Source: Lethocerus indicus
Lineage: Eukaryota > Arthropoda > Insecta > Hemiptera > Belostomatidae
Direction of reading: 5' to 3'
DNA length: 64,000 bases
NCBI GenBank assembly: GCA_019843655.1
Contig: JACDQD010000004.1
Span: forward strand, 2,046,001-2,110,000
A program made the position numbers and the translations under genes. Positions 1 through 64,000 of this stretch are shown one piece after another; the stretch's first letter is position 1, and each line of letters begins with the position of its first letter. The notes under the pieces were generated by a model, which was not told where the DNA came from, did no database searches, and was given only the letters and a program-made list of their open reading frames with translations.

Positions 1-2126
1 TTAAGCGCTGTAAACTTTCGGATGCAGTCAACCTCCAGCCACCGCTAAACGATATGACGACACGGCGCTTAATCAATTGTTAAATAATTCGGGTATGTGT
101 GCGTTCAGTGTTTTATCGAGATTCACTCGTCTTCAGCGAGAAATTCATTTTCAATTAACTTTGATTATATATAACTTATCTCAAAGGTCTCGAAGAAGGG
201 TTTAGCCAATGATTTATAACACTCGCGGACCAATCTGACCAGAGTGTATGCTCGTTTATTTACTTATCCTTATGTATTCTATAACGCAATAGGGAGAGGG
301 AGATGGCTATGTCGGTTTTTATTTTAAAAAAAAATACTATTTTCATACGTTCCCTTAAAACTACAACTTAGGCTTAGTTCATTCCAGTACACGTGGACAT
401 GCTGTTCGATTTCGTCCATCGTTCGGCTCATTTCCCCGCGTGAATTTACATATAGATATTGTCCATTTCATCGTCACTATCTACGCCGTTTTCGAAACGA
501 ATAGAAAAAAATTTTGTTCAAGGAATACGCTCCATTAGTTCCCGAATGACGTATCAATTAATTTATTCGTCTCTGAAATAGAACCGTTATTAAGATTAAA
601 ATTGAATTGTCGCTTTGGCATTTCGACCGAAATTTAAAAAGAAAATGTAAATTATACGACCTCCTTTAGGACGGAAACGACAGTAGAAAGACCTTAAAAA
701 TAAATACCGCAATTTTCGGAGGTATTAAATTTCTTTCCGATCTTATTTTAAAACAATTTGAAAACGGCAATTATCGGTTAGCTGGAACTTATGAATAATA
801 AAAAGGACAAGCGACAAATCCTTTATTTAAATAATGAAGTACGCTCAATTTTAACCTGTTTTCGGGAAGAATTAGGGACCTTATAATTTTTTTTTTTTTT
901 TGAATTCCGCGAAAATAACTGTCACGCAATGAATGTCGGATATTGCGGGGTGGGGGGGGGTGGGGGTGGACGAACATTCGAAAATTAATAATTCAAACTG
1001 GAGTCACTTTAACTACAACGAACTAGTGAAATCCCCAAACCCCCACCCACCCCAGGCAATTGGCCGGAACCCGACTGTGGTTCGCGTGCCGGACCTAGGC
1101 CACTTCTTAGGCGAAGATATGATGATTAATGAATGAATAATAAACTCGGATTATATTAAAGGACCATTGATTCGGCCGAAAGGAAGCCCTTTTTCGCCTA
1201 TCGGCTCCGGCCCGACCGACAAAACTTGAAAGGGGGGATTCGGTTCAAAAACAACAATTCAGAAACGGAACAAAACGTTTTTCCAATAAGTGGAATAAGA
1301 CGGAGAACGTTTCAGATGAACTGGACTAATTATCTGGCCTCGTACCGTTGAAACAAAATGATATACAGATAGAACACCATTAATGGACAACATGTCGTTA
1401 ATTTATACATATATTTTAGCCAAATTTACTTTAATTATTTAAACCCAATTGCAGCTCAAACATTTGGGGGTGAAAATAGTTTCGATGAATGCACCCGTAC
1501 AGCTTTGGTTTCTTGCACAGCGTGGACAGTTTCTTGGTCGAAATTCTTCCAATTCCATAAACTCTCGTTGGCGTTGACCATAAACTATAATTCGTTTAAT
1601 AGCGTTAATAGCTGTCATCTCTGAAGAATTTCAAACCTAACGCTCAAAATCGTGCATCCCTTTCGAAGGAAATTTGGTACCAGGATAGATGGGTAGGTTT
1701 CATCGTCTGGCCCCCAATGACATAAATATATATATAATTTATTATTTATCCATGCAGTGGCCTATTTTCTGGCTTCATAAAATCTAATATATTGTTGCCA
1801 AACTAATGCAGGATTTTGCGCATTCGGTTTGAAATTATATCAAGTTTCAGGCGGCAGCTCAAAGTTATTTAATCGATTTATGGGCCCGACTCTGGAAATT
1901 GAATTTGGACTGAATTAAATATTTTTTTTTGAGCTTCAATATATAATATTATACGTTAAGAGGCGTTAAAGGACACGGCTTAGCTCCCGGTCTGCGTTAG
2001 GGAAAATCGTTTCCACGAGTAGACCATCTGTCGTTATTTTATCTGCAGCTATAAAAAATTGAAGGCCACATCGGGAAAATCAAATCGAAGGCCTCTAAGA
2101 ACTCTTTTTCTTGCTTTTTTCCCCAG
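1..2126. other. AT-rich stretch, no gene recognised
   Basis: I see no supportable exon here. G-runs near 948-967 and a C-rich run near 1037-1052 stand out from the AT-rich background. Earlier exons of the coiled-coil gene that ends at 3272 could lie here or left of the window, but I could not identify any by splice sites plus coding sense. Confidence 0.5.
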
Positions 2127-3272
2127 AAATCTGAAGGCACGACCGGACAATGAGGCCGAGAGGAGACAACTAGAAGAGGACAGGTATAAAGAGAGGAAAA
2201 AAGCCCAGAAGAGGAATAGAGATTTAATAAAGGTATTGAGATTTTCTACCCTCTGTGAATTTCCTTCCAGTCGGAGAATAGACATTGGAAGGGAATTTGG
2301 GCCCAAATTCTGTTCCCTCTAAAAGAAACTTTTATTATTACTGTTATTAACGGTACTCGAACACGATGCATGCCATAGTTTTTTTTTTCTAGTTTGCGGA
2401 TCGCGTGGAAATTACAGATTAATGTTAATGAGTTTTTCGCCCCAACAAAAACAATCGGTCAAATTATCCGAAGGAGTTTTGCAAAATCGGCGATTTTGAA
2501 GTTGAGAAACTGTAAACACTGTAAAATGGATTTTATTTCGGATAATCGAAAAATGCCGGGGAATCGGCTGCGTTTTTAAATAATTGATAATTATAGATTG
2601 ATAACTACAATTTGCGGCAATTTAAAACAATTTTCAATTTTAATGCATGTTTTTCCCGCCGTAAATGGCCGTTATCTCAATTTATGCAAACGAGCATGAC
2701 CCCACGATCAATGTTTCAGCTAAATATTTGTACGTGTCAACCTTCAACTTAATGCTTCGATCAGCAAGTATATTTTCCAATTAATTTGAAATTGTGCAAA
2801 ATCATAGTACGGCTCTGCGAAATCAGTAAACTGATAAAATATCTATTTTAAACGTTGATTTTTGAATAATTACATTAATTAGCCTACACGTTAGGGCCAT
2901 GTCCCAGGCTTGAAACGTATACAGTTACGGCACAGTGGCATTACGTCGGTAATATGTTGGGAGGAAATATTTTTTGTGTTTTCAGTTCTGACGACATCAA
3001 CGAAAGTGGGAACAAGAAATAATTTATTCTACAAGAATAATATACACGAAATCAGTGTACAATTTCCTTTAAAATGCAGAACCAAAACGTTTCGGTTTTT
3101 GTTTCAGGACCTGGAGCTTACGGTCGCCCGATTGAGGACCAGAGCTTTGTATTCTCCGACCAAAGAACACCTTGAAAGGGCAAAATCCAATTATCTAGAA
3201 CGAATAGAAGAGCTATACAGTCGGCAATATAACAGATGTCCGGATTCTAGTCAAGTTAATAGGGACTCGTAG
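2127..3272 (+). CDS. 3'-terminal exons of an unrecognised coiled-coil protein (join 2127-2232, 3108-3272)
   Basis: I do not recognise this gene. Two exons fit together in frame. The first follows a long pyrimidine tract ending ccccag (2121-2126), carries one leftover base plus 35 codons, and ends at a donor AAG|gtattg in phase 0. The second follows ttttgtttcag, starts at 3108 and encodes 54 residues to a TAG stop at 3270-3272. The 89 visible residues are charged and probably helical: a Glu/Arg/Lys-rich run (NEAERRQLEEDRYKERKKAQ), then an amphipathic stretch with LERAKSNYLERIEELY. A coiled coil is therefore likely. The N-terminal part is missing from what I can see. The gene is transcribed toward LRRC51, whose start codon is about 330 bases downstream, so the two could share regulatory DNA. 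An unrelated open frame continues upstream of 2127, but the pyrimidine tract argues that it is intron. Function unknown; this could also be a decayed gene end. Confidence 0.5.
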
Positions 3273-3328
3273 ACAAATTTCAATGTAGGACATTGTGTGT
3301 AGATAAAGCATTGTCGTCCATTAAAAAG

Positions 3329-3429
3329 TATTGGGTCGGCAACTAAGTCATTGGGGCTTTCGTCGCTAGCTGGAGACGGAGTTATTTGTATTTTTACATC
3401 TTCACACCTATAGAGAGTATTCTGAAATG
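3329..3429 (+). mobile_element. solo end of a mariner-like element
   Basis: From 3329 the sequence TATTGGGTCGGCAACTAAGT matches the well-known terminal repeat type of mariner elements, preceded by the usual TA. The next bases (cattggggctttcg, then a short cggagttatttg block) also resemble mariner subterminal sequence. No opposite end or transposase is visible, so this is a remnant. It sits between the stop codon of the coiled-coil gene and the start of LRRC51, where it could form part of the LRRC51 5' region. The right-hand limit is approximate. Confidence 0.6.
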
Positions 3430-3602
3430 TTTATTACATGTTGTGCGTACCAAAAAATGAGCAATTGCCCGAAGATGAGAAGAATCCGCAATTATTTAGT
3501 TGCCAGCCCAATAGTATTTTAATTTTAAGGGACACCAACAAAATTAGACCAAATTCAACTGCAATTTCTAGATCTTTCTTATATTTCTGTTGCAGTGACA
3601 AG

Positions 3603-5301
3603 ATGGTGACAATAGGTGATATAAACGGGCCGCCGTTGGATTTTTCCTTCAAAGGTCTGCACACAATCGACGAGATGAAAACTGAAAAACCGAGGCAGGG
3701 GGCGAAAAAATACAAACGTGCAACAAACGGCAAATATTACTGTTCGTCGGTACGCCTCAACAACAATTTGCTTTCAACAATAAGTGGGCTACATACTGTC
3801 ATCACAGACGTAAGAAACATTTAGTAATTGATATATTTTTCAGTTTGTTGAGTACATTTACAAAAAAAAGGGGTAATCGGAAGAAATACACAGAATTTAA
3901 GTGGTATTTTAAATTACGGCAACAAATTGCATTCAGTATATTATTTATTAGTTGAGGTGCAATTTAAGTGTACTAAAATAGTACAGATTGTAGATTGGTG
4001 ATGTTGTTTCTGTCTCCTCTCGCCGGTTTCGTCTTCTGCTAGACCGGTTTCGGCCGCTCGCCGTCTTCAGTGCCCGAAAAACGTCCAGAGTGGCTGCCAA
4101 CACCGCTACTGAAGATGGCGAGCAGCCGAAACCGGTCTGGCAAAAGAGAGAGAGAGCAGCGAGAGGCGATAGAAAGACACGAAATCTGGGGGTATTCCAA
4201 CCCCTCGCAGACCAAAAAACAGGTATGATAAGCTAGTTTCCTGGTGTGTTGTGATTTTAAATTTATTAAATTCTATTCCAGATGGTGGAAACGCCGGAGA
4301 AACTGACCTGGTTAGATTTGTCCTTCAATCGACTGTCATCGCTGCCCCCGGATTTGACGTCTTTCACAAATCTCAAAATTCTCTATCTCCACGGAAACGC
4401 TCTCTCTGACATAACTACAGTTCTACGGCCATTGAAGTCAGTGCTCGGTCATTGCGGGGAAAATAATTTAAACGTGAACATTTCACGACCTAAAAAATTA
4501 TTTTATATTCTTACAATATTGCTTATGAATTGCTCAGTGGAACTACTTGAAAAAATACGGAAATATTAAATCGTTTATTATTGGATCCTTTTTTTTAAAA
4601 AGTACACCAAAGAATATCTGTAAAGTACAAAGTACCAAAGAACCTATGGGGTGGAGGACTAAATTGAGCAATGATTTTTTTGATTCCATATATACTAATT
4701 TCTTAGATGTGAAACCTGTGTTTAGAATTTAGGAATGCTCTATTTTTATTTTTCCGTGGGTTCATTTTGATTTTCCAAAGTTTAACTTAATTTATTTAAA
4801 ATTATTTTTAAACCGTTTAGCAATTTCATAGGAGAGACACTTCGAGTGTGGACTATTTAGATGTAACTAGTGGGTACTGTAGTTCTAACCATTTTTATTG
4901 AAACTGTAATGAAAATATTTGAAGTGCATTGAAAACTTTATTTCATTCAATCTCCAAATGCAGGAGCCACCCTATATGCATAATTATATTTCATGAAATA
5001 TTCTTTTAAATATTTACAACTATTTTTTATGAGCATTATATTTTAGATGTATTTTTAAAAGGTCAAGTTCAAATTGTATGTGTTTATTTCTAGGACATTG
5101 GAGGGATTGATCAGTTTGACACTTCATGGAAATCCGCTTGAAGAGAGAAAGAATTATAGAAATAAAGTTCTGTTGGGTTTACCGCACTTGAAGAGTCTTG
5201 ATTTCAATAATATCACTTCTGCTGACCGCAAGCGCATTGCTGCGCAGATGAAACATCCCCACGGCGGTTCGCTAACGCCCCATCACGGTAGCAAATTCTA
5301 A
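3603..5301 (+). CDS. LRRC51: LRRC51-like leucine-rich repeat protein, 3 coding exons (join 3603-3809, 4282-4436, 5094-5301)
   Basis: The exons join to a complete 189-residue protein, close to the ~192 residues of vertebrate LRRC51. Exon 1 (3603-3809) encodes residues 1-69, with the family's PPLDFSF motif at 10-16 and a first repeat around RLNNNLL (51-57). Exon 2 (4282-4436) holds LTWLDLSFNRLSSLP (77-91) and LKILYLHGN (100-108). Exon 3 (5094-5301) holds LISLTLHGNPLEE (126-138) and the capping stretch ending at TAA. Splice sites are GAC|gtaaga, cag|ATG, TTGAA|gtcagt and tctag|GACA, with phases 0 and 2. The start was set at the ATG seven bases after a strong acceptor (tttctgttgcag, to 3595); the open frame upstream is intron-like. 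LRRC51 is a small leucine-rich repeat protein thought to act through protein contacts, with expression linked to ciliated tissue. Its exact role here is inference. Intron 1 is half filled by a family P element. Confidence 0.9.
3990..4227 (+). mobile_element. family P palindromic element inside LRRC51 intron 1
   Basis: Left and right arms are imperfect reverse complements: tgtctcctctcgccgg on the left, and a right arm with gaaaccggtctggcaaaag. The right end carries the family tail (ccaacccctcgcagacc to aacaggtatg). The element makes up about half of the 472-base intron and lies between the two splice sites without touching them. Confidence 0.85.
4105..4141 (+). ncRNA. hammerhead-like ribozyme motif in family P right arm (intronic)
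   Basis: Read on the + strand: GCUA (4105-4108), CUGAAGA (4109-4115), stem II GGC/GCC, GAAA, CCGGUC with the predicted cut after 4137, then UGGC pairing with GCUA through one G-U wobble. This is the order of a type I hammerhead. A bulged U before stem II and a stem III that can only pair between molecules are weak points. It lies in sense within the LRRC51 primary transcript. Confidence 0.5.
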
Positions 5302-5514
5302 AAATCAATTTTTCCATGTCGGCTTTCATCGCTTTCATTGTGACCATATAGTGTATTTTATTCTTGTATGCTTTTAAGATATACCCAAACTAGTATCATG
5401 TTTTGTGTTATAACAATTGAAGTCGATCGTCATTCAGAATTCAATAGCTATAAAGTAAAGAGTGAGTAAAATATTTTATTTAGATATAAGTTATAGTGAA
5501 AATAATCAGCTGCG

Positions 5515-5520
5515 AATAAA
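5515..5520 (+). terminator. candidate poly(A) signal of LRRC51
   Basis: This is the first AATAAA after the LRRC51 stop codon, 214 bases downstream. Several more AT-rich candidates follow, so actual use is uncertain. Confidence 0.4.
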
Positions 5521-8500
5521 TTGCAGTATTTATATAATATTCATTAAATTATGAAATATGTTTCTTTCAGATAAATATTCGGAATAATATAATGTGCACA
5601 TATCAAAATATTTATCCAACTTTATAATGGTACAATTATGTTAATTCTTAGACAAGTATTTGTATTAATATTGTAAAAGATAAAGTGTACTCAGTTGAAA
5701 TGTTAAATAGTTTCAGTTAATTAATGAACAGTAAATATTTATATAATTTCAGTATTCAATTTAGCTTGTGCCTTCTTTGGGTAATTTTTTTTTGACCAAC
5801 TAGATCAAAAAATTCATTCAAACAAAATATTTTTTTTCTTCACTTGTTATATATTCAATAGGATACTGTGCAAGATTAGATGTCTCTAATGTGGAAACGC
5901 CTCTGTGTATAGTTGAAGAATTAGAAAGACTGTAGCCATCAGGAGTAATGAAGAATGGTTTAGCTCTTCCAGTGTGAAATTTTTAAATAAATTCTATATA
6001 GTAGTACAAAATGTAATAAATATAATACATATGGGTTTTATATATTAATTTATTTAGTTAATTTAATACATTTTCAGTTATTTTTTACTTATTTGATTAT
6101 TTTGGATGAAATAATATGAATTTTCAAATCCTTAGTTATGAAGTCAATAATATTTGTTCTCTTAATAGGTTTCAGTAATTTATTTCCATATTTGTAAATG
6201 AGGGAGCAACAGAGTACTAAGTATAAGACAGTACTGTATATATTAATATGTTGAACAGCTTTTGTAGAATATTATTTTAATATATATAATATTAAATTTC
6301 ACTATGATCTATAAAATATTTATAATGTAGTAATTAGTTTTATAAATGTTGTGAACTATAAAAATTATGTGTAAAATATATTTTAAGACATATTTATTTG
6401 TACTCTTTATATGATACAGATATTTATAATAGAATATTTTTAATACCCCAGTGTTAAAATAATAAGCATTTTGAAGTACAATTAATGGAGTATTAAAATA
6501 AACTTGCTGATTATTTAATCATCCGAATACTATTTTTTATATATTTTACAAAATAACCAAATTATTAACTGTGTGGGAAAATATTGGACTTTTTAATTGG
6601 AATTTTAATTTTAATTTAATTTAAGAATAAATTCATGGACATATGAGACATATGACATATAAGAATGAAAAAAATATTTAGGATTCCTGTACTCATCTTC
6701 CATTGCCATAAGTAAAATTATTAATAAAATAAAAGTATTAATGAAACTTTCAATTTATGATAATATATAATTATTAGAGAATCGCTATTAAAATTTTGAA
6801 TTGACATAAGAGCATAGTAGTTCTATCTGAAATTTATTTGATTTTTCTTTGGAATTTAATTTGAAAGGGATTACAGAAAGTCATAGAGAATAAGAAACAA
6901 AATAAAAATTTTATAGAAACAGTTTTTTCAGATTTGTTATGAATATGCAAATGTAAGTTAAAATTATTGTCATGCCATATTGTATTTAAGTAGTTAGCAA
7001 TTTAATTTCGTAATAATTGGAATTAGTGTCGCAGTAACAAATATCCCAAACAATATGTTTATGAGAAACATTATCTGTAATGAATTACAGATGCCAAGAA
7101 CAAATGATGCAGTTATTGTAAGGCCATTCATCAACTGATTAAATGATCTACTAATTATTTCATAGTTAATAGCCAAATTTAAGCATAGGAAACAAACCAA
7201 TTGTACTATAAATTTATAGCCTAAACTCTGTTTTATCCATCCCTCCTTATTTATCCAACATGTATTAAAAAATATATACTAATGCATTTTACTTTACTAT
7301 TTACAGAAAATTTCAGCAGAAAATAATATATTTTGTTCAACATTTATTATAATCAGAGTAAATTATTACATAAAATACACTAATTTACAAACCCTTTATA
7401 TACAATTTTGTGGTCAATAATACATGAGTTATTTAATAGAGAATTCTTGAAATACTTCAAAATAATTCAATATTGTTTTTATTATAATAAGCTGTATAGT
7501 GTTGCATGGCCCAAAAATGAGGAACTGTTTAATTTTCAATTTAGGAAAATTGTTGTTGCCATCGTCTCAAATTTTTGGTGCCGGATAGGTAAATAAAAAT
7601 GCTGTGAAACATTTAAAATTATTTAAAAAAAAAATTTTTTTTCAGAATAGATAGAGCCTAATATTTGATATATAGGTATTGTTTCACCACCTATCAACAT
7701 CCTAAAATATAAAATAAATATTGAAATTTAATATATATAAAAATCATGTTGAATTTTTATCGTGATGATATCATTTATCCAATGTACCTGCGGCATACTT
7801 TTGTGCTAACAATTGTCCAGGGTAATCTTAAATGTGTACTGGAGTCACGTTCTGTCCCAAATGAACTGAACATTTTTTTCCGATACCTTCCTTACCTACC
7901 CTCCTTTGACTATTACCGGAGGGTTGAAAACTCATGAAATGACTTTCATTCATTCATCCAGAGGTCATTAGCTTCCGGGACGTTTTTTTTTTAATCTCTG
8001 ACCGAATCACAGCTTACAGGATAGTAGTCGTATTGTAATACTTGAGGTATCAGTAGGGGAAAATACTTTCGGACTTTTTTGTCTTCAGTGCACCAGGTTA
8101 TCGGTACAAGGAAATTTCAACCTGACGATTGATAACGGGGGTGTTATCGTAATTGCCGGTTAGTTTTACTTTCATTAGATTTTTTTGATTTTTTTTGGGG
8201 GCAAAATCTGCGAAATCGATAATGATTTATAATTGAAAGTACTGGGCCGGTTCGGGATCGATCAGTGTCATTTTATGGACCCGCACCGAAAGAATATGAA
8301 CTGTCATGTTACGCATCAATGCCTACGCATCGAACAGGAGGCTGCCTGTCGCCCCCACCCCCCCCTCCCACAGCATTCCCCTTTTGCCGTTGATTGAGTG
8401 TCAGTCATACGGGGGATGTTCAATCGCCAGTCATTTTCGCTTTTATCCTATTGTATTAATCACTGTTGTTGTGATTTTCAAATTGAAATAAGAGGTAACT

Positions 8501-9100
8501 TCAGAAATTGAAAAAAAAACCTCCAAGGAAGTATCCAGCAAAATTCTGTGCGTAAAACTAACCAAGAAAACATTTAATCAATTGATTACAGGTACCTCGT
8601 AAAGTTCTAAATTCTTCGGTTTCTATTATAGTAACTTTCCCCGATTGCTGTAACAACACTGTACGACGATGCAACTTGTATATTTAGACTTGATACTCGT
8701 GTACAAAGTCAAAAGGTGTATATCGTCCACGATATCCTGTTTGTATTAAAAGAAAATTGATTGTTACAACAGGTTCTTCTCACCTGGCCACTACGTGACT
8801 TTCGGCTTCCCGCTGGAGCGGAATCCTTTCTCCTGGGAGTTGTAATTAGAAAATGAAAAATGAAATGGAAAACAAATTGAAATGAGTGCCTGTGTGTCCT
8901 GTTCCTTCTGGAGTTTCCTTGTTGCTCGTGAGCTCAAAATCGTCTATTTGAAATTTCGTCCTCTGCTTGAAATTCGCTGTCTTCGCGAGCTTGAAATTGA
9001 AACGCTGTCATTCTTCAGCTCTTCTTTCTCGCTGTCGATTTCTTCCAATTTGAAATCTATTCCAATTTCTCCGGCCATTCTTTCACTGGAACGACAGAAG
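5521..9100. other. AT-rich intergenic DNA, nothing recognised
   Basis: Very AT-rich to about 7.7 kb, then mixed. A short hydrophobic minus-strand open frame (6994-7200) has no supporting features. 8882-9100 contains imperfect repeats of a ttgaaatt unit leading into the minisatellite. No gene, RNA or mobile element could be supported. Confidence 0.5.
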
Positions 9101-9224
9101 CCAAGGACAACCAAGGACAACCAAGGACAACCAAGGACAACCAAGGACAACCAAGGACAACCAAGGACAACCAAGGACAACCAAGGACAACCAAGGACAA
9201 CCAAGGACAACCAAGGACAACCAA
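9101..9224. repeat. 10-bp minisatellite, 12 perfect copies of CCAAGGACAA
   Basis: Twelve identical tandem units (9101-9220) plus a few bases. The unit is not a multiple of three and contains no stop in any frame, so open frames run through it on both strands. These are by-products of the repeat, not evidence for genes. Confidence 0.95.
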
Positions 9225-9878
9225 AAACCGTTTGCAGATACGAAATCCTCTCTCTCTTCTGTAAAGGCCCAACATACTCAATTTCATTGGTCTTGGCTAT
9301 TAACAAGAGAATGTTTAATGATTATATTTTTTGATTATATGTTTGGATTTCTGACAATTGGCGATGCCAGTCATATAAGTCTCATCTTATCGGCTCTAGG
9401 TCTTATTACTTTCTGCCGATTGTGACTCTGGCCAGTGTCCCCCTCCTCGTGTGCACGCCTGGGTATGGCTTAGGTATAGTCGCCTATACCTATAGGTACA
9501 GGTCGTTTCTCATACCGGTCGGGAGAAATCATATAAGTGCTCAACCAGACTCAGCCACCCACCAAGTCCTTTGATTAACTTCAGCCCGCTCAGCCACCCT
9601 CAGCGGTTCGGGGGTTGGACGGAGCGCTTTAAACAGTACGTTAGGGCTTTTCGAATCGAATTTTTCACATAGTTCAGGCAGCATTACACCGATTTAAAAA
9701 GATCGAAGCCGTCCAATAATAATCTGCATGTACAATTTTGCAGAACCGTGAAATTTTTACGATTTGCAAATTTGCAAATTCTCTTTCCAATCAGTCATTT
9801 CTAGACCGGTTTACATTTTTCACAACCGTCGGCAGTGAGTATTCCGTCAAAAACATAGTGTTTTTTGGTGGACATAAC

Positions 9879-9881
<3 letters not shown>

Positions 9882-9942
<61 letters not shown>
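9882..9942. repeat. (TA)n microsatellite
   Basis: About 30 uninterrupted TA units. Confidence 0.95.
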
Positions 9943-9945
<3 letters not shown>

Positions 9946-10699
9946 ATATGCTTAAGTAACTTACTAAGTTGCAGCAACAAGTATTACTTAGGACCAAATT
10001 TAAACCACAAGTGTAACCCATTATACGTTAAGGTAAAGCATATCTTTCGTTTTCTAAAGGTATTCCCATATTATATAATGCTGTCCTGTTTCGAGTCACA
10101 AAATATAATTGCGTTAAATTAAAACTCTAGATTTTAAGGCTGATTATGACATTAAAAGGTTATATTAATAGAACTGTCTATCTGTTTATTTATAATCACC
10201 CTAGAAAAATATTTAAAAATATATGAAATATATGAAGATATTTATTCCTTGTAAATGTTGTCTTACTATCCTAAATCTTGCAATTTTAGGTGTTAAAATT
10301 AGTTTCATTACTATACGCTTCGTACTTTTTTATTTTCGTTAAGAAAAATTTATTATAGTAAAATATCGTAGCGTGTTAGAGAAATAGAATTTAAAAAAAA
10401 ATTACTTTCATCGAAATATTTCAGCGTTTTATTCATGAATGAAGTTCTATTAATTCTTATTGCTGCATTCACTTGAGTGCCGTTCGCTTTTTAAATATTC
10501 TAATTTAAATTTTTACGGAACGGATACTCCGCAGTGAGGGTTGCTTTGTTTAAAAACAGCTACCTCTATATAGAAAAGGTGAAAAGCTAAAAAACCAAGT
10601 AAATGGGGGACAGATTTCTTTCTGTCGTCGTTATCGCGTTTCGAATATGCTCGTTGCTCGTCCGAGAATTCGAGAAGGACGGGATTCCCACGTTCGGGA
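9943..10699. other. AT-rich spacer, nothing recognised
   Basis: No coding, RNA or repeat structure could be supported. Confidence 0.4.
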
Positions 10700-11720
10700 T
10701 CGATTATTTCCGAGGCCCAGAAATATGAAATAGGGACAAAAGGGGGGTTGTTTGAAGCGTCGGTAAATTTCGGAGATTTGAAAAGATGGGCGTGTCTCGC
10801 TCGGGTCCGGGCCCCAGGTGGGCCTCTATTTCTGCTCGTTTTAAAAACGAGCCCCTACCCCTGGGTAGGGTAGGCGGGCGGGCGGGGACGCACACACCGC
10901 TCTACTCTTTTAGTTTTTGATTGATTTCCACCCCCTCCGCATCACCGACGCCACCAACCACCCCCTCCGCCACGCTCCGCTCTAAACTCCCTACTATTTC
11001 ATCCCCCACCCCCCCAAGCCAGTGCTCAAAACACAAATCTCTCCCTCCCACCCCCTCTCTCTCTCTCTCTCGGGTCGCTCTCTCTTTCACTCTCACTCTC
11101 CCTCCCCCCACCACCCCCTCCGACAGCACTAGGCACGCAGGAGCGCCCAACCATCCCAACCGGGCGGAGCTGCCGCCTCTACCATCCCTCGGTCTAACTT
11201 TTGACATTTGATATTTTTGTATTTTATGAAGGAAATGCGAGTGGGAGGGTTGAGAGGAGAAGGGTGAAGGGGTGGGTGGTGGCTGGCCCCGGAGAGAGGG
11301 GAGCATCCCCCCCTTTCACTCTCTCTCTCTCTCTCTCTCTCTCATCCACTGTCTCTCTCCGTCTGTTCGCTTTCACTCTCGCCCTCTCACTAACTCTCTC
11401 TCTCTCTCTCCCACTCTCACTCTCGTTGCCCCCCCCACCCCTCACTCTCGCTCTCGCTCTGGGATTTAGTTGGAAAATCAATACTAGGAAATGTAAATGT
11501 GTAGTAGTATGAGCTGGCGCGGGTTTTATTTCCCTCCACGGGGCGCCATCCCCTACCACCACCCTTCACGCTGCGCACTTTTCCCCATTACAGATGTTAG
11601 TACGCTACTAGCCCCCCCCCCTCATCCCCTACCGCCGTCCCCCCCACTGAAAAGTCCCACTCATTATATTGATTCGCAATTTTCTTTTATTATATTCGTT
11701 TCCACGAGTTGAGACTCTAT
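10700..11720. repeat. GC-rich, pyrimidine-biased low-complexity island with (CT)n tracts
   Basis: The + strand is strongly C/T-rich, with (CT)n runs near 11050, 11320 and 11400 and poly-C stretches. Overlapping Ser/Leu/Pro-rich open frames on both strands are compositional. Confidence 0.8.
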
Positions 11721-12033
11721 TAGGCCGACTCTGTTTTCCCTCGCATACTCCGAAAGCGATTCGTCTAGGTGATTTTTTAACTGATATTTAAATTATTTCC
11801 TCACGATTGGCGAAAAGTCAAAACTTTCTATCCGTCACAGGACCAAAAGAGGGCAGAAAATCACAGGAGAGTCTTCATTTTGTGGCGGAATTTTTATTTC
11901 ACACACTGGTGTTATTCGCAATAGTTCTAGTAACAATCTCCTCTGAATGTATTTTTTACAATAATATTTTCATCATTAAACCAATTATAGACACAAATAT
12001 TAAATTATAAATATTATAATTCCGAAACCATAA
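11721..12033. other. spacer, nothing recognised
   Basis: No supportable feature between the GC-rich island and the TTAA-flanked MITE. Confidence 0.4.
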
Positions 12034-12037
12034 TTAA

Positions 12038-12235
12038 CCCTCTATGGGCCGAATTTTTATTTTAAATCCAAAAAAATTGGTGTAATGAAAAATCAGCAAT
12101 TATAAACCTATATAAAGCTTAACAAAGTTATAGGATTAAGATTTATCCTCCATCTCAAGAAAAAAGCTATAATTATTTGGTAAAATCTCGATTAATTCGA
12201 ATTGTGAACTGAAAGTTAAAAGGGCCCAAAGAGGG
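12038..12235. mobile_element. piggyBac-type MITE with TTAA target duplications
   Basis: The 198-bp element begins CCCTCTATGGGCC and ends GGGCCCAAAGAGGG, which are inverted repeats, and is flanked on both sides by TTAA (12034-12037 and 12236-12239). A TTAA duplication and CCC..GGG termini are hallmarks of the piggyBac superfamily. It has no coding capacity. Confidence 0.85.
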
Positions 12236-12239
12236 TTAA

Positions 12240-13343
12240 GACTTAAGTCATTGTATTAATGCTTACTGACTGAAGTTTCGCAGCATAATACCCTTTAAAA
12301 AATTTGTTCATAAATTCCAGTTAACATTATTCCCAATGTATTATGCTTATCGCCCCTGTTCTTTTGAACTTTTGAAACTTGATCCTGAACATATAGAAAC
12401 AAAATCAAATTGTCTAAACTTACTTTTAACAAATACTTCCCGTTTTATAAACTCTATTGAATTAACCTTAAACAGGAGAAAAGTATCAGCCACGAAATAT
12501 AATTTACGAATGATTTTTTTTCTTCGTTACTAATATCGAAACTTTGTCTCAACTTACTAATAATAAAGATTAAAATTCAGTTTGTTCAACTTTATATACT
12601 AACGGAGTATAAAATGCCGAAATGAAGGAGGCCAATTGCGTTATTATTATTTTAATAATTTTCCCGAATTATTATTTCCAATTAAAATTAACAAGCTGAA
12701 ATCAACGAGTGAAATGTTTGTTTGGAGTAATGGCGTTTTCGAGTAGGGGAGTGAAATGTTTCAATGTGCGTTTTTCAACACGGTTATACGGCTCATTATA
12801 TTGATTAGGCTTTTACTTTTTCACATTAATTTCAGCTTCCACTCTCCCTTTATTTTTTTTTTTTTATTTTTAACCCCGCTCGGCAATTTCACATTATACC
12901 GGGTAAAACATAACGCTCCCGGTGAAATCATATTCCGTAACGGCGGACATTTCCCCAATATTACTTTGGTTGTTTAAATATTTAGAAATACGTTTATACA
13001 CTCTCAACGTACAACACATACAAGCCGGACACTATTCAGGTTAAATAGTACAATAATACTATTTATTTGTATCACTTTAACGACTTTAAAGAGATCTTTA
13101 AAGTTTTCATTCAATGTTTTTATAGGAATAAATTCCACAGACTGTAGGATATTGACATTTTCGAAAATACTATCGAATATATCATATGAAATATGCTAAA
13201 TAGAATATGGAATATTTTCATTTATCGGTAGAAAGATGGGGGAAATGTTCCCCATCTTCCCTATGAAAATATATCTGGAAAAATATAAATCTGGAATATG
13301 CGGAATGTATAAACCATGTATGTACTTTTTTTCATAATTTAAA
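12240..13343. other. AT-rich spacer, nothing recognised
   Basis: No exon, RNA or mobile element recognised. Confidence 0.4.
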
Positions 13344-13351
13344 GAATTTTT

Positions 13352-13441
13352 GGTTAAAATGTAGAATTGGGGGCCCCCCCACTGATAACCTAATAGGCGA
13401 GTGGTTATATATCGATATCTGTTTCATTCTGCATTTTAACC
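13352..13441. mobile_element. 90-bp inverted-repeat element with 8-bp target duplication
   Basis: It begins GGTTAAAATGTAGAAT and ends ATTCTGCATTTTAACC, and is flanked by the perfect direct repeat GAATTTTT (13344-13351 and 13442-13449). The 8-bp duplication fits hAT- or P-type transposition. A longer relative is at 23626-24012. Interior motifs shared with it include ctgataacctaatagg and atatatcgatatc. Confidence 0.8.
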
Positions 13442-13982
13442 GAATTTTTAATATTGTGGAAAATAACGCACAAGAGATCAATAATCGTACTAATATAAAT
13501 GACTTGACAATGTATTGTATTATTATTATTATTATTGTAATAGTTCCACTACCAGATAGTCATTCATTTAAGGCAATCCTTTCAGGAGCTTTCAGGATAG
13601 TCTGGAACACACAATCGTCGCTCTTGCGATTGCCACTAGTTGTAACTAAAGTTCCGGCCCTAAACTGAACACCCCTGTTGACTTAAATTGGACTTACAGG
13701 CCCTACCAGTTGAACGACCTCAAAGAGTAGGGCCGCAGTATTTATTATTCTTTACTTAGAGCGTTAATCCGCTAGATAAGTACCGAAATTTTCTTGGCCG
13801 GGATCTTTCGGTCGAAATATTTGCTCCGGTTTTTCTTATTATTGTTATTTTTTTTTCCTGTTCCTATTTCCCAAGTGCCGATTCCTCCCGTTCCGGATCG
13901 ATGCTAATTGCGAGGCCTGTAAAAAAAAGTGGTGGCGGGGGCGCGGGGGGAGAGTCGATAAATTAGCCTCGCTAAGAGGCTA

Positions 13983-14010
13983 AGAGAGAGAGAGAGAGAG
14001 AGAGAGAGGG
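13983..14010. repeat. (GA)n microsatellite
   Basis: Uninterrupted GA run. Confidence 0.9.
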
Positions 14011-14454
14011 ACGAAATGAATCCTGAAATAACGCCGTTCACATGACCGTATAAGAACCGATGTATATATATATATATGGGAAGTTCCTGTGAGAAAAAAA
14101 TACCACACTGGGGGAACTTTGGATTATACGCGCTTGAAACAGCGTTTTCCCCAACTCGAGCTTTATTCAGCCGGCGAGCTTGGATCACGCGACGGCAATT
14201 TAGACCTAGGGACATGGAGCGCGATCGCTCATTACCGTTTTTTCCTACCTGTGTATTTTTTATTCCGAATTTGGTTAAACGGTCGTCTGATCGAGATCCC
14301 CTCGCCGTGGAAAGAATCGGTTAAAATCTGTATTTATGATGAAGAAATCGCACCCCCCGAGGTGACACCCCCTGGCTCCCAAAGTGGTCCAGAGAAATGT
14401 AGCCGCAGGGGTTCCTGACGGAACCCCCGGTTTCTGAAGTTTGGGAACCTGGGT

Positions 14455-14830
14455 TCTAGACGGAGAAGATCTCTGGGCCAGCGCGGTTTAAGCCCCACTT
14501 TGGAACTGGCGCAAAGGCGGGAATGAACTTTGTCAAACCGAGATTCAGGGGCCAGCGTAGAATACCTGTTTTGCGGTCTAGCGAAGGGGGTTGGAATACA
14601 GTAGATTTCGCCGGTTCGGTCTATCGCTAGACCGATTTCGGCCGCTCTCCATCTTCAGTAAGCGGTGTCAGTCAGTTTGGACGTTTTTTAGGCATCCCCG
14701 CTGAAGGAACTGAAGAGGGCGAGCATAAGAAATCTACGGTATGCGGGGCAGCATTGAGGGCGGTTCAAAGGACTTTCGATTGGAATTTCTGAACGCGAGC
14801 AACGTTGGATGTCTAATCTAATAAAAGAAG
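14455..14830 (-). mobile_element. decayed Jockey-type retrotransposon fragment split by a family P insertion
   Basis: 14458-14510 (agatctctgggccagcg, then gtttaagcc) and 14745-14825 (cagcattgagggcggttc to gttggatgtc) match, on the minus strand, the 3' part of the better-preserved Jockey copies at 30.2, 33.9 and 51.5 kb. The middle (14562-14741) is a family P element, so P inserted after, or together with, a deletion in the Jockey relic. Confidence 0.65.
14562..14741 (-). mobile_element. family P element, tail on left
   Basis: The tail (atacctgttttgcgg) is at the left, the left arm holds a degenerate ribozyme block (14626-14663, minus strand), and the right end is the inner terminus AATCTACGGTA. 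The right arm is heavily deleted. Confidence 0.75.
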
Positions 14831-15449
14831 AGACCTACTTTTATAAATTTCAAAGACATATTTCTACGGCTGGCGACTGAAAATTAATGCGGGACCATGT
14901 CCTCCGCCGGGGGGTGGTAAAATAGGGGGTAGGGTTTACCGAGGACACAACAGGAATAACAGCAGGAGCGCCACCGCAAGCCACTTAAGTGCCCAGAACC
15001 GGAGGGTCCCAGCTGAAAAGCTAATCAATTAACTGGTGGTATGCAGTTAAGATGTGCCCTTGAAACTCGCGGCACGGTAATTTGCCCTATCGAATCCTGG
15101 CATAAATTCAGCAAACAAACAAATTCTCCCATAAAATACATGGGAAGGCATCATGGGCCGAGGTTTATATAAATATAAATTTAATCATTGTAAATATATT
15201 TATAATTGCGCCACTGAATTCGGAAACGGGCTAAAGTGGCCTGAAAGTTTAGCTTTGAGAAACGCAAAATTTAATCAGAACCCGCGTACAGTTGCTCGGA
15301 AAATTATCTTCCCGATTAAATACCAGCGGACATTACATCAAAACTGTTTGTAGTAAATTAATAAATCGTGTTGCATTAATTGTTAATAATATACTGTTAA
15401 AATTGTTCGAGTGGATCAAATATGATTTTCCAGGTAAAATACAGTAATA
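14831..15449. other. spacer, nothing recognised
   Basis: Moderately GC-rich at the left, AT-rich to the right. No gene supported. Confidence 0.4.
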
Positions 15450-16047
15450 CGAGGTCTGTTCAAAAAGTATCTCGAATTTTAGATTTCCGCGAAATAAGTA
15501 TATTCAATCTACGGTTTTTGCAACCTCATGTTTGTACACGTGCATCGCACTTATGCCGACAATTTCGGCCGTTGTCGGTTAATCTTTTAAAGCCGCTTTT
15601 CTTGCACGTTTTTTGGTTCCTCTTCGATTTTTACCCATTCCGAAAAATGGATCGGAGAATCTGTGTCGAATTTTGTGCGAAAAAGGAAAAAATTAAGTGC
15701 GCGGAAGCGTATCGAATGTTGACTGTGGCATATGTTGTGAAGCTAACTTGGACCGAAAAACAACACATCGATAATGCCGTGACTTTTCTCGTTCCCAAAA
15801 TTGAGAAGGCGCACGAAAGGACGACGATGCGCTACAATTGAGGAGATAAAAACGGTATCGAAGATGGAGCTTAACGAGATCACAAAAAATGAATTTTCGA
15901 ACTGCTTCGAGGATTGGAAAAAACGTCGGCACAAGTGTATAATATCCGGTGGGCGATTACTTCGAAGGGGACAAAATAGATGTTCGTAAATAAATAAATA
16001 ATTTTTGAAAAAACCCAAAATTCGCGATACCTTTTGAACAGACCTCG
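15450..16047 (+). mobile_element. internally deleted mariner element, both ends intact
   Basis: Inverted termini CGAGGTCTGTTCAAAAAGTA (left) and a near-perfect reverse complement ending ACAGACCTCG (right) are each flanked by TA (15448-15449 and 16048-16049), the mariner target duplication. At 598 bp it is about half the usual ~1.3 kb, the loss lying inside the transposase gene. It is not autonomous. Confidence 0.9.
15647..15993 (+). pseudogene. mariner transposase remnant (N- and C-terminal pieces)
   Basis: The N-terminal piece starts MDRRICVEFCAKKEKIKCAEAY-like sequence typical of the mariner helix-turn-helix region. The C-terminal piece (about 15880-15993) reads NCFEDWKKRRHKCIISGG and then, after a frame change, DYFEGDKIDVRK and a stop, the usual mariner C-terminus. 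The catalytic DD34D core between them is deleted and at least one frameshift is present, so no functional enzyme can be made. In active elements the protein cuts and pastes the element at TA sites. Confidence 0.8.
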
Positions 16048-16049
16048 TA

Positions 16050-16851
16050 TAAGTTCTGCGTTCACTTAGTACTCTAATTTTCGAGTTTATCGAACCCGAA
16101 TTTTTTACCTCCGAAATATCCGACCCCCAACATATCCATGGAAAAATTTATGAGGGAATTAAAGACATTTGAAATTTGGCTCGGCATAGAAAAAGAAATA
16201 TATAACCTTTCATATTTGCACAATACAATTTCCAGCCCCACGCCGAACCCTCTTCACCTTGTTGTTGTCGTGGTAACGAAGTGGGCGTTTTACAGTTATT
16301 TCTGGGTTGGTTGGCGGAGAGGAGGGGTTGACGGTGAACGGGGGCTGCGTCGAAAATTTAGGTCGGCCTCGGAAAAGCCAATTTCAGACGAGAATTTTAC
16401 CTTCTCTAATGCCTACTTTCCCAGATTGGTGGACTCATTAAAATTTTGTTATCTCCCCAATTATTCCGGATATAAAATACCGACCCCCGCCCCATCCCCC
16501 ACCCTGTTTTCTCAGGGTCACTCCCCGACCAATCGAATTGGAGAGAATACAATTTTTTTTCAACTAATAAGAGTACGCAGAATAATTCATGAATTTTGTT
16601 TGAATTTTCACCTATCATAGAAGTATTGGGTTACCTATATTTTAGACCGGTTACGTGATATATATTACAAAAAAACTTTGTAATACGTGTTATAACATTA
16701 ACCCACTGTATTTACGTCAACATATTTTCCGTACCAATCATGAACAACCCGTGCTTTTTCATAATTGCAATCCATACTAAATATTGGTTTTACAACAGCT
16801 GGCGTTTTAATTAATATTTATTCTCTGTTCGTGGAAACTGCTGGATTATTT
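16050..16851. other. spacer, nothing recognised
   Basis: Mixed composition. A G/C-rich patch around 16250-16350 and a palindrome at 16668-16685 (ttacaaaaaaactttgtaa) are visible; neither supports a gene. Confidence 0.4.
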
Positions 16852-16996
16852 TAGATTTGTTGTGTTTCTGTCTCCTGTCGCCGGTTCGGTCTTTTGCTAG
16901 ACCGGTTTCGGCCGTTCGCCATCTTCAGTAGGGGACAGAAACACAACAAATCTACGATATTCCAACCCCTCGCAGACCACAAAACAGGTACGTTAA
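16852..16996 (+). mobile_element. family P element, right arm collapsed, tail on right
   Basis: The left arm is complete. The right arm lacks its ribozyme block but keeps ggacagaaacacaacaaatc and the full tail ending aacaggtacgttaaa. Confidence 0.85.
16896..16930 (-). ncRNA. hammerhead-like motif in family P left arm
   Basis: On the minus strand: CUGAAGA, stem II GGC/GCC, GAAA, CCGGUC, UAGC. Stem I keeps only three pairs because the upstream base is C instead of G. Confidence 0.4.
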
Positions 16997-17299
16997 ATTA
17001 AAACAATCGATACCTTCTTTCCCTATTTCAGTTTTCATTAGATGTGCTTCATATTCATCTAGCCCAGTATATAGGTCTGGTAAGACATTGTTTTAAATCA
17101 TTTTCTTCAAGGTTGTGCATAATTTCATCCCCCGCGCCCCGTCACGAAATAACGCCGCTTTATGCTCGGAGGCGGACGCCTCGTGTCGTCGTACAGGCTG
17201 GATATGTGTCAGAAACAATCATTTCGGTACGTAATTAACTGTAATTTCGTGATATAATAAGAGACGAATCTCCGGGGTTGAACCCGACCGCGCCAACGC

Positions 17300-17374
17300 C
17301 CTTCTAGCCGGTGCAGGTATTTCTGACACTCTCCCACTCTCCGTCCCTTTTTCCCTTCGCGTTCTATCATCGCT

Positions 17375-17419
<45 letters not shown>

Positions 17420-17544
17420 TCTCTCCCTCTCTCCGGGCTCACTCTCACTTTCCTCCCGGTGTGGCGTCCTCGTTCTCACTTGTTGCTCGAGGGCTACGTT
17501 GGCGGTGGTTGGGTTTTAACCCCGTAGCCCTCCCACCTGTAACC

Positions 17545-17600
<56 letters not shown>

Positions 17601-17730
17601 TTTCCTCATTCTCCTCCTTTCTCTCTCGCTCTACATCACTTCCACCCCCTGGTTTCCTTCACCCACCCCCCCCATTCAACCCCCCGGTGAGGACTCCCAT
17701 CCCCCGCCCCCCCCAACTGGCTTTCTCCGT
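17300..17730. repeat. pyrimidine-rich low-complexity block with two long (CT)n tracts
   Basis: (CT)n runs at about 17379-17414 and 17548-17598 lie in C/T-rich DNA. Ser/Leu-rich open frames here are compositional. Confidence 0.85.
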
Positions 17731-18529
17731 AGTTAGTCCCTCACGCTCCCTTGCGGTTAAATATCAAGAGAGCTCTCGACCGACAACCTAATTAGGACAT
17801 TTAGAGGAAAATACGCTAGAGTATTTTTTTTTTCTTTTTTATATTCCAAGAAATGAGAAGGGCACTCGGCGGAAACACGAAAGTGTAAATTACTAATGCG
17901 TTCAACTCATAAATGGCGAATTCAGAATATAAAGTAGTCTGTATGATATTTCCTTTTTAGATAGCCATATAATAGTAGTAGTAGTAGTAGTAGTAGGAGT
18001 CATTCATTTACAGAATCATTCATTCGTATATATGAATGAATCTATTTTGAAATAGGTCTTAAATAACTGCGTTTGTTCCACGCGGGCAAATATCAAAAGC
18101 TAAATTCCATGTGGCCGTACATAATATCCGAATGGATGGGATTACGCGACATAACTAATAACGGTTAGTTGAAGGACCTGTATTTTTGAAAATCTGATCT
18201 GATGTTAGTATATGCTCGCAGGTATTTTAAATTAACTGTACAATTGAATTGCCGTCCCCTTATAATAAAAAAAAACGAATGATAATCGTGATTTCGAATG
18301 TTAATTTTAGACCTAATGAACATTCCCAGTAATTTCCCGAACTGCGTCACCGTACGCATTATGACATAATTGAATAACTAACAAGTTTAATACGAACTGA
18401 TGAGACAGAAAATCGAATTACTCACCGATTTTATGTTCTAAATACTGGCCGGAACCCAAAACAACTACCGTACGCCTAAAAGTCTTCGTATATTCCCTTC
18501 GCCGTATAGGCCGTGAAATGTAGAAACAT
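17731..18529. other. AT-rich spacer with a (GTA)n tract at 17970-17995
   Basis: Apart from the trinucleotide repeat I see nothing supportable. Confidence 0.45.
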
Positions 18530-18694
18530 TACCGTAGATTTCTGCGTCTCCTCTCGCTGGTTTGGTCTTTTCCGCTAGACCGGTTTCGGCTGCTCGCCGT
18601 TTTCAGTAGCGGTGTCGGTGTTTTTGGGCATCCTCACTGCACCGTGTCAGCAAAAGCCAGCGCGAGGAGACAGAAACACACGAAATCCACGGTA
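18530..18694 (-). mobile_element. short-form family P element with inner termini at both ends
   Basis: It begins TACCGTAG and ends CGGTA without a tail at either end. The ribozyme block in the left arm (18574-18610, minus) has CUGAAAA in place of CUGAAGA and is probably inactive. The right arm starts abruptly at AGCAAAAG after a GTC (18646-18651), the same junction as the copy at 26736. Confidence 0.8.
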
Positions 18695-19139
18695 GAAAAA
18701 ATGATTTATGGTAAACAATACCTGTTTGGAATACCTAATTAAGGATAGGCCTCTCGTCCTCCTTGGATTTTGGTCTTAATTGGCACCGGTTTCGGCTTTC
18801 CGTCGGTGAATTATTGAGACATCTATGCTGGAACATAATAATGCCCAACTCTGACCGTAAACCTAGCAATCTGGACAGGATATTTACTGTGGCAGAAAGC
18901 CGGATGCCAAATATTCGATGTTAGTTTTCATTTTCAGGAAAGAAAAAGCGAATTATAATCGGGAATTTCACTGGCGAGTGAGGCATAGTAGTTAAAATCG
19001 TCAACTCTATGGGGGTTGTGAGGTTGGAGGGGGTGGAAGTCTGCACCAATCGATAATTCCGGGTACCCACCCCGGTTCACGGGGGGCCCATCACAGCCAG
19101 GGCTATTAATTAGGAAAGTATTAAAAAGTAAATTTAGTC

Positions 19140-19361
19140 GCGAGGGTGGTGGTGGTGGTGGTGGTGGTGGTAGCAGTCGCAGGAGGCGGAGGAGTAGTAG
19201 TAGGAGGACGAGGTGGAGGAGGAGGAGGCCTCCCGCGCTGAAGGGTTGCGGACCCACCCCGGGGTACAGGCCGTCGCCATAGAGACGCAAGGCCTCATCC
19301 CCGGCCCCATCATCACGCTCTTCTCCTCCCTCCCTATCACTCTCCCCCTTTCCTCCCTCTA

Positions 19362-19398
<37 letters not shown>

Positions 19399-19420
19399 CC
19401 GCTCACTTCTGATAACACCG
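19140..19420. repeat. (GGT)n and (CT)n low-complexity block
   Basis: (GGT)n at about 19144-19171, a purine-rich GGA stretch, then (CT)n at about 19366-19396. A 214-codon minus-strand open frame across this block is repeat-driven. Confidence 0.85.
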
Positions 19421-20308
19421 TCCTCAAGTACAGGCCATTCAACCGTAGCAGCCACCCCATCCCCCATCCCCCGATCCACCCCCGAATGTTTATGGCCCCG
19501 CGGATGTTTCCCCAGTTTTTTTGTGTCGGCTACGGGTTTTGTCCCCGTGCCGAGACAAATGACAGCGAACTTGGCCACAATTTACGTCCAATTCAGTGTC
19601 TGTGTATAATAATTTCTAGAAATCCCATTATCGCCAGAATGCTCACTTAACAAAAGTCAATACGTTTGTCTATTCCGAAGAATCTAAAATATATACTGTG
19701 CGCACCATTTTCGCGGTGTTCCACTACATAATATTTGATTTCAGCTCTATATTCGCCTCGTAGAAAATAATATATTTAACGTGGAACATGCGACAATAAA
19801 CTACGACAATTTGGAGCTTTCAGTTGGGGGGAGAATAACGACTGTATCTCTATGTTTTCGAAACTGGAATAAAAATAGACAATTATAAATTGCTAGAAAA
19901 CCTCTTCGTTCTTCCTCATGAAATTCGCAATTTTTTTTATAATTCAATTGTCAGGCACATCCGAGTCGTTTTACTGGAAAACCGCTCGTTCGACAATAAT
20001 CCTTTATTTCGATTAAAAATTTATACGAAATGGCTCCGAGTCGATTGTACGATATGGAGAGAGAGAGAGACTTATGTCTCTCTCTTATGCTGGGGGAGTA
20101 CAGACCAGATCGATAGACGGGTATTTTGATTTGAAGATCGGCCAACCGAACCGCCGAGCGAACGAGAGTATATTTGTTTATTGCGTAATGAAATTCCGAT
20201 TTTGACGATTGGGAAAAAAAGATGAAACCGCCCAGTTGATTGTATCGGGAGAATTAGCGGGGACTAATTAAAATTCGGAACGTGATCCAGCCGGGCCGGA
20301 CAATGCGC

Positions 20309-20309
<1 letters not shown>
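19421..20309. other. spacer, nothing recognised
   Basis: No supportable gene. A short palindromic GAGAGAGAGA..TCTCTCTCTT pair lies near 20056-20087. Confidence 0.4.

Positions 20310-20352
<43 letters not shown>
20310..20352. repeat. (TA)n microsatellite
   Basis: About 21 TA units. Confidence 0.95.
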
Positions 20353-20354
<2 letters not shown>

Positions 20355-20430
20355 GCAAATAACGAAATTACAGACGAGTTTTAAATTCTAAGCTCGTATA
20401 ACGCGGGACCTCTTCCGACGGGTAATTCAT

Positions 20431-20544
20431 CGTAGATTTCGTGTATTTCTGTCTCCTCTCGAATGGTTCGGTCTTCCGCCGGACCAGAAATGGCTACTGA
20501 AGGTGGCGAGCAGTCGAAACCGCTGCGCAGACCATAAAACAGTT
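20431..20544 (+). mobile_element. family P element, short and degenerate
   Basis: Left inner terminus cgtagatttcgtg, collapsed centre, a damaged ribozyme block (20493-20524) and a decayed right tail (cgcagaccataaaacag). Confidence 0.75.
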
Positions 20545-21822
20545 ATTTCAAACCGATTTGGATATATTTCAAGACTTCCCGGTTGATTGCCGCTAGGATT
20601 TGAGCTTGTGTAAGTTCGAATAGTCAAAAGACTACCGGTTTTTCCTCAGCATTAACGGAAGCGATTTCGGTTCACAAAATGCATGATTATGTGCATTTCC
20701 AAACGGGCTGGGGTAAACTCTCTAGGATTTTCCTTCTCCTCATCGCCTAAGGCACCCGACTTCGATATATAAACTCGCTGATTACGTTATCAGTGTTCAG
20801 GGGGGCCCTCCTAAACTGAATTTCTAATATAATCCATTCTAATAGTCAAACTCTTTTTCCAGGTTTTCGTTTTTTTTCAGGCTAACATAATTTCGCGGTA
20901 TTTTTCCAACAACGTCCTGTTTTACATTTCGATACCGGATCGCTTTCAATGTGTTGTTAAAAGGCCCTCCCTGAAATCAGGCCTCCCTTTTGAACGGCCG
21001 TCTCACGAATATTTATTATACCTGTTATTTGTACAAATAAATTTAAATTCTGAATATTCTCCGAACAGATACGGGAGTTGGCCTATTTAAAATTCGTGCC
21101 GGTGGTTGTGAGGGGCCCTAATAGGGGCGCGTTGACAGGGGGAGGCCGGCGGTTTTTGCACGGCCCAACCCCCACCGCCCCCCGCCCGCATTTTGCAAAA
21201 CACGGTATCGCAATATTTCCCATTATTCGGCGATCAATTATTGGCGCGGGACGACGGGCTCGTCATTAATAAATACCGCGTACCCTCCGGTGGCGGGGAC
21301 CGCAGGTGTCGCCCTGACCCGGCATCGGGTGGTCGCCGCCGCTTATTCCGTTATAAAACCCGTACTTCGGTATGAAAATCGTGAAACCGGCTGCGATTCG
21401 GATGACTCGTGACCAGCGCCCTTTAGAAAGCCACTAGAAAATTTGCGGATTATTTTGCAGAATTTATAGAATTATAAATTCTATTTTTCCAATCGTCCAA
21501 ACCCTACTATCCTCCTCCTCTAAACCAGTGGGTTTCTCCTCCATTGTTGTCAGTGCTTGTATCAATGTTGCTTATTGTAATTTTTACAGTAGCAACAATA
21601 GAAGAGAGAACAAAAAATGTACTTATTGCCGCAACTGTAAAATACAATAAACGACCTTTCCAGGAGTCTGTGAGGAACGTTCAGAATGTCGGGAAACAGT
21701 GGGGTTTGTACCAGATGTGTTAGGATGTTGGATTTCGGACAAACGGGACATTAAGATCTGTATTTAGAATGAGGAGTGAGTAATTTTCCTTAATATTTTC
21801 CACTGTAAAGTTTGTATTTTCA
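20545..21822. other. spacer, nothing recognised
   Basis: Contains a GC-rich patch at about 21100-21340. No gene supported. Confidence 0.4.
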
Positions 21823-21966
21823 TTAACATACCTGTTTGGTCTGCGAGGGGTTGGAATACCGTCGATTTCGCGTGTTTCTCTCTCATCTCGCTGGTTCGGC
21901 CGAAACCGGTCTAGAAAAAAAAACCGAACCGGCGAGAGGAGACGGAAACACAACGAATCTACGGTA
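21823..21966 (-). mobile_element. family P element lacking the ribozyme core, tail on left
   Basis: Left tail (aacatacctgtttgg), short arms, and a right inner terminus AATCTACGGTA. The CUGAAGA half of the ribozyme block is deleted on both sides. Confidence 0.8.
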
Positions 21967-22849
21967 TTTGTCGATATCTGTCGGAATATATATTTTATTA
22001 AATAAGAACAAACCGTGTTTTATATATTAATTCGGGTTAATTATCCTTCGACGTTCTACAGACGTCACTACAGAATTCTACGATAGCAGAGCGTTGTTGT
22101 TCTGAAAACAACGCGCAGTTTAATCCGAACGATACTGTAGGGTGTTGGTATAAAATGACGGTTTGAGCGAAGCAATTCCTAACGAATATCAGGCCCGGTT
22201 TTCAATTATAGGCTCCGGTGCATTAAAAAGCAAAAACGAAAAGGGAGAAATTGCACGTATGGCGAGTAGGGCCCGCCCGCCCAATGTGCATGTCGAACGC
22301 ACGTATTTAGACATGCGATTTGGAACCGGCCGCGGATTGCATAAAACGGTGCAATTAAGTGCAAGGTTTTTTTCAAATGGAATTTTTCATTTTCAAATCA
22401 GTAGTCAGGCCGGTCCGAATTGGAAAACGTTTCGGAAATATTTTCGTGAGAATTCCAGCTCTTCACCTACCTTAGTGTTTTCGGCAGACTGATTTATTGT
22501 AATTTCAATACACAATAAAATTTCAACTAGTGTATAACTTTTAGTATACTGTGGGACAAATGATGTATGATTTGGTAAGATTATTGGGTTTGTCCAGCAT
22601 AAATTATACGAACCGTACGTTTTAATAATGAAACAATTATTAAAAAAGGTAGATAAATATATATATATTAAAAGCTAGCTGATTCCCAGTCTGGTTAGGC
22701 GGTTTAAATGATGACTAATATTACTCTTCCGTCTTCAGCTTTTTTTTCCTTCCCTTATGAGGTGAGGCTTGATTATGAGGAATATGCAATATAAATGGGG
22801 TGTACCACACCCCCCCCCCCACCCGGGCGGGAGTAAATTTTACCCTCTT
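21967..22849. other. spacer with an open frame of unknown status
   Basis: An open frame at 22163-22492 (109 codons, +) has fairly balanced composition, but I recognise no domain and see no splice context, so it is not called a gene. Confidence 0.35.
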
Positions 22850-23125
22850 TACCGTAGATTTTTTGTGTTTCCTCTCGCCGGTTTGGTCTTTTGCTAGACC
22901 GGTTGCGGCCGCTCGCCATCTTCGTTTTTCGGGCATCCCCACTGCACTGTCACTGTCACTATGTACTGCGCACAGTACCAACGGTGTACCAACAGTGACC
23001 GACACCGCTACTGAAGATGGCGAGCGGCCGCAACCGGTCTAGCAAAAGACCAAACCGGCGAGAGGAGAAAGAAACACAAAAACGGTATTCCAAACCTTCA
23101 AAGACCACAAAACAGGTATGTTAAA
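22850..23125 (+). mobile_element. full-length family P element, tail on right
   Basis: Both arms are well preserved around a centre with cactgtcactgtcact. The right tail ends aacaggtatgttaaac. Both arms carry the same change in the ribozyme core (GAAA to GCAA; right arm 23007-23043, left arm 22893-22924), which should abolish cleavage. Confidence 0.9.
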
Positions 23126-23625
23126 CTTTAAAATATTAATATAATTAATTAATATTAATAATAAGAGACGGACAACTGCTAAACCGAAGAAGGGAAGCTC
23201 CTGACGCCCACACTGCTCCATTGTTCTGCCGACATTTTTCCCGGGAACCCGAGGGCGAAATATCAAATGTCCCCTTTAATTTGAAAATAAAATGCTACAA
23301 AGAAGAATACAAGGAGGCGCTCCCTCCCGTCCTGGAATTTATCAAATTCTCAATGCGGACAGGCGAGGGGGGGGGGCCCGGGTAAATAATACCGCGATAT
23401 TGCTTCGCATAACGCCGACCGGCGTTTTCTGTTGTTCGGAGGACGCGGTTCGTTTAATTCTGTACGATAGAAGTGGCATTCGTATTTGACAAAAATAAAA
23501 AAAAAATTATAAATAAAAGTACAATTACGGGGCCTATTTCCGGCGCCGGCAGAAATTTCTTAGGGCTCGGACAAAATGAAACGTCGAGCTGAAAGTGTAT
23601 TTGAAAATTTAATTTAAAAAAAACG
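23126..23625. other. spacer, nothing recognised
   Basis: No supportable gene or repeat. Confidence 0.4.
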
Positions 23626-24012
23626 GGTTAAAATGCAGAATAGGGGCACTGATGAGCTAATAGGCGAGGTTATATATCGATATCGATAATTTAACTAATA
23701 TCAATTGGCTTCTTCCAATAAATTACCTGGTTTTAGAGAAATTCTTTCCACATTCAGGACACACATACTCTCTCGTGACGTATCCAAGATTCATACATAT
23801 CACTCAATCACTCTTTCAGGACTCTCATGCCTCAAACTCGTGAAAAAATACAGACTCAACCTTTCCATACACACAAAAAGACGTCATGCTTCTACAAGCA
23901 AAATAATTATAATATTAATAAAAAGTACAATCGCCTACAGCGTTGTACAGATATCGATATATATCCTATTTAGGTTATCAGTGGGGGGGGGGCTCTATTC
24001 TGCATTTTAACC
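23626..24012. mobile_element. ~390-bp inverted-repeat element, longer relative of 13352-13441
   Basis: Ends GGTTAAAATGCAGAAT and ATTCTGCATTTTAACC, with subterminal matches (ctaataggcgagg and atatatcgatatc) to the 90-bp copy. No clear target duplication remains. No transposase sequence is recognisable inside. Confidence 0.75.
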
Positions 24013-26720
24013 GGTACCGATATTGTTTTAACGCGTTCGGATATTATTATCGATATTAGGAACAGTAGCCAGGTATACCGCCGTTATAAGTGATTCAACC
24101 TCGCTTTTAGGAGCTCGTCATAGGGACGAGCAAAAATCGAACATAACGAACAAAAAGGCAATACAAAATATATATACTAGGCGCCCAAAAATATATAAAA
24201 ACCTTTATTATTCAGCAACTATAGTATATATTTTTTTTGGGTCCTTGTGTGTATGTACGTATAGTTCTTTTTTAAAATCTTTTTATAGAAGCCGGCTTGG
24301 GAGTGAGGTGAAGCGACTAGAGCTTAACTAATCGCTAAATTTAACCGTTCGCGATCAATTAGGACTTGTTGGAGGAATTGGAGGACACAGAATATAACAG
24401 TTCGTTATTAACGAATCGTTTGTGAAATAATTTGAAACTGATTCCTGAGGTATTGGTGAGATTTTTCAGTTCAGACGGCAACTGCCGTCTGCCGAAAAGA
24501 CAGTTTTATACAACTCCTTGTTATTTGACACGAGTAGAGACATATTTTTCGTAAATTTGCGACGAAGCCAGTCACAGAATATATTCGATACGATCAGATT
24601 AATATTAAAATTAATAATAAGTCCGCAGCTTCATCGATGCTTGCCGTCTTCAGTAGCCCTTTTTTTGCCAAGCGGGGATGTCACGGGGCATATCGGTTGC
24701 AATATCATTTCTGCGCTGCCAATTCACTTTCACTGCCTCCGGAGGTTGTCTTTTAGCTGATATTCGCGTTCGTGAATAGTCTTTTTCGATCGGTAGGTTG
24801 ATTCGGTCGAGTTATTTTTTTTGTTTATCCTGTAGGGCCGCGTTAATGGGATGAACGCCGAATCCCTTTGCAGGAATTTCACCGCATTAGGCGCCCATTA
24901 ACGGCAGATTGAAAAGTGGGAAGTTGCTGGGGGTACGCACGTGCAACCGCCCGATAATCCGAAATAAAGCTCGAAATAAAATAATCGTATCCATTCCTAC
25001 AATATATTTCTGATTTAATTTTCCTGTTACAGACGATTGGATTGATGTTGCTGTAGATTTTCAATGTTCCAAAATTCTCAAAATTCCATGAAAAATGGAT
25101 GCCACCAACTCTGTTGCCCGCCGCTTGTTTGTAATTTACAGTTTTATGTACGATAAATCTACAAAAAGGTTTATACTTCATTTATTTTACACGTGAGTTT
25201 TTCTCCCGTTTATGTGTCCGTGTGTCGTGCCCTTAGGACGGAGCGGAGTTGTACCAAGATTGTATCAACCTAGTGGCGTGACCGAACTTTCGAAAACCGC
25301 GTACGGCGTCGAAAACGATTTCCACGCAATGGGCCAAATTAAAAACACGTCATAGGCCGTTTTGAAAATTTAACCCCCCGAACCCAAACCACCCCCCACC
25401 GGTTCCTGAAAATCCCGGTGATACATACACACGAAATTGCTGTCCAGTTCCTATTTTATCAACGATTCCGTGTACCCTCTGATAATTCATTATGCGTCGG
25501 GGCTGTTATTATATTTTTTTTTTTTTAGTCGATTCGTATAAGGAAAATAAGAGAGAAAACACGGATATATATGCGACACGCAGAAGCCGCGAAATAAATT
25601 GTGCCGATATGTACACGTGTATATATTATGGGTACCCGACAAGTAATCGACATTTTGACTTTGGAATTCATTTTATTTTGCTAGACAAGAAACTTTAATT
25701 ATTAAATCTACTATATATTCACCGATATTATCGACAACTCTCTGCCGCTTTTCCGGCAAATTTTCGATTCCCCCCTTGAAGAACTCCTCAAGACCAGAAT
25801 ACATCTAATCAAATTGTTGATTACTTTCGGGTACACCTAGTGTGAGAAGTTTTTGATATGCCTAGGCACAGAGCCATCCTGCACCGGAATATTTTCTTTT
25901 GTCTTTGGCCCGCCTTTTATATCTTTAGAAACAGCTTCCACGACCGTAAACAAGAATAACAAGGACTGGTCTATTGTTATAAGGGTAATCCCCCAAGGCT
26001 GCCTTGTTCCAACCTCCCCCCCCCAAATCAACATCAAAATTAAAATTTCAATAAGGCAAACTTCTACTGTAATTTTCAAAAGTAGATATTATATAATTAC
26101 TTATATTCCCATGTTTAATTTACAATACCAAACTGTGCCCAACGCTAGGTTTGCACTGTCGCCTTCAGCAGTCGTCCGCATCCACTTCTTGAGACAATAC
26201 TTCTGACGAAATCGAATGTATATTAATTTTTCTTAAAGTGAACATGGACGCTCGACATTGGACCGTCCTCAAGAGCAGTTCCGCAGTGGCCCGCCCGATT
26301 ATGTGGGCCCACGAATTTCCCCCAACATCCTCGGCACCGCCTCCAGTTATGCGTTCGGTGGTTGAGTGCGCATGCGCGGAGGACGAAGAGTGCGATCACA
26401 CGCGGTGAGTGTGCGAGTGTGCGGACGATCCGCAGGAAGGATTCTTCTTCCCCGAGGATCCACTGTTCTGCAGATGCGAATGGATGTGGATTTTTGTCTG
26501 CGAGGTTTCCCGGTTAGGAACGAATCGGTTCGGAATGAAAAGTCGATGAATCAGTCGGCTGGCGGTCTTGAGAGCAAAAATTTCAAACGTGCCTAACGGA
26601 AGAGAGAATCGACTAAAAATAAAATATATAATACATGCATTTTTCCATATAGAATGTATATATTCTAATAACATTTCCGGAGTAATTTCAGCTCCACTTG
26701 AGATGATAACACCGCTAATC
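24013..26720. other. long spacer, nothing confidently recognised
   Basis: Mixed composition. A weak family P relic (tgccgtcttcagtag) lies near 24642-24656. An open frame at 25853-26206 was considered as reverse transcriptase and rejected. Confidence 0.4.
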
Positions 26721-26735
26721 TACATGACCTAGTAT

Positions 26736-26830
26736 GTTGGATGTTTTTCGGGCACTGTTCCTCACTGCACTGTCACTGTCAGCAAAAGACCAAACCGGCG
26801 CGAGGAGACAGAAACACAACAAATCTACGG
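26736..26830 (+). mobile_element. 5'-truncated family P element with 15-bp target duplication
   Basis: The element starts in the interior spacer (gttggatgtttttcggg), has the short-form junction GTC|AGCAAAAG at 26778-26781 and ends at the inner terminus AATCTACGG(TA). It is flanked by perfect 15-bp direct repeats TACATGACCTAGTAT (26721-26735 and 26831-26845). The flanking TA may belong to the element, so the duplication is 13-15 bp. Confidence 0.9.
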
Positions 26831-26845
26831 TACATGACCTAGTAT

Positions 26846-29345
26846 TATCATTTAGATTGTTGTCATGGTCAAAAAAAATGTATATCTAAATTATAAATTG
26901 CGAAAATGCGTTAATTTAATGCGATTTTCTCGTCATACGGGGTCACGAAGTTTCAAAAAGGTGGACGACGCCGCTCACCTACGCCACTGTGTGTTTATGT
27001 ACCTATGTACTATGTAAATAAGGGGTTCGTGCCCTGTAGTGCAGCCCTTCGAAGGGCGTGCTCATCGGTCCGTCGCCGGAATCTTTTATGGGCCAGGTGA
27101 GCGAGCGCTTTGTGCGGGACGTGATATTTTTAAGATATGACCGGGCGGATGTGCACGCTTCAATTGCCAGTTTTTCGGCCGTTGGCCGATTAAACGCTGC
27201 GCCAAAACCTGCCCAACCTTACGCCCCTGTGCGTTCGCCGGCCTCTAGACGCTCTAGAAAATATCCCTTAGCTCTCGAACAACTGCAGTTCTAATAGAGT
27301 GTCAGGTGATATTAGGCGCGATTTAATTTTTAATATATTCACTCGGTAATTCAGTTGGACATTTATGCCTACAGTTATATTGGAGTGCCCAAAAATAGGG
27401 ATAATAGCCCTTGTAAAACAATGAGCTCGAGAAGCTGAAGAAAACGGACGCTTCATTGAAATATGGACAAGGAAATTTGAGCATTTTATATATAAATAAA
27501 TATAAATTATTTTCTTCTAGTAAGAAAATGACAGTTTTAAAAAAAACAATAATAATTCACTAACAGATACAATGATCTTAAAACGGGAGAAGGTACTGAT
27601 GCTTTCACGGATCTTAATTTCACAAATTTGAAATTTTATAAGTTGTTAACAATCGCAAGTGTTTCAAAATTTTTTGTCTTCCCGTTAATATGGCGGAAGC
27701 TCGAAGAAAAACGTTTACGCGAGATTGGAAGTTATTACATTTTAGCGGAAAGTAACAGTTGTTTTAGAAGATATTAACAGAGATGAAATTGCATATTATT
27801 TTGGTTGGGGGGTTGGTGGGGGGAGGGAGGTAAATCTATAAAACTGTAGGCGCCCACCTATAAAATATTCGCTGAAATTAATTGCCTTCGTTTAAGAGCA
27901 GATTTCACGAAAGCACGAGGAAATTATAATACTTATATTACATCCACCGAAGGGCGATTTAAAATTAATTAGCGTCGAAGCCTTTCCTGGAATATTTATT
28001 GCAGAGATTCAAGTGGGTGGGTGGGGTGGTGGAGGTTTCTGGAAATTCAGAATATTGGGTTTGAAAACAGGATTGAAGGAAATCGGACGACTATGGGGAA
28101 ATCCGTTTTCGCTCATTCGCTCGAGCAAATAAACTTGTAATAAATATGTTTAATTTAATATCCTCGCTGCAAGCGGTTACGTATCAAATTAATTTCGAGC
28201 CTGAAATAATGACAAATTCCGCAGGGTTGAAATTGGGCGGCCGCTGAAGAATATTTCAATTTGGATATATTTCCACCATACCCCGGTTCTGAGTTAATCA
28301 ATTCCGAAAACTGCAACCGGAAAAATTAAACTCGGAAACGAGTTCGAAAAGAGAAACCGGGAGTTCAATGAACCATTTCCGTTGAATTAATTTGTATGCA
28401 TAAAAATTTGTTGTTCCCCCCCCCCGTAAACGGCCGCCGGTAAAATACAAAATCGTACCCAATTAATGCAATTAATTAACCGGTATCCTTTTATTCTGTT
28501 TCGTTGTTAAATTATTCTTCAATATGTAATTCTTTTTTCCGGTCTCCCCAACCCCCTCACTCCCACCAACCAACCGACCGACCGGCCAACCCCCTTAACG
28601 ATTCTAGTTTCGATTTCAATTAAATGAGCATAATTGGAATTCAAAGCTGGCACACACACACACACATATATATATATAGAAAGGGAAAATAAATGTACAC
28701 AAGCGTATGTGTAAATGCATCTGGCGTAGCCCAATAACAGCCTCCCCCCATCCCCTCATTCCCTTCACAACTTTTCAAAATTACTGGAAAATTAAATTCC
28801 AGTTTTTTTTTGTGTTCCAAATTGAAAAAAAAAATATATATTTCGGGGCCGATTCCTTTTAAATTAAAAACACCGGACGAAAAACATTTTCGAAACCGTT
28901 CTGAACGTTTTTCGCCCCCCCCCCCACCACCACCTGGGGAGTGAAGTACAATAGGTTAAAATACAATTGAAAATGGCTCTATATATAATACATACGGGGA
29001 TATATTTAATCACTATTCATTCAACTTCTTGGTAATCCTGTATTGTTCTGTCGAAACAATTTTAATAATTAGTTCGTGGAAATGTATTAATGTGAAGGAA
29101 ATATATTTCCCTATCCTCGCAGAAGGATATTATACAAAATGTATGAAACCGTTTTTGAAGAATAATTTATATATTTTTCTAGAAAATTTATTGTACCCGT
29201 GTAAGCGGAGTGTATTTTATTCGGTGTCATAAAAATTATCGTCTGCGACCATCTCCGGGACGTTGAAAAGGACTGTATTTCTACATTACATATTATATAA
29301 ATATATTTATGTAGGGACTGTATTAGGAATCTATATTTCTATATA

Positions 29346-29348
<3 letters not shown>
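26846..29348. other. spacer, nothing recognised
   Basis: Contains a G-rich run (27806-27830), poly-C runs (28417-28427, 28914-28925) and a (CA)n(TA)n tract at 28651-28678. No gene supported. Confidence 0.45.

Positions 29349-29406
<58 letters not shown>
29349..29406. repeat. (TA)n microsatellite
   Basis: About 29 TA units. Confidence 0.95.
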
Positions 29407-29409
<3 letters not shown>

Positions 29410-30233
29410 CGTACGTATATAATAATGAATTTGATGTCATTTGAGCTATGTTAGTCTGTTTACAGAACATGTAAGCAGCAAAATATGACAGAAGAAGGCC
29501 AACGGTTCCTTGCTGGTTAATCAAGTTAACATTGAAAATTTCTTTTTTTTTTACTTTGCATTTATTGTATAGTCACCCTAAAGCTATGGGGTACGTTTAT
29601 TTGTTGACATTAATTGCAGCGATAAAGAAACCGCCCAGTGATGGGACTTTTCGACTTATTTTCACCTGGAGATCTCTGGGCGGGTGGCGCGAAGGAGACG
29701 TAATGGAGGATAGTGATTGAACTTTTAGGAATAGAAGTTTTAGGAGACTAAACTTTTCCGGTTTTTCTTAGCGGCCGGAAAACGGGCCCGAGCCAGCGTG
29801 GAGCGCAATTAATAGTAAAAAATGATCGATAATACACATAAGATACGGCCCCCAGCAATCATGTGTTCATGTGTGCAAACAGAGTCACCCTGGCAACTGC
29901 TCGTTTCACCTTTGCATATATCGAGGCGCGTTTAAATAGCGCGTGCCACACGCTCGTTAGTCATTGCCGCTATAAACGACGGCTAATTACGAAATAATTT
30001 CTCCTTTCTTCTTCCTCTTCTTCCCTCCTCTTTATTCCCTCGTTTCAGTTTTCCCTCCGCGGCGGTCACCGAGCTTCACCCTCTAATCAATTCGTTTACC
30101 AAATACGAGATACCAAATATGTTCAGCCAACAAAAAACTGGGATGAATTAAAAAAAAATTAAAGTTCGGACCGATAAAAGGTGTAGAATAAAAGGTGGGG
30201 AGCAAAATGGACAAAATTCGACTTATGTGTTTT
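29407..30233. other. spacer, nothing recognised
   Basis: An acceptor-like pyrimidine stretch (ccctcgtttcag near 30040) is present, but no exon could be defined. Confidence 0.35.
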
Positions 30234-30805
30234 ATTGGAAGAATCTTGCTTCTACAATCAACATTGAATGTTATAAAAGTACAAATGCTGCATGTATTTT
30301 TTTTTTTTCACATGCATTTCGTGACAAAAGGAACCACCCAAAGATAGCACTTTTCACACAAGAACAATTATAGACTAAGGGCTAAAATGATCTCTGGGCC
30401 AACGGCGTTTAAGCCGATGCGGGGGGTGGGATAATGGATGGGTAAGAGAGGAAAGGGAGTGAACGAGTGGATTGGGATGAGGAGAAAGGCGGGAGTGGAA
30501 CTTCAGGAACCGGGATTTTGCGACTTCGTCTAGTGTCGGGGTATGTTGAGGTCATGGTGGATTGTGGTAGTTAGAAACATACCCGGGGGGAGCATTAAGG
30601 ATGGTACGAAGGACTTTTGACTGAAAACTCTGGATGCGAGCGATGTCGGATGTCCTACACCGTATGTCCGTGTCGGTTTAAGTATCACTTTGCATCTTGT
30701 CAGTTTGTTACTTGAGGTAAATTTTGATGTCCGTTTTAGTAATGGCCTTAAGAGTCCAAATTTTCGGAGTTTTAAGATGTATTAAGATCTGCAAAAAGCT
30801 TCAGC
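30234..30805 (-). mobile_element. 3' fragment of a Jockey-type non-LTR retrotransposon
   Basis: Read on the minus strand it contains the C-terminal reverse transcriptase region (tacttaaaccgacacggac, then a block for catccgacatcgctcgc) and the shared 3' UTR (gcatttgtactttt..ataacattcaatg). It aligns with the copies at 33950-34392 and 51481-51890. It is 5'-truncated with several indels. The parent enzyme copies its RNA into chromosomal nicks. Confidence 0.8.
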
Positions 30806-32060
30806 GTAAGTTAACTCAATAATTCTGAACTGTCAAACCAGATGGTTTTTCTTGAATTAATTGGGGGGTTTTCAACCGGGTTTTTTTTACCGTTGCTCTT
30901 CGACGGCGGTAATTAGTTGAAGATATATTGTCGATAAATTTTGATTATAAATCCTGGATTCATTGCAATGTTTCTCAGACACGAAGGCATAAGAAAAGTA
31001 TATTAAAATTTTTTGAAATCGTCCTTGGACACGAATTAAATGTACAGCGAACATACATTTGAAACATTCATTTATTTTTTTTTTAGGAAAAACAATTGAT
31101 GTATGGACAAAAATAATGGGAAAGCTTGTGAAAACTCATCCTCTGGAAATGATATTATTTCGGGGGTTGCACGCGCTCCTACTGCATTAGATAACGTCCC
31201 GTTATTCCCGATTTTAACTTTACCGAACGGTGCAGTGTCCCGGTTATTAGAACGGGAGCATAACGCGGATTTCGTAACCACGTACAAGTTTTGTAAGATA
31301 CGACGGTACTTTAATTGTTATTATTAAAACGTCTCGGTTATAACGAAACGCGCGTTCGGCCAATGTAAACATGTCAGTAATCAAATGGAAATCCCGTGAA
31401 TTTTCCGCGGGCCGATTCTCACGTCTCTCGCGCCTTTCACAGTTTCCCACAAGCGACCATTTTTTTTTTCCGCCCCGCCCCGGGGAGAAAACACACTCCG
31501 CCGTCAGTTCAGACGTACAAGATCGCTCCTATTAACGACCGGTTTATTCATTTCCGACTTATTTCCGTTTCTCGACTCCACGGAGGGAAAAACGACGTCG
31601 GCGATCCGGCATTAATGTACTGGTTTAATTGGAGACTCCCGACGCCAATTACCCCGTTTTTTCGCTCACACGGTTCGTTTTAGGGTAAATACAACAAGAC
31701 AAGTTAGGCGTACATTTTTCCCTTAACATTTTCTATTTGGAATTTTAGATATTTGTACGCCGACTAATAATTCGATTTTTAAACACCGGCGTTTTTATAC
31801 TGTCGCAAGCTGTATACCTCAGATACCCGATTCTCCAGCCGAGACGTTATCCGTCCATTAATATGTATTTTCCCATTTTAATGTATTTTATTGTAAATAT
31901 ATTTTCCGGCCATTAATAACCGGAGCCGGAGAGAACCCTCGGCAGAGACGCCTACTCTTGTCGTATATTAGTCACGTCACAATAATAGCCACTTACGTCA
32001 AATACAGAAAATCTCTGGTGAGGAAAAAAATTCAGTTGTTTTTACGTTTCTATATCTCAA
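30806..32060. other. spacer, nothing recognised
   Basis: Open frames at 31103-31327 and 31396-31683 have no recognisable domain or splice context. Confidence 0.35.
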
Positions 32061-32107
32061 CTCGGACCCTGATGATGGAACCGTTACGAATTCCGAAACG
32101 TCGGGAG
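32061..32107 (+). ncRNA. second-type hammerhead-like motif
   Basis: CTGATGA (32069-32075) is followed by a bulged T, stem II GGAA/TTCC (32077-32080 with 32091-32094), GAAA (32095-32098) and CGTC. ACGT gives a self-complementary stem III and GTC a cleavage site at 32102. Stem I pairs CC with GG next to the core and CTC with GAG after a three-base bulge. The flanks do not resemble family P. A decayed relative is near 47381-47416. Confidence 0.4.
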
Positions 32108-32770
32108 ACGACAACAGCCGGGAGGGCGCTCGGGCGGTCTCCAACCAAAGGAAAAATCCCACAATATTAAATTAGTGATATACTAAAATTGTCCGCACAA
32201 ACCAAGTAGAATTTTATGAAAATTTAACAATTTATATATATGAACTGCCCGCGCTCCAAATAAACGAGTTCGATTAGGCTAAAACGCCTGTTAACGATAA
32301 TTGAATTGGCGATCGATATTTACCGACCGGCTTTACTGCTGTTCGAAATTCGGCTCGTAACCGTAGAACGAAGATCGTAAACGCGCTTCGCCGTTGTCCG
32401 AATTTACGTTTCGGCGATTGAAATAAAATTTATTCGTATCCCACAGTAAATATCCGCTCGGCGAGTTGTCCAAATAAAATGTTTACGTTATTTGTAAAAG
32501 CTGTAATACAAACTTCCGTACATCCGATACGGGACACGAGGGCGCTGTACTGAAAAATACGTGACTGATATAATTTTCAAGAGATTTAGAGCGGTATCGT
32601 TTCTTGAAGGAACAATACTTAAATTATCAATTCATTCCGATCTTCAAAATTCTGTTCGAAATCAGTGACAACGCTATAGAAAATATATTGGAATCGATAC
32701 TACAGAAGGGCCTACTGAAGGCTATAACTTGGTGGTGGTGGTTGGAAATTCATTCATATAGAAAATCTAG

Positions 32771-32993
32771 TTTAACATACCTATTTTGTGGTCTGCGAGG
32801 GGTTGGAATACCGTAGATTTCGTGTAGATTTTCTGTCTCCTCCCGCTGGTTCTTGGCACTTTGGCTGGTTTTTCGGGCGTACTCACTGCACTGTCACCTG
32901 TACGGAAGTGACTCGCACACCGCTACTGAAGACGGCGAGCGGCCGAAACCGGTCTGGCAAAAGAGGCGACAGAAACACGCGAAATATACGGTA
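32771..32993 (-). mobile_element. family P element, tail on left
   Basis: The left end carries the full tail (tttaacatacctattttgtg, then tctgcgaggggttgg). The right arm is complete and ends at the inner terminus (atacggta). The left ribozyme block is missing, with the arm running straight into ttggcactttggctgg. Confidence 0.9.
32922..32958 (+). ncRNA. hammerhead-like motif in family P
   Basis: GCUA, CUGAAGA, a CGGC/GCC stem II, GAAA, CCGGUC and UGGC are all present, with stem I closed through one G-U pair. All core positions are intact. Confidence 0.5.
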
Positions 32994-33949
32994 TAAAAAT
33001 ATCGTTACCCCCCAGAAAATCTAATACAGTGAGTAAGTTACGTGAAAACAAAAAAAAAAATCGTATCGCAAACGGGAATTGAAAAACTCATTTTTCTGTT
33101 GATGCATTATTGGAGAAGGTTGGGGTCGAGGGGCGTGTTGGTGTTGGGGTTGAAGAGGGGCGCGGGGCCGCTTTGCCACGTGCCGGTCGGGCACACCCTG
33201 AGCCACTTCCAGTCGTAGCAACCTCATTAATCCTAACAACCGGGATTTCTCCCGGCCTTCTCAAGGTCGCCACAAGGCCAACTTATGGGTCGGAGCAAGA
33301 ATTAAGGCACTCGGCACTTGGGAGGGTCAAATTGGCAAATTGTAGGCCGGGTTCCGTTCGGTTCGGTAAAGGCGTATTTCGTCCGAAATAATTTCAATTT
33401 TTTTTTGGTCATTAATGTTATTTTTATTCCATCAGTCTCGAAAGATATTACGTGAAATTGTATTAATAGATCGTATCTAGAAATTGGCCTAAACGTTTAG
33501 AACTGTACATAATCCGGCCTCCGAGTGAAAACAGATATATTTCTGCGGCCGTATACGAAAATTCAAAAATTACCGAAGCCCGTTAGAGCGTCAGAAAAGG
33601 CCGCTCATAGATATCTATGAAACTTTGCCAGTTTGAATAAGTATAAGTAGAAGGCCATAACAGTATATCAGGGGCGACAGAAAGCGGCAGCTATGGGGCG
33701 TTATATTTGCCGGTGGCGGCCAGATGCGCTGCGGGGCCACACTTCGTTTTATTTCCAGAAATGAGGAAAAATACAACGCCATGAATTATTACAAAAGTCC
33801 AGAAATGACTGTCCCGTTCCGGAATTTAATAAAAACTGCTGACTATGTGTAAACATTTCTTATATAATTACTATATTTAAATTATTCAGCCCGGATACAA
33901 TCTCGTCTTAGAAACGAGTATTCCACATACCCGATTCAAAAGAATCGAC
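32994..33949. other. spacer with a G-rich patch
   Basis: 33110-33170 is G-rich. Open frames there are compositional. Confidence 0.4.
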
Positions 33950-34392
33950 TTAAACCGACAATTTGGACTCTTAAGGCCATCTTAAGGACATCAAAATTGA
34001 CCCAAAGTGACAAACTCAAAATGTACAAAGCGATACTTAAACCGACACGGACATACGGTGTAAGACATCCGACATGGCTCGCATCCAGAGATTTCAGTCA
34101 AAAGTCCTTAAGTACCATCCTTAATGCTCCCCTCCGGGTATGTTTCTAACCAGACAATCCACCATGACCTCAACATACCCCGACAGTCGACAAAGTCCCA
34201 AAATCCCGGTTCCTGAATTCCCACTCCCGCCTTTCTCCTCATCCCAATCCACTCCCAGGTTCAGTACCTTTCCTCTCTCTCGGTACCATCTTTGGGCGGT
34301 TCCTTTTATCACAAAATACATGTGAACAAAAAATACATACAGCATTTGTACTTATAACATTAAATGATGATTGTACAAAATAAAAAAGGTTA
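33950..34392 (+). mobile_element. 3' fragment of a Jockey-type non-LTR retrotransposon
   Basis: Translates with frame breaks to KLKMYKAILKPTRTYG followed by a block encoding LSTILNAP and HSRLSPHPNPL, typical of the end of Jockey reverse transcriptase. It continues through the 3' UTR (catacagcatttgtactt) to an A-rich end. 5'-truncated and frameshifted; not functional. Confidence 0.85.
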
Positions 34393-36879
34393 AAAAAAAA
34401 ATAGAAACCAGTTTTAACTGAGGTCATTTCGAAGAATATCCCACAATTATTGGAAATTATAGTAAATTATAATAAAATTAATGTAATTTACTTCCGATTA
34501 ATTTTGCAATATAATTAAATTTATCGTTATATTTTTTAGAGCTAGTAAACACTGTTCGGGTAGTGTGAGCGGTTTATAATTTTTTGGCCTGTATTTCGTG
34601 TTAATATTTTCTTTGAATGTACTGCGGAAATGGGATTTCATGTCGAATGATTTGTGCAAAACGGATATTTTCGTTTGTCTCAAAGTCTGCGCGAAATTAT
34701 TCACCTTTGGCCGTTGACAGGCTCGAATAAAATTCCAGGCCGTAGGGTGCTGAGCACCTGAGCATCGCGCGGTGTTCCCAATTATTGGATTAGGGACTTG
34801 AGCCCTCCGCCCTCACAAACCTCGGGCCCTTCCCGCCCTTTACCGACCCCCGCCGTCCTAACAGTTGCGGACAGAGCAGTTTTTAAACTCCCATAATTAT
34901 TGCCCGCCTTCTAACGGCAATCGCTAAACGATGCCGATTTTTATTCAATCGTCAGCGGTTGCAGTCATTCGAAGGGAAATTATTATTCGCATTTAATTGA
35001 ATGTGAACTTAACTTCAACGAATTGAGAAAACATTATATTTGTCAATCCAGCACTTGCAATCCGCTTGTAAGAGAAAAATATTACAGAGTCTTAAAAAAT
35101 TTACACAACGAAGAGCATTATTCATACTCTAAGCAATAAAAATGGAAGAAATGATGATTGTCAGATTGTGTTCTAAGAGAATCAACGAAACAATCAATGA
35201 ATCTAAGTTTAATTTTCAGTTGGTCGATTTGAAGAGAATCGGAGAAAAACTAAATTTATAGTTAATTCTTAATGCTTGAACTGTAGTAAATTGGAAACGA
35301 AAAATTGGGGAAATAGTTCTGAATTATTGGTCTGAACTGTTGTCCTAATTAATTATGCATATAATATACGCTCTAAATAAAAAATGAAAGAATAATAAGT
35401 TGTTTACGTTATTGAGATTAATTATATTGCATGAATAGAGACAGCTCATAATAATTGTATGATAATAATGTTTTTGTTCATAACATTTAATGCTTATTGG
35501 AAAAATTGAAATGCGAACTATATGTTTCTGTTACAGGCAGGCTTGTTCAAACTTGATGTCCAGGACTATAAATTATCATAAATTTTTTCTCCCCGACTAA
35601 TTCGAGAAATTCGGCCTGAAACATTCACTGCGGGTTTTTAATTAAAAATAAAAATACATTTTCGGGAAGCTCCCCCGGGAATATTTCTTTATTTAGGGTC
35701 GTAGCACTCACAGGACGAAGGAGGAGTACACACTGTCAATCGGTGAGTGTTTCTAAACGCCGCTGTATTCGGCATCGTTTTTCAGTTTATTTTTGTTTTT
35801 CTTTTTCTCTCCCCGCCCGCCCCTAGCTGTTAGCGGCCCTTTTGATGGCGCCCCGGCCATTATTCAAAGCCACGCCGACGGGAAATCCGCTTTCAGATTG
35901 TGGGGCGGGCGGGGGGGGGGGTCCCGGAAAAGAGGAAAAGGAAAAGTGCTCACCTCTTAATTATGCTCACAACTTATTAGCATTATGGAACCGATTTTTT
36001 CTTCTCTTTACCCCCAACCCCCACCACGGCCACCGCCCATCCCACTACACTCTAGCGTCTTATTTCCCAGACCCTTTTACCTTTTATACTTTTATACTAA
36101 AAAAAAAAAGGAGGAGATGGTTATAATAGAAGGACAGAAAGCAAAATAAGTTTTTGTTTTTTTTTTGACTGCACCTCTTCCCTCCTCCTTCGGTCTCGCA
36201 ATTAGAAATTAATTACTCCGAAAAAGTAGAGAGAGGGAACGTTTAAATACTTTTCGAGGGCCCTCCAGTCCGATTCATTTAGGAGAATGACGCTCGACTT
36301 TATCTTACGTGACTTGATAAAAATAAAAAGGGAAACAAATTTCTTTATTGAAATTTTCTTCGGATGAGCCGCCACCCCTTAGGGACTTTATTCTGTACTT
36401 GCGGCCGCCCGAATCAGGTTTAGCGGCACCGCTATCAAAGCACCGGATAGCGTACGGTGAGCGGACTTGTCAACTCTGTCATTAAAGTTGGTAACGAATT
36501 TTTTACTTTGGGACTTTAAAATGAAAGGTCGGTGAAATCTTATTTACTCGGCAGACCGTTCACAAAAAAGGGGGCGTACATTTAAGCCAAAGTTAACCCT
36601 CAATTAGGATATAAAGCGGTGGGAAGAAAGATCGAGTGGCTTACGCTATCCGACTTCCTAAATTCATTTCATTGTTGCAAATATTACCTGTTTAAAGAGT
36701 TCGGGATTCAAATTCCAATACTGGACAGCATAGGACTAAAATTCTAAAAATTCTTTTTATTCGTTTTATTTTTATTTTACCCAGGTATTAACCATTTGGG
36801 GTTAATCATAACCTAGGTATTTTTCGTGCCCGAAGCCGGGAGCAATCTTCCAAACGTACTGCTCAAGTCATCGAGCCCC
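34393..36879. other. spacer, nothing recognised
   Basis: Largely AT-rich to about 35.7 kb, then mixed with a G-run near 35906-35919. No gene supported. Confidence 0.45.
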
Positions 36880-37740
36880 TCCCCATTATTGGGCCACGTA
36901 TGCTGGGGTTGTCGAGGGTGGGGGATGAAAATCTGCACTTTTCAGTACTGTAGAAGTAATTTTACGAAGGTTAATGCTCGGAATATTAATTTCTACGGCG
37001 GTGGGGGGGGGGGTTGCCGGATGGGCAGAGAGTTCATTTAGAGAGAGGGAGATATATGTAGAGCCCCCATCCCCTAGTTGAACGCTGGGCTGGGGTTCAG
37101 AAGTCAAAAATTGTTCCCGCGGCGAATATTATTGTGCGCGCCCGCGGTGAGGGTGGTAGGTACTCCTGGTGGAGGGGATGATTGGCGGCCACCCGGAGGC
37201 GGAGGGGAGGTGAAAGTGAAACGCGCTCTCTGGCACCAGCCCCGAGTGAGAAGGAGACCCGAGTTGGGATAGGAAGGGGGGGTGACGCCACCGGGGGTGG
37301 AGTGAGACAGACTCTCGGGGGATGAACATCGATCTCTAAGAATGCCTAGTTTTAGCCGCTCTCTTCCCGCACCGCCGGCAAACTACATCTCCCGGCTCCA
37401 TTATTGATTAGCCACTATAAGTATAATTCTCGGGGCGGGGGCCAACCCGGGCCACCCCCTACCCCCATCATCCCCCGGCACTCACCCCACCATCTTGCCC
37501 CGTTCAAATATAGAAGCGGGGAAAATTCAGGCACGTGTTCTCTCTCTTTCTCCCTCTCTCCCCCACTCTTTCCCTCTTTCTCTCTCTCTCTCTCTCGAGT
37601 ATTTCTTACCGGGGATGTTTCTCGATCTCGGGCCGAAACCCCCGACCCACCCCTCAGCCCCACCGCCTTCTTAATATGGGGCCCCGCGCGTCGCTATGGT
37701 TTCCGATGCCTTGTACCTTCCCGGTCAAAAATAAAATGTT
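36880..37740. repeat. GC-rich low-complexity island with (CT)n
   Basis: G-rich at 36900-37340 and C/T-rich at 37440-37670, with a (CT)n tract at about 37538-37596. Overlapping open frames on both strands are compositional. Confidence 0.75.
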
Positions 37741-40282
37741 ACGGTAATGGCCGCCCTCCCAATAAACCGATTTACGTTTATCGCGCCCAATATCCAATTT
37801 AGTTTTCTCGGCATTTTAATTAAAATTTCATCCTTACGATTTGCAGGACGTAGTGAAATACGCCCGAATTCTAAAACGCTTAGGGGGAAAGATAATTAAT
37901 TAAGCAATTTAAAAATTGGTGTAGCTTATAAAATTTCCAACATTGTATGACGAGCTAAAGTATGATATAGTATACGCTAAAAGACGCGGATATTTTAGCT
38001 AACAGTTTATATATTTTGAGCGATATCAATTTCAAATTGGGCTCCTAAAGCTGCGGGGCCAGAATACACTATAAAATTTGTGACCGATTTGAACGAAATG
38101 AACTCAAACTGCAGTACACACACTAGTATCCAATACACTGTTATAAAACATATACGTACACGTTACCAGGGATGCGTATCATTCTGATGAAGATGTGAAG
38201 ACTTAGAAGAGACGGGAAGACGAAACCTCGTTCACAGATGAACAAATCAAAGATATTGTCTCGACCAATAGAGAATATTTGTTTTTTGAACTTTTCCGAA
38301 AGTCGATTGAAATAAGTTCCTGTCCCGGGTGGGGGGGCGGCGATATTTTCCCTGCTCTAATTCCCATCCGTTTGGTTATTTCAGGCGGTTCGTTCAACGG
38401 AATGCAATCGGAATTCGGTATGCAACAAATATTACCCGGACTATAGGTCGGTTTATATACGGCCCGATTGCGGGGGCATGGAATTCTGACCGATTCTCTG
38501 AAATCGGTACCAATAAGCTGAAATCGGTTTCGGCGCTCTGCAGGACCTAACAGTCCGTTCCACGTGTTATATAATAGCGGTTATAAATGAATCGGCGAAA
38601 TTAACTCTTATCGGGAGGAGAAAACCCACATTCGGGAATATAATATAATATAATATATTTTGCTATTGATTTCTGTTATGATGGCCAAAATCGGGATGAT
38701 AGTGGGGGTGAAATTCGTGAAATAACCTTCGCGGAAATACCGATCAAAATTTATTATTTTATTTATTATTTTTTGACACCCCGCGTCCGTTTCGTTATAC
38801 AGACTTCTGTCCCCCACATACCGGTCTCTCGCTAGACCGTTATTAGATCGGCGGGCGAGGGAGGGTTGGGGGTGGCGGAGTTCCGCCGGCCCGGAGTACG
38901 GGACCCGTCGGGCGAGACAATTAGCCGCTCGGCTTTACCCTAATTTGTTGGCAACCCCCGCGTCTTCAACAGGATTAACCCCTTAGCCCTTCCCCTTAAA
39001 CGGTGGGAAATACGATGACGCCTCACTAAAACCGGATTATTCGAAATGAGTCGAGCGTTTCGCGATGTGTGAATTATCGCGACGCGCGGAAATTCTTTTC
39101 ATCTAATGGTCCGAACAGAAAAATGTACAGGACACTGTAGTCAACATTCTCAGGGATTTTTTTTTCAAGTATAGTAATTCCTGCGAATCAATTATTTGAT
39201 TCATGTCGCAGAGAAGATATCCACTATTTTGAAATAGCATCAAAACATGAAGCTCTTAAGGGATACCAACCTGTACTGTTTATGAGCAATTTCCTCGATG
39301 TTTATACCTGGTTTTATACCTTTTTTTGTACAGCTAGTCCTCCTATGTTAATCGTTATCGATAGTTAATTGATAGGGCACGCACCTTACGATCGTATAAT
39401 TAATTATTTAGGCCGGAGATCTTGGCCGATTGGCACATGCGCGGAGGCCTTGCGCGCGGGCACATCTCGAAAAAGTCTAGGCCTCGCTTAGGCCCCGTTT
39501 TATTATTACGGCGGGGATTTTACGGAAAAAATAGAATAGAGGAAAGGGTCATGTGAGGAAGGGCTGAGGGTTGGGGGTTCAGGGGTTGTTGACGGAGGGG
39601 GTGAACTGTTGCTCGGAGGCCAGGCAGGAGGTGCCTTCAACAAGTATTATTGACCGTCAACTCTCTCTCACACTCTCTCTCTCTCTCTCTTGCTCCTCCT
39701 TTGTAATGGGCTCTCAAAGTAAATTAACAACAGTGTTGACGAACCCCGGTCTCGGTACGGAAATGTACCGCGGCCCCTAGGCCTAGGCGTCTCCGCATCG
39801 CCGAAAACCCAATTTTCAGCCGGCGGCTTTCGATCGATCCGTCGACCGAAGACGCGCTTCACAGTTCTGGTCCCACCGAATGAATTAACGAAAGCGACAC
39901 ACTATTATCTTGTTTTTAGATTGTTCAAGTATTTTGTGTTTAGCTTGACAATGCCAAATAATAGTCGCGAAGCGCTGATCAATTAGAAAGCCGGTTTTCA
40001 CAATTCCCTGCAACTGTCGCGAACGCAAAATATTATCGACGACCACGACAACAAGAAGTCAGATAGTGCGGTTATATTTTTATTTAATAAAAAAATTTTA
40101 AATCCTAACGGCGATAATTGTTTTACAAATATTTATCGAATTGAACAAACCTGTTCTGTCCCGTAGGTTTACGGATAAAACTAGAGGGAAGTGTAAAAAC
40201 GGATCGAATTATTAACCATACTCGGTATAAATATTCCGATTATACTTTATTCTGTGTTTGATGTGAAAGACGTTCGTAAAAG
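37741..40282. other. spacer with a (CT)n tract at 39661-39691
   Basis: A weak family P trace (ccggtctctcgctagaccg) lies near 38821-38839. No gene supported. Confidence 0.4.
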
Positions 40283-40452
40283 TCGTAGATTTCGTGTGTT
40301 TCTGTCTCCTCTCGACGGTTTGGTTTTTTGACTAACACCGCCACACTGAAGATGGCGAAACCGGTCTGGCGAAAGACCAAGCCAACGAGAGGCGACATAA
40401 ACACACAGGGGTATTCCAACCCCTCGCAGACCACAAAACAGGTATGTTAAAC
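40283..40452 (+). mobile_element. family P element, ribozyme stem II deleted, tail on right
   Basis: Left inner terminus, collapsed centre, and a right arm whose ribozyme block reads CTGAAGATGGCGAAACCGG, lacking the stem II hairpin. The tail is complete (ccctcgcagaccacaaaac to ggtatgttaaac). Confidence 0.85.
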
Positions 40453-40599
40453 TAAAAATTATTTGGCGAAGATATGAAGAAAGGAGGTGGTCACAGGTCA
40501 TTCGGTCGGTTAAGGATCATCAGTGATTTTTAGGATTAATTAAAGACGAACTGTGGGGAAAATTATTTTCTAGATATTTCCCGCCGCTATGCCGAAAAC

Positions 40600-41480
40600 G
40601 GGGCGCGGGCTCGGTTCTGGGAAGGGATCGCTAATTTGCGATGGTGGGGGGGGGGGGTTGATGCGCAATATTTCAATGTGGGCGTCGGGGGCCAAGGCCA
40701 AGGAGGAGGGGCGACACGTGTAGTTGTCGGCGGTGGTAGGGGGCGGGGGCGGGAGCGAGAGAGAGGCGGAGAGGGAGGGAGGGAGGGAGAGTGAGGCGTT
40801 GTGGATGGTGTGGAAGGAGGGCTGGTGGAGGCCGCGGACGGGGGCGGGGAGCCAGAGGGTGTTGCACTGTTTGCGGAAATGTGCTGGGCCCCCCCACTCC
40901 GCGGGGGCCGCGAGCGCGTGTCGCAGGCTAAAAAGGGTGGATGGAGGGGGTTGGACCTTGTTTATTGACATATTTTCAAAAAGCGCGTGGGACGAGGCCG
41001 CCGGTGGTGGTGGTGGTGGTGGTGGTGGCCTCGGTGGTAGGGAGGGGGTTGCTTCCGCGGAAAGAGAGAGTGAGATAACGAGAGCGAGAGTGAGAGTAGT
41101 ATGAGCGAGAGGGAAAGTGTAGAGGGGGTGGGTTCGTCGCCTATGAAACTAGAGGGGTGGCGGCGGTGGTGGTGGGGGATGAAGCGGCGCGCATCTAAAA
41201 CACGCGCGCGGCCATTTTTCCACACTAACGGTAAAAGCGGGGAATAGAAAAAAGCTGGGCTCTGTTAGGGGCGGCCCGGGAGGGGATGAGGGTGGCGGGT
41301 GGGTCGGAGGGGTGACTACGCTTAGAAACATAGTATCGACCCGGTTAGCCTCCCCACTACTACGGGGGTAGGCACCCCTCTCTCTTTCTACGGCCCCCTA
41401 ACTATATCTCTAACCCGCGGTTTTAATTGCTCCCGGGGTATAAAGCACTAAGCCCCGGGGGCCAACGCCCTCCGCTCTTT
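40600..41480. repeat. G-rich low-complexity island with (GGT)n
   Basis: The + strand is G-rich with (GGT)n at about 41000-41031, GGGA repeats at 40775-40792 and poly-G runs. Open frames are compositional. Confidence 0.8.
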
Positions 41481-43860
41481 CCACCACCCGCCCCAACCTT
41501 TAACAACAGTCACCTTTTTTTATACACTTCTATATTTCTTCTTTTTTTAGACGTTTATCCTTTTAGATTATTTTCAATTATTTGGAATAAAAAAATGAAA
41601 ACCTTAACATCTTAACGTGGAGCGGGGAGCATTCGTTCAGTTCTTTATCCCCCAACTTCTAATTCTAGATTTCCAATCGGCACGGGAATTGAACCCATCA
41701 GACAGGTTATTGGAGGTGGAGGCGAGTGGGAATATTTTGAATCGATGTATAGAGTCGGCATCGAACAGAGGGCGGGGGTTAATGTCATTTGCTGAAATTC
41801 AGGGAACGGGGATGAGCCTCATCTCGACCGCGAGATCGATACTGAAATATCTCTCCCCCCGGTATAATGCCGTAATGTTACATTAAAGCCAATCGCAAAT
41901 TGAAGTGAAACAAAGGTTTATATTTTACATTTGGGTTGCCGTAAAATGTTTAGAGTATTACGAAATTTGCTAATAATTACTATCGTATTGAACGATTTAC
42001 TGGAATGGGGATTGGGGGTTCTAACGAAATATAATAGTGAAGCATTGCCGGTTTAGTATCAAAACGCCCAAATAGTAAAACACGATGATTTAAACGATAT
42101 TACATAGCTGATAAATTTTTTTCAATTTCTCAATGTGTATGTATTATTAATTATAAATTTCGTTATGAAACTAAAATTTTAGCTTTTTCAATATTTTTTT
42201 TCAATCCCCGTGGCGGGGTAAACTAAATTCCCGTGGTTCTAAATTCTCGACTAGTGTTGCGGGTTTAGTATCAATGTATCAAACGATATTACGTATCTGA
42301 TATTTATGTATTCCGAAATTAACCACCCCCGCCTCATATTTCGGGGCCGCGGGTTTCATTCTGTTTTGTTTGTATCGCTTTCGTTTTAGGGATACGAACA
42401 TCAAATTCAAATTTCGAATATCCGGTCCTCTCTTCACCCGACTACAAAATTGGGTACCGCCCTCGTGATGCGTTCGAAGATTACTTACAAATAATATGAC
42501 TTGATCGGTGAAAGCTATCGGTTGGATGGGGGTGAATGCAATTTCGTTGTTGGTACGGGGGGGGGTGGCCCCTAGGGGCAGCGGCCCTCACCCTCTCACT
42601 CACTCTCTCTCCCTCAAGGGCGTGACCTTGATAAAACGAGGGAACCGATCCATCTACTCTCTCTCTCTCTCTCCCTTCCTCCCTCTGAGCGTCGAAACGC
42701 GTCTCAAAATTAGGTTTCAGAAAATCCGAAGCGATTGTTGAAAGTTATTTTTTCTAGACTGAAATTTTGTATATCAATTATTAAAGTATTCGTTGTACCT
42801 GTTATTATTGGGAAAACGTGTCTTATCTAATCAGTTGATTGGCCCTCTTCAAACGTTTGATCCGATAGATAAGAATATTTTGATAATATTTTTTGTACAA
42901 CGATGAAATGTAATTAATTAACTAAACGGTATTATAATATAAGTATATATATTATATATATAATTCTAATAGGGTGAAATATTTCCATTATCCCGCACGA
43001 TAAGGAATAGCTAAGACAGGCTGGATCGATGAAATTAGTGCCGTGAACTTTAATTATATTTTATGTTTGCCAAATTCCGCCCTCTTGGGGAGCGTCGGGG
43101 GTGTCGCTCGATATTCCTTTTCCAACTGAGCCTCCTTCGAAGTGTTCTCCGCCAGTTCGTCCGTTCCAATTGAACCGTTCCAGAAAAGTTCAATTTGTCT
43201 CGAACTGGAAGTACTTTGGTTCGAGTGTAAGCCGGTTCGCGATTACGCGATCGTTCGGCGAAATTTTTCCAGGGCGTTCCGATCAAAATGTCGGTCTATC
43301 TGGGGGGGGAATTCTACGTCAAAAGTAGTTTTTCCTGATTTCCAATTGAGAAAAGCATCGAAATATCTATCGCCTCTTATGTTGTATGCAATTTTATTCA
43401 ATAATAAACTGTGCACATGCAGCACGGTCGGGGCGCTTCGTCATTGAGTTGATCGGAATATAGGGGAGGAATGAAAGGGATGATTGAGATTCCTTGGAAT
43501 GAAATGGAAAGGTGGTAATATTTTTGGAAACATTTTACAAATAATTGCCGAACAGCGGAGGCCGCGTTGGAGAGACGATTTCGTCCTTAGAAAGGCGCTG
43601 TAAAAATTTTCGTACGTAACTGTTAAGTCTCGGATTGCAAACAGCACACGCGGTCAATTAATCTTTGATCGCCTTTTTGACCCCGGCGTAAATTAATACC
43701 TTTGTGAGGCTCGAGCTCTCCTCTGCGACAGGACTCCTCTTTGTATTAAAGACATTTTCTCGCGTTTTCACCGGCGGCGGGAACCTGACGGGGGGGGGAC
43801 TTTTGGTTTTAGGTCGTTTTAATTAGAAAATATAACAAATTAGACGCCGAAAGGCGAATT
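41481..43860. other. spacer with two copies of a short dispersed motif
   Basis: The ggtttagtatcaa motif occurs at 42049-42062 and 42261-42274, each followed by a related aacgatattac block. (CT)n lies at about 42656-42674. No gene supported. Confidence 0.4.
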
Positions 43861-44223
43861 TACCTCCAGCGCACGGCCGATCGGGAAGAAGACATCGGAT
43901 ATCGAAAAGATGAAAGTGAAGCAGAATCGTGAATTGAAGAAGAATTCGGCGAACGCTACGGTTGCCATCTGATCGACGAAGAAGACTTTTCTGATTTACC
44001 GAGGAATAATAATAAATTTGAAGGATCTCCGGCTACAAACATATTTCCCAAAGACCCACAGAGCGTCGAGGATATCGTAGAATTATATATTGGGAACGAT
44101 TTATTTGAATATATTAGCAACAAGTACTACAGTCGCCAATCCGTATTATGGCTGCCGGCGCCAACCGAATACATTTTTACGAGACGTGCGGACGGCAAAG
44201 TGTTAATGAATATTCTCTTATAA
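43861..44223 (+). pseudogene. piggyBac-like transposase fragment
   Basis: The frame ending at the TAA of 44221-44223 is open from 43933, and after one in-frame TGA (43930-43932) it is open back to about 43813. It reads FEGSPATNIFPKDPQSVEDI and then LYIGNDLFEYISNKYYSRQ, matching the entry into the piggyBac DDE domain, where a small Gly/Pro motif precedes a helix containing ELF..ELI and a Tyr-x-x-Gln motif. The catalytic aspartates further along are absent; the sequence soon runs into the element's right-end region. In active elements the enzyme moves DNA between TTAA sites. This copy is nonfunctional. Confidence 0.6.
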
Positions 44224-44321
44224 ATTTAAGTTTATATTAATTAATATTCGATAGTTTTGTTACTACCTCTGCGAAATACCTTTTCAAACACATACGAATA
44301 TCATTCTCAAGTAGTCAAATA

Positions 44322-44408
44322 GGCGTCACCCCTCAATACGGGTGACGCGGGCAGATCAGAATTTTACTGTCACCCGAATATGGGTGACGCGGCAGTCAAT
44401 GTGTTATG
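44322..44408 (+). mobile_element. right subterminal region of the piggyBac-like element
   Basis: Two hairpins, GTCACC..GGGTGACGCGG at 44325-44350 and 44369-44392, are followed by cagtcaatgtgtta. Paired GGTGACGCGG-type hairpins and a cagtcaatgtgttaa end are typical of piggyBac-like 3' ends. With the transposase fragment upstream this implies a large internal deletion. Confidence 0.55.
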
Positions 44409-45000
44409 GGTAGAGAATGTATGTAATAAGTGATTAAAAAATTGTAATTTAACCCAACAAAAATGTGGGAAATTCAGAGTATTTTCTATATTGAGCGCGA
44501 GGGGTCGAGCGGCCTGATGTTATGCGTTTTTATGTAGGGTCATTCACCGATTGACTTCGGTGACGTCATCCGCCGCGACTCAGGTACACTATCGGTCCCA
44601 CCTGGTCGACAACCTTCCCATGTCGAACGTTCCCTACTTTCCAACCTTTTTAAACGCATCAATAATTCTCTAATGACGCAGGTTAACGGCATTTAAACGC
44701 TATATACGTCTAGATTTTTACTTTCGTCGGTCGTGAAAAACATCTACAGCCCATAGATTATTTCAATTTCCATATTTTCCAAACGAATTTTCCTCACCAT
44801 AAATGAGTTGGCTCCCTTTGATGGGGGCTATGAAGCTATTGCGTTGCGGGCTTAGTATCGAAACGCCGTATTTTCATCGCCGCAGTTGAATTGAAAATTA
44901 TGATTGATCTCAACCGATTGAACACAGAACATTAATATGTTGAATATTGTTGGACATATTTCAAATTTTCACCCATTCTTATTTATAATACCAGTATATA
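44409..45000. other. spacer; TGACGTCA box at 44561-44568
   Basis: The palindromic CRE-type octamer is isolated; I could not connect it to a gene. The dispersed gggcttagtatcgaaacg motif occurs at 44848-44865. Confidence 0.3.
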
Positions 45001-45312
45001 CAAAATATAATTGTACATAAATATTTTTTTCCTTCAACGAACCCCTGTTATCAATAATATCGACAAATTTAAGTTTTAAATTGAGGTCTATAATTTTCCT
45101 ATTCAAGAAAATTACAAAATATATATATATGTAGGTTGTTAATATTCGTATAAAAGAATTCGAGGTTTATCCTGCCTAGTTTCTAGTATTGTGGGTCTAG
45201 TATCACAGCGCCCAAATAGAAATTGATTTTTTTCCTTTCGTGAAACTTGTTTTGTGGTTTGTTAGAGTTTAAAATAAGGGTGTAGAGGGTGCATAATATG
45301 CGACCGAAATGC
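45001..45312. repeat. dispersed direct repeat, copy 1
   Basis: Shares long blocks with 47572-47821 in the same orientation, including taagttttaaattgaggtct, tgcctagtttctagtattgt and aataagggtgtagagggtgc. Copy 1 is longer by an insertion of about 60 bases (45095-45160). No termini or coding sequence recognised. Confidence 0.85.
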
Positions 45313-47081
45313 CTCTAATCTACTGGCGGAGAGCTACTGAGGATGGCGAGAATTAAAATCGGTAATTGAAACTACCTCTCTATTATTTACGAATGTTAAT
45401 ATTATTTTCATGTCCCGTCATGTCAGTCTTCAAATTGATATTCATTTGAACATGTCATGGATGTTACAGCAACTTAAGATATTTCAGGGTTATCCAATTG
45501 AGGTGGGGAGAAAAAGTAGAAACATTTCGTTGAAATGTTCGAACATGTTTCGTTAAATTGAGACGCGGAAGGCGACTTGGATTCGGGACGTTGATCACTT
45601 CCTACAGGTTTGTTTTTGTTCAGTTTTGTTCCGTTTCCTCCGGGCCGGTTGCCCGTCCGCAATTGGCGTTATCTCCCCGGTCACGCTCTTCCGTGACTCC
45701 CGCACGACAACCTCACGAATCGATTACGCTAATTGTCGAAACCGTAACGTATTCATTTCATCAACGGCGGTAATCATCGTTACCCATTCGAGTGTACATA
45801 GAGCATGTAAAAATGTATCATCGCTCGTGTGTTTGTTGTGATAACGGAAACAGAAGATAACGGGACGGAAGAAACATCGAATGCGATATTTTTTATTTCA
45901 TTTTTATTTATTTTACGGTCGGCCCAAATTGAAATCTTAATTCGGGAACGTGAAACCGGTCTTTTTCTCTCTCTCCCTCTCGAAGTACCTGACTTATTTA
46001 GGAATACATTTTACGCCGTCCCAATTATTCGGACGGCTCATTTTTTCCCCCCCTGGCCAAGGGGGCAGGGTGTCAATCGTTGGGCATAATTGTTAAGAAA
46101 GAGGAGAACACGGCCGAGAGGATGTTTCCCGTCCGGTGGGGGAGGGATATGCTAAGGAGGAGCGCCCCACCTGCCTAATGCCGTTGCATTTCTCGGCCGA
46201 CCTCGTTTTGCATTGCTGATTGTTGGGGAGGGGGAGGGGGGGGGTGGACCCGATTTCAAAATTTTATTTCTTCCTCCTAAGCGGAAACTCTCCCGGCCCT
46301 CAATACTCCTTTCAATTAGGAAGCGGTCCCCGATTAAACCTGGCAATAGGAAATCGGAGCACAACGATTATAGTTTGTAGTTATTGCATTGTGTAGGGCT
46401 CGGTCGATCCCTAAAATTAAATTCAGTAAGCCCAATTCATAAGGGTTTATATTGTAGGAGGTTTTCACAATTGGGGAAAGAAACAGTTGTGTTAATTTTT
46501 TGACTGATTTAGTGAACTTAGTGTACAGTAGAGTAGCGTGTCTTCGGCGGTGTCGATTGGTTAAAGAGTCATTGCCCGGCTCCCGGAGGACTTTGCGCCT
46601 TCGCCCGCCCTCCTCCGTGTACAAACGCCGGCAGGGTTTAGTTAAAGGGACCCTCGGGACCTCTTCCACCCCCCCCCCCCTTTCTCATCCCCCTTCACTT
46701 TTCCTGCCTCTTTCTCTCCGCCTCTCTCTAACTCTCTTGTGCCGCCCCCCGCTGAGAGGGAGCTGTTGTCGGGGTGGGTTTCGAGTAAGACCTCAAGCCG
46801 CCGCCCCCCACCACCACCCGCCAGGCCCTACTCTTCCGGCCGCAACCTCTTTACCAGATTGTCGACAAATTTAACCATTTGACCCCACCCCCGCCCCCAC
46901 CCTTCACCACTCTGCTCAGTCAACCTCTTTTTGAGATACCGCCTCTGGATTAAAACCGCTTTCTTCCTAAAAGATTTTCCGAAAGAAATGTTTTCAACAA
47001 AATTCAACGATTTTTCCGCGCCTCGCGCCGGGACATTTCATTAAGAAAATAACAATAATATACGATCGGAATTACAGTCTC
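45313..47081. other. spacer with a family P scrap and a GC-rich island
   Basis: 45334-45362 (gagctactgaggatggcgag) is a piece of the P ribozyme arm. 46190-46260 and 46660-46910 are C- or G-rich low-complexity DNA. No gene supported. Confidence 0.45.
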
Positions 47082-47200
47082 ACGTTTTCGGTCGCTCGTC
47101 ATATTCAGAGTCACTTGGGCACTTTGGATGCCACACAAGCAACATGAGAAGGACACGAAATCTACGTTATTCCAACCACTAGCAGGCCACGAATCGGACA
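47082..47200 (+). mobile_element. degenerate family P element
   Basis: cgttttcggtcgctcgtcat and attcagagt match the left ribozyme block with many changes. The right end keeps cacgaaatctacg and a decayed tail (ttccaaccactagcaggcc). Confidence 0.65.
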
Positions 47201-47369
47201 ACAATAATACTTTACCGTTATAGGCAAAAGAGTAACGAGCGAAGGTTTCAGCGACCGGAATTCCGGTGGGCTCCTGTAACCCTCTACAAGGGTTCGCGGT
47301 AATAAAGTAACAAGTCATATAATCCCAGCCGGTTATATATAGAGGATCCCTAAGTTGATCCTACACTTC

Positions 47370-47420
47370 AGACGGACCCGGTTGATCGAACCGTTGAGAG
47401 TTGCGAAACGTCGGAAGCGG
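47370..47420 (+). ncRNA. decayed relative of the 32.06-kb hammerhead-like motif
   Basis: Shares GGACC, GAACCGTT and GCGAAACGTCGG with the 32061-32107 region, but the CTGATGA core is replaced by TTGATCGA, so it should not cleave. Confidence 0.3.
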
Positions 47421-47571
47421 AGAACACTCGTCGACGGAGGAGAGGGCAAAAACCGTTCCAGTGGAGCTCCAGCGAATGGTTTCGAAAAACAGGAAAAATC
47501 CGGGAATAGTAGGTGGAGGGGGTCAACGCGTGCTAATCCAGGTTCTCACTGATGACTAAAATATAATTATA

Positions 47572-47821
47572 GAAAATATAATTGTATATAAATATTTTTT
47601 CCTTAAACGAATCCCTGTTGTTGATCAATAATATCAACAAATTTAAGTTTTAAATTGAGGTCTTTAATAGGTTGTTGTCCCGCCTAGTTTCTAGTATTGT
47701 GGGTCTAGTATCACGGCGCCCAAATAGAAATTAATTATTTTCCTTTCGCGAAGCCTGTTTTGTGGTTGGCTATAGTTTAAAATAAGGGTGTAGAGGGTGC
47801 ATAATCTGTCGCCGAACTGCC
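47572..47821. repeat. dispersed direct repeat, copy 2
   Basis: Partner of 45001-45312, differing by scattered substitutions and indels. It contains the gggtctagtatcacggcgcc motif seen in related form at 42049, 42261, 44848 and 45192. Confidence 0.85.
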
Positions 47822-48363
47822 AATATTGTCCAATTGTATTGTCCAATACAAGGGCGAGGAACATCTTCTATAGAAATAAATAGGTTAATGCATTCACAGA
47901 CTTTAATCGACCTAAGATCATTCTTTTTATATTTCATTGATCCGTACGTTATATTGCGTTATTGAATTGTGCAAACGTTCGTCGGTTGGGCAACGATTAG
48001 CGGTGAATCGGGGCCAAAGCGGGATGAATGACTGTGAGTAAGGTTGGCTGAGGGGTTGGTAGAGGGTTGATGGGGTTGATAGGGGTAGGGGTAGTCCACA
48101 GGTGGCCCCCTAATTGGCGTATGGTGGGCCATCCCCCCCGGCCCGACTTAATTTTCGCCCACAACAACCCCCCGCCGACGCCGGAATTGCGCTGAACGAA
48201 TTTAGCGCTGACCGGTAGCTTTAAATACCACTTACGAGGAATCGCGGAGTAATTTATAAGGAAATTATCGAAATTTTCTAAATCATATTAATGCGCTTTG
48301 TTGGGAAACGTTGCCAAATCGTATGAAATTCTACATGACACGGGCGCGAATTGTGTCAAAATG
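47822..48363. other. spacer, nothing recognised
   Basis: G-rich at about 48050-48130. No gene supported. Confidence 0.4.
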
Positions 48364-48460
48364 TTTTAACAACCCTGCGTTTTACACCATAAACTAACAA
48401 AATGTATATTATGCTAAATTATGCGATATTCTATCTCCATCAAACTATTCTCTCTAATGC

Positions 48461-48862
48461 CTAACGTACCTGTTTTGTGGTCTGCGAAGGGGTTGGAATA
48501 CCGTAGATTTCGTGTGTTTCTCTCTCCTCTCGCCGGTTCGGTCTTGTGCTAGACCGGTTTCGGCCGCTCGCCATCTTCAGTAGCGATGTTAGGCACTTTG
48601 GATGTTTTTCGGGCATCCTCACTGCACTGTCACTGTCACTGATTCTGTGTTTCTTGTCGCACCACACTTTTGCTTTCTCTTTAAATAAAAATTATTAGAT
48701 ATAGACAAAGTTCGTTGGGTGCGCTAGCACCGATTAACTAGATTACTAAAAATAAACTTTTTTCAATAAATTTTGGATCAACAGGTAAACGTTTAAGACC
48801 GTAAATACGGATAGGTTTCCGGTCATATATTCGGAAGTCAGATCCTAATACTTGTGACCACC
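48461..48862 (-). mobile_element. family P element with extended interior (module A), tail on left
   Basis: The left tail and arm are well preserved to the cactgtcactgtcact spacer (about 48640). The interior continues with ctctttaaataaaaattatt, attagatatag, gattactaaaaataaac and ggaagtcagatcctaata. Those blocks are shared in reverse orientation with 52600-52860 and in part with 59830-59940. No right arm follows before the tandem repeat restarts. Confidence 0.8.
48548..48584 (-). ncRNA. hammerhead-like motif, perfect family consensus
   Basis: On the minus strand, GCUA / CUGAAGA / UGGC-GAGC-GGCC / GAAA / CCGGUC / UAGC, with four Watson-Crick pairs in stem I and no changes in the core. Confidence 0.55.
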
Positions 48863-48958
48863 GCAGTACAAGTTTTAACAACCCTATATAACAACCATAA
48901 ATTAACAGAAGATATATTACGCTAAATTATGCCATCTCTCCATCAAACTATTCCCTCT

Positions 48959-49066
48959 AATTTAACGTACCTGTTTTGCGATCTGCTAGGGGTTGGAATA
49001 CCGTAGATTTCGCGTGTTTCTCTCTCCTTAGAGAGGGGAGTCAGAAGCACACGAAATCTACGTTAT
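48959..49066 (-). mobile_element. family P element with the whole centre lost
   Basis: Tail (tttaacgtacctgttttgcg) and outer left arm run straight into the outer right arm (gagtcagaagcacacgaaatc), forming a short palindrome around ctccttagagagggga. Confidence 0.8.
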
Positions 49067-49552
49067 TCTCTCTGAATATTCCTCAGTGACTGGACGGGTC
49101 TTATTGTAAGGACACGCAAAATTCATAAAAGAATCTATTGTCTCCGATATAGGGAGTCGGTTATTTATTCGCAGTCGATGAAATTCGGCACAATTCTAAA
49201 GACTGTATTAGACTGAACGGCGTAATTAAAAAAAAAGGAAAATATCGCGATCTACCGTGACAGGGTATACGTTTTATGAGTAATGATAGCTTGCGATGAA
49301 TCGACGGAAGAAAGAGTTTCCTGAGTAGAGATGGGGCGGGGGGCGGATGGGAGATATAAACGGAGTGGATGTTGAGATTGGAAGAATGGAGTGTTGTTGG
49401 ATGGGGGCCAGATGGGCCCGCGTGGGCAGGTTTTTGAGTGGGTCCGAGATGCAACACCTGGCGCCAAGTGCACCGGCCTCGATGCACCTGCACTTCTCCA
49501 TCGGGATAGAGCCCCCAAACCCCCTCTAACACGCACGAACACAATTCTCTTC
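49067..49552. other. spacer, nothing recognised
   Basis: G-rich on the + strand at 49330-49440. Open frames on both strands share no known domain. Confidence 0.35.
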
Positions 49553-49860
49553 GTCGTAGGTTCGTGGTGTATCTGTCTCCTCTCGGCGCGGTCTGGTCTT
49601 TTGCTAGACCGGTTTCGGCCGCTCGCCATCTTCAGTAGCGGCGTTAGTCACTGTCGGCACTTGTATATACGCATTTTGTTATTGTTATTGGGGAATTGTG
49701 TTTGTCTTGTTTGGGTTGGAGTCAGATTGTCGGATATGAGGGGGAGGGGGTGGGTGTATATTTTCTGCGTTAGATGCATTAAATCCTATCGGGATATTAA
49801 AAAAGACCAAATAAATAACCAAATAAAAGACCAAACCGGCGAGAGGAGACCGCGTTTTTG
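49553..49860 (-). mobile_element. family P element with interior module B
   Basis: The left inner terminus and arm contain an intact ribozyme block. The interior (49655-49800) has ttgttattgttattggggaa and tttgtcttgtttgggttgg, related to 52505-52600. The right arm is reduced to agaccaaaccggcgagagg and truncated. No tail. Confidence 0.8.
49603..49639 (-). ncRNA. hammerhead-like motif, perfect family consensus
   Basis: Same sequence as the 48548-48584 motif on the minus strand; all core bases and the four-pair stem I are intact. Confidence 0.55.
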
Positions 49861-49863
49861 GTT

Positions 49864-50116
49864 ACACCGTAGATTCCCTCTGTTTATGTATTCTCTCGCA
49901 GGTTTGGTCTTTTGCTAGACCGGTTTCGGCCGCTCGCCCTCTTCAGTGCCTTCAGCGAGGATGCCCCAAAAACATCCAAAGTGCCTAACACCGCTACTGA
50001 AGATGGCGAGCGGCCGAAACCGGTCTGGCAAAGTCCAGACCGGCGAGAGGAGACAGAAACACCACAAACCTACGGTATTCCAACCCCTCGCAGACCACGA
50101 AACAGGTACGTTAAAC
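49864..50116 (+). mobile_element. full-length family P element, tail on right
   Basis: Left inner terminus (caccgtagatt), both arms, the spacer with gaggatgcccc and aaacatccaaagtgcc, and the tail ending aacaggtacgttaaac. This is the best single copy for defining the family structure. Confidence 0.95.
49993..50029 (+). ncRNA. hammerhead-like motif in right arm
   Basis: GCUA, CUGAAGA, GGC/GCC stem II, GAAA, CCGGUC and UGGC; stem I closes with one G-U pair. The opposite arm (49914-49950, minus) has lost stem I pairing. Confidence 0.5.
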
Positions 50117-51480
50117 TTCTAAATTAAAACATTCTTATGAAAATGGATGATCGAAATTCCTGTCAATATGAATTTTGTATATCATTCGTTTCGTAAACTG
50201 GAAAATATTCGTCTTTTGGAAAACTGTTTGATATTCAGCAAGACCAGTGTCTGATTCACGGCCATTAGTGCTAGCGAGCCCACCCTTGAGGCAGAGAGAG
50301 AGAGAGAGAGAGATCGAAAAACGGCTCACGTATGCCTATGCATCGTCAGAAGAGCCAGAGCACAAGAGCAGATCACAAAGCCGATAATAAACAGAGGCCC
50401 GCCACGGGCTACCCACACACTGAAGCAGGGGAGCTTTCAAAGCTCGAATAAGCCGAACTGGCTGCTCAAAGTTGCTTACGGCCGTATTCCCGTACGCGCA
50501 CATTCGACCGTTCCTCTGAAATCCCATGAGACGGCCCACACTTTCTGGCGCTGCATTTTTCGGACAATGACTTTTAAGCGCGTTAAAAAAAAAAAAAAAA
50601 AAAAATTATAAACCCGTCCGCGTCCCAAGCTAGAGACCGGTTTACGACTTAATAAATGGGCCACCGTCCCGCGCTGACAGAGCGTCCTGTCTGCAGACGG
50701 GATCACGCGCCACAAATCTGCTATGACATTCCGAGACCCGACGAGGACCGCCGAACGGGTATCATAAATTATTAACACCTACTTTGTTGCACCATTGGGA
50801 TGTAAATGCTGCAACACCACGCTCAACTCACAATCAGGCTTCTGCACTAATGGAACGTAATTTATATTCCCACTATAAATAATTATGTGACGACTTGTTT
50901 TCGACTGATGACTTCAAAAAAATCCGTATATAGAACTCTGTACGAAGAAAGTGGGGGGGCTTTATAAAAAGCTTAGTAAAAGCGCATCGTTTAGCTCCTT
51001 CTCCATCTACTCGACTCCACAGGCCCAATTCGGATTGAAAAGAAAGTCATTGAAAATATCAATTAATTTGTTAATGAGCTATAATTGTGATAAATCTGTT
51101 GTCAATTTCGTAATATCGTTTCGTTTCTTTCGAAAAGACTAAAAAAATCACTCTGTCACTCTAATCATAATGTTCCTTACGGACGCCTGAAAATGAAGTG
51201 GCCATGTGATATGTACAATATAATAGGGAAAAAAAACAATAATATTAAATAAATATAAAAAAAGGGGTAAAACCCCGATATATTCTACTCGTTATTGGTT
51301 CTGCTCAAACACCAATGTCGCTTATTGTATCTTACAGTAATTACAATAAAATCGTAATTAATTGCGGCAGTTGAACTATCATTGGTGGGTTCAGGCCCTC
51401 TTCCGATACCAACAAATGCTGTCCCCCTCAAGTCAAAATTTTCGTAGATCGTATAATACTATGGAAATAAAAATAACCAA
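50117..51480. other. spacer with (GA)n at 50292-50313 and poly-A at 50586-50605
   Basis: No gene supported. Confidence 0.45.
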
Positions 51481-51890
51481 AAATCGATACTTAAACCGAC
51501 ACGGACATAGGCTATGGGGTTCCGCCGAGACATCCGACATCGCTCGCATCCAGAGATTCCAGTCAAAAGTCCTTCGTACCATCCTTAATGCTCCCCGGTA
51601 TGTTTCTAACCAGACAATCCACCATGACCTCAACATACCCCGACAGTCGACGAAGTCGCAAAATCCCGGTTCCTGAAGTTCCACTCCCGCCTTTCTCCTC
51701 ATCCCAATCCACTCGTTCAGTCCCTTTCCTCTCTCACCCGTCCATCGGCTTAAACGCCGCTGGCCTAGAGATCTTCTCAGCCCTTAGACCACAAGTGCCG
51801 TCATTGGGTGGTTTCTTTTTATCACGATATGCATGTGATTAAATACATACAGCATTTGTAGTTATAACACTCTGTCGATTGTACAGAATA
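51481..51890 (+). mobile_element. 3' fragment of a Jockey-type non-LTR retrotransposon
   Basis: It encodes RLWGSAETSDIARIQRFQSK followed by VLRTILNAPRYVSNQTIHHD, the conserved C-terminal part of Jockey-clade reverse transcriptase. A frameshift follows NIP, then FHSRLSPHPN-like sequence in another frame, and the 3' UTR (catacagcatttgtag). 5'-truncated; not functional. Confidence 0.9.
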
Positions 51891-52445
51891 AATAATTTTT
51901 TTTATTCGGTCCGTGTACTTTTGGCTGTCCGAAAAGATTGTAGGTAGGTGCAAGTAGGGCGCTGAGTCGGCGTTGGCGCAGGGGGGCCGTGCCCGTCGGG
52001 GCTAAAAAGAAGAAAAAGGATTTAAAATGCGCTGTTGAGCTGCCTGGGCTGCAGTTGGGGGGGCTGCACCACGCGTGCTCTTTCTTCTCCGAAAAAGATT
52101 TTTTTTTTTCTTCCGCTCTCTCGGGTTTATGCCCCGTCGGGCGACGAAAACTCCGAGTCACGCGACGTACACCGGCCCATTCAAACCAACCCCTAATTGC
52201 AAACGTCCAGTTTTACATTCAACCCCCCCCCCCCCTCCACCCCCCAACAACGTCCTACACCCGGCCTTTCGAAGATATCCACGTTTCGATCACTTCTCCT
52301 CAACATTACCCTTTAAATACCCGGCACTCCTGCAGCGGCTGTATGCAAAATGTACCGTCCTAACTGTCCTAATTATAGCGACGTAACTATTTCAGCAGGC
52401 TGAAGAGAATCGAAAATTGAACTGTAGAAATATGGACAAATATGG
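51891..52445. other. spacer, nothing recognised
   Basis: Includes a run of A/G then T/C (52005-52020 and 52086-52112) that could pair weakly, and a poly-C run at 52219-52235. No gene supported. Confidence 0.35.
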
Positions 52446-52990
52446 TCTCCTCCATTTGCCGGACAAGTTTCGGCCGCTCACCATCTTCAGTAGCGGTGTT
52501 TCGGCACTTTGTATGTCTTTTGGGTGTCTTGTTATTGTGTTTATGGGGATGATGTTTGTCTTATACGGGTTGGGATTATCAGTCAAATATATGTATTTGA
52601 TCACACCGGTCACAAATATTAGGTTCTGACTTCCAAATATATGACAGGAAATACCTATCTGGTATTGTATATTTAAGATCATAAAAGTTTTCCCGTCGAT
52701 CCGAAATTTTTTGAGAAGCGTTTATTTTTAGTAATCTAGTCAACAGGTGCAATTGCACCCGACGAACATTAGTTAAGTACATTTCCGCACCACCCTCAGG
52801 GGGCGCTAGTTAATCTATATCTAATAATGTTTATTTAATGAGCCAATGTGCCAAAAGTGACTAGCACCGCTAGTGACACTGGTCACAACTATTAGGTTCT
52901 GACTTCCAGACAGGTTTCGGCCGCTCGCCGCCTTCAGTAGCGGTATGAGTCCAAACCTGCAGGAGGAACACGAAATCTACATTATTTGGA
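52446..52990 (-). mobile_element. composite family P element with modules A and B
   Basis: A left ribozyme block (52466-52494, damaged) is followed by module B (ttgttattgtgtttatgggg). Module A comes next in reverse order (attaggttctgacttcca, gtttatttttagtaatctag, catttccgcaccaccctc, atctatatctaataat). A second ribozyme block (about 52912-52945, degenerate) and arm end in cacgaaatctacatt. The tract attaggttctgacttcca occurs twice (52619 and 52892), so two elements or a rearranged one may be present. Confidence 0.65.
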
Positions 52991-53672
52991 CGTTAGGATA
53001 TGGGGTTCCACTAAGAAATCGAACACCAAAGTCGAAAGAAATAAAAACCCATAATGGAATAGTGTAAAATGTATACTCTGGCGCGGTGGTGCCAGACGTT
53101 CAGCATTTGGACAGAGGCTATATTGGCTCCCTTTCAAAGGGTTCCGCCCAATTTCACTTCCCGGTGGGGGAAAAGCGACGGTTTTCTAATTTAGTTAGTA
53201 CGATTTTTCCGTTCCTGGAGCGTGGGATGCGGCCGCTAAAGAGCAAAAGCCCCACCCCCACCCCTAAAGAGCAAAAGAAAGGGCGGTTTTGATCCCTGTC
53301 CTGGAGGGAACTCCGGACAGAAAATTAGGCGTCGTCTCCCTCTCCGGGCTTATACGGCAAATCAAGTGAACTCGTCCGCGACAAATTCACTTTTGTTTTT
53401 CGAGCTGCCCCCGTTCCTCCTCACAGTCGATTCGGATTTACATAAAATCCACGGATAACACAATTTCTGCTCAGTCTATTCCGACCGATAGATAGAAGAG
53501 CGGAGTATCCACTTCCTAATAGATACGCTAATATAAAGTTACACTGATGGAAATCGACGATAAAAGTACCCATCGACGACTACTGTGACCGTTATCGAAA
53601 AATCGACTCAAACGTGGCTTCTTTCAAATCGAGACGAAAAGGGGAAAAAAAATTGTATGAAAAAAAATTATA
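52991..53672. other. spacer, nothing recognised
   Basis: No supportable feature. Confidence 0.4.
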
Positions 53673-53843
53673 CCGCGACCGCAGTACAAGCGACAGTGAC
53701 AGTGACAGTGCAGTGTGAGGATGCCCCCGAAAAAGTGCCAATAGTGACTGACACCGCTACTGAAGGTGGCGAGCGGCCGAAACCTGCCTGGCAAAAGACC
53801 GAACCGGCGAGAGGAGACAGAAACGCAAAAATAATCTACGGTA
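53673..53843 (+). mobile_element. family P right half, no tail
   Basis: Starts in the interior (cgaccgcagtacaagcgaca) with a (cagtga)n tract, then the right arm with a damaged ribozyme block (53756-53792; CTGAAGG and CTGCC), ending at the inner terminus AATCTACGGTA. Confidence 0.85.
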
Positions 53844-53902
53844 AAGAAATATAGTTACATATTTTTATTGAATGATGAAAGTCTAAATTATTTTCAGATG
53901 TA

Positions 53903-54030
53903 TACCGTTAGATTTGTTGTGTTTCAGTCGCCGGTCTTTTAGAGATTATTGCTCGCCATCTTCAGTAGCGGCTACTGAAATGGCGAGCGGCCGAAACCGG
54001 TCTCTAGCAAAAGACCGAACCGGCGAGAAC
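53903..54030 (+). mobile_element. compact family P element
   Basis: Left inner terminus (taccgttagatttg), short arms meeting at cttcagtagcggctactgaa, and a ribozyme block with a one-base deletion in the core (53971-54009, CTGAAA then TGG). The right end is truncated after gaaccggcgaga. Confidence 0.8.
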
Positions 54031-54595
54031 AATATTTGTACAATAAATAAGAAAAGAAAATTATCCGATAGCGTAGTTTCTGCTTTGAAGTGATGCGACG
54101 AATCATCATGAGCAGTGGTTATAGTTTCAGTGCGTTTTTACGTAAACTGTTACAGTGTTACATTCCCCGTTGGGGATATACCAGTGTAATACCCTTATAC
54201 CGAACCATATTTTGGTATTTTTTCTGGTTATATGTGTGCCTGCAATTGTCTTGAATGCAGGAAGAAGATAGTTTGAATTGTTTTGCCAGCATAGTGCAGG
54301 TACTGCATTGCCTGAGTCAAATGTCGTTCAGCGGCGACCTTAAAGGAAATTTAAGGAATTAACTCTGATATGTCCGGTTCCAGGCCATGTCCTAATCCGC
54401 TCGAAAACATACCCAACATATTTCGATCCATCCTTACGCAATGTTCTGCTCCAGTTCACAATCTGGGACGGCTGATAGAGTCTCCAGGTACTGTAGGGGC
54501 AGCCCTAAAGCCCTGCCCCCCCCCCGTATTCTAGGCCCTGAGGGCGCTCGACCTTCTTATTTATTCATGGGAGGCCCGCCTTCTATTCGGCGCGT
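54031..54595. other. spacer, nothing recognised
   Basis: No supportable feature before the satellite array. Confidence 0.4.
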
Positions 54596-57500
54596 GTGTC
54601 GTGGGGGAGGTTCGGGGCGGCACGGCGGGTAGGAGGCCGGAGAGAGGATGTGAGTTGTCGACGGGCAAGCGGGGGTCTTGGGCGAGGTTCGGGGCGGCAC
54701 GGCGGGTAGGAGGCCGGAGAGGATGTGAGTTGTCGACGGGCAAGCGGGGTCCGGGGAGGTTCGGGGCGGCACGGCGGGTAGGAGGCCGGGAGAGGATGGA
54801 GTTGTCGACGGGCAAGCGGGGGTACTGGGGCAACGGTGGAGGACTATGGGGCTGGACGGGAGGCGGCGAGGGCCGGATGAGAGGATGCAAGCCTGTCCGG
54901 GGCCCGTTCGCGGAGCGGCGGTAACTGGGCGGCACGGCGGCAGATGGACGCCGAGACGCGGAAGGACGGCGGAGCGGGAGATGGTCGGGGCGGACGGGCG
55001 TGGTCCGGGGGGTGTCTGGCCGGACGTCTGCTGGGGCGGTAGGATGGCACGGAGGCGAGAGAGGATGGACAGCTGTCACGGCGGCCCGGTCCCGGCACGG
55101 CGGGTGGAGCCGGAGAGATGGATGTGAGCTGTCGACGGCGCAAGGCGGGGGAGAAGGTTCGGGGGGCACGGCGGGAGGAGGATGGATGGACGGCGCAAGC
55201 AAAGGTCGACGGCAATCGTGAGGTCTGGGAACCCGGCGAGATGGACGGGAGGATGGAGTTGTCGATGTGGGCCCGGGGCGGGGTCTGGTCGTGAGGATGG
55301 AGGTTCTGGGCGGCGGATGGAGGTCCCGTAGAAGGCACGGCGGAGTAGGAGGTGAGGGAGGATGGAGCTGGTCGACGGGCAGGCGACGGGCGCGGTGGTG
55401 TGAGGTCTGGGCGGTCACGGCGGGACGAGGCCCGAGAGGATGGAGATGCGTCGACGCGCAAGCGGCGGGATGATGCCAACGGCGTGGTCCGGCACGGTAC
55501 ACGGCGGCGGCCGGGAGGCCGACGGAGATGAGATCGATCAAGCGGCCTATGGCTGGCACGGGTCGACGCGCCGGGTGGCGGGGTCGGGAGTCGGGCGGCA
55601 CGCGTGGAGGCAGGAGGCCGCTGGTCGACGGGCGCGGGGTCGGGGATGGGCGGGCACGGCGGGCAGGAGGCCGGAGAGAGGACGTGAGCCGGTCGACGGG
55701 CAACGACGGGCGAAGCGGTGGTCGTAGGGGAGGTCGGGCGGCACGGCGACAGTGGTCGAGGATGGAGTCATCGGGTCGGGCGGCCGGGGAGGGGAAGCGA
55801 GGGAGAGAGGACGGAGGGCACGGCGTTAAACAAGGGTATCGGGCGAGGTCTGGGCGGCGGCAATGGCGGCAGGAGGGCCGAGTGATTTGTTGGATGCAAG
55901 CTGTCGCGGGTAGGCGAGGAGCAAACGGGCAAGTGGCAGGGAGGTCTGCGGCACGGCGGGGAGGGTCGAGAGAGGATGTGAGCTGTCGACGCGTTGGGTG
56001 GTCGGGGAGGTCGGGGCGGCACGGCGGTGGAGGCCGGAGGGAGGATGTGAGCTGTCGACGGCGCGGGGTCGGGGAGGTCTGGGGCGGCACGGCGGGGTAG
56101 GAGGCCGGAGAGGATGGAGCTGGTCGACGCCAAGCGGTATCGTAGGAGGTCTGGGGATGTTACCGATGGCAGAGGTCGGATGAGGACGGAGCCAACGATC
56201 GCCGTGCCGGTAACGGGGAGGTCTGGCGGCAATTATGGCAGGAGGCCGGAGAGAGGACGTGAGCTGTCGACGCGCCGGGTCTCGGGGGAGGTCTGGGCGG
56301 CACGGCGGCAGGTGGTCGGAGAGGATGGGAGCTGTCGACGCGCCGGTATCGGGGAGGTCTGGGGCGGCACGGCGGGCAGGAGGTCGGAGGGAGTGACGAG
56401 CTGTCGACGGGCGCCGTCCGGCGAGGTCCGGCGGGTAGGTGGCCGGAGAGAGGATGAGCTGTCGACGGGCAAGCGGTGGTCGGGAGGTCTTCGGGGCGGC
56501 ACGGCGGGTAGGAGGTCGAGAGAGGATGAGCTGTCGACGGGCAAGCGGGGGTCCTGGGGAGGTCTGGCGGCACGGCGGCAGGGTATCGGAGAGAGGATGA
56601 GCTGGTCGACGGGCGTTGGTGGTCGGGGAGGTCTGGGGCGGCACGGCGGCAGGAGGGCCGGAGGGAGGTGATCGGCGCCCGATCTATCGGCTGGGGTCGG
56701 GGAGGTCGACGGCACCCGGGCAGGCGGACCGGAGGACGAGATGTCGACGCCGGGGGTCCTAGAGGTCTGGCGGCAACGGCGGGCAGGTATCGGAGAGGAT
56801 GGAGCTGTCGGACGGGCGTGGCACGGGAGGTCTGGCGGCACGCGGGCAGGATCGGAGGAGGACGGAGATGGTCGACGGGCAAGCGGGTCTTGGGGGAGGT
56901 TCGGGCGGCACGGCGGCAGGAGGTCTGAGGAGGATGACGACGGGCAAGCGGGGGTCTTCTGGGGAGGTAGGGGGCACAAGGGTAGGAGGTCGAGAGAGGA
57001 TGGAGATGTCGACGGCAAGCGGGGTCTTGGGCGAGGTCTGGGCGGCACGGCGGCAGGAGGCCGGAGAGAGGATGAGCTGTCGACGGGCAAGCGGGGTCTG
57101 GGCGAGGTTCGGCGGCACGGCGGGGTAGGAGGCCGGAGAGAGGATGGAGCTGGTCGACGCGCCGGGTGGTCGGGGAGGTTCGGGCGGCACGGCGGGTAGG
57201 AGGCAATGGAGGAGGATGAGCTGTCGATCGGGCAAGCGGGGGTCCTAAGAGGTCTGGGGCAACGGCGGGCAGGAGGGAGGATGTGAGTTGGTCGACGGGC
57301 AAGCGGGGCCCCATGAGTCTGGGGCGGCACGGCGGGTAGGAGGCCGGAGGGAGGATGTGAGTCGACGGGCAAGCGTCCGGCGAGTTCGGGCGGCACGGCG
57401 GGTAGGAGGCCGGAGGAGGATGTGGAGCTGTCGACGGCAAGCGGTCCTGGGCGAGGTTCGGGGCGGCAATGGCGGCAGGAGGCCGGAGAGAGGATGAGCT

Positions 57501-57760
57501 GTCGACGGCAAGCGGGGGTCTTGGGGGAGGTCTGGGGCGGCACGGCGGGTAGGAGGCCGGAGGGAGGATGAGTTGTCGACGGGCAAGCGGGGTCGGGAGG
57601 TTCGGGGCGGCACGGCGGGTAGGGAGGCCGGAGAGGATGAGAGTCGACGGCAAGCGGGGTCTGTGGAGGTCTGGCGGTCGGCGGTGGGTAGGTGGGCCGG
57701 AGAGGATGGGAGTGTCGACGGCAAGCGGGGTCTCTGGGGAGGTCTGGGCACGCGGGTAGG
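54596..57760. repeat. GC-rich tandem satellite array, ~70-77-bp unit, about 40 units
   Basis: Each unit carries gaggttcggggcggcacgg (or a tctgg variant), cgggtaggaggccggaga, gaggatgagctgtcgac and gggcaagcggg. Units differ mainly by indels in G runs and by one or two bases. The part at 54840-55560 is more divergent. The + strand is G-rich and nearly free of stops on the minus strand, producing long Pro/Arg-rich open frames of up to 509 codons that are not genes. The array ends at the assembly gap and is probably longer in the genome. Confidence 0.95.
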
Positions 57761-57860
57761 NNNNNNNNNNNNNNNNNNNNNNNNNNNNNNNNNNNNNNNN
57801 NNNNNNNNNNNNNNNNNNNNNNNNNNNNNNNNNNNNNNNNNNNNNNNNNNNNNNNNNNNN
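57761..57860. other. assembly gap, exactly 100 N
   Basis: A run of 100 N is a conventional placeholder of unknown true length. It directly abuts the satellite array. Confidence 0.99.
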
Positions 57861-58749
57861 CTTTTCGGCTGTTTATTGCACCAAAACTTGATGTTCAGTC
57901 TCAGAGTAGTAGGGTAAATAGCGGATGAGTTGTTCAGAAATTTGCCCCTCGTTCTTTCGAAAATATCTTGCCACTTCCACCCTCTTCAGAGCTCGTTTAA
58001 AATGCCTTTGCACGGGGCGCAATTGCCACGAGTTAAGTCGAGAGGGATGACCGTATCGAGATTTTCCACGGTCGAATTATTCGACAATACGGCCGAGGGC
58101 AGGTGCAATTTTTCCACGAAATTTCCATCCGAGATTCCCAGCTGCCTCCTCCGTCGTTGCATCGGTCCAGTCGGAACATCTGTGGAAAAGCTATTCAACG
58201 GGGAAATTAAATATGGATGAAGGCCGGAGCCGGGACACTTCTGGCGGGATTCTTCAAGTCCGACAATGTGGGACTTGAGCTTTTCATACTTCGCCTAATG
58301 CATTCCGACCCCGACCTCAACACACAATAACAAGTCACATATAATTATGGGTACGTACCATAGGTCTACGTTATTGATACCCTGAAATAAATCAACCCGG
58401 ACAGTCGTATTAGCCTGATAATAGATAGAAAGTATACTTTTCAGAGTTTGACGTTGAACGATACCCAACTCGTAAATATGAACGCAAATGTACGTTAAGA
58501 ACATTTAAAAATTCTTGATTCAACGCTGTAATTTTTCTCAGATTAGTGTTTTCCAATATTTCCCAGTTTACTAGATTCCATTACGTTTCTTTGCCGCTAC
58601 AAAAATTTCAATCTCTCCACACATTCTATGTGCCCTGTTCGGAAAATAGGTTTTCAGACATTGTTGTTGGTCACACGACATTTATACGTCCCCGAAATGA
58701 GGTTCTTTCGTGTACAACAACCGGAATTTCCGTTACTAAGACATCAGTG
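57861..58749. other. spacer, nothing recognised
   Basis: The open frame at 57930-58220 has no recognisable domain. Confidence 0.35.
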
Positions 58750-58751
58750 TA

Positions 58752-58978
58752 GGGTGTCCAAAAATTAACGCAAGATTTCAATCGAACTGCGGCTGCCAAA
58801 CTTTCATTATTTTTGAAATATTGTACAACAATTAAAACACGTTGTTCTATCGTGTAACGCTCCATTTCATCGTCATATCATGCAACCCTAAACTATCGGC
58901 TGTCAAATGGTTTTTTTTTAATACAGTTGCTGAAAGAATGCTGGCAAATTCAAATCTAGCGTTAATTTTGGGACACCC
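58752..58978 (-). mobile_element. Tc1/mariner-type MITE with transposase N-terminus remnant
   Basis: Termini GGGTGTCCAAAAATTAACGC and the reverse complement of GGGTGTCCCAAAATTAACGC, flanked by TA on both sides. On the minus strand an ATG at 58863-58865 starts MERYTIEQRVLIVVQYFKNN, the typical opening of a transposon-encoded helix-turn-helix protein (DUF4817-type) widespread in arthropods. The rest of the transposase is deleted, leaving 227 bp. Confidence 0.85.
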
Positions 58979-58980
58979 TA

Positions 58981-59825
58981 TATTTTAAATAAATTTACCG
59001 GTTGCAATTTGGCGGCTGCTTTCCAAAATATGAATATATTTCGTCGCTCTGGAAAAATTGGCAAGTTTTTTCTTGGCCGCACTGTTAAGGAGAAGAAGCC
59101 CCCCAAAAGCTCCTCTCTGTGCACGGCGAGAGAAGCCCGGAGAGGTTTCTCGACAGCTTTGCTATTTCACGCTACAGCTATAGCTATCCTTCGGGATATC
59201 CGGTTCGCCAATTACACGAACTATGAAAAATTCGTTTATTATTCGAATATTAACACTTTACGAACAAAAAAATGATACGGTACATTTATATCGATGACAT
59301 AAGATTCCAGAGTTCCTCAATACTACAAATCAAGATTTCTGTCTAGAGTGACGATTGGGAGTATCTGAAGAGCATTATAATCATAGAGCATTAAATTCAT
59401 TTGTATTAAAAATAATTGTTTAACTTCAAAATTCAGTTAAAAACCACCCCGTTTCCAACACAAATATCCTACATTCCAATTTTTTGTATGAAGCTTGAAT
59501 TTATTTTATTTGAAAATTGTCCATTCCAAACGGAAACCATATCGTACGAACGTCACATAAGAATGTCCCATTGACCTTATTTAAATTTTATACTGCGATT
59601 AAATATAATATTTCAGTGACGCCGTCAACCCCAATCGACAATTCGTGCAGCACACGGTCGAGCGACGTATTCACGAAAAGGTACATTTTCATCGCTTCGA
59701 TGTACGATTTGACGATCGTACACAACGTATCGGGTACAATTGTACCCGAAATTTCGAGCACTCGGTTCCATGTAGTACAGAAAGATGCGTTAAACCGGTG
59801 TCCGTCTACCATGAAATTCGCTCCG
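58981..59825. other. spacer with overlapping open frames at 59517-59843
   Basis: Open frames on both strands around 59588-59843 (up to 108 codons) abut the family P interior at 59826. They may be host DNA or an old part of a longer P relative. No domain recognised. Confidence 0.35.
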
Positions 59826-60115
59826 TGCATTAACGAACTTTAGTTAAGTACATTTCCGTACCACCCTCAGGGGGCGCTAGTTAGCCTATATCTAATAATT
59901 TTTATTTAAAGAGAACACAAAAGTGTTGCGAGACAACCACGACAGTACAAGTGACAGTGACAGTGCAGTGAGGATGCCCGAAAAACATCCAAACTGGCTG
60001 CTACTGAAGATGGCGTGCGGCCGAAACCGGTCTAGCAAAAGACCAAACCGGCGAGAGGAGACAGATATCTACGGTATTCCAACTCATCGGAGACCACAAA
60101 ACAGGTATTCTAAAC
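59826..60115 (+). mobile_element. family P right half with part of module A, tail on right
   Basis: Module A part (catttccgtaccaccctcag, atctaataatttttattta), the (cagtga)n tract, the spacer, the right arm and the tail (ccaactcatcggagaccac to aacaggtattctaaac). The left arm is absent. Confidence 0.85.
60000..60036 (+). ncRNA. hammerhead-like motif, intact core
   Basis: GCUA, CUGAAGA, stem II GGC-GUGCG-GCC, GAAA, CCGGUC, UAGC. The only change from consensus is in the stem II loop, where it should be tolerated. Confidence 0.55.
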
Positions 60116-61007
60116 AGTAGTGTTTTTACCAGTACTGTGGGTTATGTGGTCTATAAATTTGGAAATTTAAATTCTACAAATTGTTTGCATAATTTAATGT
60201 TTTTTTTTACTGATTTCAGCTCGGACCGGCCTCGTTGTCGTAACAACTGTTGAAAAACAAATATTTCAGATTGCTTCTTCGTCTCCAGAACTGACGAATT
60301 GCTACTGACGACGGCGGATAACCCGGATTAACGGTCAAGCTTCCAGTATTTTCACGTGCTCAGGTATTGGATATACGACTATTTGTCTAATTAGGGCGAT
60401 GAATCGTCCCGTTTCAAAACGGAATCCATTCATTGTTCCCGACTGTCGGTGCTGGAATTTTATGTGTAAGAACAGCGGTTGCGTGCGTGGCCCCATTGTT
60501 CAAGCACGCCCCCAAAGTCGCCACTCTCCCTCAGTTTGACTCCGTACAACGTTTTTCTCAGATAAATTTCCACCGCCGGTCCCAGGAGGACGTCAGGTAA
60601 CGGGTCGCCGTTCGGCCGGCATTTGGCGGGGCCTCGTGTCGAATCACGAAACCCACGAGTTTCGTTTACTTCGTTTGGTATGTGAGATTGAACTTCGGGC
60701 CTAAAGTTGTTCACTGGCTTAACTTCACTGGGGCGAATCGCCGCCAGAAGTTCATTATTGTTTTTTTTATAACATCGGCCGGGAGATTAGAGTTCCGCGT
60801 ATATTGTCCTAAACCGAACATATCCTAGAATCTGCAACTGGTGATCGTTAAGTTTCCTCCATTATAATTATACCGCAATAAATTCCGATTGTATTGGAAT
60901 TTACGAGGATATTAGCGATATTTGTTTCATTTCTGTGAAAGTGTTGTACGGCATTTCGAGCAAAACTATTCGCCGTGAAAAATTTGTTCTCCTTCCTAAA
61001 TATTATA
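60116..61007. other. spacer, nothing recognised
   Basis: No supportable feature. Confidence 0.4.
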
Positions 61008-61194
61008 TGGGGTGTCACAAAATTGACGCAAGATTTTATTATGCCACCATTCTTGCAGTAAAGTCGGCGACCGTATTAAAAAAAAAAATCATTTGACAGC
61101 AGGTAGTTTAGGGGTTGAACAATATTTCAAAAATAATGAAAGTTCGGCAGCCACAGTTCGATTCAAATCTCGCGTCAATTTCGGGCCACCCTAT
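61008..61194 (+). mobile_element. second MITE related to 58752-58978
   Basis: Termini GGGGTGTCACAAAATTGACGC and the reverse complement of GGGTGGCCCGAAATTGACGC, with the same interior blocks in opposite orientation (atcatttgacagc; ttcaaaaataatgaaagttc; ggcagccacagttcgatt). Flanked by TA-rich DNA. More decayed than the first copy, and no transposase start codon remains. Confidence 0.75.
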
Positions 61195-63119
61195 ATAACT
61201 ACCAGTAGGAGTTAATTTAATACAATACTGAATGTGTGTGTGTGTCTGTATTTAATTTATTATTTTGGACTGAGGCTTTTGAAAAAAAGGATTTATTTTG
61301 CTTGGGAATGCTTTACCGGATTGCGGCGCAGAGCACTCGGTTCTCAGTGCCGATTGATCATCAGGGCTTTGGGTCACTCCTCGGGGGTGTTGTTCAATTG
61401 TCTGCTAAACCGGGATTCTCCTCCCTCTCACCCTCTAACCCTCTCTCTCTCTCTCTCTCTCTCGGGTCCCCCGGGGTCCAAGACAGAATAAATGCTTTTA
61501 CACCCTCGCCCTCCGCCCTCTACAGGAAATCCACAGGTTGTACGGGGCCCTTAAGGCTTTGAGGCCAACTGGGACGTTTTTCTCTTCCCAATTTCGAAAG
61601 CGCAAGTTTTTTTGTCTCCCGCAATTACCAAGATTAATAATTTTCCGTCAGTAATTTTTTTCTCCGTACATTCAAACCGACAATATACAATTTTACGATA
61701 TCAATTATAAGAAAAGAGTTGTTCGAGTAATCTAAAAGACATGTAATTAGTTGAATATGTCCTCTACAGATCGGATTGAGATGTATAATAAGTATTATAG
61801 TGCTCAGTATGAAGCAATGAGTGATATTGCTGTTGAATTCTTCTGACGAATCGAGTGAAATCGGTAATCACCGAGTTTATTGTTGGGACAGGACACGCCG
61901 GAGTTCGATTCTGTCAGTAGATAGATAGATATACAGATAGATTTGTGCCGAAGTCGAAGGGACAGGAAATGGCTCGGCCGAGGAGCAATAAATATTCGCC
62001 GTTTCGAGATTAAGCAAAGGTTAAGGCTACAAATCTAACGCCGTTCGGGGGAACGCTCATAAGAAAATCGGTAAATTCTTCTAGGATCGAGGCCGGGTCC
62101 TCGCGTCCAATTGACGGTAATTGCGGGCCGCGGCCGCCGGCCGTATATCTCTCTCTCTCCTCGGCGATGGGCGGTATCATCGGCGGCGACCGAAATTCCG
62201 GATAGGTATGCGCCTGCGGTATACGGCGGAAAATAAAAGGGCGGACATTCCTTTTCGACGAAGGCCGGCCGCGTGCGATACACGGGCGACTGAATCGGAC
62301 GGCCGGCAAAGGTTGTTTTAATAATTTAAAACGGTCCGAGAATGAGCCGGTTGGAAAAAAAATTTAATCTAGGACGCCGATCGGGAACCCTGGCATTTGG
62401 CAGTCCCCCGGCGAAGAGACCGGAGCACGGGCCAAATAGAATTAGCGCTCTCAGATTCGAATCGGCAATTTATCTCCACTCTAGACAATATACCGGATAG
62501 CGCCCGGGGCTGTCGGGGCTGTAAATCAAAGTGCCCCCCCGTCAAACAGGCGCGGCCCCCACATCATCACCCTCATAACTGGAAGAAGACACTAGCCGCT
62601 ATGAATAAGAACTTCAGGAGTACCGCACCGAATGGAAGTAGAAAAATCGTACTTTAATCACCAAATCGAACCGGAATTCATCACATTTTCATAACCGGTA
62701 ACGGTCAGAGTAGAAACCCGCACCCCGTGGCCTTGTCGGCAACCCGAGTCGATCGACTGACCTCATATCGTCTGTATGTAATTTGATATCGCTGACAATG
62801 GAGGCGTGCGTAATTCCTTCGCTCGGCCCTAATAGCGCATAAATAAAATGTCCTCGGGCATGATTTATGTTTTCAGGTGTACTCCGCTTGAGGCACCGTT
62901 TCGGAAGGTAATTTTTCGACCGACGATACAATAATTATTGGGGTTTTTTTTTTTCCAGTTTCTCGCCAGTAAAACTTGTGGATCCGGCTGTATTATTCTG
63001 GCAACAAGTGAAATGGGACGAGGGAAACTTAAAGACTGACATAGAGTATCATAAATCTCACTTGACACTAATGAAAATCGCGTAATGCGGCTATGACCTA
63101 TTTATACCGATTATAGAGC
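61195..63119. other. spacer with (CT)n at 61441-61464 and (GATA)n near 61919-61943
   Basis: No gene supported. A GC-rich patch lies at about 62100-62320. Confidence 0.45.
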
Positions 63120-63340
63120 CGAAAAATTGACAATATACAAAGCTGTATCGAATTATTGTGACCCACCAAGATATCCGACGATGCCTCGTATCCTGAAATT
63201 CCGATCGAATGTCCTCCGAACATTCGGTGATTTCTTAAGCATGAGAACCATGTCAGGACAATACTTGAATGAATTGCACCTATTATATACAAGATTGTTG
63301 ATTGTGCAAAAAATAACACGAAACAAAGTATAAATAGAAA
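63120..63340 (+). mobile_element. highly diverged Jockey reverse transcriptase fragment
   Basis: Encodes LTIYKAVSNYCDPPRYPTMP followed by RILKFRSNVLRTF. This aligns in order with KMYKAILKP..SDIARIQRFQSKVLRTI of the fresher copies at 33.9 and 51.5 kb, but with many changes. Confidence 0.55.
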
Positions 63341-64000
63341 ACGAATTTAAGGTTAAAGAGGAATAAGGATAATTGTCCCCCAGGGGTTCGGAGCAAGCGG
63401 GCTTAACAGGAACTGACCAATACCGAGGGAAACTTTTCAACGCTCTTTCCTTCGTTGAATTTATTCGATCCGTTCTCAAGAACTGTTAATTTCGATGAAC
63501 AGCGGGCAGCCGCCGTATGTGTAAGTGCCAAGGCCGGGGTGTGAGCTGCGGCGACCTACGATCCTGAAAATTATTAGCTATTGGGGCCAAACAGCCCCGG
63601 GGGATCCCACGGGAGCCCCACCCCGCGCCGGGCCTTTTTGTTCGCCGCTTTCAAATTGCGTTCAAATTAATACCGCCTCGAAATTCCGTTTCGACTGTCG
63701 GGTCAGATATTCGGCCGGTAACAGTGAACGGAAACGGCTTCTGTACTGCGGCGTTCGATGCACACGAACATAGTGGACGTAACAAACCTGAGTGTACATG
63801 ATTTCCTAATCTGTAATTAATATTTCCAGTCGAACACCCCCACAAAACTATAATATATTTACTAGTATATATTTATTGATAATATTTTTAAATTTAACAT
63901 ACAAAATTACTAACTTTTGCACGTTGAACAATTGCAACATTCTTTACTTTGGAAGAGATCGTTTTCACATAAATTACGGAGAAAAATTAATCATAAAAAT
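63341..64000. other. spacer, nothing recognised
   Basis: No supportable feature up to the window end. Confidence 0.4.

Follow-up and report, generated by a model that had tools for sequence, protein, structure and literature searches.

The repeat family that we call family P very probably consists of short, mostly 5′-truncated copies of a new family of Penelope-like retroelements (PLEs) with a putative PLE-type minimal hammerhead ribozyme. Its longer copies, found in the 64,000-nt stretch of Lethocerus indicus DNA analyzed here (the window), would each run from an upstream, pLTR-like part through a minimal type I hammerhead into an ORF, of which they hold the first 25-38 codons, and what appear to be the arms of inverted repeats are better read as PLE copies lying head to head than as the inverted repeats of a transposon. 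A first-pass annotation had already proposed a type I hammerhead-like ribozyme and had pointed to newt satellite and Penelope-like hammerheads. We favor a minimal type I hammerhead of the PLE kind, but not for the reasons given there; it is the surroundings (arm ends, orientation and the presence of one tail) that decide the matter and not the motif by itself. If the reading is right, a puzzling "ribozyme in inverted repeats" becomes a known kind of retroelement, and family P is a further PLE family, in whose many tiny copies the sites where reverse transcription began are recorded.

The reference motif lies on the minus strand, where the 29-nt block CTGAAGATGGCGAGCGGCCGAAACCGGTC is exact at 48552-48580 and flanking GCTA and TAGC complete the motif at 48548-48584 (Table 1). 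Within the window, which has a GC content of 43% and a eukaryotic appearance, the block has 16 matches with at most three mismatches, compared with 0 in 100 shuffles, and 19 matches with at most eight; 18 of these 19 were read ungapped, the match at 53974, which has an indel, being omitted. The order of hammerhead elements that the annotation had described at this place and in about 18 copies is thus borne out. The hammerhead core (CUGANGA, GAAA, U16.1 and an allowed base 17) is kept in 11 of the 18 ungapped copies and in the consensus, and is broken in the other seven. Stem III, ACCGGU, is loopless and self-complementary. Six of the 18 copies, starting at 4109, 32926, 48552, 49607, 49997 and 60004, combine the core with all four stem I and all three stem II pairs, and these are exactly the matches to the full type I descriptor in the window; dinucleotide-matched random sequence would be expected to give 0.0047 matches per 128 kb with a one-base insertion and 0.0038 without insertion. 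The annotation's "about seven copies" with all key bases accordingly becomes six that are fully paired, since 16896 has the core but only three of four stem I pairs. In all three pairs in which both arms reach the block, one arm is without the GCTA strand of stem I. The sequence running from the family P ATG is MASGRNRSSKRPNRREE..., and among the stop-to-stop frames of at least 120 aa in the window there is no evident gene.

Table 1. Parts of the reference motif and family P copies in the window (end positions with a plus sign are counted from the ATG).
Feature	Position	Strand	Remarks
Reference hammerhead motif	48548..48584	-	predicted cut between 48552 and 48551; R1 covariance model 20.3 bits
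Stem I, reference motif	GCUA 48581-48584, UAGC 48548-48551	-	
CUGAAGA, reference motif	48574-48580	-	
Inserted U, reference motif	48573	-	
Stem II, reference motif	GGC 48570-48572, GCC 48562-48564	-	
GAA, reference motif	48559-48561	-	
Stem III ACCGGU, reference motif	48553-48558	-	
C17, reference motif	48552	-	
ATG formed by A9, inserted U and first stem II G	48572..48574	-	proposed PLE ORF start; consensus MASGRNRSSKRPNRREETETHEIYGIPTPRRPQNRYVK
Tail of reference copy	48462..48498	-	from short end (~+76) to long end (+112)
One-armed copy	48462..48637	-	upstream (pLTR-like) part, hammerhead, ORF start, tail
Head-to-head pair	4005..4231		arm 4005-4070 (-) ends +72; arm 4109-4231 (+) ends +113; intact motif 4105-4141 (+)
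Copy facing short piece	14562..14741		minus copy ends +108, core intact, stem I 3/4, stem II 2/3; plus piece with short-type end at 14741
Head-to-head pair	16852..16997		ends +71 (-), +114 (+); motif 16896-16932 (-), core intact, stem I 3/4
Head-to-head pair	18530..18694		both ends +76; core G8 to A
Decayed head-to-head pair	20431..20545		A9 to G
Head-to-head pair	21823..21968		ends +113 (-), +78 (+); both arms 5′-truncated inside or past motif
Head-to-head pair	22850..23126		ends +76 (-), +115 (+); GCAA replaces GAAA in both arms
Fragment ending +76	26737..26832	+	with oppositely oriented upstream piece
Head-to-head pair	32770..32994		ends +115 (-), +77 (+); intact motif 32922-32958 (+), C replaces inserted U
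Head-to-head pair	40284..40452		ends +73 (-), +115 (+); stem II deleted
Decayed fragments	47080..47193		motif remnant 47080-47108 (-); arm 47147-47193 (+) ends +100
Head-to-head pair	48961..49068		ends +114 (-), +79 (+); motif lost by truncation
One-armed copy ending +73	49561..49643	-	intact motif 49603-49639
26-nt arm fragment	49825..49850	+	tail to tail with pair 49866..50116; not in end counts
Head-to-head pair	49866..50116		ends +75 (-), +115 (+); intact motif 49993-50029 (+)
Decayed copy	52455..52524	-	core kept, stem III damaged
Decayed 30-nt copy	52908..52937	-	A9 to G; not in end counts
Copy cluster	53698..54028		53698-53843 (+) ends +76; 53902-53932 (-) ends +77, tail to tail with the former; 53975-54028 (+) ends +47
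One-armed copy ending +115	59953..60115	+	motif 60000-60036; fifth stem I pair UGCUA/UAGCA; best R1 score, 23.0 bits

The arms were compared by BLAST (33 rows) and, after two short rows had been dropped and two merged, the ends of 30 arms were counted from the ATG at the start of stem II. Inner ends vary and outer ends are of two kinds, which we had defined before any comparison with the PLE literature: 15 of the 30 arms have a short end at +71 to +79 (class limits +68 to +82), 11 have a long end at +108 to +115 (class limits +103 to +120) and four end elsewhere. The consensus stops at +115, where the flanks diverge by eye, and a slightly longer end is possible. Directly before the long end stands ACCACAAAACAG, and at the long end there is a donor-like CAG|GTAYGT, while the TA at the short end is element sequence, because longer copies continue through it. 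When both ends of a pair could be classed, one was short and the other long in eight of nine pairs, the maximum possible, although under random pairing this one-tail pattern has p = 0.053. A MITE or other TIR transposon with equal inverted ends and a constant target duplication is disfavored on these grounds, the ends being unequal in 8/9 pairs and the TA internal to the element; target duplications in family P were judged by eye only. The 26 flanks have an AT content of 0.66 versus 0.57 for the window, a value reached by 3 of 2000 random sets.

A set of 32 arms contains 13 opposite-strand neighbors within 250 nt, of which 11 are head to head and two tail to tail (11 and one, respectively, with 30 arms). 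The same 32 arms include no same-strand neighbors within 250 nt, and we consequently rejected a retrozyme, a class described in extracts of PMC7229834 as short direct tandem repeats with a hammerhead in each. The two arms of the 22850/23003 pair show no difference over the 69 positions that were compared (indels not counted) and both have GCAA for GAAA, which fits two copies of one template. Copies 48467 and 59953 have a further upstream stretch in common, TATATCTAATAATTTTTATTTAAAGAGAA, at about 48677-48705 (-) and 59880-59915 (+), which may belong to the pLTR as well or may be a repeat that was captured.

Inverted pLTRs are a feature of the rotifer Penelope elements, for which extracts of PMC3846280 report that head to head is the most frequent arrangement, that a 31-bp tail is optional on one of the two inverted copies, and that the pLTR covers the first 12 ORF codons, or 22 with the tail; self-priming was proposed there as the source of the inverted pLTRs. 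Family P resembles Adineta vaga Pen2a and other Penelope elements in these extracts in its head-to-head arrangement, in the tail on one copy and in an ORF start inside the pLTR-like part. It differs from them in that the window contains only pLTR-sized copies without an ORF body, and its short and long ends take in about 25 and 38 codons instead of 12 and 22; the word "hammerhead" has 0 occurrences in the text of PMC3846280. PMC11167929 describes PAc, a Poseidon-type PLE of Anolis carolinensis, in which the ORF begins at hammerhead stem II, the hammerhead is cut 26 nt downstream of the ATG, reverse transcription starts 111-118 nt into the ORF at an AC-rich loop, and a 30-40 bp tail occurs, with both target strands cut and extended at AT-rich targets. 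Judged by this description, PAc and family P, in which no RT/GIY-YIG ORF was found, agree in the ATG at stem II, preceded by C3 and G8, in two end sites, of which the outer lies 111-118 nt into the ORF in PAc and at +108 to +115 in family P, in an optional tail (30-40 nt in PAc) and in AT-rich insertion sites; the cut falls 26 nt after the ATG in PAc and is predicted at 23 nt in family P. According to the same paper, the PAc hammerhead was cleaved only with its protein and was dispensable for insertion in vitro, and in public Anolis RNA-seq no reads start or end at its cut site (PMC11167929). The weak stems of family P are therefore not unusual, and a role for its hammerhead is something that we infer. 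Work by Luense et al. in 2017 and by Cervera and de la Pena in 2014 is said to have found that the minimal hammerheads of PLEs and Terminons cleave as dimers; these share with family P a short stem I, a very short stem III and an intact core. No RT or GIY-YIG domain was detected in 20 chosen window ORFs, and pLTR-sized copies would not hold such a domain. A protein search with the 42-residue ORF start returned nothing, in a comparison with proteins of similar length that is blind to a full-length PLE protein, and literature searches, judged from the search records, gave no publication that we recognized as describing family P.

What, then, could have produced such copies? The template would most likely be the transcript of a full-length element elsewhere. 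By analogy with the published elements, the PLE protein would have two sites in the ORF part of the RNA at which it can begin reverse transcription, which would give ends with or without the tail, and the head-to-head pairs would result when both target strands are cut and extended, as for PAc, or from self-priming. Cleavage by the hammerhead would fall directly behind GUC, at nt 23 of the ORF, and would probably occur only as a dimer via the self-complementary ACCGGU or with the help of the PLE protein. The copies in the window themselves look dead.

The annotation had named the extra U, which it took for a bulge before stem II, as a caution. Such a U is not in itself a defect: it recurs in hammerhead-like RNAs, and in the family P consensus it supplies the middle base of an AUG formed where stem II begins, the place at which the Anolis PLE has its start codon too (PMC11167929). 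Counted from this ATG the predicted cut is at +23, and the frame is open over 38 codons to the end of the consensus. The copies have no clear codon-position bias (37/636, 52/631 and 47/632), 7/36 of their indels keep the frame, and this lack of coding constraint is as expected of dead copies; the T of the ATG is altered in 5/19 copies, which places it among the block's two most variable positions. According to an extract of PMC10085705, at most one or two nucleotides may separate CUGAnGA from the stems next to it, and the motif has one, the U.

Viral IMG/VR contigs were scanned for hammerhead words and the loci tested with a three-stem descriptor, which for 361 loci gave 146, 20 and 1 distinct matches in which CUGANGA and stem II are separated by 0, 1 and 2 bases, respectively. 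When at least four stem II pairs were required and further loci added, there were 131 distinct matches with 0 bases and 28 with one base. In all 28 of the latter the insertion is U followed by a G-C pair, a share that is no natural frequency as the scan patterns required those letters in 22/28; of the 52 matches outside all scan patterns, 46 have no insertion and six have U. An alignment of 17 viral U forms has two-sided changes in 12/15 pairs, which speaks for consistency rather than proof, the forms having been selected for pairing. The viral U-inserted RNAs (for example those of L014, L188, L196 and L199) are like family P in the inserted U, the G-C first pair, ACC..GGU around stem III and the GUC cut site, and unlike it in their 6-bp stem I and looped stem III. 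This shared form may be convergent. A stretch of the outer arm had no exact match in the viral contigs, which are presumably phages. There are at least two U-inserted RNAs per contig in L188, L195, L196 and L199, and others occur in L014, L201, L223 and elsewhere; examples are L196:8004-8056 (-) and L199:9994-10051 (+). Contigs L258, L278, L340, L254 and L329 each have several canonical hammerhead-like RNAs that differ in stem III and are similar in stem I or II. Motifs of the form CTGAWGATG..CGAAACCGGTC are, we presume, common in arthropod repeats.

How far does the motif by itself speak for a hammerhead? The Rfam search that the annotation had suggested gave no hammerhead match over the window at gathering score. 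Rfam was also run on three regions with E values of up to 10: the best sub-threshold score near the reference copy was 19.5 of 56.3 bits, for the RAGATH-1 hammerhead, and at 49550-50120 all eight sub-threshold matches were to miRNA-precursor models and none to a hammerhead, because the paired arms form hairpins. The hammerhead-like RNA of L014, with its 6-bp stem I, is also under the threshold (22.9 of 56.3 bits), and the Rfam models are therefore insensitive to the U-inserted form, which their thresholds miss. We also used a covariance model, R1, of the 17 U-inserted viral hammerhead-like RNAs, with window sequence excluded. Its eight best window matches are all family P copies, led by the 60004 copy at 23.0 bits, which has a fifth stem I pair, with two consensus copies at 20.3 bits; in a control, 10/11 other viral loci (11 of 15 given) matched at 22-44 bits. 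Among 33 word-matched bacterial stretches only two, the same sequence in two contigs, have a stem II of at least four pairs, so that these stretches are mostly chance matches, and they were used as decoys. Decoys score up to 21.4 bits, the best exceeding the consensus copies, and 3/33 reach at least 20 bits, two of them (20.0 bits) being one sequence in two contigs. As far as such modeling goes, R1 supports the hammerhead motif without proving it.

A window match to R1 at 32067-32104 (+), with sequence CTGATGATGGAA..TTCCGAAACGTC and a chance-like 15.0 bits, was rejected as a second hammerhead, as its 54-nt relative at 47373-47426 (79.6%) breaks stem II; from their sequences the two may share a peptide. 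The R1 match at 40340-40370 is no separate motif, being a family P copy with stem II deleted, and scans for GCG and ACG variants, with patterns of the kind seen in animal repeats, found one stretch each, neither of which passed the descriptor.

The comparison of copies is no more decisive. Covariation, another check proposed in the annotation, was absent: among 17 aligned copies (16 distinct; 47080 and 53974 omitted) two-sided change occurs in 0/10 pairs, and the G-U pair in copies with TGGC for TAGC, offered as a hint of constraint, is a one-sided change common to several copies that says little. This result and the lack of an Rfam match at threshold are two of the three outcomes that the annotation had named as refuting its reading. 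In the share of cells that are paired, the hammerhead is matched by two rival structures (87.5, 88.1 and 86.8%). The core, with 7/211 cells substituted, is conserved no better than N7 together with loop II (5/116; p = 0.76), and across the copies the conservation pattern has no ribozyme signature. That the block is the most conserved part holds against the rest of the arm (34/700 versus 90/1129 substituted cells; p = 0.0097, the cells not being independent), but not against the outer tail, with 14/347. Folding favors other hairpins over the hammerhead, stem II by itself being likely in some copies. The hammerhead dimer, at -20.3 kcal/mol, lies 6.3 kcal/mol above the best dimer (-26.6 kcal/mol), and the monomer hammerhead could not be scored owing to its two-base loop.

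These results leave room for a different origin. Family P could be a fold-back or MITE-like DNA transposon with inverted arms of about 80 bp, in which the likeness to a hammerhead is coincidental and the block is kept by descent and arm pairing. Inverted arms of 37-40 nt with 90-95% complementarity do occur in two pairs, the arms of the five two-armed copies that were folded pair with each other wholly or partly at -74 to -159 kcal/mol, the motif is without covariation, and decoys reach 21.4 bits (1/33) and 20.0 bits (two, of one sequence). Such a transposon is, however, hard to reconcile with arms that are unequal and end at two preferred sites, with one-armed copies, with variation at inner rather than outer ends, with a chance expectation of under 0.01 full descriptor matches in 128 kb of random sequence, and with an arrangement that agrees in several respects with published PLE copies, and we consider it quite improbable. 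That a decoy outscores the consensus copies and that there is an extra tail-to-tail neighbor nevertheless made us slightly lower the odds of the PLE reading and raise those of the transposon. A still more remote reading, and to us an extremely improbable one, sees in the block the initial coding exon of a family of host genes: the open 38-codon consensus frame from the ATG and the donor-like long end would suit it, whereas the absence of clear codon-position bias, the small share of frame-keeping indels (7/36) and the altered T of the ATG in 5/19 copies would not.

A narrower form of our preferred explanation, compatible with it, is that the copies are those of a PLE in which the hammerhead is a decayed relic, inactive in this lineage. 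The broken cores in 7/18 copies, a core kept no better than loop II, stems at the lower limit and the success of rival folds all point this way, and we regard a relic as a serious possibility, if somewhat short of an even one. Yet core and base 17 are retained in 11/18 copies and in the consensus, descent from a single young master would give this same picture whether or not the master's ribozyme works, and the Anolis PLE hammerhead likewise requires its protein (PMC11167929).

If family P is a PLE, then the ribozyme and the start codon could be one object: the hammerhead would tolerate the U of the AUG, a cut 23 nt downstream would sever the AUG from the ORF and so switch the transcript from message to template, and the one tail per pair would mean that at a single insertion each DNA strand is primed at an RNA site of its own. 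We offer this whole scheme as speculation that is rather unlikely to be right. The PLE reading as such offers a reason why a PLE-type hammerhead can have an extra U, namely that it is the U of a start codon, and allows a connection between cleavage by the ribozyme and the start of translation to be tested.

Two other features of the window deserve mention. Two related reading frames with ILKPTRTYGV, at 33868-34149 (+) and 30530-30781 (-), have no Pfam match and look like the terminal part of the reverse transcriptase ORF of a LINE. Finally, long GC-rich arrays of units of about 72 bp (68-93% matches) occupy 54604-57749 and are closely followed by a stretch of N at 57761-57860.
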